DNA from: Acidimicrobiia bacterium
GTDB lineage: Bacteria > Actinomycetota > Acidimicrobiia > Acidimicrobiales > Poriferisodalaceae
Reading direction: 5' to 3'
Assembly: GCA_022820505.1 (NCBI GenBank)
Contig: JAJEFK010000021.1
Coordinates: 186,001-250,000 of the forward strand
Length of the DNA: 64,000 nt
Shown here: in pieces, positions 1-64,000 of the stretch
How the letters are laid out: every line of letters starts with the position of its first letter
How positions within the stretch are numbered: the first letter of the stretch is position 1
Notes under the pieces: generated by a model
Seen by the model: only the letters and a program-made list of their open reading frames with translations
What the model was told of the DNA's origin: nothing
Database searches by the model: none
Position numbers and translations under genes: made by a program

Positions 1-86
1 CGAGCGTGATGAGACCCCCGCCGGCCGGCTCGCTGCCGAGCCGCATGGCCAAGCCACGGCCCGAGCAGTTTGTGGGCCTGTTTCGA

Positions 87-1658
87 ATGGGGACGGGGAG
101 CAGGATCGGAAAGCAACTGGCTCTGACTGCCCTCGCCGTGCTCGCCGCCGCGTGCCTGCCGGGTCGCGTGGAGACACACGAGCCTGCGGCTGCTGTCGGG
201 GAGGATGCTGGCGCGGTTGCTGAGACGACGGCTTCCCGAGCGCCAGAGCCATCCGAAATGCCTGCGCCCGCTACGACTGTTCGCGACTGCTCGCCGCGGG
301 ACGCAGCCGACGACCTGCCAATCGACATCGCTGCTGCTGTGCTCGCGAGCGTTCAGATGTCGCGTGCGCTCTACGACTGCGCCGACGAGATCGGCTTGGC
401 GTTCGCCGATGATCCGGAGGCGATCCTCACGCTGGCCGCACGCGGGATTGACGGACCGCTGCTGCTGATCGAGTCGTGGTCGGCAGCCGAGCCGATGACC
501 GAGATTCAGCGGCTCGCGCCAGTGCGGATCGCGGCGGCAGGCTTCAACGAGCAGCGACTCTCCCAACAGCTCCCCGGCTTCGATATCGAGTGGGTGCCCG
601 TCAATCCATCGGCAACGCTGCCGCATCGAAACGCTCCCCCCGAGCGGGTCTGGATCGTCGGCAATGCCGAACAAGCTGCAGTGTTCGGGGCTCTCGGAAG
701 CCAGATCGACGCAGCGGCACTGACGGTGAGCGAGGACGACGACTTGCGAGCTCTGCCTGTGGCCGATCGCGTCATGCTGCGCGACGCTGCGCACGTCGAG
801 TTGCGCTCGGACCTCGGCCCCGACGCAGCGTGGCAGCTGGAGGTGGTCCGCGGCGGCCACGAAGTACCCGGAGGCGGCCTGCTTCTGTTCGAGCCGGGCC
901 GCGCCCGCCGCCTCGTAGCCATGTACGGCCACCCGGCGACATCGCAGCTCGGTGTGCTGGGCGAGCAGGACCCAACCGAGGGCGTAGCGCGCCTGGCCTC
1001 TATTGCGGAGGGCTACGACGCTGACGGTTCCGATGTGGTGCTCGCCTTCGAGATCATCGCCACCGTTGCCTCTGCCAGGGCCGGCCGCGACGGCGATTAC
1101 TCCAACGAAACCGCGCTCGACGACATCAGGCCGTGGATCGAGGCCGCCGCCGCGAACGACATGTACGTGGTGCTGGACTTGCAGTCGGGCCGAACCGACT
1201 TCCTGACGCAGGCCAAGCACTATGAGGAATTCCTGCGGCTCCCGCACGTTGGGCTGGCGCTCGACCCCGAATGGCGACTGCGGCCCGGCGAGGTGCATCT
1301 GCAACAGATCGGAACGGTCGATGCAGCCGAGATCAACCAGGTCGTCGGCTGGCTGGCCGGACTCGTCCGTGAGGAGGCCCTTCCTCAGAAGCTGCTGATC
1401 CTGCACCAGTTCCGCTTCTCGATGATCACCAACCGCGAGCTCATCGAGACCCCAGCGGAACTCGCAGTGATGATTCACATGGACGGGCAGGGTCCGATCA
1501 ACACGAAATACAGCACATGGAATGCGTTGACCGGCGAGCCAGACGCCCATCGCTTCTACTGGGGCTGGAAGAACTTCTACGACGAGGACTTCCCGACGCC
1601 CACCGCCGAGCAGGTGCTGGCTCAGACACCGTCTCCGTTGTTCGTCTCCTACCAATAG
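87..1658 (+). CDS. Putative lipoprotein of unknown function
   Basis: ORF 6..1658; internal ATG at 87 gives MGTGSRIGKQLALTALAVLAAACLPG with a lipobox (LAAC). The C-terminal half has TIM-barrel-like segments (MYVVLDLQSGR, HVGLALDPEWRL). Confidence 0.6.
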   Translation: MGTGSRIGKQLALTALAVLAAACLPGRVETHEPAAAVGEDAGAVAETTASRAPEPSEMPAPATTVRDCSPRDAADDLPIDIAAAVLASVQMSRALYDCADEIGLAFADDPEAILTLAARGIDGPLLLIESWSAAEPMTEIQRLAPVRIAAAGFNEQRLSQQLPGFDIEWVPVNPSATLPHRNAPPERVWIVGNAEQAAVFGALGSQIDAAALTVSEDDDLRALPVADRVMLRDAAHVELRSDLGPDAAWQLEVVRGGHEVPGGGLLLFEPGRARRLVAMYGHPATSQLGVLGEQDPTEGVARLASIAEGYDADGSDVVLAFEIIATVASARAGRDGDYSNETALDDIRPWIEAAAANDMYVVLDLQSGRTDFLTQAKHYEEFLRLPHVGLALDPEWRLRPGEVHLQQIGTVDAAEINQVVGWLAGLVREEALPQKLLILHQFRFSMITNRELIETPAELAVMIHMDGQGPINTKYSTWNALTGEPDAHRFYWGWKNFYDEDFPTPTAEQVLAQTPSPLFVSYQ

Positions 1659-1778
1659 CTCCTCCACGGGGGCGCGCAGATTGCAGGCCTCCGTCTTGAC
1701 AAATGTTGCTGCCCGCTCTTGTTCGCTGCGCTCACGGGCCGCTCTGGCCCTGGGGGCGCAGCCTCTAGCCTCCGCGAC

Positions 1779-2939
1779 ATGGCACGGCTGCCGTACTTGA
1801 GCTCGCGCCTGCAGGGCTACCAGTCGACGATCTTCGCCGAGATGTCGGCGCTGGCAGTTCGCACTGGTGCCATCAATCTGGGCCAGGGCTTCCCCGACAC
1901 CGACGGGCCGACCGAGGTGCTCGAAGCAGCGGTCGCAGCAATCCGCAGCGGCACCGCAAACCAGTACCCGCCGGGCATCGGCATCGCTGAACTGCGCCAC
2001 GCTGTCGCCCGGCATCAGAAGCGGTTCTGGGGCATGGAGGTCGACCCCGACAGCGAGGTGCTCATCACCGCTGGTGCGAGCGAGGCGTTGGCCGCGAGCA
2101 TCCTGGCGCTGACCGAAGTGGGCGACGACGTGCTCACGTTCGAGCCGTGGTACGACCTCTACGGCGCTGTGATCTCCATGTCAGGCGCTGTGCGCAAGGT
2201 GGTCACCTTGCGGCCGCCCGACTACGGCTTCGATCCCGACGAGTTGGCAGCGGCGGTCACGCCGCGCACCCGAATGCTGGTGCTCAACAGCCCTCACAAC
2301 CCGACCGGCAAAGTGTTCAGCCGGGCCGAGCTGGAAGCCATTGCTGCCGTGGCCATCGAGCGAGATCTCATCGTGGTCACCGACGAGGTGTACGAGCACC
2401 TGGTGTTCGACGGCGAGCACATCCCCATCGCGACGCTGCCCGGCATGGCCGACCGCACGGTCACGATCTCCAGCGGTGGCAAGACATTCGCCGTCACCGG
2501 CTGGAAGATCGGCTGGGTGTGCGCTCGCCCGGAGCTGGTGGCGGCTGTGCGCACGGCCAAGCAATGGCTGACCTACGTCAGCGGCGGACCGTTCCAGCAC
2601 GCCATCGCCGCCGGGCTGGATCTCGGCGACGACTACTTCACAGCTCAGGCCGAGGATCTGCGCGCCAAGCGGGACCGGCTCTCGGAGGGTCTGCGCTCGA
2701 CCGGCCTCGATGTCTTCGAGCCGTCTGGCACCTATTTCATCACCGCCGACATTCGCTCGATCGGGCATGACGACGGCGTCGAGTTCTGCTGGGGCCTGCC
2801 AGACCGGATCGGCGTCGCGGCGGTGCCGAACGTGGTCATGTACGACAACGTCCACGAGGGCCGCCACCTCGTCCGCTTCGCCTTCTGCAAGCAGCACGAC
2901 GTCCTCGACGCCGCCATAGAGCGCCTCCGCACCCTGTAG
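1779..2939 (+). CDS. Class I/II pyridoxal-phosphate aminotransferase
   Basis: Motifs NLGQGFPDTDGP, NSPHNPTGKVF, VTDEVYEHLVFDG, SSGGKTFAVTGWKIGW (PLP lysine). ATG 1779 preferred over the upstream start at 1719. Confidence 0.92.
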   Translation: MARLPYLSSRLQGYQSTIFAEMSALAVRTGAINLGQGFPDTDGPTEVLEAAVAAIRSGTANQYPPGIGIAELRHAVARHQKRFWGMEVDPDSEVLITAGASEALAASILALTEVGDDVLTFEPWYDLYGAVISMSGAVRKVVTLRPPDYGFDPDELAAAVTPRTRMLVLNSPHNPTGKVFSRAELEAIAAVAIERDLIVVTDEVYEHLVFDGEHIPIATLPGMADRTVTISSGGKTFAVTGWKIGWVCARPELVAAVRTAKQWLTYVSGGPFQHAIAAGLDLGDDYFTAQAEDLRAKRDRLSEGLRSTGLDVFEPSGTYFITADIRSIGHDDGVEFCWGLPDRIGVAAVPNVVMYDNVHEGRHLVRFAFCKQHDVLDAAIERLRTL

Positions 2940-3011
2940 CCCGCAAGCTGGCTGATCGCTCGGGCTAGGGCAGCGATCCCCGCTGCGCCGGGCGTTGTCT
3001 GGTTGCTGGGC

Positions 3012-4154
3012 TCAGGCGCTTGCTCGCAGGGGAGCGATCACGCCTTCGGCGAATTCGTTGAGCATGGCCAGCTCTTGGTCTTGGGTGAAGTAGCCGACGT
3101 GGTGCCACAGGAAGAACTCGGTGACGCCGAACTCTTCGTGCAGCGAGGCGACGTGGTCGAGCTCCTCCTCCCGGCTGCCGCGCCAGACGCGACCCATCGG
3201 CACTACGTAGGGCGGCGCGTTGTAGGCCCAGTTGAACAGCTCCTCGAAGCCGGCGTACAGGTCGGCGCCCTCGGCTGGCGTGCGGCCCATCGTGAGGTGG
3301 CCGCCGATCGCCAGTGCATCCGCCGCCGTGGTGCCACGCCCCGAGCTGTGAGCCTCCTCGAGGTAGATGTCGAGCGCTGTGCCGATGAAGCTCTGCCGCT
3401 CGGGGGCCACGAAGCTGACCATCTTGCCGCCCTCGCGTGCCCAGAACTTCGAGGTCTCCATGCTGTAGCTGAACGGCGCGTACACCGGCGGGTGCGGCTG
3501 CTGCAGCGGCCGGGGCACGATGCCGATCTCGCGCAGCGTCTTGTTCTCGTCGACCGCCGTCGGGTCGAAATCGTCGGTCGGCGGGAAGTGCCACTCCATC
3601 TCGGGCGGGGCCTGCCAGAACTCGCCTCGGATCGACACCTTGTCCTGCGTCCACAGCGACTTCACCAGGTGCCAGTTCTCGTACAGGGCCCGGCGGCTTC
3701 GCTGGTCGGCCTCGGACTTGTCGGATTCGGTGGAGGTGATGCCGAGGTGCTGCCCAAAGGTGCCGGTCCAGCGGGGAGTGTTGCCGCGCGTGAAGCCCAC
3801 GAAGGTGCGCCCGCCGGTGAAGTGGTCGAGAATGGCGATGTTCTCGGCGAGCTGGATCGGGTTCACCGCGGTGAGGTTCATGCCGAGCTGGCCCACCCGC
3901 ATCCGCTCGGTGTGCTGGGCCACGAAGTAATCCCAGAACAGCGGGTTGGTGGTGGTCTCGATGCCTTCCACCTGCATGTGCTGCTCGGTCATGGCGAAGC
4001 CGTCGTACCCGACCGACTCGGCGAATTGCATCTGGGTCCGCACGTGATCCATGAGGGTCTGCCAACGCTCGGGCATCGACCCGGCGAGGCCGATCTGCTC
4101 GCCACGACGGCGCATGTACGGCACGACGAGGATCGTGAAACGGAAGTCGGTCAT
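3012..4154 (-). CDS. LLM class flavin-dependent oxidoreductase (luciferase-like)
   Basis: QFAESVGYDGFAMTEQHM, NPIQLAENIAILDHFTGGRTFVGFTRGNTPRW are bacterial luciferase-like family motifs. Confidence 0.88.
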   Translation of the reverse strand: MTDFRFTILVVPYMRRRGEQIGLAGSMPERWQTLMDHVRTQMQFAESVGYDGFAMTEQHMQVEGIETTTNPLFWDYFVAQHTERMRVGQLGMNLTAVNPIQLAENIAILDHFTGGRTFVGFTRGNTPRWTGTFGQHLGITSTESDKSEADQRSRRALYENWHLVKSLWTQDKVSIRGEFWQAPPEMEWHFPPTDDFDPTAVDENKTLREIGIVPRPLQQPHPPVYAPFSYSMETSKFWAREGGKMVSFVAPERQSFIGTALDIYLEEAHSSGRGTTAADALAIGGHLTMGRTPAEGADLYAGFEELFNWAYNAPPYVVPMGRVWRGSREEELDHVASLHEEFGVTEFFLWHHVGYFTQDQELAMLNEFAEGVIAPLRASA

Positions 4155-4280
4155 CGAGACTCGGGTCCTTTCGGTCCACCGGACCTTGCGGCAGCGGCCG
4201 TACAGACTGCAACACTAGGAAACCGGCTGGCTCCCGAACCGGCCAACCCAGCGTCATCCGAGCGGGGGAGGAACCGCCAG

Positions 4281-5579
4281 ATGCCCAAGTTCGAGCCCAC
4301 CGCCGGGCGGGGATTGCATCCCATCGAGAATGCCCCGATCCCGGAGATCCGAGCGCTCCAGCTGGAGCGGCTGAAGTGGAGCCTGGCGCACGCGTACGCA
4401 CACGTGCCCGCCTACCAGCAGCTGTTCGACGAGGCGGGGGTTCACCCGTCCGATCTGCACACGCTCGATGAATTGGCGCGCTTCCCGTTCACGTCTAAGA
4501 TCGAGCTGCGCGAGAACTACCCCTTCGGCATGTTCGCCGTGCCGCGGGAGCAGGTGCTGCGGGTGCATGCCTCCTCGGGGACTACGGGAAAGCCGACCGT
4601 GGTCGGCTATACGCAGTCCGACTTGGACATGTGGGCGCACGTGTTCGGGCGTTCGCTGATGGCGGCGGGAGTGCGACCGGGCGACGTGGTCCATGTCTCC
4701 TACGGCTACGGGCTGTTCACCGGCGGGCTGGGGGCGCATTACGGGGCCGAGCAGTACGGGTGCACCGTGGTGCCGGCGTCGGTGGGCCAGACGGCCCGGC
4801 AGGTGCAGCTGTTGGTGGACTTCGACGCCGATGTGCTGTGCGCCACGCCGTCGTACGCGCTCGTCGTCGCGGATGAGTTCCGTAACCAGGGCATCGACCC
4901 GGCGTCGACGTCGCTGCGGGTGGGGATCTTCGGCGCGGAACCGTGGTCGGAGGCGATGCGGGCCGAACTCGAGGAGGCCTTCGGCATCGACGCCGTCGAC
5001 ATCTACGGCCTCTCTGAGGTCATCGGCGGGGGTGTCGCCAACGAGTGCGTCGAAACCAAGGACGGGCCGACGATCTGGGAGGACCACTTCTATCCGGAGG
5101 TCATCGACCCTGATTCGGGCGAAGTGCTGCCCGAAGGCGAGACGGGCGAGCTGGTGTTCACCTCGCTGACCAAGGTGGCGATGCCGGTGATCCGGTACCG
5201 CACCCGCGACATCTGCTCACTGCAGCCCGGCACGGCTCGCTCGATGCGTCGCATGGGGCGGGTTGCGGCACGCAGCGACGACATGCTCATCATCCGTGGC
5301 GTCAACGTGTTCCCGAGCCAGTTCGAGGAGCTGGTGTCAGCCGATCCGAGGCTGACCGGTCACTTCTTCCTCGAAGTGCATTCCCAAGGGCGCATGGAGG
5401 GCATCACGGCGGTGGTGGAGCCCAAGCCCGATGCCGGCGACCACGATGCGATCGCCGCAGACTTCACCAGCACGGTGCGCCAGCGCATCGGCATTGCCGT
5501 CGACGTCCGCACGGTCGAACCCGAAGGCATTCCGCGCTCAGAAGGAAAGGCGCAGCGCGTCCGCGACCTCCGGGGCTGA
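4281..5579 (+). CDS. Phenylacetate-CoA ligase family protein (PaaK-like)
   Basis: HASSGTTGKPTVVGYT (AMP-binding), DIYGLSEVIGGGVANEC, TRDICSL, RSDDMLIIRGVNVFPSQFEE. ATG 4281 after GGGGGAGG; the upstream extension to 3003 is antisense to the previous gene. Confidence 0.92.
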   Translation: MPKFEPTAGRGLHPIENAPIPEIRALQLERLKWSLAHAYAHVPAYQQLFDEAGVHPSDLHTLDELARFPFTSKIELRENYPFGMFAVPREQVLRVHASSGTTGKPTVVGYTQSDLDMWAHVFGRSLMAAGVRPGDVVHVSYGYGLFTGGLGAHYGAEQYGCTVVPASVGQTARQVQLLVDFDADVLCATPSYALVVADEFRNQGIDPASTSLRVGIFGAEPWSEAMRAELEEAFGIDAVDIYGLSEVIGGGVANECVETKDGPTIWEDHFYPEVIDPDSGEVLPEGETGELVFTSLTKVAMPVIRYRTRDICSLQPGTARSMRRMGRVAARSDDMLIIRGVNVFPSQFEELVSADPRLTGHFFLEVHSQGRMEGITAVVEPKPDAGDHDAIAADFTSTVRQRIGIAVDVRTVEPEGIPRSEGKAQRVRDLRG

Positions 5580-5656
5580 GCACATGGGCGGCGCGCTACG
5601 GTGCGGCGGTCGAGCCACGCCGGGGCATGGCTTGAGCACGGCCGAAGGAGACAGTG

Positions 5657-5965
5657 ATGAGCTTTGTGGAGATGCGGCACTACCGGCTGAAGGTGGGTGC
5701 GCCTGAACGCTGGGTGAAGGAGTACTTCGAGAAGGGCTACGAAGCGCAGCGAAAGTACCTGGGCGAGCCGGTGGGCTACTACACCACTGAGTTCGGCGGC
5801 ATCAACGAGATCTACCACCTGTGGCGTTACGACACGCTCGAGGAACGTGCCCAGAAGCGCAAGGCGCTGTTCGAGGATCCGCAGTGGCTGGAGTTCGTCA
5901 GGGAGATCGCGCCCCTGGTGGAGATACAGGAGAACGTGATGCTGCGCGACATCTTCGAGAGCTGA
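5657..5965 (+). CDS. NIPSNAP family protein
   Basis: MSFVEMRHYRLKVGAPERWVKEYFEKGYEAQ...FGGINEIYHLWRYDTLEER. Confidence 0.85.
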   Translation: MSFVEMRHYRLKVGAPERWVKEYFEKGYEAQRKYLGEPVGYYTTEFGGINEIYHLWRYDTLEERAQKRKALFEDPQWLEFVREIAPLVEIQENVMLRDIFES

Positions 5966-5981
5966 GCCGGAGCGCACACCT

Positions 5982-6785
5982 ATGCCGAACACGATGATGG
6001 ACACTTGGGCCGCTGGCGACGAGACGCTGGGCACCTGGCTGTCGATGGCGTCGAGCCATTCGGCCGAGATCGCTGGGCGTGCCGGCTTCGACTATGTGTG
6101 CGTCGACATGCAGCACGGCGTGGCCGATTACCAGGTTGCCGTGGAGATGATGCAGGCCATCGAGATGGGTGGCGGTACGCCCATCGTGCGGGTGCCGTGG
6201 AACGAGCCCGGCATCATCGGGCGGGTGCTCGATGCGGGGGCGCGGGGCGTCGTTGTGCCCATGGTGAACTCGGTCGCCGAGGCGCAGGCCGCCGTGTCTG
6301 CCTGCAAGTACCCGCCACTGGGTACCCGCAGCTTCGGCCCGGTGCTGGTGGCTGCTCGGGCGGCGGCGGGGGAGAACTACTTCGAGGTGGCGAACGACAC
6401 CACTGCCTGCATTCCCATGATCGAGACCCGCCAAGCGGTCGAGGCGCTGGATGAGATTCTGGCGATCGAGGGCGTCGACGCCATCTACGTCGGGCCGGCC
6501 GACCTGTCGATCAGCTACGGCTACGGCCCCGGCTACACCGACGACCACGCCGACTACAAGGCAGCGCTGGAGCACATCGCCGAGCGGTGCGCCGCACACG
6601 GCGTGGTGGCGGGCATCCACTCCACGGCGTCGCTGTCGGCCGACCGCCGCGGCAAAGGCTTCCGCATGCAGACCGTCGCCGGTGACGCCATGGCGCTCGG
6701 CCGCGGCATGGCCCGCGACCTGCGCACCGCCCGCGAGTCCGGCGTAGCCGAAGCCGCCACCGGAGCCGACTCCAAGATCTACTGA
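5982..6785 (+). CDS. HpcH/HpaI aldolase/citrate lyase family protein
   Basis: GTWLSMASSHSAEIAGRAGFDYVCVDMQHG, VPMVNSVAEAQAAVSACKYPPLGTRSFGP, MIETRQAVEALDEILAIEGVDAIYVGPADLSISYG. Confidence 0.93.
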   Translation: MPNTMMDTWAAGDETLGTWLSMASSHSAEIAGRAGFDYVCVDMQHGVADYQVAVEMMQAIEMGGGTPIVRVPWNEPGIIGRVLDAGARGVVVPMVNSVAEAQAAVSACKYPPLGTRSFGPVLVAARAAAGENYFEVANDTTACIPMIETRQAVEALDEILAIEGVDAIYVGPADLSISYGYGPGYTDDHADYKAALEHIAERCAAHGVVAGIHSTASLSADRRGKGFRMQTVAGDAMALGRGMARDLRTARESGVAEAATGADSKIY

Positions 6786-6820
6786 CCCTCGCGCCCACCG
6801 AGCATCAGCGCCTTCGGGTC

Positions 6821-8377
6821 TTAGCTGTCGGCCGCCTCCGGCTGTTCGATGTCGGCATTTCCAGACTGGTCGCGGTCGACAAGTTCCTTGGCTCGCCGCG
6901 CCACTGAACCAGCTGCGGTCGACGTCGCCGCGGCGGCATCCGCTGCGAGGCGTCCGGCAGCCTGAGCTGCGTCGGCCGTCCCTCGCCCGACAGTCGTTGC
7001 TTGGTCGGCTGAGAAGCGTCCGACAGCCGCCGCCGAGCTTGCAACGGACTTGCCAGCGATCGCTGCGCTACCGGCCACGATCCTGCCGACGCTTGCCGTG
7101 CCGTCCGTGACAGCGCGGCCAGCGTCAGCTGCGACATCCCCTATGGCATCGCCGATGGCAATGGCCTGTTGAGTGATTTGGCGTACCACCGTTGCCGCAT
7201 CATCCTTGACGAAGCTGTGGATGGACTCCAGGGTTACGTCCTTGGTCGCGACGTGTGCGAGCACTCCTGCGGTGACGCCTGCGAGCAGAGCAACGCCAGC
7301 GGGGCCGCCCGCGACGCCGACGAGCGCGACGGTGCCCAAGCTGGCCCCGGTGCCGATTGCGCCCTTGAGCCCGCCCTCGGCCAGCTCGACGTACTCGTCT
7401 GCATGATTTGCCTTGTGGAAGGCGCGCCCGAAGGCGACAACCGACACTGCCAGCAGCAGTGGGTTAGCGCTCACGGCAGCCGACATGCCCATGCCTGCTG
7501 CGAGGCTCGCGAACGACTCGGTCTCGGCCTTGTTCCAGCCGAAGACCAGCGAAACGACTCCGACGCTGGCGCCCATCAGTTCGCCGACATCGTAGGAATT
7601 CAGGTCGTAGAGCCATTTCTTCGGTATGCCGAAGTTCGATTTCAGCGTCTCCGCGACGGAGTCGTAAGTGGCCTTGTCCCAGTTGGCCAGGGGCAGACCC
7701 TTCGGCGTGGACACGTCGCGAAGCAAGCCCTGCATCCCGCCGAGTGCTTCTTGGACAAATGTGTCGTCTGGCGACGCGTTGTGGGCTGCCTTGATCGCGC
7801 CGAGGAGCGTGTGTCCACCGTCAAAGAGACGGTGATTGCCGCCGCCGATGTGCGTCTCGAGAAAGACGGCGTCCATCGCCTTGTCGTAGATGGTGGCTTT
7901 GCCCTTCACGGCTGCCTGCACGAATTCGTTCAACTGAGGTGTGAGATCGCTCGCCACCAGTCCTTGAGCGGCCGCGAACAGTTGCGCCGTGCGCTCAGAT
8001 GTCGAGTCGAACAACCACCGAGTGCCCGTGGCAACGGCCCGTCCGCTAGTAGCTCCCACCTCGGCGGCCCCGCTGCCGATTGCCCGCGCCGCTGACGCGC
8101 TGGCCGCGGCTGCCGTCTTGGCGTTCTCGCCGACGACCCGAGCTGTCGATGCAGCGGCTGCGCCAGTGGCCTCGGCCGCCTTGCGACCTCCGGACATCGT
8201 CGCGTCAGCCGCTTGCTTGGCAGTCGCGAGCGCTGTGTGGCCGAGGCGACCGAGACGTCCAGGCTCATCGTCCTCGGGCGCTGGGTCCTCCGACGAAGCG
8301 GGCCGCGGCGCGAGCGGGTCCGTGCCGTCTAGCGGCTCGTCTGCCTCGGCCGATTGGCGATCGGCACGGTTGTTCAT
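6821..8377 (-). CDS. Uncharacterised Ala/Gly-rich protein with amphipathic repeat flanks and hydrophobic glycine-rich core
   Basis: 518-aa ORF; low-complexity Ala-rich segments at both ends flank a more conserved-looking core (AMDAVFLETHIGGGNHRLFDGGHT..., GPAGVALLAGVTAGVLAHVA). Confidence 0.7.
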   Translation of the reverse strand: MNNRADRQSAEADEPLDGTDPLAPRPASSEDPAPEDDEPGRLGRLGHTALATAKQAADATMSGGRKAAEATGAAAASTARVVGENAKTAAAASASAARAIGSGAAEVGATSGRAVATGTRWLFDSTSERTAQLFAAAQGLVASDLTPQLNEFVQAAVKGKATIYDKAMDAVFLETHIGGGNHRLFDGGHTLLGAIKAAHNASPDDTFVQEALGGMQGLLRDVSTPKGLPLANWDKATYDSVAETLKSNFGIPKKWLYDLNSYDVGELMGASVGVVSLVFGWNKAETESFASLAAGMGMSAAVSANPLLLAVSVVAFGRAFHKANHADEYVELAEGGLKGAIGTGASLGTVALVGVAGGPAGVALLAGVTAGVLAHVATKDVTLESIHSFVKDDAATVVRQITQQAIAIGDAIGDVAADAGRAVTDGTASVGRIVAGSAAIAGKSVASSAAAVGRFSADQATTVGRGTADAAQAAGRLAADAAAATSTAAGSVARRAKELVDRDQSGNADIEQPEAADS

Positions 8378-8445
8378 GGTCTATTGCGTGCGCCTCATTG
8401 ATCGGATGCATCACTCTATGATTCGCCCCGGGCGCGTCGGACGCG

Positions 8446-9480
8446 GTGGCATGGACGCGTCGTGTGGCCTACGTCAGGGGATCGCTCGCAGTGTTGCTTG
8501 CAGAGAACGATTGGAATGATCCTCGCAACGAGTTTCCCGCGGTCCTGTTCCGGCTCAGCCATCGGACGAAGAAGAAACACCGGAGCGGCTATCGCGAGGG
8601 CGATGACGGCGATCGGGTCGCTGAGTCGATGCGCGGTTGGTGGGAGATCGCAGGCGATGACGTACGAGACATGCATGACCAAGGGGCCTTGGGCGTCAAG
8701 TACGCGGTGGCAATCCATCGAGGACAAACAGTGGCGGTGGCGCAGATTGACGGCTGGTATTGGGCAGCCGGCCTTGAGGGCGCCGCGCATCACAAACTGC
8801 CAGTCGACGATTTCCTGCACGGCAGTCGCGATCGGCCATACGAGTTCGGCTCGCTTGAAGATGAGCATTGGCGCGATCACGAGCGCGCCGGTGAACGTCT
8901 TCGGTGGGCCTTCTGTGCCAGCCCTGCGTCGGCCAAGGCTAGGGACGTATGGGTCGGCGACGGAAACTGTGAGATCAGCGAGCGACGACGAGACACCCTG
9001 GTTTCCATCTATCCGTATTCGCTCGCCGATGACCAGCGCGACCTTGTTGATCGAGCAATGCGGGCTCTGGGAGAGGTGCTTCAGGAGCACGTGACCAGAG
9101 CGCTTCGTCAGCGAGACACTGATTGGCTTCGGAGCGCGCTGGAGGAGTCTGCACCGGGTATCGACTTGGGGGACAATCCTGAGGACTCTCGCGATCCCTC
9201 GCTCTGGTTGACGGTTGCCATCTCGAACTGGGCAGAAGTGCAGGATTGCTTCCCATCATTCCAATCGGGCAGCTTCTTCAAGCAGTTACGTCGCCTGAGA
9301 AACAGATGGGCGCACTTTGCCTATCGAGCGCAGGTCACGGAGCATGAGATCGACAATCTCCGGCGCATGACCGGGCTCTTTCGTGAGATCGGCAAGTCAT
9401 CTGCGGCGAACCATGTGGATTTCATTCGTCGAGTGCTCGAAGTCCACGTACGGCGTCGAGAGGTCGACGAGACAGCCTGA
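8446..9480 (+). CDS. Swt1-type HEPN domain-containing protein (predicted)
   Basis: C-terminal DLVDRAMRALGEVLQEHV...FFKQLRRLRNRWAHFAYR contains a HEPN-type R-x4-H motif (RNRWAH). GTG start at 8446 is uncertain. Confidence 0.6.
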   Translation: MAWTRRVAYVRGSLAVLLAENDWNDPRNEFPAVLFRLSHRTKKKHRSGYREGDDGDRVAESMRGWWEIAGDDVRDMHDQGALGVKYAVAIHRGQTVAVAQIDGWYWAAGLEGAAHHKLPVDDFLHGSRDRPYEFGSLEDEHWRDHERAGERLRWAFCASPASAKARDVWVGDGNCEISERRRDTLVSIYPYSLADDQRDLVDRAMRALGEVLQEHVTRALRQRDTDWLRSALEESAPGIDLGDNPEDSRDPSLWLTVAISNWAEVQDCFPSFQSGSFFKQLRRLRNRWAHFAYRAQVTEHEIDNLRRMTGLFREIGKSSAANHVDFIRRVLEVHVRRREVDETA

Positions 9481-9531
9481 GTCAAAGAGTCACGTACATC
9501 GCGACGCTGTGCCGCTCGCGGGCTGCCGCTG

Positions 9532-9828
9532 TCATGAGGGTTCGGCGGGACTGTCGTAGCGCTGCTGGGCTTCTTCCTGTGGGATGCCAAGCAGCTCGCC
9601 GATGCGATGCCACGAGACACCGTCGACGCGAGCTGCGGTCACTTTGGCTCGCACCAATTGATCTGGGCTTTTGGGGTTGCTCGCAGCGCAGCGGAGCCAC
9701 CAGTCGGAGATGGGGCGTCGGACTGCCCGTTCGAAATCGAAGTTCTCGTAGCGTCGAGCGACTTCGTCCCAATCGCCCTTGTCCATTAGCTCGTCGAGAG
9801 TTGGCTCAGTCACAATGCACCGTTCCAT
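9532..9828 (-). CDS. Small protein, second gene of an overlapping pair; putative antitoxin with HTH-like C-terminus
   Basis: TAARVDGVSWHRIGELLGIPQEEAQQRY resembles a helix-turn-helix; overlaps the upstream minus-strand ORF 9810..10103 by 19 nt. Confidence 0.5.
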   Translation of the reverse strand: MERCIVTEPTLDELMDKGDWDEVARRYENFDFERAVRRPISDWWLRCAASNPKSPDQLVRAKVTAARVDGVSWHRIGELLGIPQEEAQQRYDSPAEPS

Positions 9829-10103
9829 CTACGCCGCAGGTACCTCGGGCGCGCCGGCATTGCATGAACGATCTCGGGGGTTGGCCCGCGAGACTGCACG
9901 CCGACTTCGAGCGGCCGTCCCGAGCGGTCTCCGCCGATGATGATCGTCATGTTGTCGGATTCGTGTGCATCGAATGCGTTTCGGTAGGCATGAAGAATGT
10001 CGTCATCGTTGACGCCGTGCTTGCGCGCCGAAGGCCGAATGAGCGGATCCACCTCACCATACCGGCAGGTTGGTAGGTGCCCGGCGAGCTGGCAGCGGGT
10101 CAT
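9810..10103 (-). CDS. Small toxin-like protein
   Basis: IRPSARKHGVNDDDILHAYRNAF...NMTIIIGGDRSGRPLEVGVQSRG...VIHAMPARPRYL resembles small BrnT/RelE-like actinobacterial toxin-type proteins; organised as an overlapping two-gene unit. Confidence 0.55.
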   Translation of the reverse strand: MTRCQLAGHLPTCRYGEVDPLIRPSARKHGVNDDDILHAYRNAFDAHESDNMTIIIGGDRSGRPLEVGVQSRGPTPEIVHAMPARPRYLRRRWNGAL

Positions 10104-10453
10104 CCGTGAACGTCGGCACCCGCGAATCTGTATTCGATCAGAACATAACTTTCAAATGATTTAAGTAAGTTTCAATCTCAGTGCGGCGAAGACGATCAGG
10201 ACGCTGAATTCTCTGGAGCAGTTGAGAGCAGCTTCCAAGAGCCGAGCACATGACGGGCTCTCCTACGGTCAACGTTGTCGAGACGAGGACCGACGCGGCT
10301 CCTGCGATCAATTCGCAGGCGCTTCGCAGCCGTTGTTGTCACACCCCCTCTCTACGTTGGACATCAGTGAGGTGGAGGCCGATCAGCGGTTCCACCGCCG
10401 GCCCGTCTGGCACTCACGCCGGGTGGGTCGAGGTCTGCAGAAAGGGAAAGACA

Positions 10454-11293
10454 GTGGGCTCAACATCAATCAATGGGACTGCGAACGGGCAGCTTGAGCG
10501 GAGCGGCACGGCACCGTGGGAGCGCGGTGGCGACGACACAGGATCGGCAAGCGGCGCACAGCAAGCGAAGAGCTCCGACGAGGCCGAGGGCGGCAAGAAG
10601 AGCGGCAAGGGGTCGACGTCTGACCGGTCGAAGGTGTGGATGCTGCTCGACCGTTCCGGCTCAATGTCTGGATTGGAGGCAGCCGTCGTCAAGGGCGTAA
10701 GTCGCTTCATTGCCGAGCAGGCGGCTGAGCCGGGCACGTGCCGCCTCACGGTGGCCCAGTTCGACTCGGAAGCGCCGTTCGAGGTGCTCGTCGACAACGT
10801 CTCGGTGCAAAAGGCCGATCCGCACGCGTTGGAGTGCTACGAACCGCGCGGGCTGACGCCGCTGTTCGATGCTGTCGGAAGGTTGATCGGATGTGCCGAC
10901 CGTCGAGTCAAGCAGCGGCGCGAGGCGGGCAAGAAGCCTGAAGATCAGACCATCGTGATCGTGACCGATGGGTATGAGAACGCCAGCACCGATTACTCAG
11001 TGGCCGACCTCCATGAACTCATCAGCAAGCGGCGCGACCAGGGCTGGGCGTTCGTGTTCATGGGTGCCAATCAGGATTCGTACGCGGAAAGCGCCCGCTT
11101 GGGTGTCGACCAGCGCAACGTGCAGAACTATGAGGCGTCTGACGAAGGTGTCGGTGAGGCCTTCGCATCGGTGAGCCGGGCGTACAGCGAGCGGCGAACG
11201 AGGCACTCCACCGTGGGCCTCACGCCCGACAACGACGACTTCTTCGGAGGCGTACGCGAGGCCGAGGAGGGAATGCGGCGCCGCTCGCAGTGA
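10454..11293 (+). CDS. VWA domain-containing protein
   Basis: VWMLLDRSGSMSGLEAAVVKGVSRF (MIDAS DxSxS), RGLTPLFDAVGRL, TIVIVTDGYENAS. GTG 10454 preceded by AAAGGGAAAG; the longer ORF starts at 10250. Confidence 0.85.
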   Translation: MGSTSINGTANGQLERSGTAPWERGGDDTGSASGAQQAKSSDEAEGGKKSGKGSTSDRSKVWMLLDRSGSMSGLEAAVVKGVSRFIAEQAAEPGTCRLTVAQFDSEAPFEVLVDNVSVQKADPHALECYEPRGLTPLFDAVGRLIGCADRRVKQRREAGKKPEDQTIVIVTDGYENASTDYSVADLHELISKRRDQGWAFVFMGANQDSYAESARLGVDQRNVQNYEASDEGVGEAFASVSRAYSERRTRHSTVGLTPDNDDFFGGVREAEEGMRRRSQ

Positions 11294-11420
11294 GACGGGT
11301 CCCGGCGCTTGCGGCTGAGGCAGCGGCGACCGTGTGAGCCTGGCGGTGCTCGGTGTGAGCCGGGCGGTGCTCGGAGCCCGGACAGTACGATCCGCTGCGG
11401 GGAACGACCTGGAGGGGAAC

Positions 11421-12569
11421 GTGGACGTCGACTATCCGATCATCTCGGCCGATTCGCACATCGCGGAGGCACGCAACACTTACGTCGACTACATCGACCC
11501 CAAGTGGCGCGACGTGGCGCCACGGGTTGAGTGGACCGAAGAGCGCGGCGATGTGTATGTCATCGACGGCATGAAGCGCACGATCGACATGGGTCTCATT
11601 GCGGCCGCAGGCCAGAAGCCCGAGGAGCTCAAGCGAAGCGCGGCCTACGAGGAACTGCCCATCAGCAGCTACGACCCAGCCACGCGGACTGCTGACCAGG
11701 ACCGTGACGGCGTTTCGGCAGAGGTGATCTACCCATCGGTGGGCATGGTGCTGTGCAACCACTCCGATCCCGATTACAAGAAGGCGGCCATGGACGCCTA
11801 CAACCGGTGGATCGCCGATTACTGCTCGGTGGACACCGACCGGCTGCTGGCAGTAGGGCAGACGGCACTCCGCTCGGTGGAAGAGGCCATCAGCGACATC
11901 GAGGCCATGGCCGAGGCGGGCATGCGCGGCGTGATGATGTCGGGCAACCCCCATACCGAGTTCGACTTCGACGACCCCCGCTGGGACCCGTTCTGGCAGG
12001 CCGCCGTCGACCTCAACCTGCCGGTGTCGTGGCACATCCTCACCAGCCGCGGTCAAGGCCGGCCCCGCGGGCCGAAGGCAAACGCCTTCATGACCATCAT
12101 CCGGGCCAACCAGGACATCATGGGCACCTTGGTGTTCGGAGGCGTGTTCGAGCGCAATCCCGGCTTGCGGGTGGTCTGCGTCGAGGCCGACGCCGGCTGG
12201 GTGCCGCACTACATGTACCGGATGGACCATGCCTACAAGCGCCACCGGTACTGGCTGCCGCCCGGCCAGGAGCTGTCCAAGCTGCCCAGCGAGTACTTCA
12301 GCGAGCACATTTACACGACGTTCCAGGACGACTGGGTGGCGTTCAAGATGGTGAACGACGTCAACCACAAGCGGCTGCTGTGGGCGAACGATTTCCCGCA
12401 CTCCGACAGCACCTGGCCGTGGAGCCAGGAGCTGCTCGACGAGCACTCGGCGAATCTGACGCCGGAGCAGCAGCAGGACATCCTCTGCAACAACTCCGCC
12501 GAGCTGTACGACATCGATCTGTCGAAGCTGCCCGTCGGCGGCGATCGTCTGGCCGCCAACGCAGCCTGA
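11421..12569 (+). CDS. Amidohydrolase family (amidohydrolase 2) metal-dependent hydrolase
   Basis: DYPIISADSHIAEARNTYVDYIDPKWRD, MSGNPHTEFDFDDPRWDPFWQAAVDLNLPVSWHI, LLWANDFPHSDSTWPWS. GTG 11421 after GGAGGGG. Confidence 0.9.
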   Translation: MDVDYPIISADSHIAEARNTYVDYIDPKWRDVAPRVEWTEERGDVYVIDGMKRTIDMGLIAAAGQKPEELKRSAAYEELPISSYDPATRTADQDRDGVSAEVIYPSVGMVLCNHSDPDYKKAAMDAYNRWIADYCSVDTDRLLAVGQTALRSVEEAISDIEAMAEAGMRGVMMSGNPHTEFDFDDPRWDPFWQAAVDLNLPVSWHILTSRGQGRPRGPKANAFMTIIRANQDIMGTLVFGGVFERNPGLRVVCVEADAGWVPHYMYRMDHAYKRHRYWLPPGQELSKLPSEYFSEHIYTTFQDDWVAFKMVNDVNHKRLLWANDFPHSDSTWPWSQELLDEHSANLTPEQQQDILCNNSAELYDIDLSKLPVGGDRLAANAA

Positions 12570-12731
12570 ATCCGGCGCTCCATTCCGCCTTCGGAACAGA
12601 GAAATCGGCAGCGCTGACAGTCCCCGCAATCGGGCTCAACCGCGCCCCGAACCGCATCAGACCGACAGGTACCTTGGGCGAGGAGCGCCGCGCGCGCCCG
12701 CGAGCGGCGTACCAGCGAGGAGCCACCAGCA

Positions 12732-13508
12732 ATGCAGAGCCACGAAGTCGACTACCAGATCTTTGGCGACGACATGCAGTTCGTCGAGGTGGAGCTGGAT
12801 CCCGGCGAGACCGTCGTCGGCGAAGCGGGCACGATGATGTTCATCGAAGACGGTGTCTCGTTCGAGTCGGTCATGGGCGACGGCTCCGAGCCGAGTTCGG
12901 GCATGTGGGGAAAGCTCAAGGGCGCCGGCAAGCGCGTCATCTCCGGCGAATCGCTGTTCCTCACCCACTTCACTAACACCAGTGCCGGCGGCAAGGCGAA
13001 GGTCGGCTTCGCAGCGGGCTACCCCGGCAAGATCATCCCGGTGAATCTCGCGGAGATGGGCGGCGAGATCATTGCCCAGCGCGACGCCTTCCTCTGCGCG
13101 GCGATGGGCACCAAGCTCGACATCGCCTGGCAGCGCGGCATCGGCACGGGGCTGTTCGGCGGCGAAGGCTTCATCCTCCAGCGCCTGTCCGGCGACGGCA
13201 TGGCCTTCCTCCACGCAGGCGGCTCGATCAAGGCCGTTCAACTCAACAACCAGACCATCAGGCTCGACACCGGCTGCCTGGTCGCACTGCAGCCGTCGCT
13301 CAACTACACGATCGAGCGGGCCGGCAACCTCAAGTCGATGTTCTTCGGCGGGGAGGGGCTGTTCCTGGCGACCGTGTCAGGCACCGGCTGGGTATGGCTC
13401 CAGTCGTTGCCGTTCGAGCGGCTGTCATCGCGGGTACTGGCCAACGCCGCCGGACCCATGTCCGACGACTCCCGCGGCCTGCTCTCGGGACTGCTCGAGC
13501 GCAGCTAG
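12732..13508 (+). CDS. AIM24 / TIGR00266 family protein
   Basis: [31 protein letters not shown]...[24 protein letters not shown]. Confidence 0.9.
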
Positions 13509-13583
13509 GCGCTGCGACCCGTCCAACGGCGCGTCCGATGCGGGCGGCCGGCTGACGCGGCCAGCCGACCCGGCCATACAGTC

Positions 13584-14654
13584 ATGGCCATGCAGTTGAC
13601 CTCGAGTCGCATCAGCGTCGACGATCTCGCCGAGGCCCAGGAGGCCTACCACGCACGGGGGTGGACCGACGGGCTGCCAGTGGTGCCGCCCACCGACAAC
13701 GCGGTGGAGGCGTGCCTGGAGTGGGCGATGCTGCCACCCGATCACCTCATCGGCATCGAGCCGGTACGGGCGCGGGCCATCACCGCCGAGAAAGCCGCCG
13801 TCAACGCCGTGATGGCAGGGTGCTTGCCGCCGCACTTCCCGGTCGTCGTGACCGCGCTCACCGCCTTGTTGCAGCCTGAATTCGGCCTCCACGGCCCCAC
13901 GGCGTCCACCGGCGGTTGTGCGCTGCTGCTGATCGTCAACGGCCCCATCCGCCATGAGCTGGCGATGGACGCCACCTTCAGCGTGCTCGGGGGAGCCGAC
14001 CGTTCGCGCGCAGTCATCGCACGGGCAGTGCGGCTGGTGCTCGCCAACGTGCTCGACGTCAAGCCCGGTGGCATCGACCGCTCCACGCTCGGCCACCCCG
14101 GCAAGCTCGGCTACTGCATCGCGGAGGACGAGGAGGCCACGGGCTGGATCTCGCTCGGCGACCAGCGGCTCGGCACCGCACCAGCCGAGCGGGGCCACGT
14201 GTCATCGGTGACAGCGGTGGCCTCGCTGGCGCCCCGGCAGGTCATGAACGAGTGGACCACCGACCCGACCGAGCTGTGCGAGACGCTCGCCGCGGAGATC
14301 CGGGCCAACCAGCTCAACTACTCCATCTGGCCCGGCAACTACACCGTGGTGCTGCCGCCGCAGCTGCGCACCCACTTCGACGCGGCCGGCTGGACCAAGG
14401 ACGACATTGCCGCCTGCGTGTGCGAGCGGGCGCGGGTGCGCCGGGGCGACTGGGCGGCCGTCGGCAAGGGAGCCGTCGTCAAGGACCGGGCCGAGCGCAT
14501 TTATCCGGCGCTCGAATCGCCCGATGACCTGCTGATCGTTGCTGCAGGCGGGCCGGCAGGCGGCTTCGCAGCCGTCATCCCGCCGTGGCTCGGCACGCGC
14601 AGCCACGCAGCCACGGTGGCGGTGGGCGCCTGCGTGGACTGTGAGATCAGCTAG
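13584..14654 (+). CDS. Conserved uncharacterised protein (family that I recall co-occurring with UGSC (seleno)proteins)
   Basis: GWTDGLPVVPPTDNAVEACLEW, EKAAVNAVMAGCLPPHFPVVVTALTALLQPEFGLHG, LGHPGKLGYCIAEDEE. Confidence 0.75.
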   Translation: MAMQLTSSRISVDDLAEAQEAYHARGWTDGLPVVPPTDNAVEACLEWAMLPPDHLIGIEPVRARAITAEKAAVNAVMAGCLPPHFPVVVTALTALLQPEFGLHGPTASTGGCALLLIVNGPIRHELAMDATFSVLGGADRSRAVIARAVRLVLANVLDVKPGGIDRSTLGHPGKLGYCIAEDEEATGWISLGDQRLGTAPAERGHVSSVTAVASLAPRQVMNEWTTDPTELCETLAAEIRANQLNYSIWPGNYTVVLPPQLRTHFDAAGWTKDDIAACVCERARVRRGDWAAVGKGAVVKDRAERIYPALESPDDLLIVAAGGPAGGFAAVIPPWLGTRSHAATVAVGACVDCEIS

Positions 14655-14778
14655 CGCGATCAGCCGTCGGTGGCGAGGCCGAGGCTCGACGCCCTCGGCG
14701 TGTGCGTCGTGCTTGGAGCCTGCTGCGCTCAGCCGCGGGTGAACGCCACCGCACGCCTGGTCGCGCAAGACTCCGAAT

Positions 14779-15558
14779 ATGGACAAGAACCACAGTTCGC
14801 ACCAGCCGCAGACTGTGCACGATGGCCTGCTGGCAGAGCTGCCCGATGACTACCTGGCCTCGGTCGAGGACTATCACCGGCTGGCGTACGCCGTGGTGGG
14901 CGAGGCGCGCCGGGTCGCGACGGGGCGGTTCGGCCTGCGCAGCCTCGACGTGGGTTTCGGCACGCCGGTGTTTGAGGTGACGATGGGCCGCGCCGGCGAG
15001 ATGGAGTGCCAGGTGTGGGTCGACGGCGACGAGCTGTTCGCCACCGAAGGCGGCACTCAGCGCAGCGCCCACATCACGACGCTGTCTGCAGCCGCCGACT
15101 TCGCCGGTGTGTCGCCGGGCACCGAGGCGCGTGAGCATGACAGTCCAGAACTCGGCGATGTCGATCGCTGGCTGCGCGTCAGCCCCGAGATGGGCGCACA
15201 CCTGGCGGCGTGGTTCCGGCTCGGCAAGCACGCGCTGGGCCAACTGCACGATCTGCCCAGTGCGGCGGAGCCCGACGAGATCCAGCTGTGGCCAGGGCAT
15301 TTCGACATTGCTACGGCCATCGGCGACGCCGAGGCCGGCACGCGGGCCACCTACGGCCTGTCGCCGGGTGACACCGCTCACCCGTTCCCGTATGCCTACG
15401 TGGGGCCGTGGGGCGAGGTGGATCGCAGCGATCCGTACTGGAACGATGATGCCTTCGGCGGGGCGTCGCTGCCGTATGCGGAGATCATTGCCGCGGCAGA
15501 CCCCGCCAGCGCCGTGTTTGAGTTCGTCTACGCCGGTTTCGACAACATCAACGGCTGA
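14779..15558 (+). CDS. Conserved hypothetical protein
   Basis: 259-aa ORF on the same strand between the conserved uncharacterised gene and the UGSC gene; coding-like composition, no clear motif. Confidence 0.7.
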   Translation: MDKNHSSHQPQTVHDGLLAELPDDYLASVEDYHRLAYAVVGEARRVATGRFGLRSLDVGFGTPVFEVTMGRAGEMECQVWVDGDELFATEGGTQRSAHITTLSAAADFAGVSPGTEAREHDSPELGDVDRWLRVSPEMGAHLAAWFRLGKHALGQLHDLPSAAEPDEIQLWPGHFDIATAIGDAEAGTRATYGLSPGDTAHPFPYAYVGPWGEVDRSDPYWNDDAFGGASLPYAEIIAAADPASAVFEFVYAGFDNING

Positions 15559-15654
15559 GAGATCAAGGGCTGTACCGCTGGCGCAGACCCGTGGCAGCAT
15601 GTAGCCGACCGGCGCTCGCCGAGACAAGCTGTCGAGAACCGCTAGGAGGTCAGC

Positions 15655-16173
15655 GTGGAACTGCTGGACCCGACACACGAGCAGGATCCCGCAGGGTTCG
15701 CAGCCCCGAAGCGCCTCGCCACCCTGAAGGGCGCCACCATCGGCGTGATCTCCAACGGCAAGGAGAACACCAAGCCGTTCTTCGACCACGTCGAGCGCCT
15801 GCTGCGCGACCGTCATGGCGTTGCCAAGGTGATCCGGCGGATCAAGGCCAACTACAGCGCGCCCGCGCAGCACGCGTTGTTGGCCGAAGCGATGGGTTGG
15901 GACGCGGTGCTGGCGGGCGTCGGCGACTGAGGCAGCTGCTCGTCGTGCAGTCTGCACGATGCCGTCGCCGCCGAACGGGTCGGCGTGCCCGCGATCAGCG
16001 TGATGACCAGCGCGTTCATCGATGCTGCCGAGCTGATGGCCAGGGTGCAGGGCGTGCCCGAGCACCCGTTCACCGTGATCGAGCACCCCATCGCCAGCGC
16101 TGATGCAGCAGGGCTCGAAGCCCGAGCCGAAACGGCGGTAGAGGAGGCCGTCAGGGTGCTGGTGGCGCACTAG
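15655..16173 (+). CDS. UGSC family selenoprotein; TGA at 15928-15930 predicted to encode selenocysteine
   Basis: GTG start 15655 with AGGAGGT at 15644-15650. Frame is continuous through TGA 15928: ...WDAVLAGVGD-U-GSCSSCSLHDAVAAERVGVPAISVMTSAFIDAAELMARVQGVPEHPFTVIEHPIASADAAGLEARAETAVEEAVRVLVAH-TAG. ORF track shows it only as two pieces (15655..15930 and 15985..16173) in the same frame. Confidence 0.93.
15941..15961 (+). promoter_or_regulatory. Predicted bacterial SECIS hairpin
   Basis: TCGTGCA (15943-15949) / loop GTC (15950-15952) / TGCACGA (15953-15959), perfect 7-bp stem extendable by a G-U and a C-G pair; loop begins GU, with G at +20 from the TGA. Confidence 0.85.
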
Positions 16174-16255
16174 CTTCTGGCTGCGCCCGCGGAACGGCGG
16201 GTCGCACCGACGAACGCTCGGACTACGCGCATTCTCAACTCAGGAGCACATCGCG

Positions 16256-16723
16256 ATGGTGAATCCCATTCCCGACGACTACCCGCGCATCTCGGCCTCG
16301 ATGAGCATCGACGGCGCGGCAGACGCCATCGCGTTCTACACCGAGATTCTCGGGATGACCGAGCGGATGCGCATCGACATGGGCGGCAGGATCGGCCATT
16401 CCGAGCTGGAACTGGGCGACTCGCTCATCATGGTGGCCGACGAGTTCCCCGAGATGGAGTTCCATTCGCCCAAGCACTACGGCGGGTCACCGGTGCAGAT
16501 GAGCGTGTACGTGGAAGATGTCGACGCCACGTTCGCGGCGGCGCTCGCAGCTGGCGCCACCGAGGTGCGGCCCGTCGTGGATCAGTTCTACGGCGACCGC
16601 TCGGGCATGATCGAGGACCCGTGGGGCCACCGCTGGAACCTCACCACCCACATCGAAGACATCGATCCCGAGGAGATGGCGCGCCGCTCGGAAGCCGCCA
16701 TGGCCGAGATGGCCGACGGCTGA
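16256..16723 (+). CDS. VOC family (PhnB/glyoxalase-like) protein
   Basis: GAADAIAFYTEILGMTERMRIDMGGRIGHSELELGDSLIMVADEFPE...DRSGMIEDPWGHRWNLTTHIED. Confidence 0.92.
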   Translation: MVNPIPDDYPRISASMSIDGAADAIAFYTEILGMTERMRIDMGGRIGHSELELGDSLIMVADEFPEMEFHSPKHYGGSPVQMSVYVEDVDATFAAALAAGATEVRPVVDQFYGDRSGMIEDPWGHRWNLTTHIEDIDPEEMARRSEAAMAEMADG

Positions 16724-16769
16724 CAGAACCCCGCGAATACTGATTCTCGGCTGAGTCCGGCGCCGCGGA

Positions 16770-18134
16770 TCACTGCACGGCGCCGCCTGTGCGCCACCCG
16801 ACGACTGCCGCGGGCGCCGCGGAGACGGCGAACAGCGCCGCGGCTATGGCGAGCGCGAACGGCACCGAGACAAACTGCGCCACCGTTCCCAGCGCCAGAC
16901 CGATCGACACCTCTCCCACTGCCTGGGATTGCCCGACGAACGAGACCACGGTGGCGCGAACAGACGAGTCGGCGTGCCGATTCGCCATCGCTTCGGTGAG
17001 CGAGTACGCCGTCTCGCCCGCCACGTCGAGGACCGCCCAGCCGATGAGTGCCACCGTGAACCAGGGGCTCAACGCCAACGCCAGAGCGCCTGCTGCGGCG
17101 ACCGTCAGGAATCGCGCCAGCAGGAAGGCATCCCGCCGAGCGCTTCGCTGGTCAGCCTGGGAGCGCTCGAGGTGACGGCGCAGCCACGTCATCATCGGGA
17201 TCGCCAGGGCGGACATCACGAACCACGTTGCGCCGAAGAAGAGCACGGCCTCCCGCCCGTCCAGCTCGGTGAGGCCGAGTTCGAACAGCCGCAATACGGA
17301 AAGTCGATCATTGGCTTCCCACGCTCCGGCGGCAATGGCGGCCGAGAGGGTCACTGCCAGCAGCGACGGATTGCGACGGACGAGCCGTGCGCCTCGCTTC
17401 CAGAGGGCGATCGCGTCCTTCCACGCGCTCGTGCGCGCCGGCCGGGGTGCGCTGCCGGCCCGGCGGCGGGGTGACTCGAAGCCGGCTTCGGGCATCGTGA
17501 CGGCGAGGTATCCAGCCGCCGCGATGGCGAGCAGCCCCATCACGGCCATCGACCCCCGAACCGACCACGCGCCCATCGCAGTGGCGGCGACCAGGCCGAC
17601 CATGACGCCCACCGACCGGAAGACGGCATGGCGCACGATGAGCCCGTCCACCTGGCGGCTGGGATCGCTGCCGGCTGCACCGCTGTCTTCAGCCCCAGGG
17701 TCATCGCCTGCGGTCTGAGGCTCAACGGGCATCACCGCGGCACTGCGATGCGAATGCGATGCGTGATGGGCAATCTCGTCGGTCATCCACGCCGTGGCAG
17801 CGCCGCTCTGCAGCGTCCAGCCGACGCCCCACAGCACCTGCCAGATGACGAGCACGCCGAACAGCTCTGTCACCGGGGTCAACGCCATCGCCAAGCCCAT
17901 CACGACGTACGCGGCCACCACCGAGTACTTGCGGCTGTACAGGTCGGCGACCACGCCGGTCGGCGTCTCGGTGACCAGAATCGACAGCACCAGCGCAGTG
18001 CCCAGCACCGCAAGCCGGAATGGGGACAGCCGCAGATCGACCACCCACCACACCATCGCCGGCAGGCCCCACGAGAAGGCCAAGCCCTGCACACCCCCCG
18101 TCAGCAGAAAGAGCCGATCAGGCCGATGCCGCAC
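16770..18134 (-). CDS. MFS transporter
   Basis: Multiple hydrophobic segments; FSWGLPAMVWWVVDLRLSPFRLAVLGTALVLSILVTETPTGVVADLYSRKYSVV is a typical MFS TM2-3 loop. GTG 18134 assumed as start. Confidence 0.85.
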   Translation of the reverse strand: MRHRPDRLFLLTGGVQGLAFSWGLPAMVWWVVDLRLSPFRLAVLGTALVLSILVTETPTGVVADLYSRKYSVVAAYVVMGLAMALTPVTELFGVLVIWQVLWGVGWTLQSGAATAWMTDEIAHHASHSHRSAAVMPVEPQTAGDDPGAEDSGAAGSDPSRQVDGLIVRHAVFRSVGVMVGLVAATAMGAWSVRGSMAVMGLLAIAAAGYLAVTMPEAGFESPRRRAGSAPRPARTSAWKDAIALWKRGARLVRRNPSLLAVTLSAAIAAGAWEANDRLSVLRLFELGLTELDGREAVLFFGATWFVMSALAIPMMTWLRRHLERSQADQRSARRDAFLLARFLTVAAAGALALALSPWFTVALIGWAVLDVAGETAYSLTEAMANRHADSSVRATVVSFVGQSQAVGEVSIGLALGTVAQFVSVPFALAIAAALFAVSAAPAAVVGWRTGGAVQ

Positions 18135-18223
18135 AACGCCGCAGCCTAGAAACCACTTCGGGTTCCCTAACGCCGAATGCGATGATCCTGACTGCGCTGC
18201 TCGGGAGCGAACCACGATCGGAG

Positions 18224-18250
18224 TGCAATATATGTTGCAATACATGGCAA
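18224..18250. promoter_or_regulatory. Candidate autoregulatory operator of the vapBC-like pair
   Basis: Overlapping inverted repeats TGCAA-TATATG-TTGCA (18224-18239) and TTGC-AATACATG-GCAA (18235-18250), just upstream of the antitoxin ATG at 18261. Confidence 0.5.
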
Positions 18251-18260
18251 AATTGGCACC

Positions 18261-18488
18261 ATGAAGCAGACGACGATCTACCTACCTGATGAACTCAAGG
18301 AGCGACTCGAACGCGCAGCGGAGGAAGCCCGTTGTTCTGAGGCTGCGCTGGTTCGCGAGGCGCTGGTCGAAGCACTTGCTCGGCGTGAGGCTCGGCCGAC
18401 AACCCCGCTGTTCGCCGAGGGCTGGGGCGATCCCGACATCGCCAAGAACGTCGACGATCACCTAGCCAGGACTGGTTTCGGTACGTGA
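18261..18488 (+). CDS. Ribbon-helix-helix (CopG-like) antitoxin, VapB-type
   Basis: MKQTTIYLPDELKERLERAAEEARCSEAALVREALVEAL. Confidence 0.85.
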   Translation: MKQTTIYLPDELKERLERAAEEARCSEAALVREALVEALARREARPTTPLFAEGWGDPDIAKNVDDHLARTGFGT

Positions 18489-18904
18489 TCGTCGACACCA
18501 GCGTCCTCCTGGCGGCATTCGTGCCGGACCAGCGGATGCATAAATCGTGCGCCCAAACACTGGCCGAGGCCCGCCCGCTGGTGATCTCCCCCTTTGTGCT
18601 TGCGGAACTCGATTACCTCACGGCGCGCATCGCTGGCGTCGATGCCGAATTGGCGGTGCTCGACGAGATCTCGTCGGGTGCGTACGAACTAGCGGCTTTC
18701 GATGCCGTCGATTTCGTCCGGGCACACGCTGTCATCGAGCGATACCGCGACCTGCCGCTTGGCTTGACCGATGCATCGCTGGTGGTCCTCGCCGACAAAT
18801 ACGACGAGGTTGCGATTGCGACGCTCGACGAACGGCACTTCCGCGTCGTTCAGTCACTGCGCGGCAAGCCATTCCGCATCCTCCCCGCCGACATCGGGTT
18901 CTGA
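18485..18904 (+). CDS. PIN domain toxin, VapC-type
   Basis: MIVDTSVLLAAFVPDQRMH, PFVLAELDYL, LGLTDASLVVLADKYDEVAIATLDERHFRVV; 4-nt overlap with the antitoxin gene. Confidence 0.88.
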   Translation: MIVDTSVLLAAFVPDQRMHKSCAQTLAEARPLVISPFVLAELDYLTARIAGVDAELAVLDEISSGAYELAAFDAVDFVRAHAVIERYRDLPLGLTDASLVVLADKYDEVAIATLDERHFRVVQSLRGKPFRILPADIGF

Positions 18905-18962
18905 AGACAGCCAGCCCCGACGCTGGCATGATGCTCGGAGCATCCGAAGAGAGGTTCGGTCG

Positions 18963-20000
18963 ATGAGCACAGAGCAGCAAGCACAGCACCGCATCGACGG
19001 GGCGACGACGGCGTCCACACCGGGAGGCTGCGCCGACGAAGCAGCGCAGTTCGAGGAGATGGGGCTCTCGGCGGCGTGGTCATTCGAGGCGTCCCACGAT
19101 CCGTTCCTGCCGTTGGCGCTGGCAGCAGAACGCACCGAGAACATCGAACTCGGCACGGCCATTGCGGTTGCCTTCGCCCGCAACCCAATGACATGCGCCG
19201 TCACGGCGTGGGACTTGCAGCGCCACAGCGGCGGCCGCTTCATCCTGGGGCTCGGCACGCAGATCAAGCCCCACATCACCAAGCGGTACAGCGAGCAGTG
19301 GTCACGTCCTGCTGAGCGGATGCGCGAGTACATCGAGGCGGTGCGCGCCATCTGGCACACCTTCGAGACCGGCGAGCGGCTCAACCACCGGGGCGAGTTC
19401 TACACCCACACCCTGATGACGCCGTTCTTCAATCCGGGCCCGATCGGCATGGCACCACCGGCGATCTACGTGGCCGGCGTTGGCCCGCGCATGGTCGAGG
19501 TGATCGGTGCGGCGGCGGACGGATTCTTCGTGCATCCGTTCCACACCGCCCAGTTCATGACCGATGTCACGCTCCCGGCAATGGCGGCGGGAGCCGAATC
19601 GGCCGGACGCGACATCGGCGATGTCACCGTTGCTTGCCTGACCATCGTCGCAATGGGGGAGAACGACGAGCAGATCGACAAGGCACGCCGCTCAGCCGCA
19701 GGCCAGCTCGCGTTCTACGGGTCGACGCCTGCCTACGCGGGCGCGCTCGACCACCACGGCTACGGTGAACTGCAGCCGCGCCTGAACACGCTGTCCAAGC
19801 AGGGCAACTGGCGGGAGATGAGCGATCTCATCGACGACGATCTGCTCGACCTCATCGTCGTGTCGGGCACGCCGTCGGCCGTGGGAGCACAGATCGCCGA
19901 GCGCAACACCTTCGCCGACCGCACCACGATGATGTTCTACGGACCGACACCCACCAACGACGCCATCGCCGAAGCCGTAGCAGCTGCCAACGGCGCATGA
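18963..20000 (+). CDS. LLM class F420-dependent oxidoreductase
   Basis: FEEMGLSAAWSFEASHDPFLPLALAAERTENIELGTAIAVAFARNPM...GRFILGLGTQIKPHITKRYSEQWSRPAERMREYIEAVRAIW. Confidence 0.9.
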   Translation: MSTEQQAQHRIDGATTASTPGGCADEAAQFEEMGLSAAWSFEASHDPFLPLALAAERTENIELGTAIAVAFARNPMTCAVTAWDLQRHSGGRFILGLGTQIKPHITKRYSEQWSRPAERMREYIEAVRAIWHTFETGERLNHRGEFYTHTLMTPFFNPGPIGMAPPAIYVAGVGPRMVEVIGAAADGFFVHPFHTAQFMTDVTLPAMAAGAESAGRDIGDVTVACLTIVAMGENDEQIDKARRSAAGQLAFYGSTPAYAGALDHHGYGELQPRLNTLSKQGNWREMSDLIDDDLLDLIVVSGTPSAVGAQIAERNTFADRTTMMFYGPTPTNDAIAEAVAAANGA

Positions 20001-20641
20001 ACCAACCGGCCGCTGTGCCTGAGGGGCTGAGGCGGCGAACTGACGGAACCTTGGCGTGCTGGTGGGGCGAAGGCCACGACGACTACGAGGCCTACCACGA
20101 CGCCGAGTGGGGCCTGCCGGTCACCGACGACGTGCGCCTGTACGAGAAGATGTGCCTCGAGGGCTTCCAATCCGGGCTGTCGTGGCTGACGATCCTGCGC
20201 AAGCGGGAGAACTTCCGGGCCGCGTTCTGCGGGTTTGATTTCGAGGTCGTGGCTGGCTTCGGCGACGCCGACGTCGAGCGGCTCCTCGGCGACGCAGGCA
20301 TCGTGCGTCACCGCGGCAAGATCGAAGCGACGATCAACAACGCCCGGGCTGCGCTCGACACCATCGCTGCGCACGGCAGCCTGGCGGCCTTCTTCTGGTC
20401 GTTCGAGCCCCAGCCAGAGGATCGGCCGGCAACCATCGACTACCGGACGCTCACGTCGATTCCCACAACGCCCGAATCGACCGCTCTCAGCAAGGCACTG
20501 CGCATGCAGGGCTGGCGCTTTGTCGGCCCCACCACCTGTTACGCCCTCATGCAGGCCTCAGGCATCGTCAACGATCACCTCGAAGGCTGCCATCGCCGGC
20601 CCGTCATCGAGGCCGCCCGCGCAGAGCTGATCCGACCGTGA
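19997..20641 (+). CDS. tag: DNA-3-methyladenine glycosylase I
   Basis: CWWGEGHDDYEAYHDAEWGLPVTDDVRLYEKMCLEGFQSGLSWLTILRKRENFR; GWRFVGPTTCYALMQASGIVNDHLEGC. Confidence 0.93.
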   Translation: MNQPAAVPEGLRRRTDGTLACWWGEGHDDYEAYHDAEWGLPVTDDVRLYEKMCLEGFQSGLSWLTILRKRENFRAAFCGFDFEVVAGFGDADVERLLGDAGIVRHRGKIEATINNARAALDTIAAHGSLAAFFWSFEPQPEDRPATIDYRTLTSIPTTPESTALSKALRMQGWRFVGPTTCYALMQASGIVNDHLEGCHRRPVIEAARAELIRP

Positions 20642-20662
20642 ACCGCTTCAACCGGTGAAGAA

Positions 20663-21271
20663 TCAGGCGCCGAGGGCGATGACGCCGTCCTCGGTGGCGA
20701 GGTGGGTCATCGGCACATCGTGGGGCTCCGACGGAAGCTGGTCGAAGACGAGATAGCGGCACGCGACCCCGACTCGCGGGCAGTTTTCAGGCAACCTGGC
20801 CAGCAGCTCGTCGAAGTAGCCGACGCCGTGGCCCAGCCGGGTGCCGTGCTGATCGAACGCCACGCCGGGAACGAGAGCCAGAGAGATGTGTCGGGGTTGC
20901 AGCTCGAAAGCCTCCGCGGTGGGCTGGGGGAAGCCGTGCCGGTGCTGCTCCATGGCGCCGATCGCCGGGTGCAGTGTGAGCGGGCCGTCGGGGGGAGTGC
21001 GCGTCACGGCGAAGCGCTGCCAGCCGACAGCGTCCGCGAGGCGGTCCAGCGACAGCTCATTCGCCATCGCCCGGTAGAAGAGGATCAGGTTGGCCCCCGA
21101 GGGCACCGGCTCGCCGGCAACGGCAGTCGAGCCTTTGTCGAACGCCCCGATGAACTCCCGCAGGCCCGCTACGACGGCGACTGTCGACGCTGCTGAAACC
21201 GGTTGACGCTGATCTCTGATCCACCGGCGCCAAGCTTCCTTTGAAGACCCAGGTGGGGGCTTGCCGCTCAT
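20663..21271 (-). CDS. 5-formyltetrahydrofolate cyclo-ligase
   Basis: LALVPGVAFDQHGTRLGHGVGYFDELLARL...VGVACRYLVFDQLPSEPHDVPMTHLATEDGVI. Confidence 0.88.
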   Translation of the reverse strand: MSGKPPPGSSKEAWRRWIRDQRQPVSAASTVAVVAGLREFIGAFDKGSTAVAGEPVPSGANLILFYRAMANELSLDRLADAVGWQRFAVTRTPPDGPLTLHPAIGAMEQHRHGFPQPTAEAFELQPRHISLALVPGVAFDQHGTRLGHGVGYFDELLARLPENCPRVGVACRYLVFDQLPSEPHDVPMTHLATEDGVIALGA

Positions 21272-21491
21272 GGAAACGAAGCTAGGTGCCTCGCGCCCCT
21301 CAAGGTCACCGCTTCCTGTTACGAGAGGAGGTGCAACTCGCTGCTGGATCGTCGGCGACGAGCGCGGCAGCGCCAAGTCGCTGGGATCGCTCTCAGTGCC
21401 AGGTCATGTCTTGCTGCCATGCCTCACGAGTGCCACAACCAACTTCCAACAAACTCAGGCTTGACAGCCCTCGTTCCGCCGGATTATGTTG

Positions 21492-21505
21492 TGGGAGCGC
21501 TCCCA
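21492..21505. promoter_or_regulatory. LacI-family operator (TGGGAGCGCTCCCA)
   Basis: Perfect 14-bp palindrome 10 bp upstream of the LacI-family ATG at 21515; identical copy at 22600..22613. Confidence 0.85.
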
Positions 21506-21514
21506 AGGAATCCT

Positions 21515-22558
21515 ATGGCAGCACGTCTCAATCTGGAAGAAATCGGCCGCCGAGCTGGTGTTTCGCGCTCGACGGTCTCGCGCGTGGTCAACGGCGAGCC
21601 CAATGTCAGCGCCAAGACCAAGCGCAAGGTGGAGGCAGTCATCGCGGCAACCGGCTTCCGGCCTCACGCCGCCGCTCGCTCGCTGGCCTCGCGCCAGACC
21701 GGGGTCATCGGCCTGATCATCCCGAGCGAGGCGGGAACGCTCTTCAACGATCCGTACTTCGGGCGCCTGATCCTCGGCGCCAGCGACGCCATGAACGGCC
21801 TGGACCTGACGCTCGCGCTGTTCGTCTTCGGCGAGGAGATCGACGAGAGCGCCATCATCTCCCGGGTCGTCAATCCCGGCCTCGTCGACGGCGTCATCGT
21901 CACCGCGACACGCATGGCCGACCCGTTGATCGACCACCTGCGCGACGCCCACATGCCGTTCGTCGTGATCGGCAGGCCCGACAGTCCCCATGCGGTCTAC
22001 TCCGTCGACGCTGACAACCGCGGCGGTGCCCGATCCGCTGCGCTGCACTTCGCCCAGCTCGGGCGCCAGCGCCCAGCCCTCATCGCACCGCCTTCCAACA
22101 CCAGTGCGGGCGTCGACCGCCGCAGCGGCTTCCTTGACGGGCTCGCCGAAGCGGGTCTGTCCATCGACGGCCGTGTCCGCGAAGGCGACTGGACCGAGGG
22201 CGCCGGTCGCAGCGCCATGGCCGAACTGCTCGCGAGCAGTCCCGATGCAGTCTTCGTGGGCTCGGATCGCATGGCCGTCGGCGCTCTGCAGGCGATCCGC
22301 GAGGCGAATCTGCAGTGCCCTCAAGATGTTGCCGTCGTGTCCTTCGACGGCATCATTCCCGCCGACATGGTGGTGCCCCGGTTGACTTCGGTGGCCCAAC
22401 CGGTGCGGGAGGTGGGGGAGCGGGCTGTCTCGCTGCTGAAGGCAGTCCTGGACGGTGATGTCACGAAGGCGGAATCGGTGGTGTTCCCCACCGAGCTCGT
22501 GATCCGCGAAACCTGCGGCGCCGCGCTCGCTGCCACCGAGACGGGCACGGCGTCCTGA
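21515..22558 (+). CDS. LacI family transcriptional regulator
   Basis: MAARLNLEEIGRRAGVSRSTVSRVVNGEPNVSAKTKRKVEAVIAATGFRPHAAARSLASRQTGVIGLIIP. Confidence 0.95.
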   Translation: MAARLNLEEIGRRAGVSRSTVSRVVNGEPNVSAKTKRKVEAVIAATGFRPHAAARSLASRQTGVIGLIIPSEAGTLFNDPYFGRLILGASDAMNGLDLTLALFVFGEEIDESAIISRVVNPGLVDGVIVTATRMADPLIDHLRDAHMPFVVIGRPDSPHAVYSVDADNRGGARSAALHFAQLGRQRPALIAPPSNTSAGVDRRSGFLDGLAEAGLSIDGRVREGDWTEGAGRSAMAELLASSPDAVFVGSDRMAVGALQAIREANLQCPQDVAVVSFDGIIPADMVVPRLTSVAQPVREVGERAVSLLKAVLDGDVTKAESVVFPTELVIRETCGAALAATETGTAS

Positions 22559-22599
22559 CCATGAGCATGCCGTGCCGCCCCCTTGCTGCTCCCCAGGAT

Positions 22600-22613
22600 T
22601 GGGAGCGCTCCCA
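22600..22613. promoter_or_regulatory. LacI-family operator (TGGGAGCGCTCCCA), second copy
   Basis: Identical 14-bp palindrome in the intergenic region upstream of the ABC substrate-binding gene (22725). Confidence 0.85.
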
Positions 22614-22724
22614 CAACCGAACGCTGTACACGTTCGGCCTCACAACGCGACGCACTCGCCCATCTGATCCGTCATCACATACCCGGTCACACCCATCGTG
22701 ACCACAACCAGGAGGGATAACTCC

Positions 22725-24110
22725 ATGAAGAAATCACTGACCTGGCGGCTCGCTGCCGTCCTGCTTGCATTCGGCCTCATAGGGGCCGCCTGCGGCAGCG
22801 ACGACAGCAGTTCGCCGGCGACCACCGCGGCTCCCGCTGCGACGGATGCCCCGGCGCCAGACGAGCCCGAGCCCGAACCAGAGATGGCCGAGGACGTGAC
22901 GCTACGCGTGCTCGTCCATCAGAACCCGCCGATGGTGGAGTTCATGGAGGCGTTCAACGAGTCGTTCGAGGCATCGCACCCGCACATCACGATCGATCTG
23001 TCGGTCGTGGAAGCGGGCGACCTCTCCATTGCGACCCAGACCCGCCTCTCCGCCAATGACATCGACGTGGTCGGCATCTTCGGATTCTCGAATGCAGCGC
23101 AGTCGTACATGTCCGGCGCCGTACCGCCGAACTGGCAGACGCTGATCGAGGCCGGCCTGCTCATGGATCTCACGGGGCAGCCGTTCGTCGACAACTACGA
23201 CGAGGCGACTATCGCGGACGCCGGCTCGTTCAACGGCAAGGTCTATTCCATCAATCTCGGCCGTGTCTCCTACAGCGGCATGTTCGTCAACAAGGATCTG
23301 CTCGCAGCCAACGGTCTCGAAGTGCCGACCACCTGGGGCGAGCTCGTCACCGCCTGCGAGGTCGTCAAGGCCGCCGGCAACGAGTGCATGACCGTCGGCG
23401 GTGCCGACGGCTGGCCGGTGTTCGTCGGCGCGTACGGCCTGCTCGGCGCGATGTATCCCGATCAGGAGGCGCTCGTCGAGGGCCTGTGGACAGGCGATAT
23501 CACCTGGGACGACGACCAGTCCGTCGAGATGTTCCGCCGGATGCAGATCTACACCTCCGACATGCTCGAACAGGGCGTGACAGGGCTGTCGCACGACGCC
23601 GGCCCGCCGCGGTACGCAGCCGGCGACGTTGCCTTCATGCCCACCGGCGTGTGGCAGGCGCCCGCCCTCGAGAGCGCGGAACCCGACTTCGACTGGACCT
23701 ATGTGCCGTTCCCCGGCAGCGACAACGCCGAGGACAACCAGTACCTGTTCGGCAAGTACGACCAAGGCTGGGCCATTGCGGCAGACACGCCGCACCCCGA
23801 GGCGGCGCTTGCCTACCTCGAGGCGTTCTCTGAGCCCGACAACTACCAGGCGTTCGCCAACGCCGTCGGGTTCATCCCGACCCAGCCGACCGCCGTGCTC
23901 GACACCCACCTGGGCCGCGAGGTCGCGCCGTTCCTGGCGAACTACCGGGTCGGCTTCGAGCAGTACTGGGTTGCGCCGGCAGGCGCGGGCCAGTGGGCGA
24001 ATGGCTCGCAGGCCGCAGCGTGGTTCTCGCCCTTCAACGAGTGGACCGATCACGTTGCACTGGCTGCCCAGGCCCAGGCCGACCTGCAAGCCGGTCTCGA
24101 CGCCAACTAA
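22725..24110 (+). CDS. Extracellular solute-binding lipoprotein, sugar ABC transporter (family 1)
   Basis: MKKSLTWRLAAVLLAFGLIGAACGSDDSSS lipobox; VTLRVLVHQNPPMVEFMEAFNESFEASHPHITIDLSVVEAGD; preceded by GGAGGG. Confidence 0.92.
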   Translation: MKKSLTWRLAAVLLAFGLIGAACGSDDSSSPATTAAPAATDAPAPDEPEPEPEMAEDVTLRVLVHQNPPMVEFMEAFNESFEASHPHITIDLSVVEAGDLSIATQTRLSANDIDVVGIFGFSNAAQSYMSGAVPPNWQTLIEAGLLMDLTGQPFVDNYDEATIADAGSFNGKVYSINLGRVSYSGMFVNKDLLAANGLEVPTTWGELVTACEVVKAAGNECMTVGGADGWPVFVGAYGLLGAMYPDQEALVEGLWTGDITWDDDQSVEMFRRMQIYTSDMLEQGVTGLSHDAGPPRYAAGDVAFMPTGVWQAPALESAEPDFDWTYVPFPGSDNAEDNQYLFGKYDQGWAIAADTPHPEAALAYLEAFSEPDNYQAFANAVGFIPTQPTAVLDTHLGREVAPFLANYRVGFEQYWVAPAGAGQWANGSQAAAWFSPFNEWTDHVALAAQAQADLQAGLDAN

Positions 24111-24131
24111 GTCAAGAGCCCTCCCTACAGA

Positions 24132-24171
24132 GGTGCGGGCATCCTGTCCTGCGGGGCAGGGTGCCCGCACC
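24132..24171 (+). terminator. Strong intergenic hairpin between SBP and permease genes (processing/attenuation or partial terminator)
   Basis: GGTGCGGGCA ... TGCCCGCACC 10-bp perfect outer stem, with inner TCCTGTCC/GGGGCAGG pairing (two G-U wobbles) and a TGCG loop. Confidence 0.7.
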
Positions 24172-24207
24172 CCCCTCCCTTCGGTCTGATCGGAGTCGAC
24201 GGGTTTC

Positions 24208-25149
24208 ATGAAGATCGTCACACGCGACTACCTGTTCGCCCGCGGATGGAGGAGCGCGGCGCCGATATTGCTGCTGCTGCCCGGATTCGGGCTGTACCTG
24301 CTGATAGCCGTCGGGCCGTCTCTGGCGACGGCGGTGTACTCGTTCACCGATGCCACCGGCATCCGCGGCATCGCCATCAACTGGCTGGGGTTCGAGAACT
24401 ACGACGAGTTCCTCTTCCGTGGTGCCGCGTCGCGCGACAACATCGCCGCGCTGTGGCGGACGCTGGTTTTCTCGTTCTTCGTCACCACCATCCAGTTCGG
24501 ACTGGGGTTGGTGCTGGCCGTGCTGCTCAACAGCCGGCTGCGCGGCAGGACGATCTTCCGCACGATCTTCTTCATGCCGGTCATCCTGGGCGTGGCCATC
24601 CAGGGCCTCATCTGGAAGCTGTTCCTGCTGCCAGGCGGGGGACCGGTGGCCGAGATCTTCTCTTGGATCGGCTGGAGCTCGGAGTTCTTGGGCGGCCAGC
24701 CCCGCCAGGCATTCGCGTGGGTCATCGTGGTGCAGATCTGGGCCAACGTCGGCATCACGATGGTCATCTTCCTGGCCGGCATGCAGACCATCCCCGAGAG
24801 CCTGTACGAGGCGGCCCGCATCGACGGGGCGAACGGCTGGCAGCTGTTCCGCAACGTGACCTGGCCGCTGCTCACCCCCGCGGTCAACACCAACTTCCTG
24901 CTGAACATCGTCGGCTCCCTGCAGGCGTGGCAGCTGTTCCTGGTGCTCATCGGGTACCGGCCCGGTACCCAGGTGCTCGGCTACCTCGTCTTCGCAGAGG
25001 GCTTCGGGCAGACGTCGGGCTCGGTGAGCAGTGCCTTCCGCCAGGGCTACGCAGCGGCGGCGTCGATCGCGCTGTTCATGTTGGTGCTGGTCATCGCCTT
25101 GGCCGCCAACGCGTTCGTCAGCCATCGCGAGAAGAAGTACCTGTCATGA
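24208..25149 (+). CDS. Sugar ABC transporter permease
   Basis: MQTIPESLYEAARIDGANGWQLFRNVTWPLLTP (EAA motif) plus transmembrane segments. Confidence 0.95.
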   Translation: MKIVTRDYLFARGWRSAAPILLLLPGFGLYLLIAVGPSLATAVYSFTDATGIRGIAINWLGFENYDEFLFRGAASRDNIAALWRTLVFSFFVTTIQFGLGLVLAVLLNSRLRGRTIFRTIFFMPVILGVAIQGLIWKLFLLPGGGPVAEIFSWIGWSSEFLGGQPRQAFAWVIVVQIWANVGITMVIFLAGMQTIPESLYEAARIDGANGWQLFRNVTWPLLTPAVNTNFLLNIVGSLQAWQLFLVLIGYRPGTQVLGYLVFAEGFGQTSGSVSSAFRQGYAAAASIALFMLVLVIALAANAFVSHREKKYLS

Positions 25150-26045
25150 CCGTGCTGAACCCCACCCCGGATGCCGCCGGCGCCAGCGTGGAACCGCCGT
25201 CCGACGAGCCGCAGATGGATCGCAGCGGTCGCACCGCCGCACGCAGACGCAAGCTGTTCTCCTACGCCATCCTGCTGGCGTTCACAGCGCTCTATGTCGG
25301 GCCGATGCTCATGCTGGTGCTCACGGCGTTCAAGTCCCTCCCGGAGTTCTTCAAGAACCCGACGGGATGGCCGGAGTCGTTCGGGTTCGGCAACTTCGTC
25401 GAGGCATGGGAGAAGGCCAACATCGCCCGCTACCTCGTGAACTCGGTGCTCTACACCGCGGTCGCGACGGCGATCTGCGTCTTCACCTCGGTGCTGGTGG
25501 CCTTCCCCATCGCCCGCGGCTACCTCAAGGGCGCCAAGTACATCTTGCTGCTGTACGTCGTGGCGCTGTTCCTGCCGCCTGCGCTGATCCCGCAGTTCCA
25601 GCTCATCTTGAACCTCGGGCTCTTCAATACCCGGACTGGGTTCATCCTGCTGTTCCTCGTCAACCCGATCGGCCTCATCATCCTGGTCAACTACATCAAG
25701 TCGATCCCGCGAGAACTGGACGAGTCGGCGGCGGTGGACGGCTGCGGCTACTACCGATTCGTCTTCAAGATCGTCATGCCCCTGATCCGGCCGGCCATCG
25801 CCACGGTCACCGTGCTGCATGCAATCGGCATCTGGAACGAGCTGGTGCTGCCCACCATCTACCTGACCAGCGAGAACCTCTACCCCGTGACACGGGGACT
25901 CATCGTGTTCGAAGGCCTCTACGGCAGCAATTGGCCCGCGTTGGCCGCTGCCGTCCTCATCCTGATGACGCCGATGCTGGTGCTGTTCCTGTTCCTGCAG
26001 CGCTACATCATCTCGGGACTCACCGCAGGCGCGGTCAAGGGCTGA
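25146..26045 (+). CDS. Carbohydrate ABC transporter permease (MalG-like)
   Basis: KSIPRELDESAAVDGCGYYRFVFKIVMPLIRPAIATV (EAA motif), overlaps the previous gene by 4 nt. Confidence 0.95.
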   Translation: MTVLNPTPDAAGASVEPPSDEPQMDRSGRTAARRRKLFSYAILLAFTALYVGPMLMLVLTAFKSLPEFFKNPTGWPESFGFGNFVEAWEKANIARYLVNSVLYTAVATAICVFTSVLVAFPIARGYLKGAKYILLLYVVALFLPPALIPQFQLILNLGLFNTRTGFILLFLVNPIGLIILVNYIKSIPRELDESAAVDGCGYYRFVFKIVMPLIRPAIATVTVLHAIGIWNELVLPTIYLTSENLYPVTRGLIVFEGLYGSNWPALAAAVLILMTPMLVLFLFLQRYIISGLTAGAVKG

Positions 26046-27040
26046 TGTCGGAGCGCAGGGCACGATTGGGCGCCGCCGGCCGCTGGATCGCGGCGGCACT
26101 GGCCGTAGCAGTCGCCGCAACCGCCTGCGCCGGCTCGACGACGGCCGAACCGGCGGTAACGCCGCAGACCGCCGCACCCGACACCGCGGCGGCGACCACG
26201 ACCACCACCACGGCCGCGCCCACAACCACCACCGAGGCGTTCACCCCGGCCATCGCCGCCCCGCCCCCGATCCCGATCCGCGACGAGCCGGGATGGGAGT
26301 TGGTGTGGAACGACGAGTTCGACGGCGACGAGATCGATCTGACCAGCTGGACCTACGACATCGGCGGCTGGGGCTGGGGCAACGGCGAGGCGCAGTACTA
26401 CACCTCTCGGCCCCGCAACGCCCGCCTCGCCAACGGCCTGCTGGTGATCGAAGCGCACCAGGAAAAGTACGAGAGCTCCTACTACACATCCGCCCGGATG
26501 CTCACCCAGGGACTGCGCGAGTTCCAATACGGGCGCTTCGAAGCCCGGATCAAGGTGCCGGCCGGCGCCGGGCTGTGGCCGGCGTTCTGGATGCTCGGGT
26601 CCGACTTCATCCACCGGGCAGAAGACGAGGCCAACCGGTGGCCGTTCGTCGGCGAGATCGACATCATGGAGTACGTCGGCCGCGAGCCCGATCTGATCCT
26701 GGGCACCGTGCACGGACCCGGGTATGCGGGGGCGCTCGGCCTCTCCAAGTGGTTCCGCCAGGAACACCAGATTGCCGATGAGTTCCACACCTATGCCATC
26801 GAATGGGACCACGAGGGCATCCGCTGGTTCTACGACGAGCAGATGTACTACGACCTGCCCCGCACCGGTGTGGGCAACCGGGATTGGGTCTTCGACGGCG
26901 AGTTCTTCCTGATCCTCAACCTGGCCGTCGGCGGGCTGTTCCCCGGCCCCATCGCGCTCGACCTGGAGTTCCCGGTGCAGATGTACGTGGACTACGTGCG
27001 CGTGTACCAGCGGACCGACGATGCCGCAGCGGGGGCGTAG
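26045..27040 (+). CDS. Glycoside hydrolase family 16 lipoprotein (endo-beta-1,3-glucanase/laminarinase-like)
   Basis: ATACAGST lipobox, Thr-rich linker, WNDEFDGDEIDLTSWTYDIGGWGWGNGEAQYYT, catalytic GEIDIMEYVG (ExDxxE), GTVHGPGYAG, FHTYAIEWDHEGIRWFYD. Confidence 0.93.
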   Translation: MSERRARLGAAGRWIAAALAVAVAATACAGSTTAEPAVTPQTAAPDTAAATTTTTTAAPTTTTEAFTPAIAAPPPIPIRDEPGWELVWNDEFDGDEIDLTSWTYDIGGWGWGNGEAQYYTSRPRNARLANGLLVIEAHQEKYESSYYTSARMLTQGLREFQYGRFEARIKVPAGAGLWPAFWMLGSDFIHRAEDEANRWPFVGEIDIMEYVGREPDLILGTVHGPGYAGALGLSKWFRQEHQIADEFHTYAIEWDHEGIRWFYDEQMYYDLPRTGVGNRDWVFDGEFFLILNLAVGGLFPGPIALDLEFPVQMYVDYVRVYQRTDDAAAGA

Positions 27041-27044
27041 CGCC

Positions 27045-30000
27045 ATGGGGTCCCCACGCGCAGTCGAATCCGTCATGGCCGAGCCCTTCGGAGAAATCCG
27101 CATCGAAGACGGGCGTGAGTGGTACCAGATCACCGACTACGACCACGCAGATCCGTTTCTCGTCAATGTGGTCACGCTCGGCGACCTGTGGCTGTTCGTA
27201 TCGTCGAGCGGCGCGCTGACAGCAGGTCGCTACAGCGCCGACCTGGCGCTGTTCCCCTACGAGACCGATGATCGGCTGCACCGCAGCGGGGGCCGCACGG
27301 GGCCCCTCACCTTGGTCCGGGTGGGTGATGGTGAGCGCGCCTGGGAGCCCTTCGCCACTCACGCGCCGATCGGCTCGGTACAGCGCACCATCGCGAAGAC
27401 GGCCGAAGGCGACCGGCTCCGATTCGCCGAGCGGCACGACGATCTGGGGCTCACCTTCAGCTACACGTGGTCTGCGACGCCGGAGTTCGGCTTCGTACGC
27501 AGCTGCGAGCTGAGCCGTGCGCCCGATCGTGGCGCTCTCGACGTGGAAGTGCTCGACGGGTTGGTCGACGTGCTTCCCTCCGGTGTCGAGCTGGCGATCC
27601 AGCAGCAGTCGAGCACGCTGGTGGATGCCTACCGCCGCAGCGAGTACGACTACGAGGCCGAACTCGCTCTGTTCACGCTCGAGGCCCTGATCAGCGATCG
27701 GCCCGATCCGGCTGAGTCGCTGCACGCCGCAGTGGTGTGGTCACGCGGACTCGACAACGCCCGAGTCGTGCTGTCGGATCGCCAGGTGAGGCTGTTCCGC
27801 TCAGGCCGCACGCTCGCCGCTGAGCCCCTGGTGACCGGCCGCAAGGGTTCGTTCCTGCTCGCTGCCGCCGCGCGGCTCGAGCCCGGCACACCCCTCGAAT
27901 GGACCACCGTCGCCGATACGTCCCGATCCCATGCCGATGTTGCAAGGCTCCGTCGCTGGCTGCACGAGACTCCCGATCCGCGACCCGAGCTCGATGCCTC
28001 GGTGGACCGGATGCGACACGAACTCGTCCGGCTGGTGGCCTCCGCTGACGGGCTGCAGTGCACCGCGGATCGCCGCGTCGACATCAACCACTACGCCAAT
28101 GTTCTCTACAACTGCATGCGCGGGGGCGTGCCGCTCGACGACTACCGCGTCGAGGTTGCCGATGTCGAGCGGTTCGTTGCCGCGCGGAGCCGCGAGGCGG
28201 CACAGCGGTTCGGCTCCGCGACTGCTGGGCTCGATCCGACGGCCGGGCTGGGCGAGCTGCATCGGCTCGTCATCGACGATACCGATCTGTTCCGGCTGGT
28301 CGACGAGTACCTGCCGCTGGCATTCAGCCGCCGTCACGGCGACCCGAGCAGGCCATGGAACGAATTCCGCATCAGTGCCGGCGGCGAGGCGTCGAGCTTC
28401 GCCTATGAGGGCAATTGGCGAGACATCTTCCAGAACTGGGAGGCCTTGGTCACCAGCTTCCCCATGCTCGCCCACGCTGTCGTCGCCAAGTTCTTGAACG
28501 CGTCCACCCGCGACGGCCACAACCCGTACCGGATCACCAGCGAAGGCGTCGACTGGGAGACACCCGATGAGGGCTCCTGGTCGAATTTCGGCTACTGGGG
28601 CGATCACCAGATCGTCTACCTGCACCGTCTGCTGGATCTCGCGCGCCGCCATGTCCCCGGTCTGCTCGAATCGCTGCTGGGGTGGGTGGGCTACTCGTCG
28701 GCCGATGTGCCGTACCGCATGCTCCCGTACCGGGACATGGTCGCGGACCCCAAGCGGACGCTGCGCTTCGATGCACATGCCCAAGCGCAGATCGACGAAC
28801 GGGTGCGACACATCGGCGCCGACGGCAAGCTCGTGCTCGACGCCGCGGGACGCGTGCATCACGTGTCGCTCGCCGAGAAGCTGCTGCTGCCGGCATTGGC
28901 CAAGGTCTCCAGCCTGGTGCCCGGCGGCGGCATCTGGCTGAACGCGCAGCGTCCCGAGTGGAACGACGCCAACAACGCGCTCGCAGGCATCGGATTGTCG
29001 GTCGTCACCGTCGTTCACCTGCGCGACTACCTGACGTTCATCGACAGCCTGTTCTCCGACTCCGACGCCGAGACTGTTCCCCTGAGTCCGTCGGTGGCCA
29101 TATGGCTCACCGAGGTGCTGCGGATCTGCGAGGAGCACGCCGACCTCGCCGACCCCGAACGCCTCGACGACACCAGTCGCCGGGCACTGGCGGATCGGCT
29201 CGGCACGGCTTTCGAGGAATTCCGCGCTCGCATCTACGATCATCTACCCGAGCCGCCGCTGCCCACCCCACTGGCTCGCCTGCGCCAACTGGTGTCCGCA
29301 GTGCAGCCTCACCTCGACGTGATCACGGAGGCTGCCCGCCGACCCGACGACCTCGTGGATGCGTACGGTCTGGTGACCTTCGAGGCCGGCGTCGCACGTG
29401 TGAAGTCGCTGCCGCTCATGCTCGAAGGGCAGGTCGCCGTGCTGGGTTCCGACACGACAAGCCCTGCGGCGGCTGCCGGCATGCTCGACTCGCTTTTTGC
29501 CAGCGACCTGTATCAGCCCGAGAGGCGGTCCTTCCTGCTCCATCCCGACGACGCGCTGCCAAGTTTCATGGAGCGCAACCGTGTGCCTGCCGAGCGGATC
29601 AACGAGGAGCTGCGGGGCGTTCTCAATGGCCGCTCGTCGCTGCTGGAGCAAGACGCCGAGGGCAGCATCCGGTTCGCAAGCTGGCTGACCAGCAGCCGCG
29701 AGCTCGCCAGCGCGCTCGACGAGCTGCTGTCGGCGTCGCGTATCAGCCCCATGGAGCATGCCGAGATCGCCGCCGCATATGAAGACGTGTTCGGGCACCA
29801 GGCATTCATCGGACGCGCGCAGACGATGTATCGCTATGAGGGGCTCGGCTCGATCTACTGGCACATGGTGATGAAGCTGATGGTGGCCACCCAGCGCCAG
29901 ATCACCGCTGCCGTCGACCGCGGCACCGACGCCGACCTCGTGAACCGGCTCATCGAGCACTACCGCCGGATACGGGCCGGGCTCGGCTTTCTGAAGTCGG

Positions 30001-30491
30001 CCGCTGAGCAGGGCGCATTCCCGCTCGAGCCGTACTCGCACACGCCTGCCGATGCGGGCGCTCAGCAGCCGGGGATGACCGGCGCCGCGAAGGACGGGAT
30101 CCTGATCCGCTGGGGCGAACTGGGCGTGCAGGTCCGCGATGGACGCGTGCGCTTCCGGCCGGTGCTGCTCGGCGCCGACGAGTTCCTGCAAGCTCCGCAG
30201 CCCTGGTCACCGCTTGGCTCAGATGGCCAGCTCGACGCAGGCACGTTGGGATTCACCTATTGCGGCGTGCCGGTGATCTACCGGTTGGGCGGAGGCCCCC
30301 CTTCGCTGACGGTGACCCTGCGTGAGGGGGCCTCGACGGTGATCGGCGACGAGCTCGATGCTGAGGTGAGCGCGTTGCTGTTCGGCCGTTCAGGAGCGAT
30401 CACCAGCATCGAGGCCAGCGTCGAACTCTGGCCGCATCGACACGCGGCGCCGCAAGCCGCCGCCGTCGCATCACCAACCGGCACACCCTGA
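27045..30491 (+). CDS. Large conserved uncharacterised protein in glucan-utilisation locus; candidate cytoplasmic carbohydrate-active enzyme
   Basis: About 1,150 aa without a clear signal peptide; FGYWGDHQIVYLHRLLDLARRHVPG, GGGIWLNAQRPEWNDANNALAGIGLSVVTVVHLRDYLTF suggest an alpha/alpha-barrel-like enzyme. Starts 27045 or 27075. Confidence 0.8.
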   Translation: MGSPRAVESVMAEPFGEIRIEDGREWYQITDYDHADPFLVNVVTLGDLWLFVSSSGALTAGRYSADLALFPYETDDRLHRSGGRTGPLTLVRVGDGERAWEPFATHAPIGSVQRTIAKTAEGDRLRFAERHDDLGLTFSYTWSATPEFGFVRSCELSRAPDRGALDVEVLDGLVDVLPSGVELAIQQQSSTLVDAYRRSEYDYEAELALFTLEALISDRPDPAESLHAAVVWSRGLDNARVVLSDRQVRLFRSGRTLAAEPLVTGRKGSFLLAAAARLEPGTPLEWTTVADTSRSHADVARLRRWLHETPDPRPELDASVDRMRHELVRLVASADGLQCTADRRVDINHYANVLYNCMRGGVPLDDYRVEVADVERFVAARSREAAQRFGSATAGLDPTAGLGELHRLVIDDTDLFRLVDEYLPLAFSRRHGDPSRPWNEFRISAGGEASSFAYEGNWRDIFQNWEALVTSFPMLAHAVVAKFLNASTRDGHNPYRITSEGVDWETPDEGSWSNFGYWGDHQIVYLHRLLDLARRHVPGLLESLLGWVGYSSADVPYRMLPYRDMVADPKRTLRFDAHAQAQIDERVRHIGADGKLVLDAAGRVHHVSLAEKLLLPALAKVSSLVPGGGIWLNAQRPEWNDANNALAGIGLSVVTVVHLRDYLTFIDSLFSDSDAETVPLSPSVAIWLTEVLRICEEHADLADPERLDDTSRRALADRLGTAFEEFRARIYDHLPEPPLPTPLARLRQLVSAVQPHLDVITEAARRPDDLVDAYGLVTFEAGVARVKSLPLMLEGQVAVLGSDTTSPAAAAGMLDSLFASDLYQPERRSFLLHPDDALPSFMERNRVPAERINEELRGVLNGRSSLLEQDAEGSIRFASWLTSSRELASALDELLSASRISPMEHAEIAAAYEDVFGHQAFIGRAQTMYRYEGLGSIYWHMVMKLMVATQRQITAAVDRGTDADLVNRLIEHYRRIRAGLGFLKSAAEQGAFPLEPYSHTPADAGAQQPGMTGAAKDGILIRWGELGVQVRDGRVRFRPVLLGADEFLQAPQPWSPLGSDGQLDAGTLGFTYCGVPVIYRLGGGPPSLTVTLREGASTVIGDELDAEVSALLFGRSGAITSIEASVELWPHRHAAPQAAAVASPTGTP

Positions 30492-30518
30492 GAAACTCCG
30501 AGACGAGGAGCCAGCACC

Positions 30519-31670
<1,152 letters not shown>

Positions 31671-31755
31671 ACCCCGGTCACTGCTCGGAGTGCTGAGCCG
31701 CGCAGCGGAGCCGGACAGCGCCGGCTGCCGTCGTACAATTCGCGTCGTGGGGATT

Positions 31756-32700
31756 GGGGAGGTGATGCTCCCGCCGCTGTACGAACGGCCGCCTCGACCG
31801 CTGGCCATGGCGCGCTGGACGATCACCAAGTTCCTGTGGTGGCAGGGTGGCCTGTGGATCGCCGTCGGCATCGTGGCGTGGAACTGGCTCACGCCGTCGC
31901 TCGAGAGCTTCGCGACCCCGGCGGCGTGGGCAGTCGCAGCGGTGTATCTGCGCAACGTGGCGCTCCTGATTGCCGTGGCCGGGGGCTTGCACTGGTGGCT
32001 GTTCATCCGGCGCCGCCAGGGCACCCGGCACAAGTACGACGAGCGCTGGCTGTCGGCTGGGCGCAGGCCGTTCCTGTTCAGAAACCAGACCCGTGACAAC
32101 GTGTTCTGGTCGCTCGCCAGCGCCTGCTCCATCGCAGCGCTGTACGAGGCGCTGATGCTGTGGCTGTATGCCAACGACCTCATCTGGACCGTTCCGGCAA
32201 CCGGCAGCCTCGCCGGCTTCGGCTACACAGCGGCGCTGACGCTGCTGATCTTCCCGCTGGGCTCGGTGCACTTCTACGCCAACCACCGGCTGCTCCACAC
32301 CAAGCACCTGTACCGCTGGGCTCACTCGCTGCACCATCGCAACGTCAACATCGGCCCGTGGTCGGGCGTCTCGATGCATCCGCTTGAGCACGTGCTGTAG
32401 CTCTCGGTGCCGCTGGTCTTCCTGGTGATCCCGGCGAACCCGTACTTGATCACTCTGACGACCACGTATTTCCTGCTGTCACCGGCTGCGTCGCATTCGG
32501 GTTTCGACCGCTTCGTGGTAGCTGGCGGTCGCACCGTGGCCGGCGGCGACCGCTTCCACACGCTCCACCACCGCTATTTCGACTGCAACTACGGAACGGC
32601 GATCGTGCCGCTCGACAAGTGGTTCGGCACGTTCCACGACGGCAGCCACGAAGCCAACGATCGCATCGTCGAACGCCGCCGTCGCCTGGCAGCCCGCTAG
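31756..32700 (+). pseudogene. Sterol desaturase / fatty acid hydroxylase family protein interrupted by one in-frame TAG (32398-32400)
   Basis: Histidine motifs HFYANHRLLHTKHLYRWAHSLHHRNVN... then GVSMHPLEHVL-TAG-LSVPLVFLVIPANPY...DRFHTLHHRYFDCNYGTAIVPLDKWFGTFHDG in the same frame. Start is uncertain (ORF 31690). Confidence 0.82.
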
Positions 32701-32748
32701 GAGCTCCCGTCGGGCGAACAGGATCCGCGAGCCCGCTGGGCGGCAGAC

Positions 32749-33477
32749 TCAGGCAATGGTCTCGGGTTCGGTGGTGACGAGCAGTTCGGCGACAGATGCG
32801 GTATTCGGCAGTCGCAGGATCGTGGCCAGAGCCTGGGCCAGATCGTCGGCTTGGATCATGATCGACGGGTCCACCCCGAAGCCCGAGGTCATGTCGGTCT
32901 GCACATAGCCCGGACACACGGCCGTGCACCGGATCCCATCAGGAAAGGTGAGGTGCCGGACCGAGTGGTGCAGCGCCATTGCGGCGTGCTTGCTCATCGC
33001 ATAGCCGGGCGCGAACGTGCCGCGCACTCGCTTGCCCGACATCGAGATCACGTTCACGATGCGGCCCTCGCCACTGTGGCGCAGGTGGGCGAGTGTGGCG
33101 CGGAGCATGCGGAACGGCCCCTTCGCGTTGACCTCCCACATCTCGTCGAGCGTGTCCTCGGTCAGATCTTCGAAGTCATCGGGATGGGCGACGCCAGCGT
33201 TGTTGACGAGGCAGTCGATCCGGCCGTGCGCCGAAATCGTCTCTGCGGTCCAGCGCTCGGCAGCCTCGGGATCGGTGGCGTCGTAGCGGTGCAGGCTTAC
33301 CGCCGGCCCGCCGCCGGCGTCGATTCGGTACTCAGCAGCTGAGGTTTCCAGCGAGGCCACCTCGCGTGCTCCCAGCGACAGCGCCCAGCCGTCGGCATGC
33401 AGGGCTGCGGCGATGGCCTCGCCGATGCCGCGATTCGCACCGCTGATCATCGCCACGCAACCGGTGATGTCTCGCAT
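32749..33477 (-). CDS. SDR family oxidoreductase
   Basis: MRDITGCVAMISGANRGIGEAIAAAL, CLVNNAGVAHP, GYAMSKHAAMALHHSVR. ATG at 33477 with an AGGAGGAA RBS. Confidence 0.92.
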   Translation of the reverse strand: MRDITGCVAMISGANRGIGEAIAAALHADGWALSLGAREVASLETSAAEYRIDAGGGPAVSLHRYDATDPEAAERWTAETISAHGRIDCLVNNAGVAHPDDFEDLTEDTLDEMWEVNAKGPFRMLRATLAHLRHSGEGRIVNVISMSGKRVRGTFAPGYAMSKHAAMALHHSVRHLTFPDGIRCTAVCPGYVQTDMTSGFGVDPSIMIQADDLAQALATILRLPNTASVAELLVTTEPETIA

Positions 33478-33591
33478 CTTGCATTCCTCCTGCTGGGCAG
33501 CTGGGTCATCCCGACGCGCTTCGGTGACCCGCAGTAGCGTTCGCAATCGGCCTCGCCCCGCAGCCGGCAGGCCGATCCGGAGGCTAGGTCG

Positions 33592-34890
33592 ATGGTGCAG
33601 AGTTTGTCGGAGGGCAGCGGGGGGGCCGCATACCTCCCGGGTTCGCCCGAGCGCGACGAACTGTCACGCCGCACTATCCGGGTTCTGCAGCTCGGGGTGA
33701 TCCCCGGCGGGTTGGCCATGACGGCATCGTTCTCGGCGTCGACGCTGCTGGCCGACCAGATGACCGGCAGCGAGACAAAAGCCTCGCTGGCCGCCGTCTG
33801 CCTCAGCATCGGCGGCACCCTCGCCGGCATCCCGCTCGCTGCGCTGATGGCCCGCCGCGGCCGCCGCGCCGGTCTCTCAGCTGGCTACTTCGTCGGTGCA
33901 ATCGGCGCCACGCTGGCGCTGCTGTCAGCGTTCATCGGTCGCTACTCGGTGCTCGTGTTCGGCATGGTGCTGATCGGCACTGGCCAGGCCGCCAACCTGG
34001 CAGCGAGGTACGCCGGCGCCGACCTGGCCACCGACGAGAATCGGGCCCGCTCGATCAGCTTGGTGCTGTGGGCGAGCACGGTCGGCTCGGTCTTGGGACC
34101 GACGGTCGCGCTCGGTCTCAAGAGCATCTTCGCTGACACCGAGGGGCTGAGCGGATTCGCGCTGCCGTACGCATTGGCGCTCGGCCTGTTCGGCCTGGGG
34201 GCCGCCAACATCTGGCGCCGTCTGCGCCCCGATCCATTGCACGTAGTGGCCGCCGATGCGGGTTCGACGAGCGTCAAGCTGCCGAGCTTGGCCGAGGCCG
34301 GCCGCATCCTGGCCCATCCGGTGGCGTCAATTGCGCTCATCGGCATGATGCTGTCGCAGGCCGTGATGGTGGGCGTCATGACGGTGTCGCCGATTCACAT
34401 GTCCCAGGGCGGCCAGAACCCGCTGATCATCGGCATCATGCTCTCGCTGCACATCGCCGGCATGTTCGCGTTCTCGCCATATGTGGGCTGGCTGGTGGAC
34501 CGCGTCGGCGGCCAGATCGTCATCGTCGCCGGCGCGCTCGTGCTCACCGTCGGCGCTGTCATGGCCGCCAACACCGACGCTGAACATGCCACCGGTCTGC
34601 TGCTGGGGCTGTTTCTCATCGGCATCGGCTGGAGCTGCTGCGTAGTGTCCGCCAGCTCGCTGCTGACCGCCTCGTTCCCGCTCGAGCGCCGAGTCAGCGT
34701 GCAAGCCACCGCCGACGTGCTGATGACGGCCCTCGGCGCCGCCGCCGGCGTGAGTTCAGGCTTGGCGGTGGAGCACCGCTCCTATGCCGATCTGGCGAGC
34801 TGGGGAGCGTGGGTGGCCGTGGCGCTCGGCATCGCGGCCGTCGTGATGCTGGTGCGCAACTTCCGGGTCACGCGGCGCTTCACAGCTTGA
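33592..34890 (+). CDS. MFS transporter
   Basis: GIPLAALMARRGRRAGLSAGYFVGAIGATLALLSAFIGRYSVLVFGMVLIGTGQAANLAARYAGADLA. Confidence 0.92.
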   Translation: MVQSLSEGSGGAAYLPGSPERDELSRRTIRVLQLGVIPGGLAMTASFSASTLLADQMTGSETKASLAAVCLSIGGTLAGIPLAALMARRGRRAGLSAGYFVGAIGATLALLSAFIGRYSVLVFGMVLIGTGQAANLAARYAGADLATDENRARSISLVLWASTVGSVLGPTVALGLKSIFADTEGLSGFALPYALALGLFGLGAANIWRRLRPDPLHVVAADAGSTSVKLPSLAEAGRILAHPVASIALIGMMLSQAVMVGVMTVSPIHMSQGGQNPLIIGIMLSLHIAGMFAFSPYVGWLVDRVGGQIVIVAGALVLTVGAVMAANTDAEHATGLLLGLFLIGIGWSCCVVSASSLLTASFPLERRVSVQATADVLMTALGAAAGVSSGLAVEHRSYADLASWGAWVAVALGIAAVVMLVRNFRVTRRFTA

Positions 34891-34915
34891 TCAGCGGCTC
34901 AGCTGGCAACGCTGG

Positions 34916-35731
34916 TCAGAACAAGCCGTTGAGGCAGGCAGTCAGCTTGGCGTCGGCTGTCGGCGCTTGCGCAGTGAGACGCGACAGGAACGACACCGAA
35001 ACGAAGTCGTCCATGACCGCGCCGGTGTCGACCTCGGCGGGCATATCCACGGCGTCGCCCCACTCCATGGCGACCCGGAACGCGTCGGCGTTGTCGGGAT
35101 GCGGCTCAAGGCTCACCGAGGTGATCGAACGCGGCGGCAGGGTGCCCACCTCGGTGAACCGCCAGCCCTTCATGTCGGCGACTTCACGATTCGGCACGTT
35201 GAGGTTGACTGCCCATGCCGAGTCGTGTTCGTCCGCGAGCAGACCGCTGAGCACGACGCTGGCAACTTCGGCTGCTGCATGCCACTTCTGGTCTGCGATG
35301 GCGTCTTCCCAGCCTTGGCCCTCAACCCCGAATCCCTCCACGGTCTGGCTGACCGCCAAGCCCGGGATGTTGCCGTTGCGGCCCGTCAGCACCGCGCCGA
35401 CGGTGCCGGAGTGATACACGGATCGGCCGACGTTCGCGCCTGGGTTGATCCCCGACACCACCAGATCCACTGGGCCGAAAGCGCCCAGCCGGGCAAACAT
35501 GACGCACAGCGCCGGCGCCCCCGAGACCGCCCAGGCATCGGTGACGCCGTCGAAGCGCACCTTGTGCACTTGGGGATCCATCAGATGCAGCGGACCGATC
35601 GCGGCGCCTGCGCCCGAGTATTCGGAGTCTGGCGCCACCACCACCACATCGCCATGAGCGGTCATCGCACTCGCAAGTACGTGCAGTCCTTCGGACTCGA
35701 TTCCGTCATCGTTGGTCACCAGGATGCGCAC
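34916..35731 (-). CDS. 5'/3'-nucleotidase SurE family protein
   Basis: VRILVTNDDGIESEGLHVLASAM, VVVAPDSEYSGAGAAI, DLVVSGINPGANVGRSVYHSGTVGAVLTGRNGNIPGLAVS. Confidence 0.93.
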   Translation of the reverse strand: MRILVTNDDGIESEGLHVLASAMTAHGDVVVVAPDSEYSGAGAAIGPLHLMDPQVHKVRFDGVTDAWAVSGAPALCVMFARLGAFGPVDLVVSGINPGANVGRSVYHSGTVGAVLTGRNGNIPGLAVSQTVEGFGVEGQGWEDAIADQKWHAAAEVASVVLSGLLADEHDSAWAVNLNVPNREVADMKGWRFTEVGTLPPRSITSVSLEPHPDNADAFRVAMEWGDAVDMPAEVDTGAVMDDFVSVSFLSRLTAQAPTADAKLTACLNGLF

Positions 35732-35813
35732 CGTGTCGAAGGTACCGCCCGCAGATGACGTGGTGACGTATGAGGCTGAGCCGTCAGGCGAAGCCGTGGC
35801 AAGCTGTCTCGCT

Positions 35814-36611
35814 GTGAAGGAGTTGGCTGAGCCGGGCAGTGGGCGCCAGTTGCGCGTTCTGCACACCTCCGACGTGCACATCGGGCATGTACGCGGGCCG
35901 CACGGCAGTCACCGAGACGTGTGCCAGTGCCCTATCCATGCCCTCGCCGCAACCGCGGTTGCCCATGCAGCCGACATCCTGCTGATCGCGGGAGACCTGT
36001 TCGACCACGCCCGGCTGAAACGGTCCGATGTCGCGCACACGATGGAGCTGCTCGGCAGCGTCGATGCGTCAGTCGTCATCATCCCTGGCAACCACGATGT
36101 CCATGACGAGCAGTCGCTGTGGGGCACCCATGCCGACCACGAGCACCGGCTCGAGGTCACGGGCGCCGGCGTGATCTTCCTCGACGATCCCGAGGGCGCC
36201 ATCCTGCACTTCGGCGAGCACGACCTGACGCTGTGGGGCCGGGCGATGGACCTGCACCACTCCGAGTACCGGCCCCTCGCAGGCGTGCCTGCACGCCCCG
36301 ACGACGGATGGTTCATCGCGGCAGGGCACGGGCACTTCCAGCGCACCGCTGACGATGCGCACCGGTCGTCGCCGATCGCCGCCGAGGAGATCGCGGCCAC
36401 CGGAGCCGACTACGTGGCGCTCGGGCACTGGCATGTGACGACTGATGTCTCCGTCGGCGATGTCGTGGCTTGGTACCCGGGGGCCCCAATGGGCGTCCCG
36501 TCGAATGGCACGGCCTCCCTCGTCACGTTCTCGCAGGCTGCCGATGGCGTCGACCGCTCGGTCGCGGTATCGCATGTGCCCGTGGCCGCGCCTGCCGACG
36601 GCTGCGCCTAG
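35814..36611 (+). CDS. Metallophosphoesterase (SbcD-like)
   Basis: LRVLHTSDVHIGHVRG, DILLIAGDLFDHARLKRSDV, VVIIPGNHDVHD, YVALGHWH; GTG 35814 assumed. Confidence 0.88.
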   Translation: MKELAEPGSGRQLRVLHTSDVHIGHVRGPHGSHRDVCQCPIHALAATAVAHAADILLIAGDLFDHARLKRSDVAHTMELLGSVDASVVIIPGNHDVHDEQSLWGTHADHEHRLEVTGAGVIFLDDPEGAILHFGEHDLTLWGRAMDLHHSEYRPLAGVPARPDDGWFIAAGHGHFQRTADDAHRSSPIAAEEIAATGADYVALGHWHVTTDVSVGDVVAWYPGAPMGVPSNGTASLVTFSQAADGVDRSVAVSHVPVAAPADGCA

Positions 36612-36621
36612 CGGCGTCTGC

Positions 36622-38622
36622 TCAGATTCCAGCGGCGGCGCGGTCGATGCGACGCTGCAGCGCCTCGCATTCGGACATGTGGCGCATCGCATCGGACTTG
36701 GCAGTGCCGTAGTCCTCGGCGACCTGGCGCGCACGTTCGGGGTCGTCGTAGGTGGCGGGCTCGCCCAGCAGTGCCTGCAGCTCTGCGACGCGGTGCTCGG
36801 CCGCCTCCCATGACCGCTCGGCCGCAGCGAGTTCCCGGCGCAGGTCGGCTGTTGCGTCGTGAGCAGCTTGACGCTTGCTGGCCCCCGCACGGCGCCGCTC
36901 GGCAGCTGCCGCTCGCGATGTCGGCGCCTCGGTGCCAGTGTTCCGACCGGCGCCGGCGCCCCGACCGCCGGTGCCGGCGGTTCCCGCGGTGCTGCCGCCA
37001 GCGGTCCGTCTCGTGCTCAGCCCCGGCGGCCGCAGCAGGTCCTCGTCGACGCCCGGGTGCAGGGTGGCGGTGCCGTCACGCACCACGATCAGCGAGTCGG
37101 CGACGCTGCGGATGAGATGGCGGTCGTGGGTCACCAGCAGCACCGTGCCCGGGTACACCGACAGCGCATCCTCCAGCAGATCGCAGCTCGGCAGATCGAG
37201 GTGGTTGGTGGGCTCGTCGAGCACCAGCAGGTTCACCGGATTCGCCATAGTGATGCCGAGCGCCAGCCGGGTGCGCTCGCCGCCGGAGAGATCCGCCACC
37301 TTGCGGTCCGCAGCGTCGCCCGGAAAACCGAAGCCGCCGAGCATCGTGCGCACATTCCGCCCGGGCTGATCGCCCACCGAGGCCGTGAACTCCTCCACCA
37401 CTGACCGTCGAGGATCCATGACCTCGGCGAGGTGCTGAGCGAACGTGGCCATGTCCACGTTGCGGCCGCGGTGCAGCTCGCCGTCGAGAACGCCCAATTC
37501 GCCCTGCAGCACCCGCAGCAGCGTCGTCTTGCCGGCGCCATTCGGACCGACCACTCCCACCTTGGTGCCGCGTTCGATGACGAGGTCCACGCCTTCGAGC
37601 ACCGGAGCGTCACCGTCGGCGTAGCCCACCGAAGCGCCGATCATCTCCACAACGACCCGCGACGAGCGCCGCGGCGTGCCGAAGCCGAAGCGGGCCGCCA
37701 GCTCCTTGCGGCTCGGCACCTCGACCGGCTCGAGCTTCGCCAGTGCCTTGATCCTGCTCTGCACCTGCCGAGCTTTCGTGGCCTTGTAGCGGAACCGCTC
37801 GATGAATCGCTCGGTGTGAGCCCGGCGCCGAGCCTGCTGTGCTGCCGCCGCCTCGGCGGCCGCAATCCGCTCCTCGCGGGCCACAACGAACTCGGCGAAG
37901 CCGCCGACGTGCTCATACGCGGTCGTGCCGTCCATCTCGATCACGCGGTTGGCAACGGCGTCGATGAAGTCGCGGTCGTGGCTGACGAACAGCAGCCCGC
38001 CCTCCCAGGCAGCGAGCTGGTCTTCCAACCAGGCCACCGAGTCGACATCGAGGTGGTTGGTGGGCTCGTCAGCCAGCAGCACATCGGGCTTCGCCAGCAG
38101 CAGTTGAGCGAGCGCGACCCGCATCCGCCAACCGCCCGACAGCTGCGCCACCGGGCGCTGCGCATCGTCGGCTGCAAAACCCAGGCCGGCGAGCACCCGG
38201 TGAGCTTCCGCTTCGAAGCCGTAGCCGCCGATCTGGCGAAAGTGAGCCTCCAGCTCGCCGTACCGGGCGAGCACCTCGTCGTGGTCGGCGGCGTCGACAT
38301 CGGCCAGTCTCGCCTCCAGCGATCGAAGCTCGGCCGTCATTGCGGTGATGTCGCCCGCCCCGGCCAGCGTCGCCTCGAGCACGGTGCCGTCGGCGATCTC
38401 GGCGAGCTCCTGGGGCAGGTAGCCGATCGTCAGCCCGCTCTGGCGGTGGACCTCGCCTTCGTCGGGCTCGTTGATGCCGGCCAGGATCTCCAGCAAGGTC
38501 GTCTTGCCGATCCCGTTGCCGCCGACCAGCGCCACGCGCCGGCCAGGCGCCAGCTGCACGCTGACGTCAGCGAACAGCCGCCGCGGCGGGTACGACTTGG
38601 CGAGCGAGGAACCCCACAGCAC
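36622..38622 (-). CDS. ABC-F family ATP-binding protein
   Basis: Two ABC domains ([32 protein letters not shown]), [64 protein letters not shown]; no TM segments. Confidence 0.96.
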
Positions 38623-38677
38623 GCAGCGAGTCTGCCGCAGGGTCGCCCGATCGAGCGGTTGAATTTCGTGTCAGGCG

Positions 38678-39595
38678 CTAGGCGAAGTGAGGTGCCACGT
38701 TGGCCATGAAGGCACGCAGCGCGTCGAGGCGGCCCTCGATGCCGCCGCGTGCCACCGGATCGAGCACGAAATGCGTCACCCCGGCCTCCGCAACGCGACC
38801 GACGCTGTCGATCATCTGCTCGGTGCTGCCGGCGATCGACACCTCCGGTTTCATTGCCGATGCCGGGTCGAGGTAGTAGCGCAGCGACAGCGTGATCTCG
38901 CCGCGGTCCCGGCCTTCGGCGTCGCACGCCTCGCCCACCCCGCTCCAGCCCGCAGCAACCTCGTCAACGGTCTCGAACGCCGCATGGAAGCCGTGCCCGT
39001 ACTGCGCCACACGTCGGTAGGCGGCGGCCGTATTGCCGCCGACCCACACCGGCACCGGGTCCTGCACCGGTTTGGGTTCGAAGCCGACAGAGGGGAACGA
39101 GTAGAACTCGCCGTCGAAGCTCGGGTCGTCTTCGGTGAACAGCGCCCGGAACACCTCGAGCTGCTCGTCAGAGCGCTTGCCACGGCGATCCCACGGCATG
39201 CCCAGCACTTCGGCTTCTTCGCGCATCCAGCCCACGCCCACGCCCAGGATCAGCCGGCCGTTCGACAGCACGTCGATCGTTGCGAGACGCTTCGCTGTCT
39301 CCACCGGCGGCCGGTACGGCAGGATCAGCACGCTGAAGCCCAGCCGCAGGTTCTCAGTGACGGCCGCGACGAACAGCAGCGTGCCGATGGGGTCGAGCCA
39401 TCCGGTCTTCGGCGGCGCCGGGAACGAGCCGTCGTCGGAGTACGGGTACTTCGACACCAGCTCGGCGGGCCAGCAGACATGATCGGACGCCCAGCCCGAG
39501 GCGAAGCCGAGCTGGTCGACTTCCGAGGCGAACGTGATGAGCCCATCGCGCGATCCGATGCGGCCCAAGTGCGGCAGAGTGACTCCCCATTCCAT
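38678..39595 (-). CDS. LLM class F420-dependent oxidoreductase
   Basis: MEWGVTLPHLGRIGS..., KRLATIDVLSNGRLILGVGVGWMREEAEVLGMPWDRRGKRSDEQLEVFRALFTEDDPSFDGEFY. Confidence 0.94.
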   Translation of the reverse strand: MEWGVTLPHLGRIGSRDGLITFASEVDQLGFASGWASDHVCWPAELVSKYPYSDDGSFPAPPKTGWLDPIGTLLFVAAVTENLRLGFSVLILPYRPPVETAKRLATIDVLSNGRLILGVGVGWMREEAEVLGMPWDRRGKRSDEQLEVFRALFTEDDPSFDGEFYSFPSVGFEPKPVQDPVPVWVGGNTAAAYRRVAQYGHGFHAAFETVDEVAAGWSGVGEACDAEGRDRGEITLSLRYYLDPASAMKPEVSIAGSTEQMIDSVGRVAEAGVTHFVLDPVARGGIEGRLDALRAFMANVAPHFA

Positions 39596-39863
39596 GGGCC
39601 GACACGCTATGCCGCCCGCGCCCCCGCCTGCCGGGTGCGCCCGCTGCTGAGCCTCCTGCCGCCTCCACAGCTATCGCATCTGGACCCGTGGGTCTGGGGG
39701 ATTGTCACGCGATCGTCGCAGCCGAGCCAAGAACGGCCCGGCGCGGCGCGATTACTCTCGCGCGCACCGCCGCAGCGGTCATGGGGAGACGGTCGGGGGT
39801 TACGCCTGCTGATTGTCGGCTTGCGACGCCGCGGTGGCTGCTGTTCCACCGAGGAGGGGACTC

Positions 39864-41546
39864 ATGCAACTATCCAAGAACCGCCTTTTGCGCTTGCTAG
39901 CGCTGCTCTTCGCGTTCTCGCTCGTCGCGGCCGCCTGCGGTGGCGACGATGGCGACGATGACGCCGGCGAAACCCAGACCACTGAGGCCATGGCCGAAGA
40001 GGAGGAGATGGCCGAAGAGGAGGAGATGGCCGCCGACGAGCCTGAGGAAGAGGCCGGCGGTCTCAGCCAGGAAGTCATCGAGCAGGCCGCCGAAGAAGAG
40101 GAGATGGCCGACGAGGAGATGATGGACGACGAGGAGATGATGGAGTTTGACCGCTCCACCATGGAGGGCATCTTCGAAGAGGCCGAATTCCGGCGGGCCA
40201 AGGTTGTCGAGCGGATCACCGCCCAGATCGAGGCCGGCGAGTGGGGTGTCGGCGACGACAACGTCCTGCGCGGACCCGAAGGGTTCACGATCGACCTCAA
40301 CGAATGTCCAGACGACTGGTCGAACACCGAGGGCATCACCGACACCGAGATCCGTCTCGGCCAGACCGGCCCGCAGTCGGGCACCCTGGCGCTGTACGGC
40401 AACGCCCGCCTGGGCTGGCAGACCTACCTCCTGCATGTGAATGCCGAAGGCGGCATCGCAGGCCGCGATGTGGTCATGAAGTCCTACGACGACGCGTACG
40501 TAGCGGCGCAGACCATCGAGTTCGTCGACGAGCTGATCGAGAACGACAACGTCTTCGCGATCCACACGCTGGGCTCGCCGAACACGCTGGCCGTGTACGA
40601 CACGCTAAATGCCGAGTGCATCCCGCAGCCGTTCGTGTGGACGGGCCACCCGGCGTGGGGCGATCCCGAGGTGCACCCGTGGACCACGGGCAGCATCCTG
40701 TCCTACTCCACTGAGGCAGTGCTGTGGGGCAACTGGATCAAGGACAACCTCGCCGATGAGCTGCCGGTCGTGGTGGCTGGCCTGGTGATGGACAACGACT
40801 TCGGCTTGGCCTACGAGCTGGGCTTCGAGGAGTACGCCCACAACAACCCCGACGTGGTGTCGGAGTTTGTGCCGGTACGCCATGACCCTGCATCGCCGAC
40901 GATCACCAACGAGATCACGACCATCGCCGCAAGCGACCCGGACGTCTACATCTCGATGACCGCGGGCAACGCATGCCTGCTGGCCATCCAGGAGGTCGCA
41001 GCGTCAGGTTTGAAGGATGACATCTCGGCAGCGTTCACGCCGTCGGTGTGCAAGGCGCCGGCGAGCTGGGTCTCCCCGGCAGGCGACGACGGCGACGGCT
41101 GGTACATCGTGGGCGGCGGCGTCAAGGACACCACCGACCCGGCGCTGATCGGCAGCGATGCGTTCATCGACTTCATCATCGAGAGCCTCGAGGCCAATGA
41201 CCTCGATCCCTCCATCTCGATGTTCGGCAACGGCTACATGCTGGGCTACCCGTACGTGGAGGCGCTGCGCATCGCCGCGGAGCTGCCTGCGAGCGCGAAC
41301 AACCCGGCAGGCCTGAATCGGGCCAACTTCATCCTGGCCGTGCGGGCGATCGACATCCACCACCCGATCTTCCTGGACGGCATCACGTTCGCCATGAACG
41401 GCAACGCGGATGCCTTCCCGATCGAGGGCACGGATATCAGCCAGTACGACTCGTCCACGCACTCCTGGATCGTCTCGAACGTCATCGACGTGAACGGTGC
41501 TTCGGGCAACTGCGTGTGGGACAAGGACAACGGCGGCTGCCGCTAG
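39864..41546 (+). CDS. ABC transporter substrate-binding lipoprotein (branched-chain amino acid-type, Peripla_BP_6-like), copy 1
   Basis: MQLSKNRLLRLLALLFAFSLVAAACGGDD lipobox; acidic Met-Ala-Glu linker; ITDTEIRLGQTGPQSGTLALYGNARLGWQTYLLHVNAEGGIAGRDV. Confidence 0.92.
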   Translation: MQLSKNRLLRLLALLFAFSLVAAACGGDDGDDDAGETQTTEAMAEEEEMAEEEEMAADEPEEEAGGLSQEVIEQAAEEEEMADEEMMDDEEMMEFDRSTMEGIFEEAEFRRAKVVERITAQIEAGEWGVGDDNVLRGPEGFTIDLNECPDDWSNTEGITDTEIRLGQTGPQSGTLALYGNARLGWQTYLLHVNAEGGIAGRDVVMKSYDDAYVAAQTIEFVDELIENDNVFAIHTLGSPNTLAVYDTLNAECIPQPFVWTGHPAWGDPEVHPWTTGSILSYSTEAVLWGNWIKDNLADELPVVVAGLVMDNDFGLAYELGFEEYAHNNPDVVSEFVPVRHDPASPTITNEITTIAASDPDVYISMTAGNACLLAIQEVAASGLKDDISAAFTPSVCKAPASWVSPAGDDGDGWYIVGGGVKDTTDPALIGSDAFIDFIIESLEANDLDPSISMFGNGYMLGYPYVEALRIAAELPASANNPAGLNRANFILAVRAIDIHHPIFLDGITFAMNGNADAFPIEGTDISQYDSSTHSWIVSNVIDVNGASGNCVWDKDNGGCR

Positions 41547-41612
41547 GCAGGCGCATGGTCTGACTCGGGGCTGGCGTGAGGTCAGCGTCGAGCACCTGAC
41601 TGAAACAGATGG

Positions 41613-41662
41613 GCGGCCGTCGCCGCTGGGAGCAATCTCGGCAGCGGCGGCCGCTTGTCGCG
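41613..41662 (+). terminator. GC-rich hairpin downstream of copy 1
   Basis: GCGGCCG(TCG)CCGCTG...CAGCGGCGGCCGC inverted repeat around GGGAGCAATCTCGG. Confidence 0.6.
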
Positions 41663-41785
41663 TTCGGGCTCCGTTGCCGATGGGCGGGGCAACGCGGCGT
41701 GTGGCAAGCGATTAGCTTCGGCGGGACTGTTGGGCGCCGGTGGGCTTCGGCCGCTGGTGCGGGGACACATCAAGAAGGAGTACCC

Positions 41786-43492
41786 ATGACCGGATCACAC
41801 CGACGGCTGTGGCGCCTGCTGGCGCTGCTGTTCGCGTTCTCGCTCGTCGCAGCTGCGTGCGGCGGCGGCGACGACGACGATGCCGGCGACGGCACCACCG
41901 ATGCGGGCACGCAAACCGCCGATGAGGACATGGCCGATGAGGACATGGCCGAAGAGGACGACATGGCCGACGAGGCCGAGCCGGAGGACGAAGGCTCCAT
42001 CGGCGGCGGCATCACCCAGGAGGCGTTGGAGGAAGACGCCGAGGACGACGGTGACATGGCCGACGACGACATGGCCGACGACGGCATGATGGCCGTCGAC
42101 CCTGCCGACTTCGACCTGTCCACCATCGACGGCATCTGGGAGCTCGCTGCAGCGCAGCGCCAGGCCATCGTCGACAAGCTCACCGCAGGCATCGAAGCCG
42201 GCGAGTGGGGCGTCGGAGACGACGGCGTCCTGCGGGGCCCGTCAGGTTTCGAGATCGACATGAACGAGTGCCCGGCTGACTGGTCCGACACCACCGGCAT
42301 CACCGAGGACACGATTCGCGTCGGCCAGACCACGGTGAAGTCCGGCAACCTGGCTGCTTACGGCGACATCACCGTGGGCTGGGAGAACTACTACGAGTAC
42401 GTGAACGCCACCGGCGGCGTAGCCGGCAAGGACATGGTGCTGATCTCCCGCGACGACGGTTATGTGGCCGCGCAGACCATCGAGTTCATCGACGAGCTGA
42501 TCGAGTCGGAGAATGTCTTCGCGCTGCACACGCTGGGCTCGCCGAACACGCTGGCCGTGTACGACCAGATCAACGACGAGTGCATCCCGCAGGTCATGGT
42601 CGCGACGGGTCACCCGGCCTGGGGCGACCCGGTGAACCACCCGTGGACCACGGGCCTGCAGATGTCGTACTCGACCGAGGCGATCCTGTGGGGCAACTGG
42701 ATCAAGCAGAACCTGGCCGACGAGCTGCCGGTGAAGGTGGCGGGCCTGGTGATGGACAACGACTTCGGCTTGGCCTACGAGCTGGGCTTCGAGGCCTACG
42801 CACATGCCAATCCCGATGTCGTCAGCGAGTTCATCCCGGTGCGCCATGATCCGGCCGCTCCGACGCTGACCAACGAGGTCACCACTATCGCCGCGGCGAG
42901 TCCGAACGTGTTCATCTCGATGACCGCAGGCAACCCGTGCCTGCTGGCCATCCAGGAGGTCGATGCGTCGGGCCTGCTCGACGATCTGTCTGTGGCGTTC
43001 ACGCCGTCGGTCTGCAAGGCCGTGGCGGCCTACATGGCACCGGCGGGCGACTCGGCCGACGAATGGTGGATCGTGGGCGGCGGCGTCAAGGACACCACCG
43101 ACCCGAAGCACGTGGACGAGCCGTTCATCTCCTTCCTGCGCAACGAGCTGGCCGATCGCGGTCTCGATCCTGAGATCTCGCTGCTGGGCACGGGCTACTA
43201 CTTCGCGTACCCGCACACAGAGGCGATCCGGGTGGCCGCTGAGCTGCCGGGCGGGCTGACCAGGACGAACTTCATCTTGGCTGCGCGGTCGCTTGACATC
43301 TACCACCCGCTGCTGCTGGACGGCATCAGCTTCGCAGCCGACGGCGCGGTGGACGGCTACTACGTCGAGGGCTCGGACTTCAGCCAGTACGACGCCGGCG
43401 AGCAGACGTGGAACATCGTCGGCGCCATCGTGGACGTCAACGGCGGTTCGCCGAACTGCGCCTGGGACAAGGACAACGGCGGCTGCCGCTAG
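41786..43492 (+). CDS. ABC transporter substrate-binding lipoprotein, copy 2 (tandem paralog)
   Basis: MTGSHRRLWRLLALLFAFSLVAAACGGGDDDD; acidic DEDMADEDMAEEDDMADE linker; same C-terminal NCAWDKDNGGCR as copy 1 (NCVWDKDNGGCR). Confidence 0.92.
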   Translation: MTGSHRRLWRLLALLFAFSLVAAACGGGDDDDAGDGTTDAGTQTADEDMADEDMAEEDDMADEAEPEDEGSIGGGITQEALEEDAEDDGDMADDDMADDGMMAVDPADFDLSTIDGIWELAAAQRQAIVDKLTAGIEAGEWGVGDDGVLRGPSGFEIDMNECPADWSDTTGITEDTIRVGQTTVKSGNLAAYGDITVGWENYYEYVNATGGVAGKDMVLISRDDGYVAAQTIEFIDELIESENVFALHTLGSPNTLAVYDQINDECIPQVMVATGHPAWGDPVNHPWTTGLQMSYSTEAILWGNWIKQNLADELPVKVAGLVMDNDFGLAYELGFEAYAHANPDVVSEFIPVRHDPAAPTLTNEVTTIAAASPNVFISMTAGNPCLLAIQEVDASGLLDDLSVAFTPSVCKAVAAYMAPAGDSADEWWIVGGGVKDTTDPKHVDEPFISFLRNELADRGLDPEISLLGTGYYFAYPHTEAIRVAAELPGGLTRTNFILAARSLDIYHPLLLDGISFAADGAVDGYYVEGSDFSQYDAGEQTWNIVGAIVDVNGGSPNCAWDKDNGGCR

Positions 43493-43523
43493 GCAGGTGC
43501 GCAGCGTCTGATTGAACGACGCA

Positions 43524-43574
43524 GCGGCCGTCGCCGCCGGGAGCAATCTCGGCTGCGGCGGCCGCTCGTCGCGC
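43524..43574 (+). terminator. GC-rich hairpin downstream of copy 2, near-duplicate of 41613..41662
   Basis: GCGGCCGTCGCCGCCGGGAGCAATCTCGGCTGCGGCGGCCGCTCGTCGCG. Confidence 0.6.
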
Positions 43575-45176
43575 CTAGGGATCGATCAGGACGCCGGGGT
43601 TGAGGATGCCGTTGGGGTCGAGCCGCTTCTTGGCAGCCCGGATCGCCTCGGCGAAGAGCTCGGGGCGCTGGCGGTCGTAAGCGTTGGGGCGGTGCATGCG
43701 GCCCACTGCGTGATGGTGCGTGCACGTGCCGCCGGCTGCCTCGAGTGCCTCGTTGGCGGCGTCCTTGACGATCTGCCACTGCTCGATCTCGCCGCCCTGC
43801 GTGCCCATGCCCGACCACGTGTAGTACGGCGCCGGGCCGTCGGTGTAGACGTGGGTGAAGCGGCACGACAGCGTGTGATGATCGCCGAACACCTCAGCCA
43901 GCACGGCGCCCACCTTCTCGCGCACCACGGAGTCGAATTCGGGCCACCGGTCCCAGGTGATGGCGGTCTCGAAGGTGTCGTTGATCAGCCCCAGCGAGGT
44001 CTCCACGCCGTTGCCCACGCCGATGAACGCGTTGCGCCATGCGCCGACTGCGCCGCCGCGGCCGGTGGGCGTGCCGGTGCCGTCGTCGATCTGAATCTCG
44101 TCGTCGGGCACGTGCCCGTTGCACTCACGTGCGATCTCGACCGCCTGGGCGATGTTGTGGCGCTGGGTCAGCTCGGCCGACTCGAACGACACGATGACCA
44201 GCGCGTGCTCGCCGTCCATGCCCGCGGCACGCCCGGCTTCGGCGGGATCCAGGATCCGCAGATTGGCCGGCCAGAGCTTTGCTTGAACCAGGTGCCGCAC
44301 GGCGTCGTAGCCGGCTTCCCATGACGGGAACGTAATACCGGCCGTGGCTCGGAACGTGGGCCGCTTCTGGATGCGCATCCACGCCTCGGTGATGATCCCG
44401 TAGATGCCTTCCGAGCCGATCACCATGCGATCGGGGCTGGGGCCCGCACCCGAGCCGGGCAGCCGGCGCGACTCCCACCAGCCCGACGGCGTAATCATCC
44501 GGGTCGACTCGACGAAGTCGTCGATGTGTGTGTGGTTCGTAGCGTAGTGGCCGCCCGAGCGCGTGGCGATCCATCCGCCGAGGGTGGAGAACCGGAACGA
44601 CTGGGGGAAGTGGCGCAGCGTGTGCCCGCTGGGACGCAGCTGGTTCTCGAGATGGGGGCCGAACACGCCGGCCTGGATGCGAGCAGCGCGAGACACGTCG
44701 TCGACCTCGAGCACCTGGTCGAGCTGGTCCAGCGAGATCACCACGGTTGGCCCGCGGTCCTCGGGCGGCGTCAGGCCCCAGACCACCGACGAGCCGCCGC
44801 CGTAGGGCACCGCGATGTAGCCGTTGGCGTCGCACCATTCGAGCGTGGCCTCGACCTCGGTGTCGTTGCGCGGGTGGGCCACCACGTCGGGCGGGTTCGG
44901 GAAATCCAGGTTGAATGCCCGGACCCGTTCGGTGAAGTGGGCGCCGTAGGCGTAGCGAGCCCGGTCGTAGGTGCTGACCGAGCACCAGCCGGCCACCGAA
45001 TCGGGGATGGCGATGCGAGGCGGACGCAGGTCGGCGTCGCTGACCGACGGCACCGGCCTTGCGGTGATCTCGGTGCCGTACTGGGCTGAGAGCTTCTTGG
45101 CCAGCTCAGCCCGCTCGGCGTCGGTCGGTTCTTCGGACTCCAAGCACCACGCCCAGAATGACTTGCGGTCTGCCAT
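43575..45176 (-). CDS. FAD-binding oxidase (alkyldihydroxyacetonephosphate synthase-like)
   Basis: PDVVAHPRNDTEVEATLEWCDANGYIAVPYGGGSSVVWGLTPPEDRGPTVVISLDQLDQVLEVDDVSRAARIQAGVFGPHLE; CTHHHAVGRMH; NGILNPGVLID. Confidence 0.92.
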   Translation of the reverse strand: MADRKSFWAWCLESEEPTDAERAELAKKLSAQYGTEITARPVPSVSDADLRPPRIAIPDSVAGWCSVSTYDRARYAYGAHFTERVRAFNLDFPNPPDVVAHPRNDTEVEATLEWCDANGYIAVPYGGGSSVVWGLTPPEDRGPTVVISLDQLDQVLEVDDVSRAARIQAGVFGPHLENQLRPSGHTLRHFPQSFRFSTLGGWIATRSGGHYATNHTHIDDFVESTRMITPSGWWESRRLPGSGAGPSPDRMVIGSEGIYGIITEAWMRIQKRPTFRATAGITFPSWEAGYDAVRHLVQAKLWPANLRILDPAEAGRAAGMDGEHALVIVSFESAELTQRHNIAQAVEIARECNGHVPDDEIQIDDGTGTPTGRGGAVGAWRNAFIGVGNGVETSLGLINDTFETAITWDRWPEFDSVVREKVGAVLAEVFGDHHTLSCRFTHVYTDGPAPYYTWSGMGTQGGEIEQWQIVKDAANEALEAAGGTCTHHHAVGRMHRPNAYDRQRPELFAEAIRAAKKRLDPNGILNPGVLIDP

Positions 45177-45223
45177 AGCTCATGCCTCCACGTGCGTGCT
45201 TGTCAACCTAGAGCAGCATGGTC

Positions 45224-46432
45224 TCAGTCGTCAGCGAGCAGGGTGCGGCTGATGACCAGTTTCTGGATCTCGCTCGTGCCTTCGCCGATGATCATCAGCG
45301 GCGCATCGCGGTAGTAGCGCTCCACCGGGTACTCCGTGGAGAAGCCGTTGCCGCCGTGGATGCGCATGGCGTCGAGCGACAGCTCCGCGGCGGTCTCCGA
45401 AGCGAACAGCTTGGCCATGCCCGCAGCCAGGTCGACTCGCTCGCCGGCGTCGGCCTTGCGGGCGGCGTCGTAGGTCATCAGCCGTGCCGCGTGGAGCTTG
45501 GTGGCCATCTCGGCGATCTTGAAGGCGATTGCCTGGTGCTTGGCGATGGGCTTGCCGAACGCCTCGCGTTGCTTGGCGTACGCGACCGCGGCGTCATAGG
45601 CGGCCCGGGCCACGCCGACACCGCGCGCTGCCACGTTGATGCGCCCCAGCTCCAGCGCGGCAAGTGCCCAGCGCAGGCCGTTGCCGACGCCGCCATCTCC
45701 ATTGAGGCCGTCACCGCCCAGCACACGGTCCGCCGGCACCCGGTGATCCACGTAGGACATTTCCACGGTCTCGAGCCCGCGGTAGCCGATCTTGTCGATC
45801 TTGCGGCTGACGGTGATGCCGCCTGAGTGCTTGCCCGGTGTCTTGTCGACGAGGAAGCAGGTGATGCCTGAGCTGCCCGACGGGTCGCCTTCGGGAACCC
45901 GCGCGAGCAGCGCCACGATGCCTGCGCGCTCGCCGTTGGTGACCCACATCTTGGTGCCGTTGATGACGAACTCGTCGCCGTCGCGCACCGCACGGCAGCG
46001 CAGCGCGCCGGCGTCGGAGCCGCTGTCGGGTTCAGACAGCGAGAAGCAGCCGCGCAGCTTGCCGGTGGCCATCCCGGGCAGCGACCGGTCGCGCTGTTCG
46101 TCGGTGCCGAACCGAGAGATGAGCTTGGCGCAGATGAGGTGGCTGTTGACAATCCCCGCCAGCGACATCCACCCCCGCGAGAGCTCCTCGATCACCCGCG
46201 CGTAGGTCACGTGATCGAGGTCGAGACCGCCGTGCGATTCAGGAATGGTGGCGCCGAACAGGCCGAACTCCTCCATCTGTTCGGCCATCGCGGTGGGGTA
46301 CTCGTCGGCTAGCTCCAAGGCAGACGATTCGGGCACCACCACCTCGTCGACCCAGCGCCGCAGCGTCTCGATGATCTCGTCCGCGACATCGTCAGCGGCT
46401 TCGTCGTTGTCGTGCACCGATCCTCCCAACAT
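45224..46432 (-). CDS. Acyl-CoA dehydrogenase family protein
   Basis: GCFSLSEPDSGSDAGALRCRAVRDGDEFVINGTKMWVTNGERAG; YAKQREAFGKPIAKHQAIAFKIAEMATKLHAARLM; IHGGNGFSTEYPVERYYRDA. Upstream ORF extension rejected. Confidence 0.96.
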   Translation of the reverse strand: MLGGSVHDNDEAADDVADEIIETLRRWVDEVVVPESSALELADEYPTAMAEQMEEFGLFGATIPESHGGLDLDHVTYARVIEELSRGWMSLAGIVNSHLICAKLISRFGTDEQRDRSLPGMATGKLRGCFSLSEPDSGSDAGALRCRAVRDGDEFVINGTKMWVTNGERAGIVALLARVPEGDPSGSSGITCFLVDKTPGKHSGGITVSRKIDKIGYRGLETVEMSYVDHRVPADRVLGGDGLNGDGGVGNGLRWALAALELGRINVAARGVGVARAAYDAAVAYAKQREAFGKPIAKHQAIAFKIAEMATKLHAARLMTYDAARKADAGERVDLAAGMAKLFASETAAELSLDAMRIHGGNGFSTEYPVERYYRDAPLMIIGEGTSEIQKLVISRTLLADD

Positions 46433-46525
46433 GGTTCGTGCCGATGCTTGCCCCGTCATCGACGCGACGTTGCTCCTAGCATTCGCGCCGACCGAAAGCA
46501 GCAGCGAGCACGACGGAGTACGACG

Positions 46526-47569
46526 ATGAAGATATCCATGGCGATCGGAGCGGGCGCGAGCTTGGACCCCAAGCGCCTCACGCAGCACGTGACCGACCTC
46601 GAAGCGGCCGGTGTCGACATGATCTGGGGCGGCGAGATCTACGGCTTCGACCTCGTGTCGACGCTGGCATACGTGGCCGCCAAGACCGAGCGCATCCAGC
46701 TCATGACCGGCATCCTGCCGATCTATTCGCGCAGCCCGGCCATCATCGCCCAAACCGCCATGACCATCGACACGCTGTCCGAAGGCCGGTTCATATTGGG
46801 CCTCGGCACGTCGGGACCCCAGGTGATCGAGGGTTGGCATGGCGTGCCGTTCAGCAAGCCGATGGGACGGACTCGCGACGTGATCGAGATCTGCCGCAAG
46901 GTGTGGTCGGGCGACAAGGTCGTCCACGAGGGCAGCGCCGTCAGCCTGCCCTATGACGGCGGCACGGGCTTGGGCAAGCCGCTCAAGCTCATGGCCAAGC
47001 CGCATCGCCGCGACATCCCGATCGCTGTCGCATCGATCGGCCCGCGCAACGTCGAGATGACCGCCGAACTCGCTGAGGTGTGGCAGCCCATCCACTTCCT
47101 GCCCGACAAGTTCAACGACGTGTGGGGTGATGCGCTGGAAGCGGGCGGCTCGCGCCGCGCCGACGACCTGGGAGACCTGCAGATCGTGGCTGGCGGCACC
47201 GTGGCGTTGGGCTCAGGCCCGATGGTCGATTCGGTCCGCAAGGGCGTGCGCGACAACGTCGGGTTCTACGTCGGCGGCATGGGTGCGCGCGACAAGAACT
47301 TCTACAACGACCTGTTCAAGCGCTACGGATACGTGGACGAGGCAGAGAAGATCCAGGACCTGTTCCTGACCGGCAAGCGCGACGAGGCATTCGCTGCGGT
47401 GCCCGACGACTACGTCGACCGGGCCAGCCTCACCGGCGATCCCGAGCGAGTGAAGGAGCGCATCGACGTCTTCCGATCGGTCGGTGTGAGCTACCTCGAC
47501 ATCACCATCCCGCCCGAAACCGAGAACCCGCTCGAGGTCATCTCCCAGATCAAGGCCTGGGCCGAGTAG
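46526..47569 (+). CDS. LLM class F420-dependent oxidoreductase
   Basis: MKISMAIGAGASLDPKRLTQHVTDLEAAGVDMIWGGEIYGFD...TIDTLSEGRFILGLGTSGPQVIEGWHGVPFSKPMGRTRDVIEICRKVWSG. Confidence 0.95.
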   Translation: MKISMAIGAGASLDPKRLTQHVTDLEAAGVDMIWGGEIYGFDLVSTLAYVAAKTERIQLMTGILPIYSRSPAIIAQTAMTIDTLSEGRFILGLGTSGPQVIEGWHGVPFSKPMGRTRDVIEICRKVWSGDKVVHEGSAVSLPYDGGTGLGKPLKLMAKPHRRDIPIAVASIGPRNVEMTAELAEVWQPIHFLPDKFNDVWGDALEAGGSRRADDLGDLQIVAGGTVALGSGPMVDSVRKGVRDNVGFYVGGMGARDKNFYNDLFKRYGYVDEAEKIQDLFLTGKRDEAFAAVPDDYVDRASLTGDPERVKERIDVFRSVGVSYLDITIPPETENPLEVISQIKAWAE

Positions 47570-47578
47570 CCAACACCC

Positions 47579-48094
47579 GTGTCGACCGGCATCGATCAAT
47601 CCGACGGGAACAGCGCCGGCTTGGCGCGCCTGGGCGCTCGCGAACGATTCCTGGCCGGGGCCGAAGCACTGGGCTTGGCGCCCCAGGTCCTTCGCTTTCC
47701 CGAGGGCACGCGCACGGCTGAGCAGGCGGCTGCGGCAGTCGGCTGCGAGCTCGGCCAGATCGTGAAATCGCTGGTGTTCCTCTGCGATGGTCAGCCCGTG
47801 CTGGCGCTGACATCGGGCGCGAATCGGGTCGATACCGGACGGCTGGGCGAACTGCTCGGTGGCAAGATCACCCGTGCTGATGCAGATGGCGTGCGGGAGG
47901 CCACTGGCTACGCGATCGGGGGCACGCCCCCATTCGGCCATGCGCGGCCGCTGCGTGCGGTGGCCGACCCGGCACTGCTGGCCTACGGCACGGTGTGGGC
48001 GGCGGCAGGAACACCCGACACGGTATTCGCGCTGACGCCCGGTGAGCTCGTGGACGCGAGCGGGGCGGAGATCGCTGACTTCGTCGCTGGTTGA
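47579..48094 (+). CDS. YbaK/prolyl-tRNA-editing family protein
   Basis: RTAEQAAAAVGCELGQIVKSLVFLCDGQPVLALTSGANRVDTGRLGELLG...ATGYAIGGTPPFGHARPLRAVADPALLAYGTVWAAAGTPDTVFALTPGEL. Confidence 0.93.
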   Translation: MSTGIDQSDGNSAGLARLGARERFLAGAEALGLAPQVLRFPEGTRTAEQAAAAVGCELGQIVKSLVFLCDGQPVLALTSGANRVDTGRLGELLGGKITRADADGVREATGYAIGGTPPFGHARPLRAVADPALLAYGTVWAAAGTPDTVFALTPGELVDASGAEIADFVAG

Positions 48095-48118
48095 CCGCGA
48101 TGGGTTCGGCTGACGCGC

Positions 48119-50497
48119 TCAGCCCGCGTGCTCGGGCTCTTCGCCGTGTTCGGGCAGCTCGGCATGTTCGGCTTCAAGATCCTCGTCGTCGGCTTGCCCA
48201 ATGTCCGGCAATTCGCCTTCGACACGCAAGTTGGGGATGATGCGATCAAGCCAGGCCGGCAGCCACCAGTTGCGTGCGCCGAGCAATTCCATCGTGGAAG
48301 GCACAATGAGCATGCGCACGAGCGTCGCGTCGATGGCGATGGCCGTGGCCAGACCCAAGCCGAACAGCTTGACGACGCGTTCCTCTTCCAGCACGAAGCT
48401 GCCGAAGACCACGATCATGATCGCCGCCGCTGCGGTGATGACCCGGGCCGTCGCGGCCAGCCCGTCGGCCACGGAGTTGACCGGATCGCCGGTGCGCTCG
48501 TACTCCTCTTTCATGCGCGAGAGCAGGAACACCTCGTAGTCCATCGACAGCCCGAACAGGACCGCGAACAGCATCATCGGGATGAACGGTTCGATCGGCG
48601 CCGGCTGGATGCCGAGCACGCTGCCCAACCAGCCCCACTGGAACACGGCCACGAGCACCCCGTAGGACGCCCCGATGGACAGCATGTTCATGACGACCGC
48701 TTTGAGCGGCACCACCAGCGAGCGGAACACGGCCATCAGCAGCAGGAACGACGCCCCGAGCACCGCTCCGAAGAAGACCCACATGCGTCCGGCCAGGTAG
48801 TCGCTGAAGTCGATCTGGAAGGCCACGGTGCCACCGACCAACGCGTCGACACCGGTGCCGTCCATCGCCGCTGGGATGACCTGATCGCGCATCGTGTGGA
48901 CGAGCGTCTCGGTGCCGCCGTCTTGGGGACCGGTGGCGGGCAGCACCCGGATCATCGCGGCTTGGCCGTCGGGGCTCGGGAACGGCGGCGAGGCAGCTAC
49001 GACGCCCTCGGTCCGGTTCAGTGCGTCGGTCAGCTCCAGCAGAGCGAGGATGTCCTGGCGGCCCGAGGTTTCAGCGACGATGAGCAACGGGCCGTTCGCT
49101 CCGGGGCCGAAGCCATCGGCGATGAGGTCATACGCTTTGCGGGTCGTGCTGTCGGGCGGGAAGTTGCCCTCATCGGAAAAGCCCAGTCGCAGTGCGAAGA
49201 CGGGGGCGGCGGCGAGGACCAGCACGGCGGTGCCGCCGAGGGCAAACAGCCACGCGCGGCGCTGCACGACCCGGCTGAGCCGGTACCACGCAGTGGCGCG
49301 CAGCGGCTTCGGCTGGCGGTGGTGCAAGATCCGCCTCAACGGGTTGCGGGGGCCGCCGAACGTGCCTGCGAGCAGGACGGCGGCAGCCGCGGGCAGCCCG
49401 GCCAGCAGCGGGCGAAGCCCGAGGCCGAAGCCCAGCAGCGCCACCGCCACCAGCGATGCAGCGAACATGCCGCGGACCCGCGTGGTGGTCATACGGTTCC
49501 GCATCAACCCGAGCACGGCGGGCAGCACGGTCATCGAACCCGCCATCACGATCGCGACGGTGATTGCCGCAGACAGCCCCAATCCGGCCACGAAGGGCAG
49601 CCCCATGAGCAGCAGCCCCAGCAGCGACACCACCACGGTCGCACCGGCGAAGACCACCGAACGGCCAGCGGAGTCCAATGCGGCGCCCACTGCGTCCAGC
49701 GGCCCGAAGCCGTGGCGCACCCATTCTCGATAGCGGTTGAGAATGATCAGCGCGTAGTCGATGCCCACGCCGAGCCCGATCATCACCCCGAGGGTCGGTG
49801 CAATGTCGGGCACCGTTGCGACGTTGCTGAGGATCGTGATGGTGAGCGCGCCGATGCCCACGCCGATGAGCGCCGTCCCGACGGTCACGCCCATGGCGAC
49901 CACCGAGCCGACGGCGGCGATCAGCACGAAGACGGCAAACGCGAGCCCGATGGCCTCGGTCTCGGGAGGCTCCTGGCCGGCGAGCCACGCGCCGCCGACC
50001 TCTATCTGGACGCCCGGGATGTCTCGCACACCGCTGCGGTCGATGAGCTCGGAGATGTGCTCGCCGAGCCCGCCCGCTTCGTCGATGTTGAACGAGCGGC
50101 TGATCTGGATCTCGGCAACGGCGATCTGGCCCGCATGCGGGCCCTGCTGGGCGATGAACTGGCGGCCGCCTGGGTCATACGGGGAGTTGACTGTCACCTC
50201 GTCGATGGCGTCGACAGTGGCGAACAACTCGGTGAGCGTCGAACGCACGGCCGGGTCGTCCACTCCGGAGCTCGACTTGACCACGATCGATCCGCCGATG
50301 TTGGCGCCGATGTCGCCGAAGTGCCCGGACAGCACGTCGGCGGCGCGGTCGCTCTCCGAATCGGGGGTGTTCAGCGCGGCGCCGAATGACGGTCCTACGA
50401 GTCCTGCCAGCAGTCCGGCCGCGACCGCGAGTCCCAGCCAGGCAGTAAAGACGCGCCACGGGTTGCGGAAGCACCACTGGCCGAGCGCGATGTACAT
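48119..50497 (-). CDS. MMPL family (RND-type) transporter
   Basis: MYIALGQWCFRNPWRVFTAWLGLAVAAGLLAG; GVGIDYALIILNRYREW; GLSMDYEVFLLSRMKEEYERTGDPVNSVADGLAATARVITAAA. Confidence 0.96.
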   Translation of the reverse strand: MYIALGQWCFRNPWRVFTAWLGLAVAAGLLAGLVGPSFGAALNTPDSESDRAADVLSGHFGDIGANIGGSIVVKSSSGVDDPAVRSTLTELFATVDAIDEVTVNSPYDPGGRQFIAQQGPHAGQIAVAEIQISRSFNIDEAGGLGEHISELIDRSGVRDIPGVQIEVGGAWLAGQEPPETEAIGLAFAVFVLIAAVGSVVAMGVTVGTALIGVGIGALTITILSNVATVPDIAPTLGVMIGLGVGIDYALIILNRYREWVRHGFGPLDAVGAALDSAGRSVVFAGATVVVSLLGLLLMGLPFVAGLGLSAAITVAIVMAGSMTVLPAVLGLMRNRMTTTRVRGMFAASLVAVALLGFGLGLRPLLAGLPAAAAVLLAGTFGGPRNPLRRILHHRQPKPLRATAWYRLSRVVQRRAWLFALGGTAVLVLAAAPVFALRLGFSDEGNFPPDSTTRKAYDLIADGFGPGANGPLLIVAETSGRQDILALLELTDALNRTEGVVAASPPFPSPDGQAAMIRVLPATGPQDGGTETLVHTMRDQVIPAAMDGTGVDALVGGTVAFQIDFSDYLAGRMWVFFGAVLGASFLLLMAVFRSLVVPLKAVVMNMLSIGASYGVLVAVFQWGWLGSVLGIQPAPIEPFIPMMLFAVLFGLSMDYEVFLLSRMKEEYERTGDPVNSVADGLAATARVITAAAAIMIVVFGSFVLEEERVVKLFGLGLATAIAIDATLVRMLIVPSTMELLGARNWWLPAWLDRIIPNLRVEGELPDIGQADDEDLEAEHAELPEHGEEPEHAG

Positions 50498-50713
50498 GGT
50501 CGGCGTCCTTCTCTGACAGCGAGCGATGCGGTGGGCCGGTGCCACAACCCCGAGCCCCCAACCGATCGCCTGCACGGGGACCAGCCGGGCAAGCTACCGC
50601 CGCAGCGCGCAGTGCGGCGCACGCTCAGCGTTTCCCTCTACGTTTCCCGTTCGTGGCCTCGCCGTCACACCGCGCTGCAACACTTCGTGGCGGCCGAACC
50701 GGGGAGGCAGCAG

Positions 50714-52750
50714 GTGGCTGTGACAACGACCAGAACTGAGCCCATGGCGCGGCGGCGCGCGGCGAGACGCCTGCGGGCGGCGGCGACTGCCGTGGTGATG
50801 CTCACGACCGTGCCGCTGACCGTGACGCCGCTGGGCGCCCAGACCGATGGCGACGGCAGCGCCGTGCCCACGCTCATCTCAGAGGGCACGGTGACGGTGA
50901 CCATCCTGCACAACAACGACGGCGAATCGAAGCTGCTGCCCGATGTCGAATCGGGATTCCCGGGTGTGGCGAGGTTCGTGGCTGCGATGCGCGAACTGCA
51001 GGATGCTGCGACCGGTCCGGTGGTGACGCTGACGTCTGGCGACAACTTCTTGGCATCGCTGGAGTTGGGCGTCTCGCTCGACCGCGAGGAGCCGATGTAC
51101 GACTCGGCCGCGCTCAGCGGCATCTACGACGCGATGGCGCTCGGCAACCACGATTTCGATTTCGGCCCTGACGTGACAGCTCGTTTCATCGAGGGATTCG
51201 ACCCGCCGATCCCCTTCCTGAGCGCCAATATCGATGTGTCGGCCGAACCGGCCTTGGCGGCCCTAGCCGAACGGGGATTGGTGGCGCCGTCGACGGTGAT
51301 CGAAACCGGCGGCGAGCGCATCGGCGTCATCGGTGCGGTGACGCCGTGGCTGCCGAACATCTCGAGCCCGCGCAAAGTGGTGGTGAGCGCAGTGCTCGAG
51401 GCGGTGCAGGCCGAGGCCGATCGGCTTGAGGCGGACGGCGTCAACAAGATCATTCTGGTCAGCCACCTGCAGGACGTGAACGAGGAGGTGGCGCTGGTTG
51501 GCGAGCTCGGCGGCGTGGACGTGGTGATCGCCGGCGGCGGCGATGACCTGCTGGCAAACCCCGGTGACACTTGCCAGCCCGACGAAGTGCCGGTGTCGGC
51601 GTACCCGATGTGGGTCGACGATGCAGCGGGCAGCCAGGTGCCGGTGGTGACCGCGCCGGGTGCCTATCGCTGCATCGGCAAGCTGGAGGTGACCTTCGAC
51701 GCCGACGGCAACGTCACCGCAGCGGCGGGCGCCTCGATCGGGGTCGCGCTCGACCGCGATCCCGACGCCACCGTGCAGGCCGATGTGGTCGAACCGCTGA
51801 CGGCCGAGGTGGCGCTGGTCGGCAGCACCGCCCTCGGCACGAGTGATGTCGAGCTCGAGGGCCGCAAGCCGGTCGTGCGCACCCAGTCCACCAACGTCGG
51901 CAGCCTGATGGCCGATGCGTTGCGCGTGCGCGGCGCGCAGCTCGCGCCCGGCTTCGGCGTGGCCGCCCCGCAGGTGGCGGTGACCAACGGCGGCGGGCTG
52001 CGCAACGACTCCCTCATCGATGCCGGCACGGTGAGCGTGGGCACCACGTGGGACATTGCCCCGTTCAACAACGTGCTGGTGACCGCCGAAGTGCCGCGCG
52101 ACACGCTGGCCGAATTGCTCGAACGAGCGCTGAGCGCGCTGCCGCGTGCGTCGGGTCAGTTCCCGCACATCTCGGGCATGACCGTGACCTACGACCCAGA
52201 CGGCGTCGGGCAGGGAATCGACCGCGACGGCGACTGCGGGCTCATCGAACCCGCCGGCACCCGCCTGCGCGAGGTGGCCTTGGACGACGGCACGAAGATC
52301 GTCACAGGCGGCGAGGTGGTGCCGGGTGACCCGGTGGCCTTGGCGACGCTCGACTTCCTGGCGAACGGCGGCGACTGTTACCCGTTCGACGACCTCACCT
52401 TCACCCGGCTGGGCGTGACCTATCAGCGGGCACTGGCCGACTACATCGCCGAAGACCTGAACGGAATGATCAGTGCTGAGCAGTACCCCGTCGACGGCGG
52501 CAATCGGGTGATGGCGCTGGCGTCCGAGGAAGCACCCGACGACGAGGCCGACGAGGGCGATGACATGCTCTACACCGTGCAGCCGGGCGACTTCCTCTGG
52601 AAGATCGCAGCGGCGCACCTGGGCCACGGAGCACGCTGGCCGCTCATCTTCGAAGCGAATGAAGGCCGCGAGCAGGCCTACGGCGGTGCGCTGACCGACC
52701 CGGACGTGATCCTGGTGGGCTGGGTGCTGCGCATCCCGTTGGTGGGGTGA
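50714..52750 (+). CDS. Secreted 5'-nucleotidase/metallophosphoesterase with C-terminal LysM domain
   Basis: TVTILHNNDGESKLL, TSGDNFLASLELG, ALGNHDFDFG, VTNGGGLRNDSLIDAGTVSVGTTWDIAPFNN; C-terminal MLYTVQPGDFLWKIAAAHLGHGARWPLIFEANEG (LysM). Confidence 0.93.
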   Translation: MAVTTTRTEPMARRRAARRLRAAATAVVMLTTVPLTVTPLGAQTDGDGSAVPTLISEGTVTVTILHNNDGESKLLPDVESGFPGVARFVAAMRELQDAATGPVVTLTSGDNFLASLELGVSLDREEPMYDSAALSGIYDAMALGNHDFDFGPDVTARFIEGFDPPIPFLSANIDVSAEPALAALAERGLVAPSTVIETGGERIGVIGAVTPWLPNISSPRKVVVSAVLEAVQAEADRLEADGVNKIILVSHLQDVNEEVALVGELGGVDVVIAGGGDDLLANPGDTCQPDEVPVSAYPMWVDDAAGSQVPVVTAPGAYRCIGKLEVTFDADGNVTAAAGASIGVALDRDPDATVQADVVEPLTAEVALVGSTALGTSDVELEGRKPVVRTQSTNVGSLMADALRVRGAQLAPGFGVAAPQVAVTNGGGLRNDSLIDAGTVSVGTTWDIAPFNNVLVTAEVPRDTLAELLERALSALPRASGQFPHISGMTVTYDPDGVGQGIDRDGDCGLIEPAGTRLREVALDDGTKIVTGGEVVPGDPVALATLDFLANGGDCYPFDDLTFTRLGVTYQRALADYIAEDLNGMISAEQYPVDGGNRVMALASEEAPDDEADEGDDMLYTVQPGDFLWKIAAAHLGHGARWPLIFEANEGREQAYGGALTDPDVILVGWVLRIPLVG

Positions 52751-54342
52751 GCAGCGCGTCCGGTCTCGGCGATTTCGGAATCGATCACCACCTGGCGTCC
52801 GGCGACGGCTTCCAGCAGCTCGCTGCGGGCTCGGGCTGTGAAGAGCTCGACAGAGGTGTCGACGCCAGGTGAGACACGTGCGATCAGCCGGAGTTCGCCG
52901 TCGGGCTGCATGCCCGACTCCCCGGGCTCGTTCGCGACGCGGATGCGTGTCACCACCTGACGATTGGAGCGGTCCAATCCGATCGCCACGCGCAGCATTG
53001 CCGCCATCCAGCGCACTTTGTTCTTGTCTGCCGAGCCCAGGGAGGCGAACTCAGGGTGCTTGGACTTGGGCGCACTCTTGCGGTGGTAGCGGGCGACCTG
53101 GGCGATGATCTCGATCTCTCGCTCGGTGAAGCCGGTGAGATGCTCACTGTTGCGGATGATGTAGTAGCTGTGGCGGTGGTGGGCGCTGTGGGAGACGAAT
53201 ATCCCAACGTTGTGCAGCAGCGAGGCCGCCTCGAACAGCTCCCGGTCATCTTCGCCGAGACCGTGCAGCGTGCTCAGGCCGTCGAACAGCTCCAGCGCCA
53301 GGTCCGTGATGTGCTCGGCGTGGCCAAGATCCTCGTGGTAGCTGTTCGCCACGTACATCACGCCCGAGCGCCGCAGATCTTCGAGACGATGGAACGGGTC
53401 CAGCCCCGGCGCAGCCGCTCGCCGCATCTGCTCGAACAGGATCCCCTCGCGCAGGGCGTAGTCGGACACCTCCATGCGCTTGATGCCGAGCAGCTTGAAC
53501 GTCTCAGACAGCAACAGGGCGCCGCCCACGATGATGTCGGCCCGGCGTTCCTCCAGCCCTTCGATGGCGAGCCGGCGCTCCGGCGTCGTCGCGCCGACAA
53601 GATCTGCCGTGAGCGAACGCAGTTCCTTCGCTGTGAACGACAGCCGCCCGGTGCGACTCTCGCGATCACCGCGCCGGATAGCGCACATGCGTGCCAGGGC
53701 CAAGATCGTTCCTGACGAGCCGACAGCAGTCTCGAAGCCGACCTCGTCGATCTCGGCTGGCAGGTGCCCGAGGAATGACTCGATGTAGATGCGGCACTCC
53801 CGAACGGCACGCTTGCGCGCCCGGCCCTGGGGGAAGAAGCGGTCAGTGAGCCGGATCGAGCCGAGCTTGAGACTGCGGAGCAGCAGCGGCTCGGCACCGT
53901 CGCCGACGATGAACTCGGTGGAGCCGCCGCCGATGTCGATGACCAGGTGTCGCTTGTCGAGCAGCGGGACGGCCGCCAGCACGCCGAGGTGGATCAGCCG
54001 AGCCTCCTCGACTCCGGAGACCACCTCGATGCTGACGCCGGCCTCGGAGAGGGCCCGTGCTACAAACTCGCCTCGGTTGTCGGCCTCCCGCACCGCGCTG
54101 GTGGCCACGGCCGTGATCGAAGAGGCACCGGCGTGGTCGGCGATGCGTCGCATTCGATCGAGCGTCGAGATGCCGCGATCCATCGCATCAGGCTCCAGAC
54201 GCTTCATGTCCTCGCCACCTGAGCCCAGTCGGACCGGCTCGCGCTCGCGTGTCAGCACCTCGAAATGGCCATCCGCGTCCACCGATGCGACAACGAGGTG
54301 GAACGAGTTGGTTCCCACGTCGATCGCCGCGATGACGCTCAC
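52678..54342 (-). CDS. Ppx/GppA phosphatase family protein with HD-like C-terminal region
   Basis: VSVIAAIDVGTNSFHLVVASVDADGHFEVLTREREPVRLG, HLVIDIGGGSTEFIVGDG, SDYALREGILFEQM, LLHNVGIFVSHSAHHRHSYYIIRNSEHLTGFTEREIEIIAQVARYHRK. Confidence 0.95.
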   Translation of the reverse strand: MSVIAAIDVGTNSFHLVVASVDADGHFEVLTREREPVRLGSGGEDMKRLEPDAMDRGISTLDRMRRIADHAGASSITAVATSAVREADNRGEFVARALSEAGVSIEVVSGVEEARLIHLGVLAAVPLLDKRHLVIDIGGGSTEFIVGDGAEPLLLRSLKLGSIRLTDRFFPQGRARKRAVRECRIYIESFLGHLPAEIDEVGFETAVGSSGTILALARMCAIRRGDRESRTGRLSFTAKELRSLTADLVGATTPERRLAIEGLEERRADIIVGGALLLSETFKLLGIKRMEVSDYALREGILFEQMRRAAAPGLDPFHRLEDLRRSGVMYVANSYHEDLGHAEHITDLALELFDGLSTLHGLGEDDRELFEAASLLHNVGIFVSHSAHHRHSYYIIRNSEHLTGFTEREIEIIAQVARYHRKSAPKSKHPEFASLGSADKNKVRWMAAMLRVAIGLDRSNRQVVTRIRVANEPGESGMQPDGELRLIARVSPGVDTSVELFTARARSELLEAVAGRQVVIDSEIAETGRAAHPTNGMRSTQPTRITSGSVSAPP

Positions 54343-54440
54343 GCATCGCAACGCTAGAGGGAGCGGTGCGCGGCCCAGATGATGTCGGCTCAGCGATGGT
54401 TGCGGTCGGCCCGCCATGACGCCCCACTAGCGTTCCGCCG

Positions 54441-54851
54441 ATGGCGACGCACGCGACCCAGATCGTGCCCCGATTCGGCGAGCTGGACCCGTACAACCAC
54501 GTCAACCATGCGGTCTATGTGTCGTACTTCGAGGCAGCACGCTGTCTGGCGCTGGAATCCGCCGATCTCGCACTGCCGGACCTGTCAGATCAGGATGTCC
54601 AGATCGTGGTGACGAATTTGGAAGTGCGTTTCCGGGCGCCGGCGACCGCCCGCGACACGCTGCGCGTCGAGACCGAATTGGTCGAGCGTCGTCGCGCAAG
54701 CACGCGCTGGCAGCAGCGGATCATCCGTGAGTCCGACGACGCGGTGCTGGTGGAGGGCCACTTGACTGCGGCCATCTGCGACAACAGCGGCAGGCCCCGT
54801 CGCCCGCCTCCTGGCCTGATGGACAAGTTCGCCGCGCTGACCCCCGGCTAG
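54441..54851 (+). CDS. Acyl-CoA thioesterase (hotdog fold, 4HBT-like)
   Basis: PRFGELDPYNHVNHAVYVSYFEAARCLALESADL...VVTNLEVRFRAPATARDTLRVETELVERRRASTRWQQRI. Confidence 0.92.
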   Translation: MATHATQIVPRFGELDPYNHVNHAVYVSYFEAARCLALESADLALPDLSDQDVQIVVTNLEVRFRAPATARDTLRVETELVERRRASTRWQQRIIRESDDAVLVEGHLTAAICDNSGRPRRPPPGLMDKFAALTPG

Positions 54852-54980
54852 ACGACGGGGGACAATCCGCCGCCTGTGCTGGTTGCGACGGCGGGCTGGT
54901 CTCAGACGACGGGAGACAATCCGCCGCCTGTGCTGGTTGCGACGGCGGGCTGGTCTCAGACGACGGGGGACAATCCGCCG
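54851..54980. repeat. 54-bp tandem repeat, two full copies plus a 22-nt third copy within the SDR 3' end
   Basis: GACGACGGG(G/A)GACAATCCGCCGCCTGTGCTGGTTGCGACGGCGGGCTGGTCTCA at 54851-54904 and 54905-54958; partial GACGACGGGGGACAATCCGCCG from 54959. Confidence 0.95.
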
Positions 54981-55741
54981 TCGATGTTGATTGCTGTGCC
55001 GGTGATGTAGCTGGCGGCATCGCTGGCGAGGAACAGGGCCAGGTTGGCGAATTCTTGGGCCTCGCCCATGCGCCCTGCGGGGATGCGATTCCCGATGGCC
55101 GCGGTGAATTCCTCGAAGGTGGTGTCGTGGGCCTCACGTTCCCAGCGTGTCTGCCACTGATGGGTGACGAGCAAACCCGTGATGAGCGCGTTCACGAGCA
55201 CCCCATCTGCAGCGAACTCCGATGCGAGCGCCTTGGTCATCGCCATGCCGGCCGCTCGGGTTGCTGAGGTGGGGCAGGTCTGCGCGCTGGCTGCCTTCGC
55301 ACCGACGTTCAGCGAGTTGATGACGCGCCCCCAGCCCTGGCTGCGCATGTGGGGAATGCAGAGTCGGCAGAGGCGGATCGCCGAGAAGAGCTTCAGATCG
55401 AGGTCGTCCTGCCAGTCGTCGTCAGTGATGTCGAGAAATGGCTTGGCATTCGATGTCCCGGAGTTGTTCACGAGGATGTCGATCGGACCGCAGGCCTCCA
55501 CCGCCTCGGCGTGGGCCCGTGCAACCTCGTCGGCCAGGCGGACATCGGCCGAAATGGCTGTGTGCGCCGCGCCAGGGTTCGCACCTCGGAGTGCTGCGAG
55601 GGTTTCGTCGAGCACGGTTTGGTCGCGAGCGACCACCGCCACTGATGCACCTGCAGCCGCGAAGGTCTCGGCCATCGCCCGTCCCAGACCCCGGCTGCCC
55701 CCGGTGATCAGCGCTGTGCGGCCGTCAAGTCTCAATTCCAT
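54956..55741 (-). CDS. SDR family oxidoreductase
   Basis: MELRLDGRTALITGGSRGLGRAMAETFAAAG, DILVNNSGTSN, ASYITGTAINIDGGLSPVV-TGA. Confidence 0.93.
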   Translation of the reverse strand: MELRLDGRTALITGGSRGLGRAMAETFAAAGASVAVVARDQTVLDETLAALRGANPGAAHTAISADVRLADEVARAHAEAVEACGPIDILVNNSGTSNAKPFLDITDDDWQDDLDLKLFSAIRLCRLCIPHMRSQGWGRVINSLNVGAKAASAQTCPTSATRAAGMAMTKALASEFAADGVLVNALITGLLVTHQWQTRWEREAHDTTFEEFTAAIGNRIPAGRMGEAQEFANLALFLASDAASYITGTAINIDGGLSPVV

Positions 55742-55842
55742 ACGCGCACCATATTTCTGGGCGCTGTCTCGCGCTCGATCTGGGCGCTGCCGCTGGCGCC
55801 GAGGCCCGGTGCGCTGGGGCCAGTCGTGCGCGACGATGTGGC

Positions 55843-56874
55843 ATGCGCACGGGACTGGTGACCGGCAAGGAACGATTCGAGCTGCGGGAGGTCGACGAGC
55901 CGACGCCCGGGCCGGGCGAGGCGCTGGTGGAGATCTCGCTCTGCGGGATCTGCGGCAGCGACGTGCACGCCTATGCCGAAGGCTGGCCCTATGCACCAGG
56001 CATCTGCGGCCACGAGTGGGTCGGCAGCATCGTTGCCGTGGATGCTGATGTTCAGGTCGTGGGCGTGGGCGACCGCGTCACGGGCGGTCTGGCACCGGGC
56101 TGCGGCCAGTGCCCGGAATGCCGCGCCGATCACCCGGCCTACTGCTCCACGGCGCGCTCGTACTACATGGGCCCCAAGGCCCCGGCCTCGGGCGGCTTCG
56201 CGCCTTTCATGGCGGCGAGCGCGGACCGACTGGTGCGCGTGCCCGATGAGCTCACCGACGACGACGCTGCAGTGATCGAGCCCGCCTCGGTTGCGTTGCA
56301 CGCGGTACGTCGCAGCCGATTGCGAGCGGGCGACGTGTCGTGCGTCGTCGGCTGCGGACCGATCGGCCTGCTGGTTGCCCAGTGCGCTCGCCTCGCGGGA
56401 GCGGGGACGGTGATCGCGGTCGAACCCGATGCCGGCCGGCGCCGCCTTGCGCTCGAGGTCGGAGCCGATGCGGCCGTAGCACCCGGCGCAGAGATGCGAG
56501 AAGCGGTGAACGAGGCCACCGGCGGCCTGCGGGCCGACATCGCCTTCGACTGCGCCGGCATCCCTCAGACGATCCAGCAGTCGGTGGACATGGTGCGCTA
56601 CGGCGGCTCGGTGTGCATTGTGGGCGTGACCGGCAGCGATGCCACGATCCGCCCGAACCGCTGGCTGTTCAAGGAAGTCTCGGTGGACACGTCACTGGCA
56701 TTCACGCTCGACGAGATGCGTGCCGCGGCCGGCTTCATCGCCGATGGCCGCATCAGCGTCGCCCCACTGGTGCAGGGCAAGATCACGCTCGATGAGCTGC
56801 CCCAGACGATCGACGATCTCGCGACCCGGCGCAACACGGCTATCAAGCTGCTGGTCGATCCCACTGCCGGCTGA
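55843..56874 (+). CDS. Zinc-dependent alcohol dehydrogenase (MDR family)
   Basis: ISLCGICGSDVHAYAEGWPYAPGICGHEWVGSIVAVDADVQVVGVGDRV, CGQCPECRADHPAYC, VVGCGPIGLLVAQCARLAGAGTVIAVE. Confidence 0.96.
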   Translation: MRTGLVTGKERFELREVDEPTPGPGEALVEISLCGICGSDVHAYAEGWPYAPGICGHEWVGSIVAVDADVQVVGVGDRVTGGLAPGCGQCPECRADHPAYCSTARSYYMGPKAPASGGFAPFMAASADRLVRVPDELTDDDAAVIEPASVALHAVRRSRLRAGDVSCVVGCGPIGLLVAQCARLAGAGTVIAVEPDAGRRRLALEVGADAAVAPGAEMREAVNEATGGLRADIAFDCAGIPQTIQQSVDMVRYGGSVCIVGVTGSDATIRPNRWLFKEVSVDTSLAFTLDEMRAAAGFIADGRISVAPLVQGKITLDELPQTIDDLATRRNTAIKLLVDPTAG

Positions 56875-56979
56875 ACGGATCGGAGTGTGCTCCTGGCTTC
56901 ACCGGCAGGCACCCCGAGCGCGGCCGTACGCTCTGTGCGGATCAGCTGATTCGGAGCGAGCTGTCGGAACGGGGGCCGC

Positions 56980-58530
56980 ATGAGCTGGGAGCCTGAGATC
57001 GCTGAGCTGCGCCGCCGCGAGGCGTTCGCCGAGGCGCTTGGCGGGCCCGACAAGGTCGAGCGCCAGCACTTCTTCGGCAAGATGACCGTGCGCGAGCGCA
57101 TTGACGCCATGGCCGACAAGGGCTCGTTCCACGAGATCGGCAAGACCGCCGGCGTCGCCGAGTACGACGATCACGGCAATCTCGTGCACTTGACGCCGTC
57201 GAACTTCATCTTCGGCCTTGCTCGTATCGACGACCGTCCCGTTGTCCTGTCCGGCGACGACTTCACCGTGCGCGGCGGCTCCTCCGACGCCACCATCCCC
57301 GAGAAGCGCAACGCGGCGGAGTCCATGGCCTACGAGATGCGGCTGCCGCACATCCGCCTGGTGGACGGCATGGGCGGCGGCGGCTCGGTCAAATCCATCG
57401 AGATGGCGGGCCGCACCTACATCCCCGAACTGCGGGGCTGGGACGTCATCGTGAATCACCTCTCGGTCGCGCCATCGGTGTCGTTGGCGCTGGGCTCGGT
57501 GGCGGGCATCGGTGCCGCCCGGGTGGCCACTGCGCACTACTCGGTCATCGTGCGCGACACCGCCCAGATGATGATTGCCGGGCCGGCACTCGTCGAGCAG
57601 GCGTCGCTGGGCGATCACGGCAAGGAAGAACTCGGCCACGCCGACATCCACACGGCCAACGGCGCAATTGACGACGTGGTGGACAGCGAGGACGAGGCGT
57701 TCGAGCGGGCACGCCGGTTCCTGTCCTACCTGCCCGCCAACGTGGACGAGCTGCCCGAGAGGGTGCTCACGGGCGACAGCCCGCAGCGGCGCGACGAGGA
57801 GCTGATCTCGATCGTGCCGCGTGAGCCACGGCGCGTCTACAAGATGCGCTCGATCATCGAGTCGGTCTGCGACCAGGGCAGCTTCTTCGAGATCGGCAGT
57901 CGCTGGGGGCGTTCGATTATCACCGGACTGGCACGCCTCGACGGGTGGCCGGTGGCGATCTTCGGCGAGGATCCCTACGTGTACGGCGGCGGCTGGACAG
58001 CTGACAGCTGCCGCAAGCTCATCCGCCTGCTCGACACTGCCTCCACGTTCCACCTGCCCGTGGTGCACCTGGCAGATTGCCCGGGCTTCCTGATCGGCAA
58101 GGAATCCGAGGAGAGCGGGACGATCCGCTTCGGATCGGCTGCCCTCGCCGCACTGGGACAGCTCACCGCCCCGTTCGCCTGTGTGGTCGTCCGCAAGGCA
58201 TTCGGCGTCGCCGGCGCGGCCAACAACCAGCCGGGCGCCCGCAGCTTCCGGGTGGCATGGCCCTCGGGTGACTGGGGCTCGCTGCCCATCGAAGGCGGCC
58301 TCGAGGTGGCCTACAAGCAGGACCTGGCCGACAGCGACACGCCCGACGAACTGCTCGAAGAGATCCGTGAGCGGCTGAACAGTGTCCGCTCGCCGCACCG
58401 CTCGGCCGAGTTCTTCGAGATCGAGGAGATCATCGACCCCCGCGACACCCGCCCGGTGCTGTGCGAGTGGGCAGATCTCGCGCGCCGCTCCCTCCGGCCC
58501 GGACCGAGTACCTTCGGCTACCGGCCGTAG
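56980..58530 (+). CDS. Acyl-CoA carboxylase carboxyltransferase subunit (propionyl/methylmalonyl-CoA type)
   Basis: RRREAFAEALGGPDKVERQHFFGKMTVRERIDAMADKGSFHEIG, FTVRGGSSDATIPEKRN, LADCPGFLIGKESEESGTIRFGSAALAAL, KAFGVAGAANNQPGARSFRVAWPSGDWGSLPIEGG. Confidence 0.96.
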   Translation: MSWEPEIAELRRREAFAEALGGPDKVERQHFFGKMTVRERIDAMADKGSFHEIGKTAGVAEYDDHGNLVHLTPSNFIFGLARIDDRPVVLSGDDFTVRGGSSDATIPEKRNAAESMAYEMRLPHIRLVDGMGGGGSVKSIEMAGRTYIPELRGWDVIVNHLSVAPSVSLALGSVAGIGAARVATAHYSVIVRDTAQMMIAGPALVEQASLGDHGKEELGHADIHTANGAIDDVVDSEDEAFERARRFLSYLPANVDELPERVLTGDSPQRRDEELISIVPREPRRVYKMRSIIESVCDQGSFFEIGSRWGRSIITGLARLDGWPVAIFGEDPYVYGGGWTADSCRKLIRLLDTASTFHLPVVHLADCPGFLIGKESEESGTIRFGSAALAALGQLTAPFACVVVRKAFGVAGAANNQPGARSFRVAWPSGDWGSLPIEGGLEVAYKQDLADSDTPDELLEEIRERLNSVRSPHRSAEFFEIEEIIDPRDTRPVLCEWADLARRSLRPGPSTFGYRP

Positions 58531-58658
58531 GCCGGGGCCGAAGCGACCGGCACAGGGGCTATCGGCCCTGAGCCATCCAACCGGCCGCGTGGCAGACTCA
58601 GCGGCGAGCTGACCTGTAATCCAAGCAGGGCTGCATCTCGAGCAGGGGAGCGCACACC

Positions 58659-59909
58659 ATGGATCCCACCTACACCGACGAGGCCGACGACTACCGCGAG
58701 AAGATCCAGGCCTTCCTGGCCGAGCACCTGCCGGCCAACTGGGGCGGCATGGGTTCCCTCGACGACGAGGCCCGTGACCAGTTCGTGGAGGAGTGGCGAG
58801 CGCTGCTGTCGGACAATCAGCTGCTCGCGGTGTCGTGGCCGGTCGAGTACGGCGGCGCCGGGCTCAGCGAGGTCGAGCGTGTCGTGATGGCCGAGGAGTT
58901 CGCCAAGGCCGGGGTCCCGGTCGGCGGCGACAACGACGGATTCAGCATCACGATGGTCGGCAACGCCATCATCGAGTGCGGCACCGAGGAGCAGAAGCGC
59001 CACTTCCTGCCCAAGATCATCTCGGGCGAGCATCGCTGGTGCCAGGGCTACAGCGAGCCCGACAGCGGCTCAGACCTCGCCAACCTGGGCACGCGCGCCG
59101 TGCTCGACGGCGACGAGTGGGTGATCAACGGCCAGAAGATCTGGACCTCCAGCGGCCACACCGCCAACTGGATCTTCGTGCTGTGCCGCACCAACCCCAC
59201 CGAGGCCAAGCACCGCGGCATCTCGTTCCTGCTGGTGCCGGTGGACCAGCCCGGTGTGGAGATGCGCCCGATCATCAACATCAACAACCGGCACGACTTC
59301 AACGAGGTGTTCTTCACCGACGCCAAGACGGCGAAGGAGAACGTGGTCGGCGACGTGAACGACGGCTGGCGGGTCGCCAATGTGCTGCTCGGCTTCGAGC
59401 GGGGCCATGGCGCCACCACCGACGCGCTCCGCTTCCGGGACGAGCTCGACCGCATCACGGCAGTGGCCGTCGAGCGTGGTGCCAGCGACGATCCGCTCGT
59501 GCGTCAGGACCTCGCCCAAGCGCACGCCAAGGTCGAGATCATGAAGTGGATGGGCCAGCGCAACATCACCAACGTGCTGGCGGGCAAGGCCCCCGGGCCC
59601 GAGTCGTCGCTGCACAAGCTGCTGTGGAGCGAGTATCACCACTGGATCACCGAGTTCTCGATGGATCTGCTCGGCATGGAGGCGACGGCGCCCAGCGGCC
59701 ATCCCGCGGTGAACGGCATCAATACCGACGCTGTCGGGGCGGATTTCTCCTCGCTCGCGTGGGTGCAGACGTTCATGGGCGCGAGGCCCGGGACGATCTA
59801 TGCGGGCACGTCGGAGGTGCAGCGCAACATCGTCGGCGACCGGGTGCTCGGGCTGCCGCGTGAACCGCGTGCCGACGGCGGCCCGTGGAACCAGATCGGC
59901 AAGAGCTAG
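58659..59909 (+). CDS. Acyl-CoA dehydrogenase family protein
   Basis: LLAVSWPVEYGGAGLSEVERVVMAEEFAKAG, RWCQGYSEPDSGSDLANLGTRAVLDGDEWVINGQKIWTSSGHTANW, GARPGTIYAGTSEVQRNIVGDRVLGLPREPR. Confidence 0.97.
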   Translation: MDPTYTDEADDYREKIQAFLAEHLPANWGGMGSLDDEARDQFVEEWRALLSDNQLLAVSWPVEYGGAGLSEVERVVMAEEFAKAGVPVGGDNDGFSITMVGNAIIECGTEEQKRHFLPKIISGEHRWCQGYSEPDSGSDLANLGTRAVLDGDEWVINGQKIWTSSGHTANWIFVLCRTNPTEAKHRGISFLLVPVDQPGVEMRPIININNRHDFNEVFFTDAKTAKENVVGDVNDGWRVANVLLGFERGHGATTDALRFRDELDRITAVAVERGASDDPLVRQDLAQAHAKVEIMKWMGQRNITNVLAGKAPGPESSLHKLLWSEYHHWITEFSMDLLGMEATAPSGHPAVNGINTDAVGADFSSLAWVQTFMGARPGTIYAGTSEVQRNIVGDRVLGLPREPRADGGPWNQIGKS

Positions 59910-59919
59910 GGAGTTCACC

Positions 59920-60702
59920 ATGGAACTGCGACTGGACGGCAAGACGGCGCTGGTGACCGGCGGCTCGGCCGGCATCGGCAAGGGCATCGCGAAGTCGTTC
60001 GCCGATGCAGGCGCGAATGTGATGATCACCAGCCGCAAGGCCGACAAGTGCGAGGCGGCAGTGGCCGATCTGGCCGAGTCCGCCAGCGGCGAGGTGAGCT
60101 ACATCGCTTCGCACATCGGGCACCTCGAAGAGGCGGAGCGGGTGATGGATGGCACGATCGAGCGCTACGGGTCGCTGGACATCCTGGTCAACAACGCGGC
60201 CACGAACCCGTGGGCGGGCCCGATGATGGACTGCGACATCCCCCGGCTCGACAAGACGTATGAGGTGAACCTGCGCGCACCGCTGCAGTGGTCGCAGGTG
60301 GCGTGGGACAAGTGGATGGGCACCCACGGTGGCTCGGTCATCAATATCGCCTCAGTGGGCGGGCATCACACGTCTGAGGCGCTGGGCGTCTATTGCATGT
60401 TCAAGGACGCGCTCATGCACATGACCCGCCAGCTTGCGGCGGAGATGGGGCCGAAGGTGCGGGTGAACTGCATTGCGCCTGGGCTGATCCGCACTGACTT
60501 TGCGCGTGTGCTCTGGGATGGGCCCCGCGGCAAGATGATCGCCGATCAGCTGCCGCTCAAGCGGCTCGGCGAGCCGTCAGACATAGGCGAAGCCGCGCTG
60601 TTCCTGTCTGCTGCCGGCTCGTGGATGACCGGTCATGTCATGGATATCGACGGCGGCGAATGCGTGAAGATCTCCGGAGAGCTGCCGCTCGAAGAGGGCT
60701 GA
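59920..60702 (+). CDS. SDR family oxidoreductase
   Basis: MELRLDGKTALVTGGSAGIGKGIAKSFADAG, DILVNNAATNPW, YCMFKDALMHMTRQLAAEMGPKVRVNCIAPGLIRTDF. Confidence 0.95.
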   Translation: MELRLDGKTALVTGGSAGIGKGIAKSFADAGANVMITSRKADKCEAAVADLAESASGEVSYIASHIGHLEEAERVMDGTIERYGSLDILVNNAATNPWAGPMMDCDIPRLDKTYEVNLRAPLQWSQVAWDKWMGTHGGSVINIASVGGHHTSEALGVYCMFKDALMHMTRQLAAEMGPKVRVNCIAPGLIRTDFARVLWDGPRGKMIADQLPLKRLGEPSDIGEAALFLSAAGSWMTGHVMDIDGGECVKISGELPLEEG

Positions 60703-60736
60703 GCCGGGCTGATCTGGCGCCGCGCCGAGCCGCCGT

Positions 60737-61537
60737 TCAGACGGCGGCGAACCCTGGCAGCGTCATGAGCCACTCGATGACCTGTTGTGGGTCCTCGACC
60801 ATGGCGTTGTGACCGAGACCGGCAAACACAAACGGCGCCGTGACGCCTGCCGCCAGCGGATTCGCTGACGCTGCTGCGGCGAGATCGTCGTGGTGGTCGG
60901 CAGCCACCAGCGGGTCATGCTCCCCGATCGCCATGGCGATCGGGCACTTCGCCACCGGCAGCAATGCCGCGAGATCGGGCGGACCAACGCTCACGGTGGC
61001 GGGATCCTGCGACGCACGCCAGGGCAGTTCCTGGCCCGAATCGCCGGCCACGCCCGCGTCGATGGCTGCCGCCAGGCGCGGATCATCGGCCGCGATGATG
61101 CCGAACAGGCCCGACAGCTTCAAGAACCACTCTGCGGCCGCTTGGCGGTCATCGAACCTTCGTGGCGGCCGGGCAGCGAGACCGTCGATGCGGTCCAGCT
61201 CTTCGTCGGACCAGCGGATCTTGACGCCGATGGTGGCGACCGATGCCGGGGCGGGACCGAACCAGCCTGACGCGAGCGCGAGCGCAACGGCGCCGCCCAT
61301 GGAGTGCCCGACGACGGCGTAGGGCTGCGCTGCGTACTCGCTGTCCAGCGTTGCTGCGACGTCGGCTGCCATCGCCCCGAACGAGTAATTGCCGGTCCAG
61401 GGGGCCCGTCCGTGCCCTCGGAAGTCTGGCGTCAGCACTGAGGTGCCGCGAGCGCTGAGCAGCTCGGCCACGCCGTCCCACACATGGCGGTTGGCGCCGA
61501 GCCCGTGCAGCAGCACCAGAACCGGCTGCTCAGCCAT
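60737..61537 (-). CDS. Alpha/beta hydrolase
   Basis: MAEQPVLVLLHGLGANRHVWDGVAELLSARGTSVLTPDFRGHG, YAVVGHSMGGAVALALASG (GxSxG). Confidence 0.94.
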   Translation of the reverse strand: MAEQPVLVLLHGLGANRHVWDGVAELLSARGTSVLTPDFRGHGRAPWTGNYSFGAMAADVAATLDSEYAAQPYAVVGHSMGGAVALALASGWFGPAPASVATIGVKIRWSDEELDRIDGLAARPPRRFDDRQAAAEWFLKLSGLFGIIAADDPRLAAAIDAGVAGDSGQELPWRASQDPATVSVGPPDLAALLPVAKCPIAMAIGEHDPLVAADHHDDLAAAASANPLAAGVTAPFVFAGLGHNAMVEDPQQVIEWLMTLPGFAAV

Positions 61538-61606
61538 CGCAGCGCCCGATCTGCGGTTGGCTCTGCCGGAAGCGGCTGCGGGCAGTGCCACGCCCGTCTT
61601 GAGTGC

Positions 61607-62572
61607 TCATCGGGGCCGCTCGCCGTAGTCGCCGTGGGGAGCGTCACGCTCGGCGATCACCTGGCGGAAGCCCTTCGTCTCGAAGTCCTCCACCCAGCGG
61701 TAGGCCTCCTCGGTGTGTCGGGTCACGCCGTCGAAGAATGTGCCCAGAAGCTGGCTGGTGCGCAGGCCCATGTTCTCGAAGGCCTGATTCACGAGCAGCT
61801 TGTTGAGCGCGAGCTGGTTGGCGGGGATGTGAGCGAGCCGCCGGGCGAACGCCTCGACCCGCTCGCCGAGTTCGTCAGGCGGGTGCACGTAGGCGACGAG
61901 TCCGATGCGGTGGGCTGTGGCGGCATCGATGGCATCACCCGACAGCAGAAACTGCTTGGCGTGCTCGAGGCCCAGCCGGTACACCCACATCATCGTGGTG
62001 GGCGTGCCGTAGATGCGCGACGGGGCGTAGCCGATGTGGGCGTCGGAGGCCATGAACAGCAGGTCGCAGCACAGGATCATGTCGGTGGCCCCGCCGATCG
62101 CCCAGCCGTGGATCTGCCCGAGTACGGGCTTGGGGCATTCCCAGATCTTCATGAACCGCTTCACGTTGTGGCCCATGAACTGCCAGTCGCGCACCGGGTC
62201 CCAGGCGCCCTCGCGCGGCTTGGGACCGGGGGCGCTGTAGGGGCTGCCCCATGAGTCGTACAGCTCGTCGTGCGTGCCCCCGCTCGAGGTCTGCCCCGAC
62301 GCCGCCGGGGTGCCGCCGCCTGGATTCAGGTCGTAGCCGGCGGTAAGCGTGGGGCCGTTGCCGCGGAGCACGACCGAGCGGACGTTGCGGGACGCCGTCG
62401 CCCGGTCAATGCCGTCCGCCACCCCGGCGATGACACTCTCGGTGAGGGTGTTCATGCGCTCGGGCCGGTTCAGCGTGATGAACGCGACCGTGTCGACCTC
62501 GTCGTACAGCACCACCGGCTCGGGTTCGCCGGCGCCCCGAGCGCCGCCGGAGGTTCCCACGTCGGAGTTCAT
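61607..62572 (-). CDS. Enoyl-CoA hydratase/isomerase family protein
   Basis: VAFITLNRPERMNTLTESVIAGVADGIDRA, RSVVLRGNGPTLTAGYDL, KPVLGQIHGWAIGGATDMILCCDLLFMASDAHIGYAPSRIYG. Confidence 0.96.
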   Translation of the reverse strand: MNSDVGTSGGARGAGEPEPVVLYDEVDTVAFITLNRPERMNTLTESVIAGVADGIDRATASRNVRSVVLRGNGPTLTAGYDLNPGGGTPAASGQTSSGGTHDELYDSWGSPYSAPGPKPREGAWDPVRDWQFMGHNVKRFMKIWECPKPVLGQIHGWAIGGATDMILCCDLLFMASDAHIGYAPSRIYGTPTTMMWVYRLGLEHAKQFLLSGDAIDAATAHRIGLVAYVHPPDELGERVEAFARRLAHIPANQLALNKLLVNQAFENMGLRTSQLLGTFFDGVTRHTEEAYRWVEDFETKGFRQVIAERDAPHGDYGERPR

Positions 62573-62683
62573 GGCGCGGACGCTAGCTGCGCACGCCCGG
62601 TCGCATGGCTGCGAGGGCGGCCGGGCGGCTGAAGGCTGACGTGCTTCGGGCGAGCCTCCGGCGGTGTGGCTTGACCGGGCAGC

Positions 62684-63262
62684 TCAGGACTGGTGTGCGT
62701 GGGGCGGCGAGGGCCAGCCGGGCACGCCTTCTTCGAGCTGCACCCCGGCGCTGTTGTTGAAACCGCACACCATGCGGTAGCAGCCCGATACGGCCAGCAG
62801 CTGGCACATGTCGGCGGCGCTGTAGTGCCGCGACGCCTCGGCCCAGGCCGCATCAGACACGCAGTCGTCGGCGCACAGATCGTCGACGAGTTGGATCATG
62901 GCGGCCTCGGCGGGCGTCCAGTGACCTTGGGCTATGGGACGGGTGGCGTAGTAGAGCTCAGCCTCGGTCACGCCGTCGACGAGCGCCACGAGACCGTGTT
63001 GACCGAACGTGTAGGCCGAGCCGCAGTTCCAGCACGTGCGCAGCACGGCGATCTCCACGTCGCGCCGGGTGAGGTCGCCTTCGAACTTCAGCAGGATGGT
63101 CTGGGAGTACATGCCCATGGCCTTGGAGACGAGGCGGTTGTGGGCCATCGTCGCTCGCATGTTCACGACGTTGGCAGGCGATGTCTTCATTGCTTCGCGT
63201 GCGAGCTCGGCTGCCCACTCCAGAGGTTCTAACCGCGGTTTAGACGGTCGGGTGAAGTGCAT
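62684..63262 (-). CDS. Carboxymuconolactone decarboxylase family protein
   Basis: MYSQTILLKFEGDLTRRDVEIAVLRTCWNCGSAYTFGQHGLVALVDGVTEAELYYATR (AhpD/CMD-like). Confidence 0.88.
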   Translation of the reverse strand: MHFTRPSKPRLEPLEWAAELAREAMKTSPANVVNMRATMAHNRLVSKAMGMYSQTILLKFEGDLTRRDVEIAVLRTCWNCGSAYTFGQHGLVALVDGVTEAELYYATRPIAQGHWTPAEAAMIQLVDDLCADDCVSDAAWAEASRHYSAADMCQLLAVSGCYRMVCGFNNSAGVQLEEGVPGWPSPPHAHQS

Positions 63263-63405
63263 GCCCGCAGATTAGAAGTGGTGCCATTCACCAGCGCATG
63301 CCGATAGTTCATAGCATTACTGAATTCGCACATGGCTTCCCCGCTGCGCGCCTGACCTACGCTGACGGTGTCTGGGACTGCCGAGCCTCAGGTGAGGGGG
63401 CTGCC

Positions 63406-64000
63406 GTGAGCACGACAACCGGTGCCGAGCACGGTGATGTCGAGCGTGACTTCGACATCTTCAGCGACGAGTACATAGCGGACCCGTCAGTGGTCTGGGA
63501 CCAACTGCGCACCGAGTGCCCTGTCGCGCACAGCGACCGGAACGGCGGCGGGTGGATGCCCACCACCTGGGACGACATCGCGGCGGTGGCCTACGACACC
63601 GACAACTTCAGCTCACGCGACAGCTCGGTGGCGCAGACGCCTGAGGGTGCGTCGTTCATCTCGGCCCCGCCGATCACCTCCGATCCGCCATTCCATGCCG
63701 ACGCCCGCCGGATGCTGCTGCCGTTCTTCTCGCCCAGGGCAGTGGAGGATCTCGTCGAGGTGACGCGCAGCATCGCCCGCGAGCGCCTCGACGTCATCGC
63801 GGCCGAGACTGGGGCGGACCGCGGCGGTTCCGGGGTAGTCGACGCGGCCGACGCCTTCTCCAAGTACATCCCGGTGCGGGTGATCGCCCGCATCCTGGGC
63901 CTGCCCGAATCGGACGAGCCGATGTTCACCCGCTGGGCTGTCGCCGTGCTGCAGGCCACACCCGAGGAGCACGACCACCGAGCCCTTGCGACCCGCGAAG
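63406..64000 (+). CDS. Cytochrome P450, truncated by window end
   Basis: GTG 63406: VSTTTGAEHGDVERDFDIFSDEYIADPSVVWDQLRTECPVAHSDRNGGGWMPTTWDDIAAVAYDTDNFSSRD...PPITSDPPFHADARRMLLPFFSPRAVEDL; open to the end of the window. Confidence 0.93.
   Translation, partial: MSTTTGAEHGDVERDFDIFSDEYIADPSVVWDQLRTECPVAHSDRNGGGWMPTTWDDIAAVAYDTDNFSSRDSSVAQTPEGASFISAPPITSDPPFHADARRMLLPFFSPRAVEDLVEVTRSIARERLDVIAAETGADRGGSGVVDAADAFSKYIPVRVIARILGLPESDEPMFTRWAVAVLQATPEEHDHRALATRE

Follow-up and report, generated by a model that had tools for sequence, protein, structure and literature searches.

The gene at 27045–30491 (+) of the window, by which we mean the whole 64,000-nucleotide stretch of Acidimicrobiia DNA analyzed here, very probably encodes a GH149 β-1,3-glucan (oligosaccharide) phosphorylase, predicted from sequence comparison and a structural model to be the intracellular catabolic enzyme of a β-1,3-glucan utilization operon. 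A first-pass annotation had placed the product in an unknown family, and this does not hold. The NCBIfam model NF058639 ("1,3-beta-D-glucan phosphorylase, GH149 family") matches residues 22–1126 on model positions 13–1133 of 1134 with 1211 bits against a curated cut-off of 1150 (E = 0), a score only ~5% above this equivalog cut-off. A sequence search of the PDB put the GH149 enzyme Pro_7066 (6hq6/6hq8) on top with E = 7.5e-255 over the same residues, at an identity of ~37–38%. No Pfam-A model, including that of GH94, matched the protein at E ≤ 1, which is probably the reason why it looked like an orphan. That appearance is now settled as a family invisible to Pfam, yet represented in CAZy (GH149) and NCBIfam and by a crystal structure.

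An AlphaFold model of the protein was built from 45 homologues, with a mean pLDDT of 87 and a pTM of 0.89. In a structure search with this model, a check that the first-pass annotation had proposed, the best match was 6hq8, itself a glycan enzyme (E = 2.6e-91, TM 0.93/0.94, 2.6 Å over 1138 columns), followed by GH161 (E ~1e-36) and then by the GH94 laminaribiose phosphorylase (E ~1e-22). On the predicted structure, GH149 ahead of GH161 ahead of GH94 is the ranking that a clan GH-Q protein of family GH149 should give. The domain layout of the predicted model also fits GH149, with an N-terminal β-sandwich, an (α/α)6 domain with insertions and a C-terminal jelly roll. The suggestion of an α/α-toroid enzyme, made from two quoted segments that are both present in the protein, is borne out by the superposition on 6hq8. 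The size and kind of the GH94, GH149 and GH161 phosphorylases had been rightly brought up as well, but the accompanying remark that GH149 signatures are absent was wrong on the evidence of NF058639 and of the active-site residues, and the quoted segment RPEWNDANN itself holds the WND catalytic motif. Membership in GH161 was rejected on a phmmer E of ~1e-5 with a best stretch of 220 residues and on a fold TM of 0.67–0.75 at 14–15% identity, and membership in GH94 on the missing Pfam match to the GH94 model and on GH94 structures ranking below those of GH149 and GH161.

The active-site residues published for Pro_7066 are R470, D471, W651, N652, D653, E951 and H959 (PMC6771811). Mapping through alignments to the 6hq6 chain, whose numbering runs 19 ahead of that of PMC6771811, gave R459, D460, W639, N640, D641, E932 and H940 as the equivalents, and every published residue is present. 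The catalytic loop WND (W639-N640-D641) aligns to W651-N652-D653 with the Asp general acid in place, and the RD motif (R459, D460) is kept together with the Glu and His (E932, H940) of the −1 subsite and phosphate site. All seven residues are invariant in the alignment of the 45 homologues, which excludes one locus with stop codons. Pro_7066 (6HQ6/6HQ8; PMC5827456, PMC6771811) is therefore like the protein in full-length homology, domain layout, fold and active-site residues. Besides the modest identity, the two differ at the surface oligosaccharide-binding site, where the YE motif of Pro_7066 (Y993, E994) is Arg-Arg in our protein while E990 is kept. The YE motif is poorly conserved or variable in distant bacterial GH149 proteins (PMC6771811) and is a feature of Pro_7066 and its close kin, not a family-defining one. 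Given the Arg-Arg, binding of longer glucans may differ from that of Pro_7066.

The reading frame starts with an ATG at 27045, is open for 1148 codons and ends with the stop at 30491. Alternative in-frame ATGs lie at 27021, which overlaps the GH16 stop, and at 27075 (MAEPF...); the start at 27045 is downstream of the GH16 stop (27038–27040) and has a purine-rich stretch immediately 5′ of it. Read on the minus strand, this interval is interrupted by stops. G+C content equals that of the surroundings (0.66–0.67), and a chance open frame can be rejected because full-length homologues occur in same-genus genomes and in dozens of other bacteria. The N-terminus has no hydrophobic stretch and the β-sandwich is predicted from residue 15 on, so that no signal peptide is visible, in agreement with the first-pass annotation, and the enzyme would be expected to stay in the cytoplasm.

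The gene belongs to a locus with the following features:

21461–21490 (+), promoter-like TTGACA-18-TATGTT from a consensus scan (10/12 matches), before the repressor gene and abutting operator copy 1
21492–21505 (+), operator copy 1, the perfect 14-bp palindrome TGGGAGCGCTCCCA, ~10 bases 5′ of the likely LacI start
21515–22558 (+), LacI-family repressor (PF00356, PF13377), likely start MAARLNLEEIG...
22600–22613 (+), operator copy 2, TGGGAGCGCTCCCA, before the binding-protein gene and invariant in two same-genus operons
22698–24110 (+), sugar-binding lipoprotein of a CUT1-type ABC importer (PF13416, PF01547; PDB sugar-binding proteins)
24208–25149 (+), MalF-like ABC permease (PF00528)
25146–26045 (+), MalG-like ABC permease, MTVLNPTP... 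(PF00528)
26045–27040 (+), GH16 laminarinase-like surface lipoprotein (PF00722)
27045–30491 (+), GH149 β-1,3-glucan phosphorylase, 1148 aa (NF058639, 6hq6, fold, active-site residues)
30519–31670 (+), ABC importer ATPase of MalK/UgpC type (NF008653, 480.7 bits against a cut-off of 432; PF00005, PF17912)

The order LacI-SBP-MalF-MalG-GH16-GH149-MalK confirms the earlier placement of the gene between a GH16 lipoprotein and a sugar ABC ATPase in a LacI-controlled operon. From 24208 to 31670 stops and starts overlap or almost touch, and we infer from this that the interval is a single transcription unit. The mechanical open reading frame of the LacI gene begins at 21419, but the likely true start is at 21515, as judged from where operator copy 1 lies and from homologues, whose similarity begins at residue ~30. 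For the binding-protein gene, the true start is possibly the internal MKKS at about codon 10. The translated GH16 protein has a lipobox-like N-terminus (VAATACAG), a Thr-rich linker and the EIDIME catalytic motif, and its best PDB matches are the laminarinases/β-1,3-glucanases 3iln, 3atg and 3azx (E ~1e-65), with lichenases at E ~1e-9. Downstream of the ATPase gene, at 31690–32697 (+), an in-frame TAG at 32398–32400 interrupts a fatty-acid-hydroxylase/sterol-desaturase frame (PF04116), which then runs on open to ~32697; the TAG is either a nonsense mutation or an assembly error.

The two operators are the only perfect copies of TGGGAGCGCTCCCA in the 3.29-Mb genome, in which the reversed control sequence has no copy, and 0.02 matches are expected by chance in the window even with one mismatch allowed. 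The same sequence stands before the LacI or binding-protein gene in eight related operons (L005, L006, L085, L086, L097, L098, L099 and L009), matching operons of other members of the order among them, and letter for letter it equals the operator of CebR in Streptomyces and CelR in Thermobifida (PMC5332605, PMC4898821, PMC4697097). Promoter and terminator consensus scans did little or no better than chance, and about one hit as good as the TTGACA-18-TATGTT element is expected by chance, making it weak on its own. The CebR-CebEFG-MsiK and CelR systems resemble this locus in their LacI repressor, their ABC importer for β-gluco-oligosaccharides and their operator, but they control cellulose/cello-oligosaccharide genes (PMC5332605, PMC4898821, PMC4697097), whereas the enzymes here point to β-1,3-glucan and there are two local sites only. 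Their inducers are cellobiose/cellotriose (PMC5332605, PMC4898821, PMC4697097). Clostridium thermocellum GlyR3 is a precedent for LacI-type control by laminaribiose (PMC5483248), and by analogy this sugar is a plausible inducer for the LacI protein of this operon.

Taken together as a pathway, the surface-anchored GH16 laminarinase would cut laminarin-type β-1,3-glucan outside the cell, and the CUT1 ABC importer would bring the oligosaccharides in. With inorganic phosphate and D641 as the general acid, cytoplasmic GH149 would then release α-glucose-1-phosphate unit by unit from the non-reducing end. A phosphoglucomutase could pass the glucose-1-phosphate on to glycolysis, saving one ATP per bond compared with hydrolysis, and the genome has phosphoglucomutase/phosphomannomutase family genes as candidates for this step. 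The LacI protein would repress its own gene as well as the transport and enzyme genes at the two TGGGAGCGCTCCCA operators until released by a β-gluco-oligosaccharide, perhaps laminaribiose. A search of the genome for GH94 found none, and such a partner enzyme should not be needed since characterized GH149 enzymes cleave down to the disaccharide (PMC6484121). One GH3 gene on another contig is a possible partner for leftover disaccharide.

The Type I GH149 clusters of Proteobacteria likewise combine an ABC importer, GH149 and a LacI (or AraC) regulator (PMC5827456), but their importer is of the COG0747/0601/1173/0444/4608 type and they are without a secreted laminarinase, whereas the operon described here has a CUT1-type importer and a built-in GH16 laminarinase-like lipoprotein. 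The 2018 paper that founded GH149 describes both these Type I clusters, in which the ABC importer comes without a secreted glucanase, and Type II/PUL clusters (PMC5827456). GH161 PapP and its ABC/GH clusters (PMC6484121) have the same chemistry, that of clan GH-Q, and their operons are organized along similar lines, with ABC and GH genes together, but the sequence match to our protein is marginal and the fold match much weaker, and GH161 cannot cleave the disaccharide (PMC6484121).

With the family established, the alternatives mainly concern substrate and direction. A phosphorylase of GH149 fold could have mixed-linkage β-1,3/1,4-glucan oligosaccharides or cello-oligosaccharides as its real substrate in place of linear β-1,3-glucan: the operators are those of a regulator answering to cellobiose/cellotriose, GH16 also includes β-1,3-1,4-glucanases, to which the neighbour has weak matches, and Blautia producta handles mixed-linkage glucan with GH16, GH94 and an ABC importer (PMC10318527). 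We nevertheless consider this quite improbable, as the protein scores above the cut-off of a β-1,3-specific equivalog, its GH16 neighbour is far nearer to laminarinases than to lichenases, and characterized GH149 enzymes work on β-1,3 bonds (PMC5827456). An enzyme that works mainly in the synthetic direction, making storage or wall β-1,3-glucan out of glucose-1-phosphate, is very improbable. GH149 enzymes can run the reaction both ways in vitro (PMC5827456), but the gene shares its conserved unit with importer genes, a surface glucanase and a LacI repressor, an arrangement that fits degradation. The new CAZyme class raised in the first-pass annotation, unrelated to GH94, GH149 and GH161, could appeal to the Pfam-A result, but it is refuted by the full-length GH149 matches in NCBIfam, PDB sequence and fold, and its chance is negligible.

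A GH149 phosphorylase acting on β-1,3-glucan is thus the reading we retain, and the conserved gene order counts in its favour. Two same-genus genomes keep the protein full length at 82–85% identity within an identical operon order (82–96% identity per gene), and dozens of other bacteria carry homologues at 38–58% identity. The LacI-SBP-MalF-MalG-GH16-GH149 order is also kept in other families of the order. In two operons (L097, L099) the ATPase gene is next to GH149, and in two more (L006, L102) an enolase-superfamily gene and a short-chain dehydrogenase precede GH16. A GH3-like β-glucosidase gene lies between GH16 and GH149 at L100:10780–12591, where the family was tested, and L103:6191–8125 looks alike; it is likely an operon helper. 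In two genomes of the order, giant proteins (~1450–1490 aa) with GH16, CBM11 and Calx-beta domains adjoin GH149 (L098:10726–15192, L096:10749–15083).

GH149 is patchy, being found in 3/61 near relatives and in 12/298 genomes of the order. In a quick tree with SH-aLRT support and no bootstrap, the gene groups with support 100 in a clade of 10 rows, all of them from this order or from two Acidimicrobiia MAGs. At 57% identity, these MAGs are also the closest named records from outside the genus, which makes Acidimicrobiia the probable source. This actinobacterial branch is well supported in its own right, with at most ~58% identity outside the genus. It might represent a subclade without the Pro_7066 surface-site motif, under CebR-type operator control and with a shifted specificity (e.g., for mixed-linkage or short laminari-oligosaccharides), though we regard this as unlikely.

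The GH149 proteins listed in the 2018 family paper all came from Proteobacteria, Bacteroidetes or Euglenophyceae (PMC5827456), and in the parts of the literature our search reached, no passage linked GH149 with Acidimicrobiia. The predicted laminarin users now also include Acidimicrobiia-type actinobacteria, which have CUT1, GH16 and GH149 together in a complete operon, and the CebR/CelR box is linked to a predicted β-1,3-glucan operon. What is new here is minor: an actinobacterial operon that joins GH149 to a CUT1 importer and GH16, and a box of CebR type at a β-1,3-glucan locus. The general picture is unchanged: a described, structurally solved family in a slightly different layout, and no new class. 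A further GH149 gene (L033:9001–12360, 42% identity), whose record bears the title Candidatus Brockarchaeota archaeon, groups with a Demequina gene in the tree and is either an archaeal GH149 or part of a mis-binned contig.
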